From: a virus | Reading direction: 5' to 3' (one strand) | Virus record (IMG/VR): IMGVR_UViG_3300001450_000039 | Coordinates: 5,319 to 46,940 of that record | DNA length: 41,622 bases | Shown here: one piece after another, positions 1-41,622 of the stretch | Layout: every line of letters starts with the position of its first letter | Position numbering within the stretch: the stretch's first letter is position 1 | Notes under the pieces: model-generated | The model's database searches: none | Told to the model about the DNA's origin: nothing | Seen by the model: the letters and a program-made list of their open reading frames with translations, nothing else | Made by a program: the position numbers and the translations under genes

Positions 1-180
1 ATGGAGTTTTATGTTATAGATAAAAATACGCATCAATTAGCTATCTACACCCCGAGCGAAGATTTTATTCACAGAGGATCATTAAAGGTTTTAGAGGCGT
101 TGCAAGTACACGACAAGTTCTTTTGTGATGGTTTGTTTGCAGAAGACATAGAACAATTCATACATTATGAAACATTATAA
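1..180 (+). CDS. Small hypothetical protein (59 aa)
   Basis: A reading frame of 59 codons that begins with ATG at the first base of the window and stops with TAA at 178-180. The true start could lie upstream, outside the window, so the N-terminus is uncertain. The product is mixed charged and aromatic, with no signal peptide, membrane segment or motif that I recognise. It overlaps the next gene by 14 bases (ATG at 167), an arrangement typical of compact phage early operons. Its place ahead of the SSB-tip protein and primase-helicase suggests an accessory early function, but no specific role can be assigned. Confidence 0.6.
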   Translation: MEFYVIDKNTHQLAIYTPSEDFIHRGSLKVLEALQVHDKFFCDGLFAEDIEQFIHYETL

Positions 181-340
181 AATAGCTTATCAAGTATTAA
201 AACACTATCTTTCTAAGTTGTCCTGGGAAAGAGAAATATTTATAGTAGAAGTTCCAACTACTATGGAGAGCGAACAGCAAAAGCAACAGCTTATGGCTGA
301 CGTTTTAGAAATTTTGGAGCATCAAGTTAAAATACATTAA
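167..340 (+). CDS. Small hypothetical protein (57 aa)
   Basis: A 57-residue reading frame (starts MKHYKIAYQV, ends EHQVKIH) that overlaps the upstream gene by 14 bases and stops 2 bases before the next start at 343. It is probably translationally coupled on both sides. The product looks largely helical and has no cysteines and no recognised motif. The residues around position 33-43 (METs, E, Q, K rich) could form a short amphipathic helix. Function unknown. It is supported as a real gene mainly by tight packing between two coding regions and the absence of a competing frame. Confidence 0.6.
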   Translation: MKHYKIAYQVLKHYLSKLSWEREIFIVEVPTTMESEQQKQQLMADVLEILEHQVKIH

Positions 341-342
341 AA

Positions 343-630
343 ATGGAAGATAAAAAAATTTTTGTTGGATCAGGTATATCAAAGTTTGAAGGAAATCTTG
401 TGTCTTGTAGTATATGTCTTTCTGATTTACCATCAGAACATATATTTGAGTACAATTCTAAGAAATACATAAAACTGAATGTCCAAAAGAAAAAAGAAGT
501 AGATCAGTATGGTAAATCACATTCTGTATCTATTGACACTTGGAAGCCAGAGCCTAAGAAAGAAGACCTTTCAGCAAAACTGGAAAGTATGAAGGTTACT
601 CCAGACAACGATCCAGATTTGCCGTTTTAA
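343..630 (+). CDS. Small protein with SSB-type C-terminal tip (putative ssDNA-binding accessory)
   Basis: A 95-residue protein. What is visible: an N-terminal beta-rich stretch of about 60 residues with alternating hydrophobic and basic positions (IFVGSGISKF, then KYIKLNVQKKKEVDQYGK), a linker with prolines and lysines (residues about 68-80), and an acidic C-terminus, TPDNDPDLPF. Bacterial SSB proteins end in the same kind of acidic tip closing in D-[ILF]-P-F, which docks replication and repair partners; flavobacterial SSBs commonly end DDLPF. The body is much shorter than a canonical SSB (about 110 residues for the OB fold), and I cannot show that it is an OB fold. Its position just before the primase-helicase supports a replication role: either a small phage SSB or a protein that mimics the SSB tip to recruit host factors. 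That role is inferred. Confidence 0.65.
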   Translation: MEDKKIFVGSGISKFEGNLVSCSICLSDLPSEHIFEYNSKKYIKLNVQKKKEVDQYGKSHSVSIDTWKPEPKKEDLSAKLESMKVTPDNDPDLPF

Positions 631-637
631 CCATAAA

Positions 638-732
638 GGGGGTGGACGAACGGCGTTTTGCCACCCAACAATAACAGGGGGTTTAAGAGCTTCCAGTTTT
701 AATTAAATTTTTATATCTACCCCCTTTTTTTT
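638..732 (+). promoter_or_regulatory. Tandem hairpins with alternative pairing, ending in a U-run (attenuator- or terminator-like)
   Basis: The 113-base gap between the SSB-tip gene and the primase-helicase holds two G-rich and two C-rich tracts. GGGTGG at 640-645 can pair with CCACCC at 661-666 (15-base loop). GGGGGT at 677-682 can pair with ACCCCC at 719-724, and eight T residues follow at 725-732, as in an intrinsic terminator, although the 36-base loop is long. A second GGGGGT copy at 638-643 could compete for the same ACCCCC arm, so two mutually exclusive folds are possible. The element may reduce read-through into the 793-codon gene or mark an RNA processing or control point. No TAnnTTTG box was seen here. 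Confidence 0.45.
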
Positions 733-743
733 AATTTAATATA

Positions 744-3125
744 ATGCAAATAACAATTTTTAAAGACATAAAAGACACATCACAACCATTTTACAGAAAT
801 GTTATGGTAGTGCTGGAAAGAATAGAGCAAGGGAACTCAAAAGATATAGTAAAAAAAATAAGACTTACAAAAAACAAAGAAGAAAGAAACGATTTAAAAA
901 AACAATTACCAGCAATATGTTTTAGCGGAAACTTTACTAAAAGAAACGACGCCTCTCTAACAGAGCATAGCGGCTTAATTTGTTTAGATTTTGACGGATA
1001 CAAATCAAGTAAAGATTTGCTCCAGGAAAAAGAAAAATTAACTAAAAATAAATTTGTTTTTTCTGTTTTTATATCTCCTAGTGGTAAAGGTTTAAAAGTT
1101 TTAGTTAAAGTTCCAAAAGACGTAGATAACCATAAAAATTATTTCTCATCATTAAACAAATATTTTAATTCACCATACTTTGACACAACCTCAAAAAATG
1201 TTTCTAGAGTTTGTTATGAGTCTTATGATCCTTTAGTTCATATAAATTTGACGTCAAGCCTTTGGGATAAAATAGAGGAAGTGGAGTTTGTTGAATTAAA
1301 CAAGTATAAAGACAAGCCAACAATACCTGTTACAGATGAAAATAAAATTGTAGATATTCTTATGAAGTGGTGGGAGAATAAATATGGGCTGGTAAACGGA
1401 GAGAGAAATAATAATGTTTTTATTTTAGCATCAGCCTTTAATGATTTTGGAGTTCCTAAAAATTTAGCTGAATATGTTATGGGTAATTTTGATTCAAAAG
1501 ATTTTAATATAAACGAAATTAGAAGAACAATAAATTCCGCATACGCACAAGTTCAAAATTTTGGAACTAAGTATTATGAAGATCAAGACAGGGTAAACCT
1601 GGTAAAACAACAACTCAGGCGTGGCGTCTCAAAAAAAGAGATCCGATGTCAATTAGAGGACGAAAAAATTGATATCGGTGACATAGAAAACGTTATAGTA
1701 AGAATAGAGGAAGAGCAAACTAATCATAAGTTTTGGACTAAAAATGAAAAAGGAGTAATAAAAATAGTACATATATTATTTAAGAACTACCTGGAAGACA
1801 ATGGTTTTTATAAGTTTAGCCCAGAGGGTAGTAAAAATTATGTATTCGTTAGAGTAACCAACAATTTAATAGATCATACGTCTGAAAAAGAAATCAAAGA
1901 TTTTGTTTTAAATTATTTACTTACAGTTGATGATCTTTCTGTCTACAATTATTTTGCTGAACAAACTAGATATTTTAGGGAAGAGTTTCTAACATTAATG
2001 GCTTCAATAAATGTTTTTTTTATAGCCGACACTAAAGACGTAGCATACTTGTACTATATGAATTGTGCTGTTAAAATTACTAAAACTGATATTATACTAA
2101 TTGATTATTTAGATTTAGGTGGTTATGTATGGAGAGATCATGTTATAGATAGGACTTTTACTTTATGTAAAGTGGGTAGTTGCGATTATAAAGTTTTTAT
2201 TTCAAATATTTGTGGCGAAGACGATAGCCGAGTAAACTCTATGGAGTCTACCATTGGTTATTTGCTGCATGGTTGGAAAAATTTATCATACTGTCCAGCT
2301 GTTATACTTAATGATGAAATTATATCAGACAATCCTGAGGGTGGTACTGGTAAGGGGTTGTTTATGAACGCATTAGCTAAAATGAAGAAATGTGTAACCA
2401 TAGACGGAAAGAGTTTTACGTTTGAAAGATCATTTGCATATCAATTAGTTTCGGCTGATACACAAATATTGTGTTTTGATGATGTAAAGAAATCTTTTGA
2501 TTTTGAAAGATTATTTAGCATAATAACAGAAGGGATTACGCTTGAGCGTAAAAACAAGGATGCAGTGAAAATTCCTTTTAGTAAATCTCCTAAAGTTTCT
2601 TTAACAACAAATTATGCTTTAAAAGGAAAGGGATCTTCTTTTGAAAGAAGAAAGTGGGATCTTGAATTAGCACATTTTTACACGAAAGACTTTACTCCTT
2701 TGGTAGAGTTTGGAAAACTTATGTTTGGAGAGTGGGACGATACTGAATGGTGTCAGTTTGATAATTATATGATGACTAACTTGCAGTTATATCTTAACAA
2801 TGGATTAATTAAGGGTAATTTTGTAAACAAAAAAATAAAAGATTTGTCTAGCGAGACTTGTCATGAATTTATAGAGTGGTGCGGTTTAGTAGGAGACTCA
2901 CAGATAAATGAAAAAATTAAACCAAATAGCAGAATGTATAAGCAAGACTTGTATGATGAGTTTATTAGCGAATATCCTGATTTCGCTCCTAAATCAAAGT
3001 TTACCGTCCCCCGCAGAAGGTTTTATAATTGGATAAAGGCTTACTCGGCTTACGAATACAATAGTTTACCCGAAGAGGGTAGAGATTTAGGCGGTAGATA
3101 TTTTATGTTTAAAACTAATGATTAA
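744..3125 (+). CDS. Fused primase-like (VirE-N/BT4734-type) and SF3-type helicase protein
   Basis: A 793-residue multidomain replication protein. Residues about 1-165 resemble the VirE N-terminal/BT4734-like domain: LDFDG (81-85) gives an hhDhD acidic motif, SPSGKGLKVL (111-120) a Gly/Lys-rich motif, and SRVCYESYDP (154-163) a third motif. All three are reminiscent of the archaeo-eukaryotic primase-polymerase fold. Residues about 200-275 look like a helical primase C-terminal linker. The helicase part has Walker A GGTGKG (533-538), Walker B ILCFDD (575-580), a sensor TTN (621-623) and a likely arginine finger in FERRK (633-637), as in phage/plasmid D5-like or DUF5906 helicases. It probably primes and unwinds the phage origin. 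It overlaps the next helicase gene by 8 bases. The helicase assignment is strong; the primase activity is inferred from motifs. Confidence 0.85.
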   Translation: MQITIFKDIKDTSQPFYRNVMVVLERIEQGNSKDIVKKIRLTKNKEERNDLKKQLPAICFSGNFTKRNDASLTEHSGLICLDFDGYKSSKDLLQEKEKLTKNKFVFSVFISPSGKGLKVLVKVPKDVDNHKNYFSSLNKYFNSPYFDTTSKNVSRVCYESYDPLVHINLTSSLWDKIEEVEFVELNKYKDKPTIPVTDENKIVDILMKWWENKYGLVNGERNNNVFILASAFNDFGVPKNLAEYVMGNFDSKDFNINEIRRTINSAYAQVQNFGTKYYEDQDRVNLVKQQLRRGVSKKEIRCQLEDEKIDIGDIENVIVRIEEEQTNHKFWTKNEKGVIKIVHILFKNYLEDNGFYKFSPEGSKNYVFVRVTNNLIDHTSEKEIKDFVLNYLLTVDDLSVYNYFAEQTRYFREEFLTLMASINVFFIADTKDVAYLYYMNCAVKITKTDIILIDYLDLGGYVWRDHVIDRTFTLCKVGSCDYKVFISNICGEDDSRVNSMESTIGYLLHGWKNLSYCPAVILNDEIISDNPEGGTGKGLFMNALAKMKKCVTIDGKSFTFERSFAYQLVSADTQILCFDDVKKSFDFERLFSIITEGITLERKNKDAVKIPFSKSPKVSLTTNYALKGKGSSFERRKWDLELAHFYTKDFTPLVEFGKLMFGEWDDTEWCQFDNYMMTNLQLYLNNGLIKGNFVNKKIKDLSSETCHEFIEWCGLVGDSQINEKIKPNSRMYKQDLYDEFISEYPDFAPKSKFTVPRRRFYNWIKAYSAYEYNSLPEEGRDLGGRYFMFKTND

Positions 3126-4350
3126 GTTTAGAGAATATCAATCTGAAATTATAGAGAAATCTTTAAATATTTTAAACTTAAATCGTTTCGTTTATTTAGC
3201 TATGGAGGTTAGAACAGGTAAAACTCTTACAAGTCTGGGGATAGCTAGTCGTCTTAGTGTCTCTTCTGTTTTGTTTATAACAAAGAAAAAAGCCATATCA
3301 AGTATAGTAGATGATCATAATTTATTAAAACCAGGGTATGATTTGACTGTAATTAATTACGAAAGTATTCATAAATTACCTAAAAACAAATGGGGTTTAG
3401 TAGTGTGTGATGAGGCTCATTCTATGGGTGCATTTCCTAAGCCAAGTAAAAGAGCAAGGCAAGTTAAAGAATTAATTATGTATTGTAATCCTTATGTAAT
3501 ATTGTTGTCTGGAACTCCAACTCCTGAATCTTTTAGCCAAATGTTTCATCAAGTTTATGGTATACCTGGTAATCCTTTTTCTAATTGTAAAAACTTTTAC
3601 GCTTTTGCAAAGTCTTATGTTGATGTAAAGCAAAGAAAAATTAATAGTATGTTTATTAATGATTACTCAAGGGGTACCGACAAGATATTACAAAAAATAA
3701 ACCCTTACATTATTAATTATACGCAAAAATTGGCAGGCTTTAAAACAAAAACAACTGAAAAAGTGTTATATGTAGATTTAAAAAAATCAACTATAAAAAT
3801 TATAAATCAGTTAAAAAAAGACAGAGTTATAGAAGGTAAAGAAGAATTATTATTAGCAGACACACCAGCTAAACTTATGATTAAAACACATCAACTTTGT
3901 TCTGGAACAATCAAATTTGAAAGCGGTAACTCAATAATTTTAGACTACTCAAAAGCAGAGTTTATACTAAATAAATTTAAACGTCAAAAAATAGCAATTT
4001 TTTATAAGTTTACCCAGGAATATAATGCTTTAAAAGAGATCTACAAAGACTTAATTACTAATGACTTAGAAGAGTTTAAAAACTCTAACAAAAGTATTGC
4101 GTTGCAAATAGTATCAGGAAGAGAGGGGATAAGTTTAAAAGAAGCTAATGCATTGGTTTATTATAATATAGATTTTTCAGCTACATCATACTGGCAAAGC
4201 AGAGACAGAATGACTACTAAAAATAGACTCGTTAATAATGTTTATTGGATTTTTAGCAGAGACGGAATTGAAAAAGATATATACAAAGCGGTGGTTAAAA
4301 AGAAAGATTACACCCTTGCTCATTTTAAAAGAGATTTGTTAGATTTGTAA
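3118..4350 (+). CDS. SF2 DNA helicase/translocase, SNF2-like
   Basis: A 410-residue superfamily 2 ATPase. A FREYQ start (residues 4-8) is the Q-like motif. Walker A is VRTGKT (31-36), the DEAH box lies at 98-101, motif III is SGTPT (131-135), and motif VI is QSRDR (360-364) in the second RecA-like lobe. Compactness and the motif VI form resemble the SNF2-like phage helicases that sit beside VRR-NUC nucleases. The ATG lies inside the end of the primase-helicase gene (8-base overlap), and the next gene starts 1 base after its stop, so all three are likely cotranscribed and coupled. Probable roles are fork remodelling, recombination or repair during phage replication. Confidence 0.9.
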   Translation: MIKFREYQSEIIEKSLNILNLNRFVYLAMEVRTGKTLTSLGIASRLSVSSVLFITKKKAISSIVDDHNLLKPGYDLTVINYESIHKLPKNKWGLVVCDEAHSMGAFPKPSKRARQVKELIMYCNPYVILLSGTPTPESFSQMFHQVYGIPGNPFSNCKNFYAFAKSYVDVKQRKINSMFINDYSRGTDKILQKINPYIINYTQKLAGFKTKTTEKVLYVDLKKSTIKIINQLKKDRVIEGKEELLLADTPAKLMIKTHQLCSGTIKFESGNSIILDYSKAEFILNKFKRQKIAIFYKFTQEYNALKEIYKDLITNDLEEFKNSNKSIALQIVSGREGISLKEANALVYYNIDFSATSYWQSRDRMTTKNRLVNNVYWIFSRDGIEKDIYKAVVKKKDYTLAHFKRDLLDL

Positions 4351-4351
4351 T

Positions 4352-4591
4352 ATGACAGAGCAAAAAATTCAAGAAAAAAGAATTGGAGAGCTGGAGGCAA
4401 AAGGATATTTTGTTATTAAATTAACTTTGACAAATAAAAATGGTATACCAGATTTACTGGCCATACCCCCTGGCTCTGACGTTTTGTTTTCTGAAATAAA
4501 AAAACCTGATGGAAAACTTTCCAGGTTACAAGAGTTTAGACTAAAACAGTTAAATGATCATGGATGTAAGACAGAAGTATATAGAGGCTAA
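4352..4591 (+). CDS. Stand-alone VRR-NUC domain nuclease
   Basis: A 79-residue protein made of little more than one VRR-NUC (PD-(D/E)XK-like) domain. Visible motifs are an N-terminal EKRIGELEAKG helix, the acidic motif GIPDLLAI (residues about 30-37), and the E-x-K core FSEIKKPDGKLS (about 47-58) followed by the conserved RLQEFRLKQL helix. Such single-domain enzymes are common in phages next to SNF2-like helicases and are thought to act as structure-specific nucleases. Here the gene starts 1 base after the helicase stop, which argues for a joint function. The C-terminus is short and complete; nothing suggests truncation. Confidence 0.92.
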   Translation: MTEQKIQEKRIGELEAKGYFVIKLTLTNKNGIPDLLAIPPGSDVLFSEIKKPDGKLSRLQEFRLKQLNDHGCKTEVYRG

Positions 4592-4895
4592 GGGTTATGA
4601 TGTGGAAGATTATTTCATGGATAACCTTTCTGAATTAGATCTTTACACCGCTCTTAAAATTGCAACTTTTATAGAAAAAAATTTACAAAGCATACCAGTT
4701 ACAAGGCTAGGATCTGTAGTTTTGGGAGGTTGCGTTGTTCATACCGTTGGAGATCCTATAACTTTTGTGATAGAAATGGTTCGTAAAAAAAACTGCTACA
4801 CTACCTTAACAGACATAGCTTTAATATCTATGGATGAGTATTTAGATTTGATGCTGTTAAATTGTTATATAAAAAATTCTGAAAAATTAGGATAA
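4554..4895 (+). CDS. Hypothetical protein (up to 113 aa)
   Basis: A reading frame that overlaps the VRR-NUC gene by 38 bases if the first ATG (4554) is used. An ATG two codons later (4560) or one at 4617, outside the overlap, are alternatives, and no Shine-Dalgarno-like sequence decides between them. The protein is compact, with helix-like segments (SELDLYTALKIATFIEKNL), a central Val/Gly-rich stretch (RLGSVVLGGCVVHTV) and a C-terminal helical part rich in Leu and Met. No motif is recognised. Its place in the replication operon suggests an early function. I am confident it is coding, less so about its start. Confidence 0.6.
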   Translation: MIMDVRQKYIEAKGYDVEDYFMDNLSELDLYTALKIATFIEKNLQSIPVTRLGSVVLGGCVVHTVGDPITFVIEMVRKKNCYTTLTDIALISMDEYLDLMLLNCYIKNSEKLG

Positions 4896-4909
4896 GTCGT
4901 TATTTTTTT

Positions 4910-4917
4910 TATATTTG
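4910..4917 (+). promoter_or_regulatory. Possible Bacteroidetes-type -7 box (TATATTTG)
   Basis: TATATTTG fits the TAnnTTTG -7 element of Bacteroidetes promoters and lies in one of the few intergenic gaps of the plus-strand block, 17 bases before the ATG at 4934. No clear TTG element is present about 20 bases upstream (that stretch is T-rich). It would drive the 63-residue gene and the metallophosphoesterase. Such a box occurs by chance often in DNA this AT-rich, so the call rests on its position. Confidence 0.4.
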
Positions 4918-4933
4918 ATAAAACCAAGTATAA

Positions 4934-5125
4934 ATGCCAAGAGTAGCCCCTGAAGACGTCTCAACTATTAGTCATATTAATTATGTAACAACTAATATAC
5001 ACACCTTTGGAGACGAGCTATATGAGGACTTAATGGAGAGAGAGCATGATGCTGCGAAAAAAAGAGCACAAAAACTAATAAAAGTTTTGGCTGATTTAAT
5101 TCAATCCCTTTCTGATGAAATCTAA
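4934..5125 (+). CDS. Small hypothetical protein (63 aa)
   Basis: A 63-residue protein. The N-terminal half (MPRVAPEDVSTISHINYVTT) is uncharged and probably extended; the C-terminal half is a highly charged amphipathic helix running from about residue 25 to the end. It might oligomerise or bind a partner, but no family is recognised. The stop codon region overlaps the start of the metallophosphoesterase by 11 bases, so the two are probably translationally coupled. A TATATTTG box lies just upstream. Confidence 0.55.
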   Translation: MPRVAPEDVSTISHINYVTTNIHTFGDELYEDLMEREHDAAKKRAQKLIKVLADLIQSLSDEI

Positions 5126-6218
5126 CAAAGAGTACGGCAAAAGATTAAGACTTTCTCCCGAAGAAGTTGATTATATATTACAAAAAAGAGCTACTAATTT
5201 AGATAATATAAATAATAATTCAGCTTTAGATGTGCACTGTGAGGAGCGAGGTATAGATAAAAAAGATATAGTTAGTGTTAAACACTGGCAAAGCGGTAGC
5301 GGAGACTATCGGTTCTCAATAGTTACCAAAGAAAACTTAGGGTTAGACGAAGAGCAAATATTTGGTAAAGTAAATGATTTTATTTCAAATTACTCTCCTG
5401 ATTACATTCCTTTAAAAACTACAAGAGAAAGAAAAAACGCTCATCTTTTAGTAATAAATCCAGCTGATATACACATTGGTAAATATGCTGACGAAAAAGA
5501 AACTAACCAGGATTACAATAATGATATTGCTGTAGCAAGGGTTATAGAGGGCGTTAAAGGACTTATAGATAAGGCTAAAGGGTTTGATATAGATAGGGTT
5601 TTATTTTGTATAGGAAACGATGTACTCCATATTGACAACGTATACTCAACTACCACTAAAGGGACATATCAAGACACTGACGGCAAATGGTGGCAACACT
5701 ACGAAATAGCACTAATGTTATACGTTAAATGTGTAGAAATGCTAAGAAAGATTGCTCCAGTAGACGTTCTTCATAGCATGAGTAATCATGACTACCAGTC
5801 TGGATACCACCTGGCTCATACTTTAAAAAGTTGGTTTAGAAAAGCGGCTGATGTTACTTTTGATATTAGCGTGGCTCATCGTAAGTATTACAAGTATGGA
5901 ACGAATTTGCTAGGCCTGGAGCATGGAGACGGGGCAAAGATGGTAAATTTACCCTTGTTGATGGCACAAGAGAAACCATTACTCTGGTCAGAAACTACTC
6001 ATAGGTATTGGTACTTACATCATATTCATCACAAAGTAAAACACAAATGGTTAGACGCTAAAGATTATATTGGCGTTACTGTTGAATACATGAGAAGTCC
6101 GTCGTCTGCTGATAGTTGGCATTCAAGAAAAGGCTTTACTGGAGCACCATTAGCCTGTGAAGGATTTATTCATAGTAGACTAACAGGTCAGGTAGCTCGT
6201 TTAACGCATTACTTTTGA
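5115..6218 (+). CDS. Calcineurin-like metallophosphoesterase
   Basis: A 367-residue protein with the metal-binding signature of the calcineurin-like phosphoesterase superfamily in the expected order: DIH (118-120), GND (167-169), SNHD (223-226, with Ser in place of the usual Gly), EHGD (269-272) and HHIHH (302-306). An N-terminal region of about 110 residues precedes the catalytic fold and begins with a possible small helical DNA-binding segment (LRLSPEEVDYILQKRA). Phage members of this superfamily are often nucleases of the SbcD/Mre11 type or phosphodiesterases, so DNA processing is likely given the helicase and nuclease neighbours. The exact substrate cannot be read from sequence. It overlaps the upstream gene by 11 bases, and its TGA overlaps a possible TTG start downstream. 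Confidence 0.85.
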   Translation: MKSNKEYGKRLRLSPEEVDYILQKRATNLDNINNNSALDVHCEERGIDKKDIVSVKHWQSGSGDYRFSIVTKENLGLDEEQIFGKVNDFISNYSPDYIPLKTTRERKNAHLLVINPADIHIGKYADEKETNQDYNNDIAVARVIEGVKGLIDKAKGFDIDRVLFCIGNDVLHIDNVYSTTTKGTYQDTDGKWWQHYEIALMLYVKCVEMLRKIAPVDVLHSMSNHDYQSGYHLAHTLKSWFRKAADVTFDISVAHRKYYKYGTNLLGLEHGDGAKMVNLPLLMAQEKPLLWSETTHRYWYLHHIHHKVKHKWLDAKDYIGVTVEYMRSPSSADSWHSRKGFTGAPLACEGFIHSRLTGQVARLTHYF

Positions 6219-6358
6219 AAACTTATTTAATAAAATATACTTTAAGGGACGGTAAAAAAGAAACTGTTACGCTAGAGACTAACGATCTATTTAACACATT
6301 GTTTCAATACGAAAGAAATAGAGATGTTGCTAGCTGGGACTTAATACAATTAATTTAA
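6215..6358 (+). CDS. Small hypothetical protein with TTG start (47 aa)
   Basis: A 47-residue frame whose only plausible start is TTG at 6215-6217, overlapping the TGA stop of the metallophosphoesterase (TTGA arrangement). The product is balanced and protein-like (KTYLIKYTLRDGKKETVTLE, a beta-hairpin-like start, then a helical end DVASWDLIQLI). There is no ATG in frame, which is why it is easy to miss. It ends at 6358, overlapping the 3' end of the convergent minus-strand gene by 9 bases. Function unknown. Confidence 0.5.
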   Translation: MKTYLIKYTLRDGKKETVTLETNDLFNTLFQYERNRDVASWDLIQLI

Positions 6359-6598
6359 AATCTTCATATTAACCAGCTCTTTTATTTCTAAAATTTCTGC
6401 ACATTTTTCGTATTCTTCTGTGTATATAAAGTAATCAATAAGAGTATCGTAAAGTGGATCGTTAGGAGCAAAGGTACTTTTCTTTGGATCGTGAAGAAAA
6501 TAAAGCTCATCTTCTTCGTTTAAAAAGTCATTAACAGTTTTTTTTCCAGTTACAATATAATATGTATTGTTCATACATTTGTCTTCGTCAAATATCAT
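6350..6598 (-). CDS. Small acidic hypothetical protein (82 aa)
   Basis: The last gene of the minus-strand block. Its ATG overlaps the TGA of the 2146-codon gene (ATGA), so translation is probably coupled. The protein is acidic and aromatic (EDELYFLHDP, DYFIYTEEYEK) and probably helical; no motif is recognised. An internal Met at residue 9 is an alternative start. It ends 9 bases inside the convergent plus-strand gene, and no hairpin separates the two transcription blocks. Confidence 0.6.
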   Translation of the reverse strand: MIFDEDKCMNNTYYIVTGKKTVNDFLNEEDELYFLHDPKKSTFAPNDPLYDTLIDYFIYTEEYEKCAEILEIKELVNMKILN

Positions 6599-9500
6599 CT
6601 TCTAGGTTTTTTCGGTTTTGAAGGTTTTGATTTTCTAGGGTTGTCCTTTCTCCATTTTCTTTTGTTTCTTATATATTCCTGATACTTTGTTAAATCTCTG
6701 TTGTATTTTTCTGATCTCTTTTTAAATATGTAATTTTTATATGTATTAGGGTTGTTTCTTTTTAGTTTTTTTAGCTCATCTTTTGTATAGGTAACATCAT
6801 TTTTACCCATATCTTTATATATATCCTTAATAAGTAATTCTCTAACATCTTTATATAAAGGAACCATACCTACATTACCAAGTATTTCAATAGGAACTCT
6901 TTCAGTCTTTTCTCTTTTTTGTCTTTCTCTACTTTCAGCTTCTTTAAAATCTTTTTCACTATATTTTTTTATACCAAAAAGTACAGAATTTGCTAGGGGA
7001 GTGTACGCCCCTAAAAAACTTGTAAGAAACTTGTCTCCATCAGCCGCATTACCTAACACATCGTATTGAATTGCGTCTCTATAACGATCATATTCTCCGT
7101 CTCTTAAATCTTGACCAAAACCTTCATTACCTAGTTCTATAAAATATGCTTGTGCAGCTCTATTTAAGTTACCAAAGTTTCTTCCTAAAAATAAACTTGT
7201 AAAGGAAGTTGCAAGAGACTGGGCTAGTTGCTGCTCTATTGCTTTAGGATCTTCATCCTCATCATCCAGGCCTAACGCATCAAACAATGCGTCATTCATT
7301 ACCTTTAATACAAAAGTATAAGCTGTCATTCTTAAACTAACTGCGGCTAAAAGTTGTGCTCCTTGACCTCTTGTTCTATCTCCTTTACCCATTAACTCAT
7401 AAGTACCTTGACGAGCTGATATAAATTCTTGTTTCAAGAAGTTTAACATAAAACTATTATAATTAGCAAAAACTGCTCCAAGAACTGTTTTAGGATTAGC
7501 ATCTTTTATAGACCTCATAAAAGGATTGTCAGAAGACCCAACAGTATTAGTCCATCTATCAGCGGCGTCAGTTGATGCGTCTAAAGCATCTTTGTTTTCT
7601 GTCATATAAACCTCATCATTAGCTTCAATTTTTGTCCAATCAGGGTTTTTACCAGTTTCTTTTTTAAAAGTGTTTGCAAAAGTAGCTTTCCAGAATGGCT
7701 GAGTAATCATCTTATCAGGTGCACTAATAATAGAGTCTGCTATTATAGCAACACCTTTACCCCAGTTTTTTCCAGACAACCTCCATATTTGCATAATCTT
7801 GTTACCCATTTTACTACTTAAAGTGTCTGCTGCTGTTTCTCTAGTGTTTAATAAACCAGTGTCAATTTTAGAAGAATTTAATCCTGATCCTGTTACCCTT
7901 GTTGTTACTGAAGATCCTAAGTTCTTCATTATAGTAGATAAAGAAGTGGCATTTGGAAGACTATTTGCTTTGCTAATACCTTGAGCAAAAAGAACAGGGT
8001 GTGTAATGGCAAATTGCATATTGGCTATAACCTCAGCACTAAATCTTTTCGCACCAGCCAGCATAGTTCTGTAACCTAGTTTTTGTATATTACTTACAAT
8101 TTCATCTGCAAAAGTATTATCTGTGTAGCTATCTACCAATACATTATTAATAACTTCTTTTTGAGCGTCAGCTAACGCTGTCAATATTCTTTGAGTGTTT
8201 TCATTAACACCAGCAGGATTTTTTTCATTTACTGTACTTATTAATTTATTTACAGCGTAGTTAGACTCCTTAACACCGTCAGTCATATAATAATCTAAAT
8301 TGGTAAACTTAGAACCTCTTGCTGAGGCCTGGAAAGAATCCCAGTATATAGGACTAACAGCTCCTGTACGCTCTATACCAGCTTTAGACTTTGTAGAAGG
8401 CCTGTTAACAGACGAAGAACTCATAAAGTTTTCTATAATATCTTTGTTGGGATCAGAAACCTTATCGCTTATACTAGGTTTAACAGCAATATGAACATAA
8501 TTTACTCTAGGGATAAAACCTTCCCCCCTTCTTTCTGCTGCAAATTGAGCCTTCTCCTGGTTTTTAGTATCTATGTCTTGTAAAATTTTTAATGCTTCTT
8601 TTTCTCTTTTGCTAAAACTATCAAAAAGTTTATCATTATTCAACTCTCCGTCTTCAACAAAATCTTCTTGTAATTTTTTTAATAAATTTAATACTCTTTT
8701 GTCTGGATTCTCTGTTCCTTTCTCATAATCTCTTATACTCTCATCAAGCCACTTATCAGCACTTTGTAATTTTTTATCTCGCAACTCTGGATTAGAGATG
8801 TATTCTAACTGAATACGGTAAAGCATTTGCTTATATTTAGACTCAATAATTTTGTTTGGATTTTTCAAAAACTGTCTATTTAAAAGTTTAGCCGCCTTTT
8901 CTCTTAAGTTTCCATCCTGCTGGTTTGCAGTCTTAAAAGAGGAATAAGCTTTAGCCATAGGTTTAAATAGTGAATTATAAAGATCCATAGATCCAAAATT
9001 ATTTAACAACTGATCAATACCATATAAGGTGTTTCTTTTTATAGCGTTTAAAGCGAAGTTGTCTTTCTTGTTGAACAAAGACGTAACTTTTGCGTATAAT
9101 TTTGAAACGCTTAGAAAATCAAATTTGCTAAATTTATCAGCCACTTTAGCCACATTTTTATTAGCATTTAGTTTTGAACTTAAGTTACTGATTAATGAAA
9201 CTGGCATATAACCTTTATTCAAAGAGTCTACTGTTCGTATAATTAATTTTAAATCATCCACAGACATTCCTTCTAAAGCCGATATATCTTTTATTAATTT
9301 ATTAAAGGCATAAGCTGCTCTTCGTGATATTTCAGAAGGAAAACTTTTAGGGCTTGCTGGGGCAGTTCTGTCGTTATCTACTTTAATATTATCAATCTCA
9401 TTAATTAAAACCTTTTTTTCTTCAGCTATTTCTTCTTCTGTTTTAGGTTGAGCATCTGGCTTACTATTAATGTCTTTTTTATATTTTTTCATCAAAGCGG

Positions 9501-12500
9501 CATCCTCCTCTGTAATAATATTTTCTTTAAGCATTTTAGCTATGGTGTCTAAATAATTAACCTTACCGTTTTTATATAATACTTTTCCCTCAAAATTATT
9601 AAAAGCCTGAGTAAGCTGTGGAAGAGTTTGTTCCTGTTCTGCTACAGCTGCTAATACCTCTTGAACTTTTTCAGCCATAATTCCAGCCTCCTCTACATTA
9701 TCAAAAGCTTTAGTACGCTGCCCTATTTGTTCTATAATAGATTTATAAGTTTTATATACTTTATTTGGAATAACAGATGGGTCTATATTTACCAATGATG
9801 ATAATTGTTCTTCTAACGATATAGTTGCACCATCTTCTTTACCAGCTAACATTCTACCTATAAGTTTCTTAATATTTTTTCCAGCTTGTGCTGCTAATTT
9901 TCTTAATGTTTTTTGTTCTGACTTTTCAGATATCTCACTTAATACTTTCTTTATATAATTAACAGTTTTGTCTTTTGATTTTTCATTATCAAACGAAGTT
10001 TTTTCAATTTGATCCATAATTAAAGACATTTGTTTAAAAGAAATTTTATCGTCTTCTCTTAATGTTTTTAGATAATCTCTTATAGATTTAAATCCTTTTG
10101 AAAAATCCATATCAGTTAAACGCTTAAATATAGTTTCGGATATTTCGTTTTGCAACTCTACATTTTCCCTTTCTTTGTCTTTTAATTTAGCCTCCTCTTG
10201 AGCAACCTGGCTTTGTGTTGAGTCTACCTTTTTGTTTATTGCCGCTTTTACATTTGATTTTGTTGGCCTTACTCCTGCAACCTTCTTAAACCTGTCTTTT
10301 AAAGCATTGAGAATAGCTCTAGGATTTCTTTTTGGTTCTTTCTCAGAAAGAATATAATCAAAGTATTCATCTAATACATCCTGAAAAGTTTGCCCACTTT
10401 CCTCAGCAATATTTTCTATCATATTATCAAAACCTTCTCCACCCATATTTGTTTCTCTACCTAACGAATCTTTAACAGGCTTGCTAATAAATTTCCACGT
10501 TCTACTTCTTTTATCTTTAGGAAGATTATTTTTGTCATTATACCTAGCAAAATCAGCTTCTGAAATTGTACCACGGTAAGTTCTAGAGTCTTCGTTTTTT
10601 TGATCTTCTTGTGACTGTTCCTTTTTGTCTTTAGATCTTTCTTCTTCTTGCTCTATAGCTTCAGCTATCTCTCTTATATTTTCGCTATTTTCTGCTATAT
10701 CTTCATTATAATTATCCTCTGTCATACTAGGATTAGCATCAACTTTTTTACCGTCATCTACACTAGTATCTTCAATTATTTGTTTTTCAGCTTTAGCTAA
10801 TTTTCTACCTGTAAGAGGTTTTCCTTCTTTGTCATTTATAGAAACAACATCTCCAGCGTCATCTTTAACTATTGTGTAATTACGAACAGCATCTTTTATT
10901 TTCGTCTTCTTCTCGTCATCAACGACCTCCTTTGGCGACTTGTCTTTGTTGGGGTTTTTCTTTCCTTTCTCATTGGGAGCGACTGTAGGGAGTCCGTCTC
11001 CATCTCCCATTTCTGGGCTATCTTCGGCAGGTTTTGGTGCATCCACTTTCTCTGTGCTTGACTCTTGAACGGCATCGGTTTTTTCGTTTAATTGGGTTAA
11101 TCTATCTTGTCTTTTATCTTCTACAGCTTGATATGCGGCTTCTCTTTCTTCGGTATTCATACCCTCTTTTTCCGTCATCTTGTACTCCTTACCTTCATCT
11201 TTCAGTTTTTGATTTTCTTCATCCACCTCATAGTATTCATCATCTAAAGCATCTATCTCATTTTCATAATCAGTTTCTATTTCGTCATTTAAAGCATCTT
11301 TCTCATCCTGAGTTAATAGGTTTTCTGTAGTAACACCACTCAATTCTTCTATTTCAGCTTTAATTTCTTTAAGTCTTTTTTTGCCCGCCTCTGTGTCGTT
11401 TCCTATAAATTTATTTTTCTCTAACTCTAAATCAACAAGCTTATCTAAAATTGCTGGATTATCTACCCCAGCTTCTTTTAACTTTGCTTTAATATCTTCT
11501 CCAGCTATAAGACGCATTTTTCTTTTATCATACGCTTCCTTTAAAATTGGATCATTGTCAATCTTTATATCCATTCCCATAAAAGCTTCATCACTAGAAT
11601 CATAAATAGCTTCTGCCATCAATCCAGAATCTACATTTTCTCCTTTTATTTTATACTCAGCTACTTTCCCCCTATACTTAGTTATTGCATAAGTTAACGG
11701 CGTCTTACCTAAACCTCCAATAGTTTCAAAACCTATCTCTCTAACATCTAAAGCGTCTACACCTTCTGTTGCTAAAATGGCAGCTGTTTCTCCTGTACCC
11801 CCACCTATAGCATCTGCTGCTCCTGTTATAATTTTACGTCTAGTAGTAGAGGCTCCAGCTTTTGCAGCCCTCTTTACTAGGGTACTTCCTGCTCCTGCCG
11901 CTAACGCATCTATAGTACCAATTATTCCTCCTCTTCCTAATGAGTTTAATCTAATACTTGATAAAGCTTCTTCATTATTTAAAATTTTTACTATATTTTC
12001 CTCATTCATTTCTAAACCTCTGTCATCTAATTCTTTTTGCAAGAATTGAGCAAACGACAATCCTGTTTCTAACGCACCACCAGCTGCACCAAAAGCTAAT
12101 CTTAATGTAGTTGGATTAAACGCTGCTCCTAACGCTACAGGGACAGCACCCACACCCCCACCTAAAGCCCCTACGGCTGCTCCTCCTGCTGCGGCTGTAC
12201 CTATAACCGTACCAGCAGCTCCTAATGAAGCAGGGTTAACCATTTGAGTAATAGTCTCTGCTGCTAATTGAAAAATTACACTTGGGTTAGCGGCCATACC
12301 TTGCAAAAAACCAATAGCTTTATTTTCAGAATTATCATAAATATTATTAAAGTTAGCCATTTCATCTGTCTGCCCGTTAGCATTTAGTGCTGCCTGTGCA
12401 GCTAAGAAATCTTGTATATCTTCCGATGTAGCATCAGCACCATCATAAAGCAACTCTAGCCCTTCATCAGCGGTATTACCCTGAATAAATCCTGACTTAC

Positions 12501-13035
12501 CAGCTCTATATATATCTCCAATAAAATCAGTAACTGAGTTTTTACCCACCAACTCTTCAAGCATGGTATCTTTTTCTTGAGACCCCCTAATTGCAAATCT
12601 ACCTTTGTTGTATAAATCTTTTGTTTGATCTTGAGGAGTTACCTCTACTGGAAATTCTGGTGTATCATAAATTGAATCACTTGCTCCGCCAGGTTGAACT
12701 ACACTACTTGTGTTAAACTGAACAGGCTCTACCTGTGAGTTAGCGGTTTGATCTAAAAAGTCCGATGAAATATTTTGATCCGTTGGATCGGAAACAGACT
12801 CCGTAGGATCCGTTGGAGAAAAAGGCTTGAAATCGTCTTTTTTTTTTACCCCCCAAGCTGAAGAAAATGTTTCAAAATCTGTTTCAGTGCTTAAAAGCTT
12901 GTTTTCAATGCCTAAGTCATACAACCCTTGCTTTACTCTTTCGTCTGCCGTAGAAAACTGTTCAAAAGAAGTTTCAGCACTTAATAATTTATTACTAAGA
13001 TATAGGTCGTAAAGTTGTTTTAATTGCTCTTCCAT
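6595..13035 (-). CDS. Giant internal virion / ejection-type protein (2146 aa)
   Basis: The largest gene in the window. Layout: two copies of a 22-residue motif at residues 8-29 and 38-59 (LYD...NKLLS-ETxFExFS); a Pro/Ser/Thr-rich linker (70-140); a Gly/Ala-rich hydrophobic stretch at about 260-325 that could insert in membranes; very acidic, coiled-coil-prone low-complexity sequence at about 540-880; long helical segments in the middle; then a better-structured final third with several hydrophobic helices and a strongly basic tail (ends KPSKPKKPRR). Size, amphipathic composition and its place at the end of the virion operon after two other internal-type proteins match the very large ejected proteins of podoviruses (compare T7 gp16) and the cargo proteins of crAss-like phages. 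No lysozyme or transglycosylase motif was found by eye, so an enzymatic role is not claimed. Confidence 0.75.
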   Translation of the reverse strand: MEEQLKQLYDLYLSNKLLSAETSFEQFSTADERVKQGLYDLGIENKLLSTETDFETFSSAWGVKKKDDFKPFSPTDPTESVSDPTDQNISSDFLDQTANSQVEPVQFNTSSVVQPGGASDSIYDTPEFPVEVTPQDQTKDLYNKGRFAIRGSQEKDTMLEELVGKNSVTDFIGDIYRAGKSGFIQGNTADEGLELLYDGADATSEDIQDFLAAQAALNANGQTDEMANFNNIYDNSENKAIGFLQGMAANPSVIFQLAAETITQMVNPASLGAAGTVIGTAAAGGAAVGALGGGVGAVPVALGAAFNPTTLRLAFGAAGGALETGLSFAQFLQKELDDRGLEMNEENIVKILNNEEALSSIRLNSLGRGGIIGTIDALAAGAGSTLVKRAAKAGASTTRRKIITGAADAIGGGTGETAAILATEGVDALDVREIGFETIGGLGKTPLTYAITKYRGKVAEYKIKGENVDSGLMAEAIYDSSDEAFMGMDIKIDNDPILKEAYDKRKMRLIAGEDIKAKLKEAGVDNPAILDKLVDLELEKNKFIGNDTEAGKKRLKEIKAEIEELSGVTTENLLTQDEKDALNDEIETDYENEIDALDDEYYEVDEENQKLKDEGKEYKMTEKEGMNTEEREAAYQAVEDKRQDRLTQLNEKTDAVQESSTEKVDAPKPAEDSPEMGDGDGLPTVAPNEKGKKNPNKDKSPKEVVDDEKKTKIKDAVRNYTIVKDDAGDVVSINDKEGKPLTGRKLAKAEKQIIEDTSVDDGKKVDANPSMTEDNYNEDIAENSENIREIAEAIEQEEERSKDKKEQSQEDQKNEDSRTYRGTISEADFARYNDKNNLPKDKRSRTWKFISKPVKDSLGRETNMGGEGFDNMIENIAEESGQTFQDVLDEYFDYILSEKEPKRNPRAILNALKDRFKKVAGVRPTKSNVKAAINKKVDSTQSQVAQEEAKLKDKERENVELQNEISETIFKRLTDMDFSKGFKSIRDYLKTLREDDKISFKQMSLIMDQIEKTSFDNEKSKDKTVNYIKKVLSEISEKSEQKTLRKLAAQAGKNIKKLIGRMLAGKEDGATISLEEQLSSLVNIDPSVIPNKVYKTYKSIIEQIGQRTKAFDNVEEAGIMAEKVQEVLAAVAEQEQTLPQLTQAFNNFEGKVLYKNGKVNYLDTIAKMLKENIITEEDAALMKKYKKDINSKPDAQPKTEEEIAEEKKVLINEIDNIKVDNDRTAPASPKSFPSEISRRAAYAFNKLIKDISALEGMSVDDLKLIIRTVDSLNKGYMPVSLISNLSSKLNANKNVAKVADKFSKFDFLSVSKLYAKVTSLFNKKDNFALNAIKRNTLYGIDQLLNNFGSMDLYNSLFKPMAKAYSSFKTANQQDGNLREKAAKLLNRQFLKNPNKIIESKYKQMLYRIQLEYISNPELRDKKLQSADKWLDESIRDYEKGTENPDKRVLNLLKKLQEDFVEDGELNNDKLFDSFSKREKEALKILQDIDTKNQEKAQFAAERRGEGFIPRVNYVHIAVKPSISDKVSDPNKDIIENFMSSSSVNRPSTKSKAGIERTGAVSPIYWDSFQASARGSKFTNLDYYMTDGVKESNYAVNKLISTVNEKNPAGVNENTQRILTALADAQKEVINNVLVDSYTDNTFADEIVSNIQKLGYRTMLAGAKRFSAEVIANMQFAITHPVLFAQGISKANSLPNATSLSTIMKNLGSSVTTRVTGSGLNSSKIDTGLLNTRETAADTLSSKMGNKIMQIWRLSGKNWGKGVAIIADSIISAPDKMITQPFWKATFANTFKKETGKNPDWTKIEANDEVYMTENKDALDASTDAADRWTNTVGSSDNPFMRSIKDANPKTVLGAVFANYNSFMLNFLKQEFISARQGTYELMGKGDRTRGQGAQLLAAVSLRMTAYTFVLKVMNDALFDALGLDDEDEDPKAIEQQLAQSLATSFTSLFLGRNFGNLNRAAQAYFIELGNEGFGQDLRDGEYDRYRDAIQYDVLGNAADGDKFLTSFLGAYTPLANSVLFGIKKYSEKDFKEAESRERQKREKTERVPIEILGNVGMVPLYKDVRELLIKDIYKDMGKNDVTYTKDELKKLKRNNPNTYKNYIFKKRSEKYNRDLTKYQEYIRNKRKWRKDNPRKSKPSKPKKPRR
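12859..13014 (-). repeat. Two-copy N-terminal protein repeat in the giant virion protein
   Basis: Residues 8-29 and 38-59 of the 2146-residue protein are clearly similar: both read LYDL, then NKLLS, ETxFE and FS at the same spacing, with a 30-residue period. The DNA has diverged, so the duplication is old or conserved for function. It may be a packaging or docking element that binds the portal or neck. Confidence 0.75.
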
Positions 13036-13041
13036 GCTTTA

Positions 13042-14640
13042 TTATAATGGGTTACCAAAAGGATCTGTTGATGTGTCAGCTCTGTTCTCTTTTTGCATAT
13101 TTATAAACCTTTTAGTTTGAGGGTTTATTACATTGTCTTGTAAAAATTTAATTATTTTATCTCCATCTTCATATTCTGAATCTCTAATACTAAATCCTTC
13201 AGGCGGGTAACGGAAAGTTTTATTACCTAAGGTTACAACAAAATGATCTTTTCCATCATCAATAAACTGAAAGTCTAATGCCTTTTCATCCTCACCGTAT
13301 TTACCTTCTGCCAAATCATTTAATATATTAGGATCCATTGTTCCTGTAATAATATTTTTAATAGCTTTTTTTACGTTAGCGTCTGAAGTAAAATCAAAGT
13401 TATCAGAGAACGATTCTATGTAATCATAAACAGATACTTGATCCTTACCTTCTCCCCCATAAACACCATAAGAATTATTAGAGTAATTAGCAGGCCTATA
13501 TTTAGAATCCTCCAGTTCATCCTCTTCATTTTCTTTATTTTTTTCATCAATCATATCAAGCTCTCTCTTTTTCAAGTTGATACTTTCTCTTTGATACCTA
13601 GTGTAAACATCCCCTGGCTTACCTGACTCTTTACGATCAAGCATTAAAATCATTTTATCTTTAATTATTTCTCTTGCAGCATCAACTTGATCACTCCAGT
13701 TTGTTCCTTCTTTAACAGGCACAGGCACTCCATTAGAATCATACTCTACCAAAACCTTGTAGGGATCAGCAGCAGCTTCATCAGCATTATCAGTAGGAGA
13801 ATATTTACCGTTTATATCTCCTAAAATACTAAATACGGTATTATCGTTTACAGTATATTGTGCCGCTGTCTCGTCTAAAAATCCTTGTATAGCATCACTT
13901 TCTAATGCTTGTTGCTGGCCTTCAATGCTAAAGACCTCTCCATTACTCTCAATAGTAGTTAAAATTAACTCTCCCAAAGAATCTACTTTAGTGTTTAAGG
14001 CTTTTGTAAGATTACCGTTGTGAGTTACATTATCAACTCTTGCATTAAACCTATTATTTATAACATTCATGCTAACGAATTGAGATGGATCTGTTGGAAA
14101 ACTACCATCTTCATTTCTTCTAACTAAAGAAAGCCTTCCTGTTGCTGGATTTACAAAACCCTGAACATCATTCAGATTTCCAAACGCAGCATTTTGCTTG
14201 CTAAACCAGGCTTCAAAAGAAGACCCCTCTCCGTCATCAATTCTTTTTTTCATTGAAGCATAATCACTTTCCCATCTTTTAGAAACATTACCAAATTGCT
14301 TCCAATCTCCCAAAACCCTTTGTCTGCCTTGAGCTAACTCAGTTTGAGTTATTTGACCGTTTTCAAATAATTCGTTTTGTACTCTTAAAAAATTTGCTGA
14401 TTCTCCTGACATATTAAGAGCTAAATCCTGCAAACTCCTATTAGTGTAATCTTCCTGGGTGTTTACGGTTTGTATATCGTCTTCGTTTCTAGCCCTTAAC
14501 TCTGCTCTTTCTTCTTCTCTTTCTTTTCTAATTCTTAATAAATCAGTTGAAAGCTTATTTGCTACAGTTCCCCAATCTACAGTTGTTTTGTTTAAGTCTC
14601 TCTTGACGTAAGTACGGAAATTTATATCTTTTTTAGCCAT
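13042..14640 (-). CDS. Internal virion protein candidate (532 aa)
   Basis: A 532-residue hydrophilic protein without signal peptide or membrane helices. The N-terminus is basic and then strongly helical and charged (LRIRKEREEERAELRARNE, about residues 35-53), the centre is mixed, and an acidic Glu/Asp/Lys segment (about 365-385) precedes a globular C-terminus. It lies 6 bases before the giant protein gene and 9 bases after a small Ala/Gln-rich protein gene, the triplet order seen for T7-like internal core proteins (gp14-gp15-gp16). By position it would be the gp15 counterpart; I see no direct sequence motif to prove this. Confidence 0.6.
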   Translation of the reverse strand: MAKKDINFRTYVKRDLNKTTVDWGTVANKLSTDLLRIRKEREEERAELRARNEDDIQTVNTQEDYTNRSLQDLALNMSGESANFLRVQNELFENGQITQTELAQGRQRVLGDWKQFGNVSKRWESDYASMKKRIDDGEGSSFEAWFSKQNAAFGNLNDVQGFVNPATGRLSLVRRNEDGSFPTDPSQFVSMNVINNRFNARVDNVTHNGNLTKALNTKVDSLGELILTTIESNGEVFSIEGQQQALESDAIQGFLDETAAQYTVNDNTVFSILGDINGKYSPTDNADEAAADPYKVLVEYDSNGVPVPVKEGTNWSDQVDAAREIIKDKMILMLDRKESGKPGDVYTRYQRESINLKKRELDMIDEKNKENEEDELEDSKYRPANYSNNSYGVYGGEGKDQVSVYDYIESFSDNFDFTSDANVKKAIKNIITGTMDPNILNDLAEGKYGEDEKALDFQFIDDGKDHFVVTLGNKTFRYPPEGFSIRDSEYEDGDKIIKFLQDNVINPQTKRFINMQKENRADTSTDPFGNPL

Positions 14641-14649
14641 AAGTTACTT

Positions 14650-15531
14650 TTAATATTTTCTAAATCGGTTATCTCCTAATCTTTTCATTCTATCTTCAAA
14701 AGAAAAACCATAATCAACATCTATAATTCCAGAAGGAGAGAATGGATTCATAAAAAGTTTATCTGAAAATTTTAAACCTCCGCCCTGAGTATATAAATCA
14801 CTTGGAATGAAAGAATTTTGGTTTTTATTAAACATATTTAGATTAGGGTTAGAAACGCTAGCAGTAGTTGGGTTTTGATAATTTCCAACTTTATTAACAG
14901 ATAAGCCATCATTGTTAACCTTAAGAGCTGTTGTATTTCCAGCTTTAGTAACTAGAGTATTCATAGGATCCATTTTCTTTTTAGGGTATAATGCCTGAGA
15001 TTCTGCCGCAGAAGTTATACCTCCTATAAATGCATTAGCCGCACCAGCTTGTAAAGCACCTACCTGTTCATCAGCTTGAGCCGCTCTTGCCGCTTGATCT
15101 TGAGCCGCCGCAACATCCATTTGTATTAACTGCTGATTCATATCATCTTTATTTCCAGCTTTTATTTTATCTAACTCAAACATTTCTTTAGCTTTCATAG
15201 CTCTTAGCTGCTCTGTGTTTTGATTTGCCAACATTCCCACCCTTCCAACACCAGCGGCTAAAGTTCTTGAGTCTGCTTGTTGAAGAGCTTCAATGTTTTG
15301 CTGTTGTTGTTGTAAATTTGCTTTTTCAGCTTGCTCATAAGCGTCCATAGGCATTTTTAATCCTTCGTAAAAATCTTTTTCTACTTTCCTTTTAGCATCA
15401 GCCATTAATTCAGATGCTCTATCATCAGCTTTTGTTTGTCTATCTCTTGCTTCTGCGGCCTGTATTAGATTCATACCTCCACCTAATGCGGCCCCACCTA
15501 AAGCTATTATTGTTGCTGTTGCTAATGCCAT
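14650..15531 (-). CDS. Internal virion protein, T7 gp14-like by layout (293 aa)
   Basis: Begins with a hydrophobic Ala/Gly stretch (ATATIIALGGAALGGGMNLI, residues 4-23) that could insert in a membrane. A long Gln/Ala/Lys-rich coiled-coil region follows (about 25-155), then a second small hydrophobic patch (GAANAFIGGITSA, about 165-180) and a low-complexity Asn/Ser/Gly-rich tail. Small phage proteins with this architecture, located before two larger internal proteins, are typical ejection proteins that help form a channel across the outer membrane and periplasm. Only 1 base separates it from the upstream GNAT-like gene. The role is inferred from architecture and context. Confidence 0.7.
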   Translation of the reverse strand: MALATATIIALGGAALGGGMNLIQAAEARDRQTKADDRASELMADAKRKVEKDFYEGLKMPMDAYEQAEKANLQQQQQNIEALQQADSRTLAAGVGRVGMLANQNTEQLRAMKAKEMFELDKIKAGNKDDMNQQLIQMDVAAAQDQAARAAQADEQVGALQAGAANAFIGGITSAAESQALYPKKKMDPMNTLVTKAGNTTALKVNNDGLSVNKVGNYQNPTTASVSNPNLNMFNKNQNSFIPSDLYTQGGGLKFSDKLFMNPFSPSGIIDVDYGFSFEDRMKRLGDNRFRKY

Positions 15532-15532
15532 A

Positions 15533-15934
15533 TTATATTTTTTTTATCATTTCTGTTCCGTTTTGATCTCCTGTTCCAAACCCTAATTCCTGATATATTT
15601 CAATTAATGATTTACTCTTTAAAAGCGAATATACATATTTCTTTCCTAAGTTAGCTGAGAGCGATGTTATGGTTTGCACTAACATAAATAAAGCCTCCTT
15701 TCTAATCTTTCTATCTTTAAACTTAAAACTAGATATAATCCATTCTAATAAAACAACATTAGAATTTGTTATATACATATACCCAGCACAAATAGGCTCA
15801 TCATTATAATAAACCATATACCCCGTTTCTGGTAGAAAATCTTTTTTAGGGGCAGTCCACTTCCAATCTTTCCACCAACCACACAATATATTATCATAAT
15901 CGTTATCACTTAGTGGTTTGATATTTAAAGCCAT
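15533..15934 (-). CDS. GNAT-like acetyltransferase domain protein in the virion operon
   Basis: A 133-residue protein with GNAT features: a central beta-strand pair (GYMVYYNDEPICAGYMYIT, residues about 38-56), a strand ending in LLEWIIS (62-68), a basic KDRKIRKEA segment where the acetyl-CoA loop and helix should lie, and the family-typical YQELGF near the C-terminus (about 114-119). The canonical R/Q-x-x-G-x-G/A loop is degenerate, so acetyl-CoA binding is uncertain. GNAT-like proteins often precede internal virion proteins in podoviruses. It could modify a virion or host protein, or act as a structural chaperone. It is 1 base from the next gene. Confidence 0.65.
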   Translation of the reverse strand: MALNIKPLSDNDYDNILCGWWKDWKWTAPKKDFLPETGYMVYYNDEPICAGYMYITNSNVVLLEWIISSFKFKDRKIRKEALFMLVQTITSLSANLGKKYVYSLLKSKSLIEIYQELGFGTGDQNGTEMIKKI

Positions 15935-15939
15935 CTATG

Positions 15940-15947
15940 CAAAGATA
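15940..15947 (-). promoter_or_regulatory. Putative promoter box TATCTTTG before the internal-protein operon
   Basis: On the minus strand, TATCTTTG followed by C fits TAnnTTTG plus a pyrimidine. It lies in a 20-base gap, 5 bases before the ATG of the GNAT-like gene. If it is a true -7 element, the transcript would begin at or within a few bases of the start codon, giving a leaderless or near-leaderless mRNA for the GNAT and internal-protein genes. No TTG element is evident 19-21 bases upstream. Confidence 0.45.
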
Positions 15948-15954
15948 ATAAAAT

Positions 15955-16707
15955 CTATGGATAACTTTTCATCACACTACTCCCTACGGAAAACAGTTCA
16001 ACTGGAGTCGTGTCTGTGTTTTCTAGCTTAAATCTCATAAAATACCCACGGGCTCCGTATGATTCTGCAACAGGATTTTTATAGTAAAAAGCAAACTGAT
16101 TTGGTAATGGATTGTTTAATACTACCGCAATAGTTACGGTGTTTGTTGCCTGGTTAATAGCTGTAATTATTCCTGTAGGACGAGAAGATGTTGGTGTTAC
16201 CTGATGGTACAGTGTATCTCCAACACTAACTATATTACCTAGACTAACACTAAATACAACATCTATACCTACAAAAGCTACATTTACAGCTGTTATAGAT
16301 CCTATTCCGTTTGCTGATCTTAATTTAAAATTAACTGTAGTACTTTTGTTTCTAATAAACGTAAACCACTCCCCTTCTTTTTGTTTAAAGTATGTGTTTA
16401 GCATATTACCAGTGCTCAGGTCAGTTGTTAATTCGTTTACCCCCCACGAAGCATCACTTTCTAACGACATTGTTTTAAAAAGTTTTACTGTTTGAGGTTC
16501 AACATTAAAAACTCCAGTAATGTTTGAATTATATTGAACGTTATAATAATTATTTCTTACTTCATTTGTATTATGCCTAAACAGTTGGCCGTTATTAAAA
16601 GAATAAAAATAACTATTCATACCCATCATGTATTCAGGTAGAAAAGAATAAAAAGACGGCCATCCTTTCACTCCGTCACTATAAGATAATGTTTCTTTAA
16701 TTGCCAT
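15955..16707 (-). CDS. Tail/nozzle-associated structural protein (250 aa)
   Basis: A 250-residue beta-rich protein. The N-terminal half carries an aromatic segment (GWPSFYSFLPEYMMGMNSYF, residues 15-34, then FNNGQLFRHN) that I associate with the C-terminal part of large stabilisation/nozzle proteins in Bacteroidetes phages. It may therefore be a split-off part of that assembly. Residues about 153-212 form an insertion with the pattern VGDTLYH...TGIITAINQATNTVTIAV, a member of the beta-module repeated in other virion proteins here. The end (ELFSVGSSVMKSYP) closes the outer domain. It starts 1 base after the 55-residue gene. Confidence 0.6.
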   Translation of the reverse strand: MAIKETLSYSDGVKGWPSFYSFLPEYMMGMNSYFYSFNNGQLFRHNTNEVRNNYYNVQYNSNITGVFNVEPQTVKLFKTMSLESDASWGVNELTTDLSTGNMLNTYFKQKEGEWFTFIRNKSTTVNFKLRSANGIGSITAVNVAFVGIDVVFSVSLGNIVSVGDTLYHQVTPTSSRPTGIITAINQATNTVTIAVVLNNPLPNQFAFYYKNPVAESYGARGYFMRFKLENTDTTPVELFSVGSSVMKSYP

Positions 16708-16708
16708 A

Positions 16709-16876
16709 TTAACAGTTTACAAAAGCCAAAAGCCTTCCATTTAATTGTTCTCTTACTCTACCATTAGATGAATAAAATCCGTCAGGAGCTGGAGTAGTTA
16801 ACGCCTGATCTGTATACATAGCATAAGCAAACTCAAAGTCATTTCCATCATGCCAAAAATTTAAAAATTGTGCCAT
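16709..16876 (-). CDS. Small tail protein related to the C-terminus of the 1648-aa protein (55 aa)
   Basis: ATG at 16876-16874, TAA at 16711-16709. It sits 5 bases after the large nozzle-like gene and 1 base before the next gene, filling what would otherwise be a coding gap. The protein reads MAQFLNFWHDGNDFE at the start and ends in GRLLAFVNC. Its last 27 residues line up with the last 32 of the 1648-residue protein: PAPDGFYSS against PADVGFYFS, then LNGRLLAFVNC against GANGEVLSVNLFPCN. It is probably a small beta-domain tail component that arose by duplication. Function beyond that is unknown. Confidence 0.75.
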   Translation of the reverse strand: MAQFLNFWHDGNDFEFAYAMYTDQALTTPAPDGFYSSNGRVREQLNGRLLAFVNC

Positions 16877-16881
16877 ATCTT

Positions 16882-19800
16882 TTAATTACAAGGGAATAAA
16901 TTAACACTCAATACTTCTCCGTTAGCCCCAACCTCTATTACACTTTGAGCTCTACTAAAATAAAATCCTACATCAGCTGGTACACCCCCAAAACAACAAT
17001 TAGCTGGGTTAGAACCGCAAGCTTTATACGCTATATCTCCAACCACAGGCTCGTTTGTTGATGGTGCACCAGGTGCTGCCGAATGCCAGAAACCTGCGTA
17101 CGCCCCTGGATTGTTAAGCCATAAACCGTTAGGGCCATTTCCTCCATTACAAGCCAAAGCAGCAGTTGTTTGCACAGCAGGATCCATTATAAAATTAGAC
17201 GGGCCTATACAGGGTTGATTAACCGAACACCCAACACAAGCATCTGCCTGACTTACTGAAGAATAACAAAAGTCGTTATTTTGTCTATCTCTTAAATCCC
17301 AAACTAAATACAATGTTTGTGTGCTAGACGTTATAGATAAATTGGCTGAAGTAGCTTTGTAAATTTGATTAACTCCATTAGCATCTGGCTGAGAACCTAT
17401 AATAGGTGTAGACTCATTAGTTAATAACGTTAAATCAAAAGTAGACCCACTAGACGCTGGAACAGCGTTACTTGTTATTGCATAAAATCTATTTTCTGTA
17501 TCATTAAAAACATAAGTATCATTTGGAAACTTGTTAGCTTTCATTGTAACTGTAGATCCATTACTAGGATATAATCCTATAGAAGTCTGTCCTGTATTAA
17601 TTGAATACGCACTTACATTATTTGTTGCACTAAAAGTTACTTGATTTGAATCTAAAGGACTAGTAAACTGTCCGTTACTCCATCTGTATTCGTAATGAAT
17701 AGTTTGTGCTCCTGAACTAATTAATCCGCTAATTGGAGTTCCTAAAACAACTTGTACTACATTTAAAGTTTGAGTTGTAACGCAATTAAAAAACAAATTA
17801 TAAGAAGAAGATGAGTTAGGGGTAATAGTAATAGTAGCTGTAGTAGGGAATGGAGCGGCTTTTTGAAATGTTATTATACTGGAAGTAGTTAGATTATTGC
17901 TTGTTGTAATATTATTGTTCCAGTCAATTATAGAATTTATATCCATTCCTGGTGAAGCAGAATTTATCACAACATCTACATTACCAGTAGCTGTTCCTAG
18001 CTCAACAGTTAAAGTTAAAGGTGTAGAGCTGTTAATTCTTTGTATTTGAGCACCACAATCTATAGTCGAGGCAGGGAAAGGAACAGGTGTAGAGTTAGAA
18101 GAAAAAACATATTCGTTCATATAAGGATCGTAACCCCCTAGTTTTTGTGTGTTTAGTTGGTCTGCAAATTTATCTCTAAAATAAGACCTCATTCCATAAG
18201 TAGATATAACCTCTAACTGATCGCTTTTCATTGTTGCACCAGTAAGTTTTAGTATAGCACCTCTCTTTGTATCACTAAAATACACATCTCTTCCCCAGCT
18301 TGTAAAACTTTCAGGGTTAAAACTTATTCCATACTCTTCTATTCTAGCTACTTGCTGACCTAATATTTCTGGAACAGAAACTATAACTCCGCCGCCAGTA
18401 GAATCACTTAATAAATTTTTATTAACCAAGACATAAGATATTTTGTCTTCTTGTAAAAGTAATATATCTGTTTCTCTTGAATGTAATTTCATTATAGGCC
18501 CGTACACTAACTCACAGTCTTTAAAGTTTACCAAGCCTAAATTAAATTCATTTAAATTATTTACATTACTTGTTCCGCTATATACCCCGCTATATGTTAA
18601 GCTCGCTAATCTGTCTGCTTCTTTAAATTCATTATTAGACACCGCTGTTACTCTTTCTCCTAAAATAAAATCTTTTGCCGTAGACAAATCTCTATACCTA
18701 TAGCTTTCAACTCCATTACCATAAGTAAAACAATCGTGAAAAGGTAGGGTAACGATTGCAGGAATACCTGAGGAAATAACCTGGTTTTGACCAACGATTG
18801 TTCCGTCCCCATAATGAGCAAGATCTCCATTTATATCAGGAAGAATATTATACATTTCAGAAGAGTCATAAAACAAGCTTGGATCGGACTCAGCTGGTTT
18901 TGTCTCAAAAGCCATAAAGTTGTCGTTTATGCTAATAGAAATCTGTGCTTCAATACGCAAATGAAAGTTTACTCCAGGAGCAGGGTAACACCCTTCACTA
19001 CACATTCTCATACCTAAAAACAAAGGACTTCCTGAGTTTGTCTGTACCCAATAAAACTGCATTTCTTCGTCAACTTCAGCAGGAGTATCTCCTGGTAAAA
19101 ACACTTGATCGTAATATCTAAAAGTAATATCTTCATCTCCTCTAGAAACCATAAAAAGAGCTGGGTTAATATTTTCTTGATTCCAAAAATCTCTAAAACT
19201 TACCGCATCTTGACTAGCTTTTACTATGTAGTTTTTAGGAGAACTCACACCTAATAAAGACTTTCTGCAAAATACAGACGAATCATTTCTTCTTGTTTTA
19301 AATCTCATGCTTACGACTGATCCTAAAGGAATAGCAATAGGTGCTAATGTGATAGGTCTGTGAACAGGATACTCTATGAGAGGATTTTCTTGTAAATTTG
19401 TTTGGCCAAGAACATTATAAGTTCTTGCGTCAAGAAATTGAAGATCTATTATTGAAAGAAGATTTGTTCTAGCACTATACCCTTGAGGTTGTAATTTCAT
19501 ATACAGCCCTGCTGGAGCACCTGTTGGCAGTGGGGATACTGGCGGAGTTATGGTTGTATCTCCTGCGGCTAAAGCCTCTACCTCTAAAACTGTAGTTTCA
19601 ACTAAACCTAGCACGGCATCTCCAGTGCTTTCAACTTTAACAGTCAGTATATCTCCCTTAGAAACTAAAGAGGTAGACTCTCCTTGAAGTCTAACGTATG
19701 AAATATTAGCTTGTTGAAAGTCTTGAAATATTTGATTGCTATATATAATATTATAATCTCCAAAAGAAGGCTTTAAAACAAACTTATATTTTGTTGCCCA

Positions 19801-21828
19801 AGAAGGAGGCCTGTTTTCAATATTAATTTTTATTGTATTAATATCAATAGAAGTGCTTGAATCAAAAAACACAGTGTTGTTTGGAGACACTAATGCAGTT
19901 GACGCTCTTCCAAACTCATCCATATATATTATAGCCGCGTCATAATTTCTGTTACTATGAAGACTAGAAGAATCAGAAACACTTGAAAAAACAAAATTAC
20001 AATCCGAAGACTCTCCTCTGTATGGTAGTATGTTTTGTGTTATGCTTGTAAAAGAATAACTAAAATATTCATACACATTCACTATAGCACCCCCTCCCCC
20101 AGGATTGTACTGGTACTGAATAGCTGGGACTTGAATTTTAAAAGTGTTTCCAGAAACAACTAATCTAAATCCTTGCTGCGATGGTGAAGAAGAAAATTTT
20201 CCAGAATTTACAAATTCATATTGTACTGGCGAACTAGGTGCATTAATTACTTTATATAATTCATCCGTTAAAGAAAGGCCATACACCGCAGTTGGTGAAA
20301 TAGGAGTAATAGTATTACTATCTCCTATAGCGGCAGCAAACTCATTACTTAATAAAAAATCATTAAAAGAAACATAATTGCCTTGAGCCACTACAATAGT
20401 TTCAATAGAAAATTCTGTTGATGGCGTGTTAGTTGAAAATGTAGTAGGAAAATTAGAACTACCTGTATCCCCTCCTAAAGGTGTATTATAAGGAGCAGGC
20501 TGAACAACGCCAGAAGTTAGTTTTACTCTTAATGTAAATTGAGAATTTATTAATATTGGAAGAGAAATACCTAAATCATCTAAATCAAATGTAGCTGTAT
20601 CTAAAGAAACCTGAAGTGACGCAGCAGGATTTATTATGTTTGTTGCGGTTGTTGTTAAAATTGCTGAAACATTAGCATTTACTACTGGTACTGAGCTAGT
20701 TGAGGCAGTAAAGTCAATAGGTATTTCCGCACCATCAGAAGTAGTTATGTTATATTGATCTACATAATTACCATAAATCAGTCTGTTTCCCATTATAGTT
20801 TGAGACTTTGCTAAACGAGGAACATTATCATACAACCTTAACAATTCGTCTTGACCTATAAGGCTTAATATTTTTGAATTAGTAAAGTTTACTGTTTGCA
20901 AACTATTATCAGACCATCCTAAATCAGTTTTTTTATACCTTTCTATTACAAAAATATTATTGCTTACCGACTCTTTATAAAGTAATTCAACAGCAATAAC
21001 TAATTTACCTCCCGTATTAAAAGTTACTTCAACACCATTAAATGTGTTCTCCATACCTTCGTTGTAATAATTACTAGGATCAAAAAAAAACGCCCCTGGT
21101 TCAAAAGCTGAAGTAGTGTATAATGATGTAGCACTATATTCGTTATCAAGATATTGATAGCGATATGCAAAACACAAAAACCTATCAACTATATAATTCT
21201 CCTCTCCAGGAACATTAACTAATTTAATATCAGGACGAGCAAGCTCATACTCTGTAACGCCTAAAGATGTAGTATAAGAACTAAATCCTGGAGGCTTAAC
21301 GATAACATTTAACTCTTCTGCTGAAATCTGATCCACCCCAGCTAAAGGTTCTGAATAATTTCTTTTTATATTTATTTTTCGTGGAGGATTAAAGTCGTCT
21401 GTAAAAAACAGCAAGTCTTCTATTAAACTTACACCAGTTACTAAAAACTTTGGATCAAAATTTAATACGGTTTCACTAACCACATGATATGTTACAGACT
21501 GACCTGTAGTATTATACGATATAATCATATCAACTACTCCTGAACTTGAGGTTGCAGAAGAAGGGTCGTGAACAAACCAATAAATATTTTCGTTTACTCC
21601 ATCTGAAAAAGCACCTATACAAGTAGCGTCTCCTGACAAAACTTGTCCATTATAACTAATACTAGTAAGTTTCGTGTTGCCTTTTGAGTTTTCTACAGCA
21701 CCGATCTCAGTAGTTTCTGTTGATCCTAGCCTTACATTAAGAGCGTCTATATATTGTCCTGGAGGTACTAAGCGTTCATCAACGCTTTTATTCATTTTAC
21801 CAGCTATAAAATTCGTGTTAATATCCAT
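16882..21828 (-). CDS. Nozzle/muzzle-like tail tube protein (1648 aa)
   Basis: A 1648-residue beta-rich structural protein. The N-terminus carries a pattern I know from nozzle/stabilisation proteins: FIAGKMNKSVDERLVPPGQY (residues 7-26), then ALNVRLGST and IGAVENSKGNTKL (42-54). Such proteins form the tail nozzle in podoviruses (T7 gp12) and the muzzle of crAss-like phages. The rest is long beta-strand-rich sequence with many Ser/Thr/Asn repeats, consistent with propeller and platform domains. A conserved-looking block YGISFNPESFTSWGRDVYFS lies around residues 1160-1180. The C-terminus is Cys-rich (several C, including NCCFGG). It is flanked 1 base upstream by the ring protein gene. Assignment as nozzle/muzzle is inferred from motif and position. 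Confidence 0.75.
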   Translation of the reverse strand: MDINTNFIAGKMNKSVDERLVPPGQYIDALNVRLGSTETTEIGAVENSKGNTKLTSISYNGQVLSGDATCIGAFSDGVNENIYWFVHDPSSATSSSGVVDMIISYNTTGQSVTYHVVSETVLNFDPKFLVTGVSLIEDLLFFTDDFNPPRKINIKRNYSEPLAGVDQISAEELNVIVKPPGFSSYTTSLGVTEYELARPDIKLVNVPGEENYIVDRFLCFAYRYQYLDNEYSATSLYTTSAFEPGAFFFDPSNYYNEGMENTFNGVEVTFNTGGKLVIAVELLYKESVSNNIFVIERYKKTDLGWSDNSLQTVNFTNSKILSLIGQDELLRLYDNVPRLAKSQTIMGNRLIYGNYVDQYNITTSDGAEIPIDFTASTSSVPVVNANVSAILTTTATNIINPAASLQVSLDTATFDLDDLGISLPILINSQFTLRVKLTSGVVQPAPYNTPLGGDTGSSNFPTTFSTNTPSTEFSIETIVVAQGNYVSFNDFLLSNEFAAAIGDSNTITPISPTAVYGLSLTDELYKVINAPSSPVQYEFVNSGKFSSSPSQQGFRLVVSGNTFKIQVPAIQYQYNPGGGGAIVNVYEYFSYSFTSITQNILPYRGESSDCNFVFSSVSDSSSLHSNRNYDAAIIYMDEFGRASTALVSPNNTVFFDSSTSIDINTIKINIENRPPSWATKYKFVLKPSFGDYNIIYSNQIFQDFQQANISYVRLQGESTSLVSKGDILTVKVESTGDAVLGLVETTVLEVEALAAGDTTITPPVSPLPTGAPAGLYMKLQPQGYSARTNLLSIIDLQFLDARTYNVLGQTNLQENPLIEYPVHRPITLAPIAIPLGSVVSMRFKTRRNDSSVFCRKSLLGVSSPKNYIVKASQDAVSFRDFWNQENINPALFMVSRGDEDITFRYYDQVFLPGDTPAEVDEEMQFYWVQTNSGSPLFLGMRMCSEGCYPAPGVNFHLRIEAQISISINDNFMAFETKPAESDPSLFYDSSEMYNILPDINGDLAHYGDGTIVGQNQVISSGIPAIVTLPFHDCFTYGNGVESYRYRDLSTAKDFILGERVTAVSNNEFKEADRLASLTYSGVYSGTSNVNNLNEFNLGLVNFKDCELVYGPIMKLHSRETDILLLQEDKISYVLVNKNLLSDSTGGGVIVSVPEILGQQVARIEEYGISFNPESFTSWGRDVYFSDTKRGAILKLTGATMKSDQLEVISTYGMRSYFRDKFADQLNTQKLGGYDPYMNEYVFSSNSTPVPFPASTIDCGAQIQRINSSTPLTLTVELGTATGNVDVVINSASPGMDINSIIDWNNNITTSNNLTTSSIITFQKAAPFPTTATITITPNSSSSYNLFFNCVTTQTLNVVQVVLGTPISGLISSGAQTIHYEYRWSNGQFTSPLDSNQVTFSATNNVSAYSINTGQTSIGLYPSNGSTVTMKANKFPNDTYVFNDTENRFYAITSNAVPASSGSTFDLTLLTNESTPIIGSQPDANGVNQIYKATSANLSITSSTQTLYLVWDLRDRQNNDFCYSSVSQADACVGCSVNQPCIGPSNFIMDPAVQTTAALACNGGNGPNGLWLNNPGAYAGFWHSAAPGAPSTNEPVVGDIAYKACGSNPANCCFGGVPADVGFYFSRAQSVIEVGANGEVLSVNLFPCN

Positions 21829-21829
21829 A

Positions 21830-22750
21830 TTATTTCAGCCATTTACTCTGTCCTCTCATGTTCATTAATAGTCTTCCAGGGTGCATATTACTTAATCTTA
21901 GTTTTGCGTTTCTCAATAATGATGACTTATCCTTTCTAGCTCTATTAACTACATATTCTTGAATACCATATTTTACATTTAATAATGAGTACCTTATGTA
22001 TGCATATATAAATTCTTCAAATAATTTATTAACTTGTATCTTAGAATTATTTCCTTGCTCCATACCATCTGAAACATATTCTAAAACTACAGATTGTCCC
22101 GCTAAATCTGAAGATAAATATATAACTCCCTCTTGTTTGTTTATTGTAAACGTAGGATTTACATTTGCAGTCTCTGTGTTTAAACCAAATCTATCCCCTA
22201 TTCCATATTCAAAATACCATTCACCATTACAGCAAAATCCTTCCTGCCCGTTGTAAGGCCCAGGCCCTAAATATAAAGCTCTCATTCCTCCCCCTTGTCT
22301 TGATAAATCCACTAAAGAGTTTTCAGGTTTTAACACATTACCATCTAAATCAAATAAAATCTGTGCATTATTGTCTTGCAGATAAGAACTACTCCATTGT
22401 GTTTGTATGTTTTCAACTAATGGATATAAAACACCATCTCTGTAATACGATATCCTAACATAATTAACATAATCTTGAGGTAAAATAAATCTTATTTGCG
22501 AGTCTACAGTTAATTGCAATACTTTAATTTCTTTCATCGCATCGTAATTTAACTCTTGTATTCCTCTCTTTGCGTGAAATAAAACTTGATACCTTTCTAT
22601 GTTATTTAATATCTCATTGTTACCTTGATATATTAACATAAAATTAGACACTATATCTTCTAAGCTTACATACTGATATGAACCCCAGTTCTCATCCTTA
22701 GGAGATACTTGATTGTTTTCGTAATATTGATAGTCAGTAATATATGCCAT
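21830..22750 (-). CDS. Neck/ring (tail tube-like) structural protein (306 aa)
   Basis: A 306-residue protein with segments I recall from Bacteroidetes podoviruses and crAss-like neck proteins: YQVLFHAKRGIQELNYDAMK (residues 54-73), LPQDYVNYVRISYYRDG (about 89-105) and LQDNNAQILFDLDGN (about 123-137). The first half is alpha/beta, followed by beta-rich sequence with several Cys (FCCNGEW), and then a helical, basic C-terminus (RARKDKSSLLRNAKLRLSN). Position between the adaptor-like protein and the nozzle protein suggests a ring of the tail tube. Spacing is 1 base to the nozzle gene and 3 bases to the upstream gene. Confidence 0.7.
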   Translation of the reverse strand: MAYITDYQYYENNQVSPKDENWGSYQYVSLEDIVSNFMLIYQGNNEILNNIERYQVLFHAKRGIQELNYDAMKEIKVLQLTVDSQIRFILPQDYVNYVRISYYRDGVLYPLVENIQTQWSSSYLQDNNAQILFDLDGNVLKPENSLVDLSRQGGGMRALYLGPGPYNGQEGFCCNGEWYFEYGIGDRFGLNTETANVNPTFTINKQEGVIYLSSDLAGQSVVLEYVSDGMEQGNNSKIQVNKLFEEFIYAYIRYSLLNVKYGIQEYVVNRARKDKSSLLRNAKLRLSNMHPGRLLMNMRGQSKWLK

Positions 22751-22753
22751 TTC

Positions 22754-23740
22754 TTATACTTGTATTTGGTTTTCTTGCACTTCCTCTGTTGATCCAAAAT
22801 TATACACTTGTTGCTCTCTAATTTCTATTCCTACATATTGACATATTTTTGCTATCAACCCTGGTTCATCAGACAATGGTAATTCAAAGTCTTGAAAGTC
22901 TGCTGCCGAAGCATCAAATAATGGTTCTCCTTCAACTATTGTAACAAAAGTCCATTTAGGTGCTTTAGGATATCTAACGTATTGTGTTTTTATAGCACCC
23001 GCAGCTTGTATGGTTGTTGGGTAAACCGTAATGGTATTACCGTCTAAAACGTAAGCGGGAAATAATGAAGATGGAGATGTTATTGTAGAGCTAGTTAAAT
23101 AAAATAATTTATTTTGACTTACTCTTTCTACCTCAACTATTGTGTTTGCATCAAATATACTATAGTTTTCAGCAGGAGGTACAGTAGCTGATTGAAATAT
23201 ATCAGTTGCTAAATTTAAAGTAGTAGCGTCTACCACTGAATTAACAAATGATTCAGTTAAAGTACCCGTATTAACAACTAAACTGCCTGTAAGCGGAAAT
23301 ACTGTAAAGCCAGTAGCTCCAGTATTAAAAGCTGGTGGAGAAGGTTGGCCAACTAAGGCAGCATTTATTAACTGTTTATTATTACTTGCACTTGTTGTTC
23401 CTGATGTAAGAAGTGTAGGGTAATGAAATATTTTATTTATTAAATAATAATCTAACGGTAAGTTCCAAGAATTAGCTCCGTTACCTCCAATTAAAAAAGC
23501 TTGTACTGAAAAAGAATCTATTACCTCAACTAATCCTTTAGTTATATCAGCGTACCCCGTTCCCGAAAGTCTTTGGTTTTCTCTATTTATATATTGATTG
23601 TATTGATAAAAGTAATCTTCAAATAAATCCATCTGTGCCTGTTGAGCATACAAATTGAAGTCTTGAGGAGATAAGTATCCGTAATTATTTTTATTTATAA
23701 TTGCCAATACTGTATTCCTAACATTATTAATCATAGCCAT
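22754..23740 (-). CDS. Head-tail adaptor/ring protein with inserted beta-module (328 aa)
   Basis: The N-terminal 75 residues are helical with the pattern TVLAIINKNNYGYLSPQDFN (10-29), then AQQAQMDLFEDYFYQYN. I associate this with connector proteins of crAss-like and related phages. Residues about 140-197 form a beta insertion (VVDATTLNLATDIFQSA...NYSI) that matches a module repeated in the neighbouring 317-residue protein. The C-terminus returns to the base fold (IKTQYVRYPKAPKW). It is first in a transcription unit that follows a terminator, with a TATATTTG box 24 bases upstream of its ATG. Likely role: dodecameric adaptor below the portal. Confidence 0.7.
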   Translation of the reverse strand: MAMINNVRNTVLAIINKNNYGYLSPQDFNLYAQQAQMDLFEDYFYQYNQYINRENQRLSGTGYADITKGLVEVIDSFSVQAFLIGGNGANSWNLPLDYYLINKIFHYPTLLTSGTTSASNNKQLINAALVGQPSPPAFNTGATGFTVFPLTGSLVVNTGTLTESFVNSVVDATTLNLATDIFQSATVPPAENYSIFDANTIVEVERVSQNKLFYLTSSTITSPSSLFPAYVLDGNTITVYPTTIQAAGAIKTQYVRYPKAPKWTFVTIVEGEPLFDASAADFQDFELPLSDEPGLIAKICQYVGIEIREQQVYNFGSTEEVQENQIQV

Positions 23741-23763
23741 AGAAAATACATTTTAAATATCTA

Positions 23764-23771
23764 CAAATATA
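23764..23771 (-). promoter_or_regulatory. Putative promoter box TATATTTG for the neck/nozzle operon
   Basis: TATATTTG on the minus strand (followed by T) fits TAnnTTTG. It lies just downstream of the intrinsic terminator at 23774-23808 and 24 bases before the adaptor gene start, the expected layout of a new transcription unit. A -33 TTG element is not evident because the upstream sequence is the terminator itself. Confidence 0.55.
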
Positions 23772-23773
23772 AG

Positions 23774-23808
23774 AAAAAAAAAGAGGTTACTTTTTTTAGT
23801 AACCTCTT
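23774..23808 (-). terminator. Intrinsic terminator after the 317-aa structural gene
   Basis: A perfect 11-base-pair stem, AAGAGGTTACT at 23781-23791 with AGTAACCTCTT at 23798-23808, and a 6-base loop. Read on the minus strand it is followed by seven T residues (the A-run 23774-23780). It sits about 20 bases after the stop of the upstream gene. A good rho-independent terminator for leftward transcription. Confidence 0.9.
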
Positions 23809-23828
23809 AAGAATTGTTGTAAAAACTA

Positions 23829-24782
23829 TTAAGCTGCTGTTACGCTTTCTACTGTTATAACCGCGTTTTCAAATATCGGCATTTGTACTCTTGCAGTAGA
23901 AGGGCCAGGAGGTTCAGGCATATCAACACCTATATATCCTCTCTTCATAGCATTTTGTATTGCAATAGCAACAGCACGTCCAGTTCCTTGATCTGAATGG
24001 TCTATTGTAACTTCATCATTATTAACTGTGTTTAACTGAATTATAGTTTGTTCTGCTCCAGCTCTGTCAGCTAAAACTATCTGATCCATTTGAATTAAAT
24101 ATGTTGAAGCTACAGTTGAGTCAAAAATATTATATGCGTCTCCAAGAGCACCTACTGTAGAGCTGCATCTAAATCTATTTTTATCTATAATTACAGTAAC
24201 TATTTCACTAAAGTTTTGTGTAGTGTTTTCATATACATCACCAATAGATAAAGTAGTTAAAAAAGACTGTCCATTACTATAAACTTCATTTGAAGGAGCT
24301 GAAATTGTAAAATTATCATTAAACAAGGTTGAGCTGTTAAAAATATCAGCCGTTAATGTTAATGATGTTTCGTTAATTAAAGCAGCTACAGTAGTTGTCG
24401 TAGAAGCTGTTGTGTTTGTTACAGTATCTCCAACTCTAACTTTACGAGCTGTAAATGTTGATCCTACAGCATTTAATTGATTTAATTTACGAACAGCAAA
24501 AGTTTCTCCACCTGCATTAAATAAATTTGTTGCAAAAGTTAACTTATTTGTTGCTACTGCCGTACAAGCTGCTTGCGTTGACGCAGTAATATTATAAGCT
24601 ATATCTCCAACAACCACTCCTAAAGCAACAAAGTCTACCGCTGCATCATTTAACTCATTAGTTGCAGCCCCTGCATTTGTTCCTGAGGCTATTCCTGCCG
24701 AAGCGGCTGATGGTATTACTAAATCAAGTGTACCAGAAGATACAACTGTGTTAATTGGAATTTCTAAGTATTTCGCTCTCAT
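23829..24782 (-). CDS. Head-associated structural protein with three tandem beta-modules (317 aa)
   Basis: A small core fold is split by three repeated modules at residues about 48-100, 108-162 and 172-222. Each has the pattern (V/I)GDxxxNxT, then a strand, a turn and TxLTxxTxxFN ending in FxI/FAV. The core is the N-terminal strand region (AKYLEIPINTVVSSGTLDLV, 3-22) plus the C-terminus (about 225-317, with VTIDHSDQGTGRAVAIAIQN and a run of helix and strands ending ITVESVTAA). The core resembles the neighbouring 92-residue protein, so the two are paralogues. It is probably a capsid decoration or head fibre component exposed on the particle. It is followed by a strong terminator. Confidence 0.7.
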   Translation of the reverse strand: MRAKYLEIPINTVVSSGTLDLVIPSAASAGIASGTNAGAATNELNDAAVDFVALGVVVGDIAYNITASTQAACTAVATNKLTFATNLFNAGGETFAVRKLNQLNAVGSTFTARKVRVGDTVTNTTASTTTTVAALINETSLTLTADIFNSSTLFNDNFTISAPSNEVYSNGQSFLTTLSIGDVYENTTQNFSEIVTVIIDKNRFRCSSTVGALGDAYNIFDSTVASTYLIQMDQIVLADRAGAEQTIIQLNTVNNDEVTIDHSDQGTGRAVAIAIQNAMKRGYIGVDMPEPPGPSTARVQMPIFENAVITVESVTAA

Positions 24783-24786
24783 AAGA

Positions 24787-25065
24787 TTATGCGTTTACTA
24801 TAGAAGTTACAGCCTTTGGTAGAATTAGCTCAAAGTATGGAGAAGTCCATCCTGTTGATAATGCTGTTTCTATTGAGTTTACTATATCTAAATATACATC
24901 TGAATCTAATTGAGCTGCTGTAGTAATAGTTGTAGTCGTTCCATCAACGTAATCTATTGTTACAAGAGCCGCTGTAGCAGTTTGTGTAGCTACGGCTTTT
25001 ATACCGTTACAGCTAATTAATTGACCTGTAAAAGGTGCGTTTGTTATTTTTAAGAATTTTGTCAT
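24787..25065 (-). CDS. Small head-associated structural protein (92 aa), paralogue of the 317-aa protein
   Basis: A 92-residue protein consisting of the core fold without inserts: KFLKITNAPFTG at the start, VTIDYVDG in the middle (about 35-42), a helix DVYLDIVNSIETALSTGW (56-73), and a final strand ILPKAVTSIVNA. These positions match the outer parts of the 317-residue protein encoded 4 bases downstream. Likely a minor capsid or decoration protein; function is inferred from context. A TATCTTTG box lies 32 bases upstream of the ATG. Confidence 0.65.
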   Translation of the reverse strand: MTKFLKITNAPFTGQLISCNGIKAVATQTATAALVTIDYVDGTTTTITTAAQLDSDVYLDIVNSIETALSTGWTSPYFELILPKAVTSIVNA

Positions 25066-25097
25066 TTTATAAAAAGGTTTTAATGATTATTAATTAA

Positions 25098-25105
25098 CAA
25101 AGATA
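25098..25105 (-). promoter_or_regulatory. Putative promoter box TATCTTTG before the small head protein genes
   Basis: On the minus strand the box is followed by TTAATTAATAA, giving TATCTTTGTTAATTAATAA. This is the same as the box at 38823-38830 apart from a one-base insertion there. It lies in the 46-base gap between the 251-residue gene and the 92-residue gene, 32 bases before the latter's ATG. The paired conservation makes chance unlikely. Confidence 0.65.
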
Positions 25106-25111
25106 ATGAAT

Positions 25112-25867
25112 CTATTTATCTTTATTTAAAGCCTTTTTAAGCAGCTTATATGTTTCAATACCTTCATCAGATTGCATATATGAGGCTACTATATAATATG
25201 CTTCTTCTCCATAAGGAACAGTAAGCAATTTGCTTTTATTCTTTTTTAAAGAAAAATAAACATCCTTTTTGTTATTTTGAAAAGCTAACAGTCCATTGTC
25301 AAAAAATTGTGCTACTACATTAGTAAGCTCTAACATTGGATCGTTTAAAACCTCCATAAATTCGTAAGGCTCATGTTTTGCAAAAAGCAATACATCTCTT
25401 TTTAATTCTGGTATAGACATTTTGTCCACTGCAACCCCTAAAAACACCCTACACACACTTATTAATTTTTCAGTATCTAATCCTCTAGCTAATACTTGTG
25501 CATCTAACTCTAGTTCAACACTTTCTAATTCTTGAGCCGCATCTCTTTGAGTATTTATTTCTACAAATGTAGACCCGTTCCCTGGATGATAAGATAAAAA
25601 CTTTTGTAGCACTTGATTTTCTTTACTAACAGCTAACATTCCGTCTTCAAAAACGATAGGTTCTAATATAGCATTACCATCTTGCTCATCTTCAAAAGGA
25701 GATTTTTGATTTCTTGCGTAACGCAAAGGTCTGTTTAAACCTTGATCTTCGTCAAAATACATTAATGGTGATCTTCTGTGGTGTCTTGACGCTAACATAA
25801 AAGATAAAGGAGATCTTTCTCCTGTTAACTTATACGATTTATTTACTAATTTTTTTACTTTGTTCAT
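25112..25867 (-). CDS. Conserved-type head protein downstream of the capsid gene (251 aa)
   Basis: A 251-residue soluble protein with a basic N-terminus (NKVKKLVNKSYKL), an Arg/His-rich segment (ASRHHRRSPLMYFDED, residues 26-41), a core with VFEDGMLAVSKENQVLQKFL (72-91) followed by HPGNGSTFVEI, and helical stretches to the end. I associate this pattern with proteins found beside the major capsid gene in marine phages, but no biochemical role is known to me. It is expressed after the capsid terminator; no promoter box is visible in the short gap, so it may rely on read-through. A head completion or accessory role is a guess. Confidence 0.6.
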   Translation of the reverse strand: MNKVKKLVNKSYKLTGERSPLSFMLASRHHRRSPLMYFDEDQGLNRPLRYARNQKSPFEDEQDGNAILEPIVFEDGMLAVSKENQVLQKFLSYHPGNGSTFVEINTQRDAAQELESVELELDAQVLARGLDTEKLISVCRVFLGVAVDKMSIPELKRDVLLFAKHEPYEFMEVLNDPMLELTNVVAQFFDNGLLAFQNNKKDVYFSLKKNKSKLLTVPYGEEAYYIVASYMQSDEGIETYKLLKKALNKDK

Positions 25868-25895
25868 TTTATTTAATTTTAAGTTTATTTAATTT

Positions 25896-25924
25896 AAAAA
25901 AAAGGGAGGAGTTACCCTCCCTTT
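25896..25924 (-). terminator. Intrinsic terminator after the major capsid gene
   Basis: Stem AAAGGGAGG at 25901-25909 with CCTCCCTTT at 25916-25924, with a 6-base loop. Leftward transcripts then run into a U-tract made from the A-run 25896-25903 (partly in the stem). It begins 20 bases after the capsid stop. Such a terminator next to the capsid gene helps keep capsid mRNA abundant. Confidence 0.92.
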
Positions 25925-25943
25925 CTAGTTTACTACCACCTAC

Positions 25944-27416
25944 TTACTGTTGGAATATAAAGAAGTTATTCGCTCCTAAAGTACACACAGCTCTTTCAGA
26001 CAAGAAGTTTACAGTCATACTATCCGTAGTATTTGTTCTTGCACCACCAGCAGAACCAGTAATCCAAGTTTTGTAACGTCTGTCTTCTGATTCAGAAGCT
26101 CTGTATCTTACATGAAGGAAAGGTCTCTTTGCGTTCTTACCTAAGATTTGGTCATATACAGTAGTTGATCCAGCTGGAACCATAAGCCCATTTACTGCAC
26201 CACCTTCTAAACCTCCTCTCATTGTAGGATCATTTAGGTATTTCCAGTCAGACTTATAGAAGTCATAACCTCTTCTAAATCCTGTGAAACCTAAATTAAG
26301 AGCCATTTCTTTATCATTATCAAATAAACCGTATGAAGTACCACCTGCTCCGTAAGAGTTTTGTGCTGCTAACATATCATCTATATCAAATGAGAAATTT
26401 CTATTAACGAATAATACATTTTCTTCAATAGATCCTTGTCTGTCTAATCTCTGAATAACTGAGTCAAAACCTGCTAAAGTAACTGGGTTACCTCCACTCC
26501 AGATGTTTCCTCTGTTTTGCACAGAAAAGAAAATTCCATCAGAACCAGAGCCATTTGCTACACCAAGTCCAGAACCTACTACTTGACCTTGTAAGAAATC
26601 TGCCGCACCAGAAGCCGCACCTGCTGGAACTGCTTCCACCATAGCTGTTTCTAGGTAATCTTCAAAACGTAGTCTTGTTTCATGCTCTGATTTTAGGTAC
26701 CATAAGTATCCATTAGCTCCATTCTCAGTAGTAACTTCTATCCACCCGATTTGAGCCATATCAGAACCATTAACAGTATACTGGTCTTTTATAATAATTG
26801 GTTTGTTATCAAATATTAGATCTTGAGATTCTAAAGATCCAGCCATTCCTGGCGTTCCTTTTCTAAATTCAGATCCGTAAATAAACATTGTAGCTGTAGT
26901 TCCTACTCCAGTCCATGCTTGTCCAGCTGTCTCATAATAGGCTACTGTGAATGTACCTGGAGCTGCTGCTGTTGGAGCTGCTGTTACGATTGCTTTATTA
27001 GATAATGTTGTTCCATTAGTATCAAGAGAAATCATTATCGTTTGACCTACTCTAATTGCACCAAAACCATTTGCTGGTGCTGATGATGTAGGAGGGGTAC
27101 TTGTTAATTGACCAGCTGGAATAACCCAAGTGGCTGCGTCAACACCAGCTATAGATCCTGTTGTCATAGCTGTATATTTAGTGTGTAACCTTCCTTGTTC
27201 TGCCCACTTAATCATATCTGAGTTAGTTGGCATTTCAGCACCTACCATTCTTAAGAATGAAGCTACTGATCTATTTCCATAACGCTCAAATTCTTTTTCA
27301 TAAGTATCTGGTAAATACTGATTTAGAAAATCAAAGTTAGTTATGTAGTTTGTTGGTTGGGCAACTTGCTGAGCACTTGGCTGCAAATTAAACCCAGGGA
27401 CTGCGTTTACTGGCAT
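25944..27416 (-). CDS. Major capsid protein (HK97-fold expected, 490 aa)
   Basis: A 490-residue protein in the standard position after portal and scaffold genes. Residues 30-75 (YLPDTYEKEFERYGNRSVAS, then LRMVGAEMPTNSDMIKWAEQ) and GYLWYLKSEHETRLRFEDYL in the middle are patterns I know from capsid proteins of flavobacterial and crAss-like phages. A beta insertion (about 118-182, IRVGQTIMISLDTNG... and ATMFIYGSE) interrupts the N-terminal part and resembles the module seen in other virion proteins here, perhaps as a surface domain. No protease motif is present nearby. The gene ends 20 bases before a strong terminator, consistent with high expression. The HK97 fold is family knowledge, not shown directly. 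Confidence 0.85.
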   Translation of the reverse strand: MPVNAVPGFNLQPSAQQVAQPTNYITNFDFLNQYLPDTYEKEFERYGNRSVASFLRMVGAEMPTNSDMIKWAEQGRLHTKYTAMTTGSIAGVDAATWVIPAGQLTSTPPTSSAPANGFGAIRVGQTIMISLDTNGTTLSNKAIVTAAPTAAAPGTFTVAYYETAGQAWTGVGTTATMFIYGSEFRKGTPGMAGSLESQDLIFDNKPIIIKDQYTVNGSDMAQIGWIEVTTENGANGYLWYLKSEHETRLRFEDYLETAMVEAVPAGAASGAADFLQGQVVGSGLGVANGSGSDGIFFSVQNRGNIWSGGNPVTLAGFDSVIQRLDRQGSIEENVLFVNRNFSFDIDDMLAAQNSYGAGGTSYGLFDNDKEMALNLGFTGFRRGYDFYKSDWKYLNDPTMRGGLEGGAVNGLMVPAGSTTVYDQILGKNAKRPFLHVRYRASESEDRRYKTWITGSAGGARTNTTDSMTVNFLSERAVCTLGANNFFIFQQ

Positions 27417-27437
27417 CTTTTTTTATGTTTTAATTGT

Positions 27438-28583
27438 TTATAATTTTTTTAAACTTCTAATTTTTAGTCCTCTACCACTGTCATTAAAGTTTGAGCCTAA
27501 CGCTCTTATCTTTGATCCGTCTTTCATAACGCTTTGTTGAGATTGTCTTATATCCATATTAATGTTTTTAGATTTTTTAGAAACATTATCTACGGTATCA
27601 GACACTCCTTGGTCATAAAAAAACTTAGCATACTTTTCTGGATTCATCGCCATTGATAAAGCCTTATGATAACCATTAACATCAGTAATCATTCCATCTT
27701 TATCCATGTAATTACTCAAAAAATTATTAACATCAGACTGCTTGCTTTTTAATTCTTGAGAATCTCCAGGCTTAAAAGTAAAATTCTTTTCTCCTACATT
27801 GAACTCAAAACCTTTGAACTCACTGCCAAAAACCTCATCAGTTTTCTTGAGAAACCAATCATACTTTTTTTGGTTTGCTTCTTTAACAGTTTTAGACTCC
27901 TGTATGTAACTTTTATAAGCACTTAAACTTTCTTTGTCAGATTCAGATAACCCACTCCCACTTGACTCAAGAGGAATTTTAAATTTATCTTTTTGAACAA
28001 CGAAATATTTTTTCGCTTTTGCAAGTTCTCTTTTTTTAGCTAATTTTAATTTCTTAATATCTTTTGGATCATCTTCTTCCTCATCGTAAGAAAATTTATC
28101 CTCCATCAAATCTTGAATATCTATAGCGTCTAAACCTTCTTCGGTTTCACCATAATAACTAGCTAATAACTCATCAGAGTCCATGGTATCAAAGTCTCTT
28201 TGTAATTTATAAAAGTCTTCAATACCACGCCCTGTATCCTGTTTATATTTTAGATATGCCGAAACATCTTCAGGTAATTCGTCATTGTCTTTTGTTTGCG
28301 TAAACAAATCATCTACTGAAGAGATATCTTTATCATATCTATTTTTTATATATTTAAGAACGTCTTCGTCATTTAACTCTGACGAGGGAGTTTCTTCCGT
28401 TACAGCTGACTCGGACTGATCCTCATCTTCTGTGTTTTCCTTTTCCGTTGTTTGTACTTCTGCTACAGGATTAGAAACATTTTCTTGTTGTTCTTGCTTT
28501 TCTTCATGCTTATCTAAAAGTTCTTGCTCTATCTCCTGTCTTGATTTTTCTTCTTTTGTAACTTCTTTTACTGTAATTTCCAT
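27438..28583 (-). CDS. Capsid scaffolding protein candidate (381 aa)
   Basis: A 381-residue, highly charged, mostly helical protein. The first 75 residues are very acidic and Glu/Gln/Thr-rich. An acidic cluster (YDEEEDDPKD, about 165-174) precedes a basic helix (KKLKLAKKRELAKAKKYF). The C-terminus is basic (ends LKIRSLKKL), as in scaffolds that bind the capsid shell through a positively charged tail. It lies between the portal and major capsid genes, the usual scaffold position. A strong promoter box (18-base repeat) lies 20 bases upstream of its ATG. No sequence homology is claimed. Confidence 0.7.
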   Translation of the reverse strand: MEITVKEVTKEEKSRQEIEQELLDKHEEKQEQQENVSNPVAEVQTTEKENTEDEDQSESAVTEETPSSELNDEDVLKYIKNRYDKDISSVDDLFTQTKDNDELPEDVSAYLKYKQDTGRGIEDFYKLQRDFDTMDSDELLASYYGETEEGLDAIDIQDLMEDKFSYDEEEDDPKDIKKLKLAKKRELAKAKKYFVVQKDKFKIPLESSGSGLSESDKESLSAYKSYIQESKTVKEANQKKYDWFLKKTDEVFGSEFKGFEFNVGEKNFTFKPGDSQELKSKQSDVNNFLSNYMDKDGMITDVNGYHKALSMAMNPEKYAKFFYDQGVSDTVDNVSKKSKNINMDIRQSQQSVMKDGSKIRALGSNFNDSGRGLKIRSLKKL

Positions 28584-28603
28584 TTTATTTTATTTAATTT
28601 ATA

Positions 28604-28621
28604 CAAAGTTAATACTTATTT
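28604..28621 (-). promoter_or_regulatory. Putative promoter (AAATAAGTATTAACTTTG), copy 1, before scaffold/capsid
   Basis: Read on the minus strand, this 18-base sequence ends in TAACTTTG, a match to TAnnTTTG. An identical 18-base copy lies before the portal gene at 31119-31136. It sits in the 53-base gap between the portal and scaffold genes, about 20 bases before the scaffold ATG, and would drive scaffold and capsid up to the terminator at 25896. The exact repeat over 18 bases outside coding constraint strongly suggests function. Confidence 0.75.
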
Positions 28622-28636
28622 ATTTAATTTTTTAGA

Positions 28637-31075
28637 CTATCTTGGGTTGAACTCAGCCATATCAAAGCCATCTAAACTATCTTCATTAGACTCAAAATTT
28701 ATTGGAGGTAAATTGTTTTTTCTTTGCGTAATTAATTGAGACTGTTCAGAAGATTGTTGACTTACCCTTTTGTCTTTAGCTTTTTCTCTCGCTTGCTCTC
28801 TATTACTTAAGGCTTGCTCTTCCCCTCCTCTTAATTGAATAGCAAATTGAAACTCTGTCATCATTAGCTGTTCTTTTAGTGCAGCTTCGTTTTTAAGTTT
28901 TTCTATTTCAAAACCAACAGTGGCTTGTGCAACTTGCATTTTAGATTGTGTTTCTGCTTGAATTTTAGCCATTTGTATTTGAGCCTCAGCTTGTTGTGCT
29001 TGCATATTATTTTGTTGTTGCATTTGCATCTGCTCTGCTTGTTGTTGTTGCTCCTGTTTTTGTTTTTGCTTTCTTTTAACTTTGAGTAATTGGTTAGCCA
29101 TCTTGATATTTTTAATTTCTCTAATATCAATAGCATCCTCTAGGTCTATACCACCTTTAGACAAAGCCATCTGTATATTTTGCTCCAACATAGCTTTTTG
29201 TTCTTCATCAGGAGACATTTCAATAAATATACCAAAGTCATATAAATATAAATTCTTTATATCGTCTAATATACCTACGTTATACTTTCCTATTTGCATA
29301 GCAAACTCGTCAGCAAAATCAGAGTATTCTAAGACATCTGCCGTTCTTATTGACAAAGCTTCTGATAAAGTTTGTGTAAGGTATAAACTAGCTTCTAGTA
29401 TATGCCTAGTTGCTGTATTAGAATTTAAAGCTGCTAATTTTTGAACACCAACTAAAGCGTTTGCGTCAGGAGTTGATCCATCTCTAGCCTCATTTAGCCC
29501 TGTTACTTGCCTTATCATATCTAAGTAATGATTGTAGTTCCCTATTAACATTTGCATTTTCTGACCCCCACTAGAAGATGTAAGTTGTGTTATTGGAACT
29601 CTTGCTTGATTAAATTCTCCGTCTTGAGTATAACTTCTTCCTACTACACTACCAGTTTGAAAATATAATCTTAAAGCGTCTTCTGGGGAATAAGCATTTC
29701 CAGAACCTAAATCTACATCATTCATTCCGTCTGCGTCTATAAATACACCATCTGGAACTACTTTAGAAATAACTTGTTGTAACTTTAAGTGTGTCATTTG
29801 AATTAAATCAGCAAAAGGAATCATTCTTCTAACTAAAGACTCTATATTACCCTTATACATTCTTGGTGCTGTTGCTACATAATTAGGCATAGCGTATTGA
29901 CTTGCCGACTGAGGACGCACCATGTTTTTTGATAACTCCCACTTTATCAACAAGTTAGTACCCATAACCATAACCCCGTCATACCATACGTCAATTCTTT
30001 TTTCTACTCTTTCAAAATTACCTTCTTCCATCATTTCTTCAGGCGGATTGAACTGATCGTCTTTAGGAACTGTAGTAAAGTTACCTTCAGCAGTTTGTTT
30101 TTTCTTATATACAAAACTATTAGTAGACTTGTAATTAAAATACATTAAAGTACAGGTGTCTTTTCTAAACATACTGTTTTCGTACATTTGAGATACGTTA
30201 TAATACTGATACCAGGCTTGACTATATTTTGAGATTTCTTCTAAGTCTTCATTAGTTAAATCTGGTTTTATTTTTAAAACTTCCCCAATAGGAATCGTTT
30301 TAATTTCTCCCCAATAAAAACAATCTTTAAAATAAGGATCTTCAGTGTAACTATAAACAACATTAGCTGGATCTACATATTTTACATCAATACCATCTCC
30401 TAAAAGAAAATCATGCTTTACCATAGAAACCCCTATAGTCATTAAATCCATATCATTTCTTTTACGAATTTGATTATAATGGTTTTCATCTAATAAAGTG
30501 TTGATTGCACATTCATTAGCAATTTCTACAGCAGGCTTGTAATTCATCTGCATATAAAGCTCCATTTCTAAATCTGTTTCTGGTAACGTTTCAGGATCTA
30601 CTTGAAAAACTCCTACATCAAAATCTTTTTCTATTTGTTTAAATAAAGGTTTTGCTATAACATTCGTTTCAATCATTTGCTGAAACTTACCTCTTTTTTC
30701 TGAAGACATAGCGTCTTGTGCGTATGTTTTAACAGAAAACAATCTATCTGACATTCCATTAACAACTATATCTACAAACTTAGGAATAATAGGAACTGGA
30801 GTCCAGTCTAAATTTAAATAAGACAAGTCTCCATCAACTGATAATTCGTTTTTATATTTAGCTATAGATTGTTCTCCTCTAGCGTATAATCTTAAACGAT
30901 TGAACTCTAACCATTGACTGTAAAACCTACATTGACTCCCGCCTCCTTTTCTAAACCATTCGTATTGAATAGCCTGACCTACTCGTAAACCAAACTCTTT
31001 TGTTTTTTTCTCAGAATCTGATACAAATTGATCTGGAAAAGCAGCAGATTTTATATCTATTGTTATTCCTTTCAT
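28637..31075 (-). CDS. Portal protein (812 aa)
   Basis: An 812-residue protein directly after TerL (the TerL stop at 31075 overlaps the portal ATG by one base). The N-terminal two thirds are mixed alpha/beta with a long conserved-looking block around residues 380-520 (SLVRRMIPFADLIQMTHLKL, then VVPDGVFIDADGM), typical of podovirus portals. From about residue 650 the sequence is Gln/Met/Ala/Lys-rich coiled coil (KRKQKQKQEQQQQAEQ and on), the long barrel helix region extending into the head. Length matches the roughly 800-residue portals of crAss-like phages. A promoter box lies upstream in the end of the terL gene, so portal expression may be boosted independently. Confidence 0.85.
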   Translation of the reverse strand: MKGITIDIKSAAFPDQFVSDSEKKTKEFGLRVGQAIQYEWFRKGGGSQCRFYSQWLEFNRLRLYARGEQSIAKYKNELSVDGDLSYLNLDWTPVPIIPKFVDIVVNGMSDRLFSVKTYAQDAMSSEKRGKFQQMIETNVIAKPLFKQIEKDFDVGVFQVDPETLPETDLEMELYMQMNYKPAVEIANECAINTLLDENHYNQIRKRNDMDLMTIGVSMVKHDFLLGDGIDVKYVDPANVVYSYTEDPYFKDCFYWGEIKTIPIGEVLKIKPDLTNEDLEEISKYSQAWYQYYNVSQMYENSMFRKDTCTLMYFNYKSTNSFVYKKKQTAEGNFTTVPKDDQFNPPEEMMEEGNFERVEKRIDVWYDGVMVMGTNLLIKWELSKNMVRPQSASQYAMPNYVATAPRMYKGNIESLVRRMIPFADLIQMTHLKLQQVISKVVPDGVFIDADGMNDVDLGSGNAYSPEDALRLYFQTGSVVGRSYTQDGEFNQARVPITQLTSSSGGQKMQMLIGNYNHYLDMIRQVTGLNEARDGSTPDANALVGVQKLAALNSNTATRHILEASLYLTQTLSEALSIRTADVLEYSDFADEFAMQIGKYNVGILDDIKNLYLYDFGIFIEMSPDEEQKAMLEQNIQMALSKGGIDLEDAIDIREIKNIKMANQLLKVKRKQKQKQEQQQQAEQMQMQQQNNMQAQQAEAQIQMAKIQAETQSKMQVAQATVGFEIEKLKNEAALKEQLMMTEFQFAIQLRGGEEQALSNREQAREKAKDKRVSQQSSEQSQLITQRKNNLPPINFESNEDSLDGFDMAEFNPR

Positions 31076-33321
31076 TATCTTATTATTTCACTTATTCTAC
31101 TCTTATTATTATATCTTGCAAAGTTAATACTTATTTTTGAATTTTGTTTAGTAGGTGTGTATAAGTGCTTTTGATTAGCCATGATTGCTAAACCCGAACT
31201 TATTGCAGCATCAAACCTTGTTCTATTATTAATATCAAACTTTGCCCAATCCTCTAATGTTCTTTGAAAAAACATATCTCCCATTAAATCTTTCTCTCTG
31301 TAGTCTCCTTCAAAATCTAAACCTATATACTTTTCTATATACGACTCTATAGCTGCCGCATGAGATTGTTTAACATCTGTAGAGGTGTTAGGTATTCCTC
31401 CTAACTCTTTTTCTGTTTTTGATAATTTATTAAATCTTTTGTCTGGCCTATTCATACTAAATCCTCTATATCCTCTATTTTTAAAATGGTACAATAGTCT
31501 AGGTTTATTATTTTCACATAAAATTGGCATTCCGTAAAATACACAAGCCATTAAAACTTCTTCAAAAAATATTTCTGCTGTTTGCGGTCGTGCTATGTAT
31601 TCTAAAAAAAAATGATTAGAAGGAGCATCATCCATATTAAATTTTGTCAAACCATGTAGGGCACCGTTAGACCCCTTACCCACAACCACGCCTGAAATGT
31701 CATAAGAGTCACAACCAAAAGTTCCTAAATGTTCATTTCCAGGATATTTAACTCCGTTACGAACAATAACATTATTCTGCATACTTATTCCTGGTGTCCA
31801 AGTTACTAAAAATCTTCCACTTTTATTAGGGTAAAAAATAACCTTAGTGTCTTTTACACCATTCTCCCAAGAAAACGATCCTCTTGTTGTATGTTGGCCT
31901 AGCATCAAAGAGTCATTGTAATCTATTTGCTGATATATTTTAGTTAAATTAAATAATGACTGTTGAGACTCATCTCTAAAAGCATGAGACTCTGTTCGTG
32001 GAAATTGTCTGTAAAATTCGTTTAATGCATCTGCATCTTGAGTTAAAGAATTTACCTCATTTTCCCAGTAGTTTATAGCTCCTGTTTTTATATCTTCCCC
32101 GTCAATACCTACTATCGGTTTGTCAGGAGTATGTAAAACAGGCATTCCATACTTATCAATATACCCTTCAAAATTCCATTCCATTGGAATAAATAAATTA
32201 TATAACCCAGATTTTGTTTGACCATTTTGATTTCTTTTTGAAGCATCAGAATCATCAAATAATTTTTTAAAATTACTACCTCCTTTGTCTAATGCATTTG
32301 AAGTAGACCCCATCATGCATTTACCTATAATCTTACTTCCTAACCTCAAACAAGTTTTAGTTACTCGCCAGTTGTTTAGAATATTTTCAGGCCTTTCCCA
32401 TTTTCCGCTTTCGTCGTGTAATAAGTATTGCAACTTCTCCCCATCATAAGAGTTATCAGATGTATTTTTCCAATCTATTGTAGTGTCTAGGCCATCAAGT
32501 TCCTCACTTCCAATATCATACATATTTTTTTTAGTAATTTTAGATGCAGGAACTCTATATGCTAATTCTGTTTTAGGCTTATCCATACCATCTTGAATGG
32601 GTTTAAAAAAAAACGGGTAATTATTAGATATAGGAACAACTTTATCTGTAAACATTTTTTTTGCATCAGCACCTGTTTTAGAAAGTATACCTATACGAGC
32701 ATCTCTTGTTATAGTAGCTTGATTTACTCCTTCGCATGAACTCATAAAAGAAAATCCAGACCTCCTTATTTTTAAGTAACACATACCAAAGCTTCTTTTG
32801 TCAGCCTTAGATGCCTCCCAAAAAATATAAAACAATCTATTTGCTTCTCTAAAATCAGGATGACCTATATCTATTTTAGTCCATTGTAAATACATATAAT
32901 GAGTACCAGTTATATAAGTAGGAATACCATTATTTTTAAACCAATGTCCTTGCTCTCTTTTGTCAAACTCTTGCTCTATGTAGTCAACCCATTCTGCTTT
33001 AAAATTAGAAGGAGCTTCGTGCCATTGAAATATACTTTGTATTCTTTTTAAAACCTTAGGTAATAAAGTAGGTGACCAGGTTTGCTCTGACTTAATTTTT
33101 TTTTCGTTTACAAAATTTTTAGGAGTTTTTGGTAATGCAATTTTTACATTACTAATTTCATATACATCTCCAACTGTCCCGTCTTTAGATATTACAACAA
33201 CATCATATTTTTCATTATACCCATACAACCATGTACGAGCTCTGTTTTTATTAGACAATACACCTTTAGGTATATAATCTTTTAATATTTTATATAATTT
33301 ATTTTGATCTTGATTCTGCAA
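31075..33321 (-). CDS. terL: Terminase large subunit
   Basis: A 748-residue packaging motor. ATPase domain: a deviant Walker A reading KIRRSGFS (184-191), in which the lysine leads the motif and the usual GK[ST] lysine is replaced by Phe, as in phage lambda gpA (KSARVGYSK); Walker B LQYLLHDE (297-304); likely coupling motif MGSTSN (337-342). Nuclease domain: acidic motif I in GCDSYD (D538, D541), motif II in ILCENN (E603), and motif III in RFDAA (D704), giving the RNase H-like DNA-cutting centre. The N-terminal 170 residues are an extension before the ATPase core. The gene overlaps the putative small terminase by 23 bases. Assignment is secure from motif order; the DNA packaging mode is not deduced. 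Confidence 0.93.
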   Translation of the reverse strand: MQNQDQNKLYKILKDYIPKGVLSNKNRARTWLYGYNEKYDVVVISKDGTVGDVYEISNVKIALPKTPKNFVNEKKIKSEQTWSPTLLPKVLKRIQSIFQWHEAPSNFKAEWVDYIEQEFDKREQGHWFKNNGIPTYITGTHYMYLQWTKIDIGHPDFREANRLFYIFWEASKADKRSFGMCYLKIRRSGFSFMSSCEGVNQATITRDARIGILSKTGADAKKMFTDKVVPISNNYPFFFKPIQDGMDKPKTELAYRVPASKITKKNMYDIGSEELDGLDTTIDWKNTSDNSYDGEKLQYLLHDESGKWERPENILNNWRVTKTCLRLGSKIIGKCMMGSTSNALDKGGSNFKKLFDDSDASKRNQNGQTKSGLYNLFIPMEWNFEGYIDKYGMPVLHTPDKPIVGIDGEDIKTGAINYWENEVNSLTQDADALNEFYRQFPRTESHAFRDESQQSLFNLTKIYQQIDYNDSLMLGQHTTRGSFSWENGVKDTKVIFYPNKSGRFLVTWTPGISMQNNVIVRNGVKYPGNEHLGTFGCDSYDISGVVVGKGSNGALHGLTKFNMDDAPSNHFFLEYIARPQTAEIFFEEVLMACVFYGMPILCENNKPRLLYHFKNRGYRGFSMNRPDKRFNKLSKTEKELGGIPNTSTDVKQSHAAAIESYIEKYIGLDFEGDYREKDLMGDMFFQRTLEDWAKFDINNRTRFDAAISSGLAIMANQKHLYTPTKQNSKISINFARYNNKSRISEIIR
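31119..31136 (-). promoter_or_regulatory. Putative promoter (AAATAAGTATTAACTTTG), copy 2, before the portal gene
   Basis: Identical over 18 bases to the element at 28604-28621, again with TAACTTTG at its end and a pyrimidine (C) following. It lies within the last codons of the terL gene, about 44 bases before the portal ATG. Because it is in coding sequence, its retention as an exact copy is notable. It would separate portal expression from the upstream tail-fibre/terminase genes. Confidence 0.7.
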
Positions 33322-33577
33322 ATCCCTTTGGTGTTGATGATTTATTTTCTACTACTATTCCTTCTAATAAGTTTTTTTCTTCTTCTATTCTTTTTAATAT
33401 TTCAAAAGCATCCATAATGCATAATTTTTTTGTTGCCGCAGCGTTTTTTAATTTGTCAGCCGCTAACTGATCATCAGCATCATACTTAATAATATCTTCT
33501 TTTGCTACTTTAATTAATTGGGCTACAGCTTTTTCTCCAGCACTAATAATTTGAAATCTTAATTCTTTATTATTCAT
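33299..33577 (-). CDS. Putative terminase small subunit (92 aa)
   Basis: A 92-residue mainly helical protein directly upstream of TerL, overlapping it by 23 bases. It has a stretch of regular helices (ELRFQIISAGEKAVAQLI, then ADKLKNAAATKKLCIMDAFE and ILKRIEEEKNLL) and a short polar tail. A small, helical, gene-overlapping protein just before TerL is the usual place and shape of TerS, which recognises phage DNA and oligomerises on it. No DNA-binding motif can be read with certainty, so this rests on position and fold-like composition. Confidence 0.6.
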   Translation of the reverse strand: MNNKELRFQIISAGEKAVAQLIKVAKEDIIKYDADDQLAADKLKNAAATKKLCIMDAFEILKRIEEEKNLLEGIVVENKSSTPKGFAESRSK

Positions 33578-34139
33578 TAAGTATTGTTGTTATATTATTC
33601 GTAAACATTCTATACAAAATCTCACCGTCTACTTTAAATTCATATTCGCTGTCAGGCTCAAAAACAACTATGTCATTTTCTTTAACTCCTAGACTTTCTA
33701 ATTGTTTGTTAGAATATTTTATAGTTCCTTGTAAAGGTTCGTATTTACCGCTTTTTTTTAAAAAAGAATCTTTTACCTCTAAGGGTTTTATAAAACAATA
33801 TTTCCCTGGTGCAGTCCACTTTTTATTGTGGTTGTATAAAAAATATTGATCATCTTCTATAAAAAATAAATTATCTTTAAAATAACTTTTACCGCTTTTT
33901 CTTCTTCCATACATATCGTTATAAAACTTAAACACATTATGATGAACTAATAGTATATCTCCTATTTCTATTTCTCCTTCATAGTACAGTGGTAAAGAAA
34001 CTACTTTTGCAAATCTATTTGAAACCGTATGGTCTTCTTCAGACACACTTGTAACAAAATCTGCCTTATCAAATTCTAATATATTATTGTATCTTCTGTT
34101 GTTTACAGGCTCTACAATAAAGGAATGTAAGGCCCTCAT
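33570..34139 (-). CDS. GroES-like (co-chaperonin fold) protein, possibly two tandem domains (189 aa)
   Basis: Two successive stretches show the GroES pattern of a strand, a G-D/N-D-x-V/L-hh motif and a closing aromatic hairpin. First: FAKVVSLPLYY, IEIGDILLVHHNVFKFYN (about 57-74), FKDNLFFIEDDQYFLY. Second: GTIKYSNKQLESLGVKENDI then VVFEPDSEYEFKVDGEILYR (about 137-176). In GroES the equivalent positions are V-x-V-G-D-x-V-L-L-P and the C-terminal strand. Phages often encode co-chaperonins (T4 gp31) to fold capsid proteins, and the location next to terminase fits assembly. No typical mobile-loop hydrophobic triplet is visible, so GroEL binding is uncertain. The gene start overlaps the upstream stop by one base (TAATG). 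Confidence 0.6.
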   Translation of the reverse strand: MRALHSFIVEPVNNRRYNNILEFDKADFVTSVSEEDHTVSNRFAKVVSLPLYYEGEIEIGDILLVHHNVFKFYNDMYGRRKSGKSYFKDNLFFIEDDQYFLYNHNKKWTAPGKYCFIKPLEVKDSFLKKSGKYEPLQGTIKYSNKQLESLGVKENDIVVFEPDSEYEFKVDGEILYRMFTNNITTILNE

Positions 34140-34363
34140 TAAAAGTTTATATTATATTCTAAAGTAATTGGAAGCGTATATAAAAACTCTTTCCATATCA
34201 AAACCTCTTCGTTTTTTATAACCCAGAGTTTGTAAGATTGAGATGATTCGTTTGCTTGTATTAAGTGTATTTTGTATTCCCCACCCAGGACAGACTGATT
34301 AACTATATAATGCATTGATCCAGATTTATAATCTGAACCAATGGAAATTTTTCTAATATCCAT
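34139..34363 (-). CDS. Small hypothetical protein (74 aa)
   Basis: A 74-residue beta-rich protein with the pattern IGSDYKSGSMHYIVNQ, VLGGEYKIHLI, then IWKEFLYTLP and a final EYNINF. This looks like a small conserved protein I have seen near the terminase of Bacteroidetes phages; its function is not known to me. Its stop overlaps the next start (TAATG), and its start follows a 45-residue gene by one base, so it belongs to the same operon. Confidence 0.6.
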   Translation of the reverse strand: MDIRKISIGSDYKSGSMHYIVNQSVLGGEYKIHLIQANESSQSYKLWVIKNEEVLIWKEFLYTLPITLEYNINF

Positions 34364-34364
34364 T

Positions 34365-34502
34365 TTATTTTATTTTATCTTCTACTAAACCTTTATTAAT
34401 CTCAACTGTTATTTCTTCTACTATAGCTAAAGTGCTAATTGGTAAAGATTGTAATAGTCGGTTAATATTTTTAATAGACTCTTCATTTAATTCTACTTTC
34501 AT
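34365..34502 (-). CDS. Small hypothetical protein (45 aa)
   Basis: ATG at 34502-34500 and TAA at 34367-34365, between the long fibre gene and the 74-residue gene. The protein is MKVELNEESIKNINRLLQSL and continues as helix plus hydrophobic turn, ending in VEDKIK. The regular heptad-like leucines suggest a small helical oligomer. There is 1 base to the next start and 11 bases from the fibre gene stop. It accounts for a 150-base stretch that otherwise looks empty. Function unknown. Confidence 0.65.
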   Translation of the reverse strand: MKVELNEESIKNINRLLQSLPISTLAIVEEITVEINKGLVEDKIK

Positions 34503-34513
34503 TTAATTTAATT

Positions 34514-37500
34514 TTATGCAGCATACATAGGAATTTTATAATCTACTCCGTTTATTTTTACTGTCCATGTTGTTGTTGTTATTGCTGGAGTTGCAACAGT
34601 CACTGTACCTACAGCATTTGTAGAAGAACCAATAGCAAGCTGATTTGCATCTGTAGTGGTGGCTCCTGTTCCTAGTGCTACTCCTCCTACAAATTTAGAT
34701 GAAGCATCTTTACCAATAGCAATACCATTGTCTTTTGCTCCCCCTGAGTCTCCAGCTGTTGCACCTGTACCTATTGCAATAGAGTTTGAGCCTTCAGCAA
34801 GTGAGCGAGTACCAACAGCAATCGTTCCTCCGCTTATTGTTGATCCAGTTATTCCTGCGGATTGATATCCTATTGCTATATTTCCTACGCCTGACCTAGT
34901 TATATTAGGATGATCAGTAGCGTCACCTTCAGCTTCAACACCTATAGCAATTCCTTTTGTTGATGTGTTGTATGTTTGGGTTTCTACAGTCTGACTACCT
35001 ATAGAAGCTGCACGCCCTATAGCTATTTGACCCTCTCTTGCACTTGCCCCTCCAAAACCCATCGCATTATACCCTATACAAACATGATATGCACTATTGC
35101 CACTTGAACGGAAATTGTTATAACCTTGAGCCGCAAGTTGACCTATATAAACACCACCTCCTTCATTAACTCCATTAGCAGTTGATGCCTTATATTGTTT
35201 GGCTCTATCACCTATAGCAACGTCACCTAGATTATGCTCATGCTTATGAGTAGCGTCTCCAATCATAGCACTATTACCTATTGCAACTCTTAATTGCATG
35301 TCAACATTAGTAGGAAGTCCTGTGCTATTACCTAAATTCCTACCCGCATTACTACCTATTAAGATGTCGCCAACTGGTATTGCATCTCTTCCCGCTAAAC
35401 TTCCTATAACAATATTACTACTTCCACCAGCAGAAATCTTAAGTGTGTCTCCACCAATAGCTATATTGTTAGTTCCTGTGTCATTCGCACTGTTTGCGTT
35501 TTCCCCTATAGCTATATTTTTAAATCCTGTAGTTAGAGCCGAATTAGTGTTATCTCCTATTCCTATATTATTAATACAAGCCGCATTAGAATAATCCCAA
35601 CCAGCTGCATACGATCCTATTTTTATATTGGTATCAGATGCTCTTGAAATTAAACCAAGATCTTCACCTGTGTTATCCAGAATAGTTATTCCATTAATAG
35701 GTGTTGTTGTTAAAGCACTAGTACCTACTGAAATAAATGATCCAGTAAAAGTAGCTGAAGCCCCTGTTGATACCACCTCATTAATACTACTAGAATACAA
35801 AGTTAAATCGTTTTCAAAACGACCAATATTTCTTATTTTATAATTACTTGAAGAACTTACATCTACACCTGACAATCCTCTCCAGGTTGTTGCGGTTATT
35901 GTTCCTACTGCACTAACCGAGGCTACGGTTATAGTAGCTGTTGAGGTTCCAAAGTTTACAGAAAAAATATCTCCTATTGTCCAATCTTTTCCTCCACCAT
36001 AGATTGATACCCCAGTAATTCCTCCTGTTGCACTAACGCTGGTAACTCTAACTATTACGCCTGCGGCAGTTCCAATAACAGAAGAAACTTTAGTAGTTGG
36101 ATAGTAATTATTAGCCACATATCCTGCTCCTGCCGTAGTAATAGTAGCTGTTAACACCGCCTTTACTCCTACGGTTGTGTTAGCACTTCCGCTTAATGTA
36201 ATGCTTCCTCCCAAACCATTTACTTGTGAAACTCCTGTATTAGTAATAGTTATTGTTCTAGTTCCTGGAGTACTTGCCGTACTAATACCGTTACCGCCAA
36301 CTATATTTACTGTTTCTCCGTCAGCAACTGTTCCAGGGCCGCCAGTATCTCCATCAATATTCCAAGAAGTCATATTACCCCCTGCTGCTTGTGCTACCCA
36401 TTCCATATACCCACCACCTGTGCTATTAAAAGCTAATACTTGACCAGCGGTTGCTACTGATGGTGCGGCTGTTGTTCCTAATACAAATGAATTATTTGTT
36501 GTTCCGTTTGAGTTTTGAATAGTTAATGCTTTATCAAGTAATGTACCGCCTTTTGTTGCCACAACTTGAATAGTTGGTGTTTCAGTAGATAATTTTATAG
36601 ACGTACCTGTTACGGCAGATGTTGTTCTTAAATAAGTAGCAGTTGCAGCCTGCTCTGCAAAAGTAAAGGTACCTGAGCTTGTAATTGCAGTTCCTGCCGA
36701 TCCTGTTGAATCAGTTAAACTAATACTTTGAACTGTTCCTGTTCCAGAACCACTGAAAGATAGTTCTATATTATTATTTCCTGCGTTAGTAAATACCGCA
36801 CCGCCGCCTCCTTGTAATGTAAACGAACTAGAATTTGTTCCATCTGAATTTGTTACAGTTATTAGGTTCCCCGCATTAGTTACAGCTAAATCCCAGTCAG
36901 CTCCTTTAGGAGTTGAAAATCTACCTGTTTGATCATAATAGGTTCCTGTAGCTATTCCATCTACTTCAATAATTAAATTGTTATCAGAGCCAGCTTGTAT
37001 TACTTGAAATAAATCTCCAGCTGCGTACCCTGAACCTCCTGAATTAAATGATAAGTCTGCTAAAACCACACTACCAGCGGTTGTGTTTGTTATATTGACT
37101 ACTATACCAGAGCCAGATCCAGTTGTTGCTACCGTAGATAAATTACTTCCAACCGCATAATTTGTTCCTGTAGTGTTGTTGTCATAAAAAGCTGTTGTTA
37201 ATCCTCCTGGGCCTGTAGATACCGTGCCAGTAGTAATTAACTCTGTTTTTAATTTAGGTACAGCTGCAATAGAACTATCAACTGTCATATCTAAATATGT
37301 AGTGTCTACAACATCTATACTTGTAACTCCACTTCCACCAGCTCCCCATGTAGGAAAACCTCCTGGGCCTCCTGAAATTAAAACTTGCCCTAAAGTTCCT
37401 CTGTTACCGTTTAGCTCTATAAAGCCATTAGATCCTAACTTTAAACCTCCCCCATCTAAATTTATATCTCCAGTTAAGTTTATATTTTGTGTTGCTGTAT

Positions 37501-38503
37501 TTCCATTATCTAAAATTTGTTGCAAATTAGCACTTGATCCAGCTACTGTTTGCCATGTAGGAGTTATAAAAGGCCCATTAGAAACTAAAGCCTGACCAGC
37601 AGTTCCTGAACTACCAAATAGTTTTATTTCGCTATTAGCCCCCGTTAAACTAATTGCTCCTTGGCTTATTATTAATCTTCCTTGTGTTGCTGAAGCTGTT
37701 GGCGTTCCATTACCATTAAAATTTATAACTCCTTGTCCTGTTATTGTATTAGTTCCACTTAATGTAATTCCACCAGTTCCTGTAAAAATTATACTACTAT
37801 TTAATAAAGTATTACCAGCATTTACAACTTCTTGTAAGGTTGGCTTTGTAATAGTAGTCCCGCTTGACCAAGCAAGTCCTGTAGCTGTTGCACTTAAAAA
37901 CTGTCCAGTAGTACCATAAACGTAAGTTCCTGTTCCATCATCTATACCTATCTGTGACTGATCGCTAACTTTTAAATCAACACCATCACTTAAAGTTACA
38001 ATGTTATAAAATACAGAGGTACCTTTAACAGATAAAGTTGAATTTCCTTCTAAGGATAAACCTCCATTTGTTCGTATTGTAAATGTTCCTGTTAATTCAG
38101 GATTTGCTGTTGCGATTGGACTTACAGCTAAAGTGTTGTTCCAAGACTGATTTGTTCCTGGTGCAGCAATCCAAGCTATACCAGTTCCAGTAGAACTTAA
38201 AACTTGTCCCGCAGTACCTACAGATCCTAAACCTCCTGCCGAAATTGTTGTTGGAAATATATCTATCGCAGATATACTTGATCCTAATGCTGATGCGGTA
38301 CCATTCAACTCAATATTAAGCAGTGAGGTATTCCCCACGCCTAATACAGAATTTAAATCTTGATTGACACCTGCACCTCCTCCTATTGAGCTAACCGTAA
38401 AAGTAACCGTCTTATTGTTATCACTAACGTCAGTACCAATTATTAAATCATTTGTAGATGGCGTTACTGTTGGGTAAGCGGTTGTGTTTTTTATTTTAGC
38501 CAT
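34514..38503 (-). CDS. Large tail fibre protein with YadA-like beta-roll (1329 aa)
   Basis: A 1329-residue low-complexity, Gly/Thr/Ser-rich fibre. The N-terminus (AYPTVTPSTNDLIIGTDVSD, residues 9-28) is an attachment-type start seen in phage fibres. At least five copies of a short repeat, GTxGQxLxSxGxG...W, occur between residues about 95 and 750. Two related modules with GxGYxxGDxF (about 470-540 and 820-900) interrupt the shaft. Residues about 979-1315 hold 17 copies of an xIAIG-type repeat, as in the head beta-roll of YadA trimeric adhesins. The end (TWTVKINGVDYKIPMYAA) is a compact cap. The fibre probably forms a trimer and binds a cell-surface receptor. It shares a GDxGxxxxIxxGxTVxIxGG module with the fibre at the right edge. 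Confidence 0.85.
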   Translation of the reverse strand: MAKIKNTTAYPTVTPSTNDLIIGTDVSDNNKTVTFTVSSIGGGAGVNQDLNSVLGVGNTSLLNIELNGTASALGSSISAIDIFPTTISAGGLGSVGTAGQVLSSTGTGIAWIAAPGTNQSWNNTLAVSPIATANPELTGTFTIRTNGGLSLEGNSTLSVKGTSVFYNIVTLSDGVDLKVSDQSQIGIDDGTGTYVYGTTGQFLSATATGLAWSSGTTITKPTLQEVVNAGNTLLNSSIIFTGTGGITLSGTNTITGQGVINFNGNGTPTASATQGRLIISQGAISLTGANSEIKLFGSSGTAGQALVSNGPFITPTWQTVAGSSANLQQILDNGNTATQNINLTGDINLDGGGLKLGSNGFIELNGNRGTLGQVLISGGPGGFPTWGAGGSGVTSIDVVDTTYLDMTVDSSIAAVPKLKTELITTGTVSTGPGGLTTAFYDNNTTGTNYAVGSNLSTVATTGSGSGIVVNITNTTAGSVVLADLSFNSGGSGYAAGDLFQVIQAGSDNNLIIEVDGIATGTYYDQTGRFSTPKGADWDLAVTNAGNLITVTNSDGTNSSSFTLQGGGGAVFTNAGNNNIELSFSGSGTGTVQSISLTDSTGSAGTAITSSGTFTFAEQAATATYLRTTSAVTGTSIKLSTETPTIQVVATKGGTLLDKALTIQNSNGTTNNSFVLGTTAAPSVATAGQVLAFNSTGGGYMEWVAQAAGGNMTSWNIDGDTGGPGTVADGETVNIVGGNGISTASTPGTRTITITNTGVSQVNGLGGSITLSGSANTTVGVKAVLTATITTAGAGYVANNYYPTTKVSSVIGTAAGVIVRVTSVSATGGITGVSIYGGGKDWTIGDIFSVNFGTSTATITVASVSAVGTITATTWRGLSGVDVSSSSNYKIRNIGRFENDLTLYSSSINEVVSTGASATFTGSFISVGTSALTTTPINGITILDNTGEDLGLISRASDTNIKIGSYAAGWDYSNAACINNIGIGDNTNSALTTGFKNIAIGENANSANDTGTNNIAIGGDTLKISAGGSSNIVIGSLAGRDAIPVGDILIGSNAGRNLGNSTGLPTNVDMQLRVAIGNSAMIGDATHKHEHNLGDVAIGDRAKQYKASTANGVNEGGGVYIGQLAAQGYNNFRSSGNSAYHVCIGYNAMGFGGASAREGQIAIGRAASIGSQTVETQTYNTSTKGIAIGVEAEGDATDHPNITRSGVGNIAIGYQSAGITGSTISGGTIAVGTRSLAEGSNSIAIGTGATAGDSGGAKDNGIAIGKDASSKFVGGVALGTGATTTDANQLAIGSSTNAVGTVTVATPAITTTTWTVKINGVDYKIPMYAA
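34559..35569 (-). repeat. YadA-head-like repeat array in the fibre (17 units of xIAIG type)
   Basis: Residues about 979-1315 of the fibre carry NIGIG, NIAIG, NIAIG, NIVIG, DILIG, RVAIG, DVAIG, GVYIG, HVCIG, QIAIG, GIAIG, NIAIG, TIAVG, SIAIG, GIAIG, GVALG and QLAIG, with 14-30 residues between them. The SIAIG-like pattern defines the left-handed parallel beta-roll of the YadA head. Variable spacer length suggests loops on the roll surface that could contact receptor. Confidence 0.85.
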
Positions 38504-38515
38504 AGGGTTGCATTT

Positions 38516-38791
38516 TTATTTTTCTATCTTCAAGTCCGCAGCCTCTTCTTCTTTTGGGGGATCAGTAACATTTCCAGTTTGTAAATCTATAGTGGCGTTT
38601 TTACCATATATCTCCATTAAGCTTAACTCTTGTTCTTGAAACTTTCCTTTAACTTCTTCTATCTGTTCCATAAACTGTTTTTGTTGCAAAATGGTATCAC
38701 CCAAGCTCATTTTTAACTGATTAAACTCTGCTTGTAATTCTTGAAGAACCGTTAATTCTTTTTCCGTTAATTTTTTAGTTTTTTCTTCCAT
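38516..38791 (-). CDS. Coiled-coil small protein (91 aa)
   Basis: A 91-residue charged helical protein: a long coiled coil (about residues 5-60, LTEKELTVLQELQAEFNQLK and on) followed by a short YGKNATIDLQTGNVT hairpin-like segment and an acidic tail. I recall similar small coiled-coil proteins in Bacteroidetes phages, but no function is known to me. It is the first gene after the TATCTTTG box at 38823-38830 and lies 12 bases before the long fibre gene, so a role in fibre assembly or attachment is possible. Confidence 0.65.
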   Translation of the reverse strand: MEEKTKKLTEKELTVLQELQAEFNQLKMSLGDTILQQKQFMEQIEEVKGKFQEQELSLMEIYGKNATIDLQTGNVTDPPKEEEAADLKIEK

Positions 38792-38822
38792 TATATTATA
38801 TTTATTTAAGTTATTAATTTAA

Positions 38823-38830
38823 CAAAGATA
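38823..38830 (-). promoter_or_regulatory. Putative promoter box TATCTTTG before the coiled-coil/fibre genes
   Basis: On the minus strand, TATCTTTGTTAAATTAATAA is nearly identical to the element at 25098-25105, differing by one extra A. It lies in the 61-base gap between the LamG-type gene and the coiled-coil gene, 32 bases before the latter's ATG, the same distance as at 25098. The remainder of the gap is A/T-rich with no hairpin. Confidence 0.65.
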
Positions 38831-38852
38831 CAAAAGTTTTTTTATGTAATTG

Positions 38853-39734
38853 TTATGGAGTATTGGTGCTCCATGTTGGACTGTTAACGCCTGAACCAGT
38901 ATATCCATTACCTGTGCTGTCAGTATAAGATGTACCCGTTCCTTCATTAAATCTCCACCAAGCTTCAAGGGCTGCTGACTCAGTATAGTTGCCAGAATTT
39001 GAACTTAAATCTATTGGAGTTCCACTATTATAAATAGCAGCCATATTACTTGCGTTAAGTCCTTTACTAAAAATTGCTGCATTATTTATTTCTCCATCAA
39101 AAAGATTAGATAAAGTTGTTCCTGCTCTTTGCCAAGCTCCAAGATTAGAGTTACCGCTGTAAGCTAAATTAAGACTTGTATTTCCTGAATCTATATACGT
39201 TCCTGAATATTCCGAGCCATTAATATACATTTTCCAAGATGAATTATCATCATAACCATTTGTAGGGACAACAACCCCAAGATGATACCATTGTCCTGTA
39301 GATATTGTACTGTTTTGAGTTCGTTTAGTCAAACGATTATTTGTTCCCGCACCAGGACTAGTACCATTTAATCCAAAGAAATGAAATACAAAAGCAGCGT
39401 TTCTATTTACTACCATTTGTATACCATAGTAATTATTAGTCCCACTTACACCTAAAGAATACAACTGAAAAGTAGTAGACAAATCATCAATATAAATCCA
39501 TTGAGTCCAAGTATATCCATCGCCATTAATTTGTGCTTCTGTAGGATTTAATCCTGTATTTTCTCTATTTCCTAAAGATATATATTGATTTGATCCATTA
39601 CCCTCTATTGAATAGTTTGTAGCAAAACTTGAAGGAGTATCTATTGTGTTTATTTGCTCAATACCTGATGTAGAAATTGTTTCTACCTTGTTTATTGAAT
39701 TATACAATATCGTGTTTAATTTAGATATCGTCAT
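38853..39734 (-). CDS. LamG / concanavalin A-like domain tail protein (293 aa)
   Basis: Residues about 30-235 match the LamG_3-type beta-sandwich: an opening strand ending in NGSNQYISLG, a middle strand TWTQWIYIDD (about 76-85), the typical TGQWYHLGVVV (about 146-156), KMYINGSEYSG, and LGAWQRAGTTLSNLFDGEIN then AAIFSKGLNASNMAAIYNSG. The final part ALEAWWRFNEGTGTSYTDST is a second half-motif. Such domains bind carbohydrate or proteins, so this is probably a receptor-binding or fibre-tip protein. It lies 1 base after the fibre gene at the right edge. No signal peptide. Confidence 0.8.
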   Translation of the reverse strand: MTISKLNTILYNSINKVETISTSGIEQINTIDTPSSFATNYSIEGNGSNQYISLGNRENTGLNPTEAQINGDGYTWTQWIYIDDLSTTFQLYSLGVSGTNNYYGIQMVVNRNAAFVFHFFGLNGTSPGAGTNNRLTKRTQNSTISTGQWYHLGVVVPTNGYDDNSSWKMYINGSEYSGTYIDSGNTSLNLAYSGNSNLGAWQRAGTTLSNLFDGEINNAAIFSKGLNASNMAAIYNSGTPIDLSSNSGNYTESAALEAWWRFNEGTGTSYTDSTGNGYTGSGVNSPTWSTNTP

Positions 39735-39735
39735 A

Positions 39736-41622
39736 TTAACTTAATTCAATAAACGTATTGTCTGGGTGAAAGAATATTTCTCCTGAGCTTGCTGAAAGAG
39801 CGGTTGCTAATATCCTCACAACTCTTTGGGAACCAGAGGGCGGCTCATAATACATTTGCCCTTCTGTAGTAGATAAGTATAATATATCTCCATCATCAAA
39901 TGCAGGATCGTAACTTAAAGTATACATTCCTCTTGTTAACATACCAACCGCTGTAGCTGTTCCTGTTGCAATAGCAATAGCTATTAATCCTTGAGATTTA
40001 GTTACATCGTCTGCATCTGCCGCTACCCAATCACCAGCTTTTAAAACATATAATTTTCCTTTTGCTACAGAACCAGAGCCAAAATAAACAACCTCTCCTT
40101 GGTAAACTCCAGCTGTAGATCCTGTTTTTTCTAGTATTGTGTTGGCATTCCACGTTCCTGTAATAACACCCCCTCCATTTCCTGTTGTGGATTCTACTTC
40201 AACTAAATTTGAAAGATTAGTTATTAAATTTTGATTAAGATTTACTGTTGGATTTACTGTTGAAGATCCTGAAATAAAAAGAGGATTAGACGCTGCCCCA
40301 CCAGTGGTTGGGTTTGCAGCTGAAACCGAAGTTACAGATCCAGATCCAAAAAATGATGAAAGCTCTTGTACCTCATAAGTTCTTGTTTCTCCAGAACCTG
40401 AATCATCCTTCCCTATCATTATAAAATCATTCTCACTTATTGATCCTGTTCCTGCTGGACAATCAGCTATCAATCCTGCTGAACTATAATCAACCGATAA
40501 AGTTCCTGTGCTTGTTATTGTTCCACCCGTAAGCCCACTACCTGTTGCTACTTGAGTAACAGTTCCATTATTAGAAGCATTAAAAGTAATTGTACTTGCA
40601 CCAGACTGATTAAGAGTAAAAGTTCCACCTCCTGTTAATCCTGTTCCAGCAGTTAGTGTAATTGTTGGGTTGTTTGCTGAAGAAGGTATATTTGGAAAAG
40701 TAATAAGATTTCCCGCTCCATTAATATACTGAGATGAGGTTCCTTGCATATCAATAGCTAAAGTTCCACTTGAATTAATTGGCGTTCCGCTAACAGCAAA
40801 AGCATTACCTGTATGAGATATTCCTACTTCAGTAACTGTACCTTGTGGATTACCAAACGATGTAGTTAAAGTGCCACCGTCTTGTTGTGTAAGTGTTAGT
40901 GTTATTGTAGAAGAACCTCCGTCAGAAAAGCCTGTAATCATATTGTCATAAGCAGAATTAGACTCTGTTGACCCACCGCCACTCCATGTTACTGCCCCTG
41001 ATACCGATAAAGCATCTGTTGCGTTATTATATGTTAATCCTGCATCGCTTGACAAAGAACTTGTCCCGCTCCAAAAAGCTAATCTTGTTGAAACTCCAGT
41101 TCCTGTTACAGTTCCTGTATTAGTTGTATAAAGTGCTCCATTTACTAACTGATTATTATTAACAACGTCATTAGTTATTGTAACAGTGTTAGATGATCGT
41201 GTAGTAGTTATATTTGTACCTCCAGCAATATCAACAGTATCTCCTTGATCAATTTGAGCCGATCCTCCACTATCTCCAGTTAAATTCCAACTAGACATTG
41301 TACCGCCTGAGTTGTCAAACGGTAAATCACTTACATTTCCATAGTATATATCATTATCATTTACATCACTATATATTATTTTATCTGTTGTTTGTATAGC
41401 AGTACCAGTTGCGACTGCACTTCCTAATATAAAATTATCTGCTCCAGAATAGTCCATTGTAACCGTTATAGTCTCAGCAACAGACTGGTCAGTTGTAAAG
41501 TTACCACTAGCACCATTATTTATACGGATACCATCAGCACCAGCAATAGTAATAGTTGCATTGTTTGCTGCCGCAGGTATACTTGGAAAAGAGGTAAGGT
41601 TACCTGCTCCGTTAACATACTG
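39736..41622 (-). CDS. Tail fibre protein, 5'-truncated by the window edge (at least 628 aa)
   Basis: The frame is open from the stop at 39736 to the last base of the window, with no in-frame stop, so the Met at 41457 is internal. The upstream 55 codons (QYVNGAGNLTSFPSIP at their start) repeat a block found inside the same protein (QYINGAGNLITFPNIP), which confirms they are coding. The protein is Gly/Thr/Ser-rich with GTGLTGG-type repeats and a GDSGGSAQIDQGDTVDIAGG module shared with the 1329-residue fibre. The last about 130 residues form a beta-domain (GEVVYFGSGSVAKGKLYVLK, GMLTRGMYTL, DDGDILYLSTTEGQMYYEPP) that I associate with fibre-type proteins. It likely forms the outer fibre. Confidence 0.8.
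   Translation of the reverse strand, partial: QYVNGAGNLTSFPSIPAAANNATITIAGADGIRINNGASGNFTTDQSVAETITVTMDYSGADNFILGSAVATGTAIQTTDKIIYSDVNDNDIYYGNVSDLPFDNSGGTMSSWNLTGDSGGSAQIDQGDTVDIAGGTNITTTRSSNTVTITNDVVNNNQLVNGALYTTNTGTVTGTGVSTRLAFWSGTSSLSSDAGLTYNNATDALSVSGAVTWSGGGSTESNSAYDNMITGFSDGGSSTITLTLTQQDGGTLTTSFGNPQGTVTEVGISHTGNAFAVSGTPINSSGTLAIDMQGTSSQYINGAGNLITFPNIPSSANNPTITLTAGTGLTGGGTFTLNQSGASTITFNASNNGTVTQVATGSGLTGGTITSTGTLSVDYSSAGLIADCPAGTGSISENDFIMIGKDDSGSGETRTYEVQELSSFFGSGSVTSVSAANPTTGGAASNPLFISGSSTVNPTVNLNQNLITNLSNLVEVESTTGNGGGVITGTWNANTILEKTGSTAGVYQGEVVYFGSGSVAKGKLYVLKAGDWVAADADDVTKSQGLIAIAIATGTATAVGMLTRGMYTLSYDPAFDDGDILYLSTTEGQMYYEPPSGSQRVVRILATALSASSGEIFFHPDNTFIELS

Follow-up and report, generated by a model that had tools for sequence, protein, structure and literature searches.

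The question raised by this locus is what a very small phage protein does when it lies beside a primase-helicase gene and ends in a peptide that resembles the C-terminus of single-stranded DNA- (ssDNA-) binding proteins (SSBs). The window, that is, the whole stretch of DNA analysed, comprises 41,622 nucleotides (positions 5,319 to 46,940) of the IMG/VR virus record IMGVR_UViG_3300001450_000039, a sequence of 58,324 bases from a marine phage.

Gene and Protein Architecture

The gene occupies positions 343-630 of the plus strand, begins with ATG, and encodes 95 amino acids ending in TPDNDPDLPF. It had been read as a gene from its letters alone, and this is confirmed by relatives encoded on 49 viral contigs (tblastn), which contribute to a family of 204 proteins after filtering. 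Three parts can be distinguished. Residues 1-73 (343-561, plus strand) correspond to a conserved, predicted beta-rich domain, which includes most of the 32 residues invariant across 23 proteins of the target's own branch (clade 1) and the strands of an AF2 model. Residues 74-85 (562-597, plus strand) are a linker of low identity, whose counterpart in the 67 clade-1 proteins, from the DTWKPE stretch to the last four residues, varies from 9 to 21 residues. Residues 86-95 (598-627, plus strand) are the acidic SSB-type tip, TPDNDPDLPF.

The body ahead of the linker, estimated at the outset as about 70 residues, counts approximately 73 and is indeed shorter than the usual OB fold, as represented by the 104 profile positions of the SSB family PF00436. 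For some small OB proteins, about 70 residues suffice. The domain is not strongly basic: the mean net charge in clade 1, with the last 20 residues left out, is -0.3, and residues 1-73 of the window protein carry a net charge of +3.

Branches of the Family

Relatives were collected by tblastn-confirmed scans of viral contigs in which the target, an alignment, and distant relatives served as queries. Three profiles run over all fetched loci matched 295 ORFs, and the dropping of minus-strand, open-ended, duplicate, and Met-less rows and of those outside 65-125 aa left 204 unique proteins. These fall into clade 1 (98 ORFs, 67 unique proteins after filtering), clade 2 (118 and 79), and family E (79 and 58). 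The clade-1 profile matches 58 of the 118 clade-2 ORFs and the clade-2 profile 88 of the 98 clade-1 ORFs, cross-matches which are partly owed to the common DTWKPE stretch and to the tip. A clean family-E profile, made from 61 proteins with no clade-1 seeds, finds the target among 21,564 ORFs at E 6.7e-6 (27.0 bits), a value used here in preference to the stronger E 1.3e-15 of a profile containing two clade-1 seeds. At E <= 1e-3, 94/98 ORFs of clade 1 are matched by the clean profile, and of the 118 in clade 2 not one.

Family E, to which phrog_24909 belongs, is found in Elemovirus, Vibrio, Polaribacter, and Riemerella phages. It resembles the target in its homologous core, in its tip, and in its place beside annealing proteins, but differs in that the first strand of clade 1 appears to sit C-terminal in its domain; its function is unannotated. 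By direct hmmscan the target reaches phrog_24909 at E 0.18 only. Relatives of the target are labelled "hypothetical protein" in all 60 listed of 105 matching records, and "hypothetical" is also the label in the 60 listed of 256 rows for a Vibrio relative, a few of which share the match with a neighbouring gene. A literature search over titles and abstract openings returned no paper naming the family, which is not proof of absence. A genome scan with family E gave only two contigs (L303 and L304), both from one MAG labelled Rickettsiales; these are probably phage contigs binned into it.

The position of the first strand suggests a rearrangement of the domain. The N-terminal strand KIYVGSG.SKF is missing from family E, in which KIYLGNGKVVW follows the core (e.g., L106:2336-2632). 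When the family-E and clade-1 profiles were compared at all positions, tips excluded, the best off-diagonal matches lay on a single diagonal that sets the family-E KIYLGNGK on the clade-1 N-terminal KIYVGSG, with a score of 19.0 versus 19.4 for the homologous core at 8 columns. Whole-profile column shuffles were as good in 1/300 cases at 8 columns, 1/300 at 10, and 11/300 at 12. By this comparison the strand order of family E appears to differ from that of clade 1, and there is moderate, although not conclusive, support for a domain circularly permuted between the two. The permuted strand is not seen with the clade-2 profile.

Conservation of the C-Terminal Tip

The 67 unique clade-1 proteins all end in D[LM]PF (66 DLPF and 1 DMPF), and these four residues are encoded by 30 distinct nucleotide strings. 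In clade 1 the last 4 residues have a mean pairwise identity of 0.99, as against 0.19 for residues -12 to -5. Among 7,424 unique unrelated ORF ends from the same loci, 23 are [LIVMF]PF and 3 are D[LIVMF]PF. Because the tip is invariant under many spellings, follows a variable linker, and is rare in unrelated ORFs, the free C-terminal peptide is under selection in clade 1, as SSB tails are. The resemblance to an SSB tip, proposed in the initial annotation from a single sequence, therefore goes far beyond chance.

In clade 2, 77/79 unique proteins end in -P[FW]; two (L122 and L131) are without any such end, and in L116 and L117 only -EEQPF is left. Ends of the -P[FW] or LPFN type close 50 of the 58 family-E proteins, the other eight having, for example, IDLF, DLIF, or DIDW. 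The initial annotation had named relatives with the body and without the tip as evidence that would count against it: none occurs among the 67 unique members of clade 1, and two of the 79 in clade 2 are of this kind.

The E. coli SSB has been reported to end in DDDIPF (PMC5928155), and similar IPF or VPF tips are borne by relatives from Vibrio and Marinomonas phages. Some gammaproteobacterial relatives combine PQ-rich linkers with the tips DDFDDVPF or MDFDDDIPF. In two Vibrio phage relatives the tip is internal: MDFDDDIPF in L300:4986-5372 is followed by 15 more residues ending in HCI, and EEIPF in L299:5001-5363 by 13 ending in HCM. A NinG-type protein (L138:6640-7044; PF05766, 5.9e-30) likewise ends in -NPDLPF.

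In a few loci a similar end is found on the neighbouring primase-helicase. Those at L116:5797-8185, L117:6286-8674, and L122:6294-8679 end in -NDDPPF or -NDDVPF, and the small protein adjoining each has a decayed tip. When each distinct pair of small-protein and primase ends is counted once, an acidic -PF primase end accompanies 0/79 intact-tip pairs and 2/3 decayed-tip pairs of clades 1 and 2. L116 and L117 constitute one distinct pair, and both look like one lineage with L122; since the two decayed-tip pairs are related, the apparent relocation of the tip to the primase may be a single event. In family E an intact tip occurs together with a -PF primase end in 2/3 pairs, and tip exchange is therefore no rule.

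Gene Neighbourhood

The order of genes upstream of the target is a DnaA C-terminal-domain protein, a phrog_11717 protein, an exonuclease VIII-type nuclease, and a 57-aa ORF. Downstream follow a terminator-like hairpin and the genes of a primase-helicase, a helicase, and a VRR nuclease, with a gene of DNA repair exonuclease type at a greater distance. The exonuclease gene (PF12684 (DUF3799), 1.7e-14; phrog_412, 5.6e-26) begins ahead of the window, at base 4746 of the record, and its 3′ end covers positions 1-180 of the plus strand; the 57-aa ORF, recognised as a reading frame, spans 167-340 on the same strand. The primase-helicase (744-3125, plus strand; BT4734-like_N 5.9e-20, PriCT_1, and DUF5906) starts 113 nt after the end of the target gene, and the adjacency claimed for the two genes thus stands.

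The hairpin occupies positions 635-727 of the plus strand (arms 635-646 and 716-727; fold -29.6 kcal/mol, z -2.36). About 70 nt with small hairpins of their own separate its arms, and many relatives have a plain terminator. Terminator-like hairpins are present 3′ of the gene in 52/66 clade-1 stretches and upstream of it in 0/67, with a shuffle mean of 0.1, and for this reason the target gene is regarded as the last gene of the recombination operon.

Within clade 1, whose contigs in some cases stop short of one of these neighbours, an exonuclease is found no more than 1.5 kb upstream in 66/67 unique members, a putative annealase-slot protein no more than 3 kb upstream in 58/67, and a primase no more than 2 kb downstream in 62/67. 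The same queries retrieve an exonuclease, an annealase, and a primase in 23, 26, and 23 of the 79 clade-2 members and in 11, 1, and 2 of the 58 family-E members, respectively, as would be expected if the nucleases and annealing proteins of these branches belong to other families. Of 13 inspected records of annotated phages, 10 encode an annealing protein (ERF, SSAP, Sak, or Rad52) within approximately 2.6 kb of the relative, and in the remaining three none is annotated nearby; the relatives themselves carry the label "hypothetical" in these records. In MW202828 a clade-2 relative holds the same slot, after SSAP_Sak and an exonuclease. Family-E relatives adjoin ERF, SSAP, or Rad52 genes, and one record bears the note cog:COG0629, which we take to be the Ssb group.

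In the phage of the window the annealase slot is held by the phrog_11717 protein, in a place taken by SSAP_Sak in a relative; profile searches with it returned only phrog families of no known function and no Pfam family. The phrog_11717 protein in the annealase slot at L051:4213-4743 contains SAWGRALGNFG and could be an unrecognised annealing protein.

Similarity to Known Proteins and Predicted Structure

Searched directly by profile in Pfam, PHROGs, NCBIfam, and PDB, the window protein had no significant match and none to an SSB family. PF00436 produced no row at E <= 1 for it in the Pfam profile search and does not occur in the tables of family matches for the scanned members; in addition, no PF00436 SSB rises above the cut-off in the 9 phage records searched, the phage's own record included. 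The family phrog_378, "single strand DNA binding protein," does not match the window protein; it weakly matches the relatives L043 (E 0.0028) and L031 (0.17), in both cases only along the C-terminal half and the tip. A similarity to phrog_21084, "recombinase," was obtained at E 0.01 and 0.0037, and one to ribosomal L22e (E 0.048 and 0.088) was judged to be due to chance.

The AF2 model built with 73 sequences is beta-rich, with strands at residues 5-14, 22-27, 35-37, 40-42, 45-49, and 60-65, a mean pLDDT of 65, and a pTM of 0.42; AlphaFold with 23 close relatives gave a pLDDT of 49. We consider the better of these models too weak for claims about the fold. Its comparison with PDB by Foldseek returned no match at E <= 0.001, and its best VIA score was Z 2.3, with no convincing PDB relative. 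The top BFVD matches are unnamed or uncharacterised phage proteins.

Proposed Function and Alternative Explanations

The gene probably encodes a small phage SSB-like protein, whose beta domain would bind ssDNA and whose SSB-type tip would dock the annealing protein and/or host SSB-binding enzymes; by analogy, its most likely task is to coat ssDNA during phage genome copying and recombination. This reading rests on the invariant tip behind a variable linker, on the nearly constant clade-1 order of annealase slot, exonuclease, gene, terminator, and primase, and on the ERF, Sak, or Rad52 annealing proteins that adjoin the relatives. It is further favoured by the lack of a PF00436 SSB above cut-off in the 9 records, by the PQ-rich linkers and E. 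coli-like tips of some gammaproteobacterial relatives, by the weak phrog_378 match of one relative, and by the precedents of phages HK620 and 80alpha/phi11. Against it are counted the missing SSB-family profile match, the modest AlphaFold confidence, the absence of a fold match in PDB, a domain that is not strongly basic, the three of 13 phages with no annotated annealing protein, and an annealase-slot protein in its own phage that matches only function-unknown phrogs and no Pfam family. The initial interpretation is partly supported: its suggestion of a minimal phage SSB is favoured by the conserved domain with its tip, the operon place, the annealase neighbours of the relatives, and the lack of a detectable canonical SSB.

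In the mechanism that we propose, the exonuclease of the operon would produce ssDNA. The domain of about 73 residues would bind this ssDNA and that at the primase-helicase fork, the flexible tail with its acidic tip would bring in the phage annealing protein and/or host enzymes, and the primase-helicase would act on the resulting product. That the protein binds ssDNA, which partners its tip has, and in what oligomeric state it acts are matters that we infer.

The nearest precedent is phage HK620, whose SSB is reported to require its last six residues for binding Sak4 and for most of the Sak4 stimulation (PMC5928155). Encoded beside the annealing protein, this SSB coats ssDNA and recruits its partner through an acidic C-terminal -PF tip, features that the target is proposed to share; it is a proven bona fide SSB (PMC5928155), whereas the target is a predicted one with no detectable PF00436 similarity. 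In phages 80alpha and phi11, sak and ssb are reported to cooperate in replication (PMC5499656). Bacterial SSBs of PF00436 have the same succession of folded domain, flexible linker, and acidic tip ending in PF, but they cover 104 profile positions rather than a domain of about 73 residues, and no profile match links the two. Another small protein, MP, the SSB of A-family polymerase primases in mobile elements, is likewise described as small, sequence-elusive, and placed beside replication genes; the likeness is one of description, and MP differs in its predicted OB fold and in its partner polymerase (PMC10061031). The target would accordingly be a protein that functions like known phage SSBs, yet by profile it is not a member of PF00436.

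A different role, which we consider unlikely, is that of an adaptor whose domain binds the annealase, exonuclease, or primase instead of ssDNA and lends the complex an SSB-type tip for recruiting host enzymes. The non-basic domain and the failure of structure searches to find a known ssDNA-binding fold agree with it, as does the coincidence in L116, L117, and L122 of a decayed tip with an acidic -PF primase end, as though the tip worked for the complex as a whole. Such an adaptor would, however, leave the phage without an ssDNA coat, whereas the annealase modules described for other phages carry an SSB (PMC5928155, PMC5499656), and some family-E relatives show a full SSB-like architecture with PQ-rich linkers.

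The initial annotation had also suggested a decoy, capturing host SSB-binding enzymes from the host SSB and so blocking host repair or defence nucleases. For a gene this small the tip alone could suffice, but a decoy needs no conserved body, and most of the 32 invariant residues lie there; together with the fixed position of the gene in the recombination-replication cassette of the phage (exonuclease upstream in 66/67), this makes a pure decoy very improbable. Hydrophobic C-termini can act as protease signals, and the tip might then be a degradation signal, or else a chance C-terminus, bearing no relation to SSB partners, a view that the constancy of D[LM]PF (67/67) under 30 nucleotide spellings and the E. 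coli-like IPF or VPF tips of Vibrio and Marinomonas phage relatives render the least credible of all.

If the SSB-like reading is extended to the whole family, its branches could together make up a superfamily of minimal phage SSBs that escapes the known SSB profiles and may have a small beta fold not yet described. Its domain would be circularly permuted between branches, and its tip, always at a free C-terminus, would be a portable element, able to pass to the adjacent primase once it is lost from the SSB. This wider proposal is tentative, and we hold it to be possible rather than probable.

Significance

Phage SSBs have been described as aiding annealing proteins (PMC5928155) and as able to trigger the host defences Hna and AbpAB (PMC13381803, PMC10732053). 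For these reasons, the recognition of SSBs that have escaped annotation matters both for Bacteroidota recombineering tools and for defence studies. The family of the target is widespread among phages, in three branches, and unannotated; if the reading given here is true, an SSB-like function would be assigned to proteins so far recorded in phages as "hypothetical protein."
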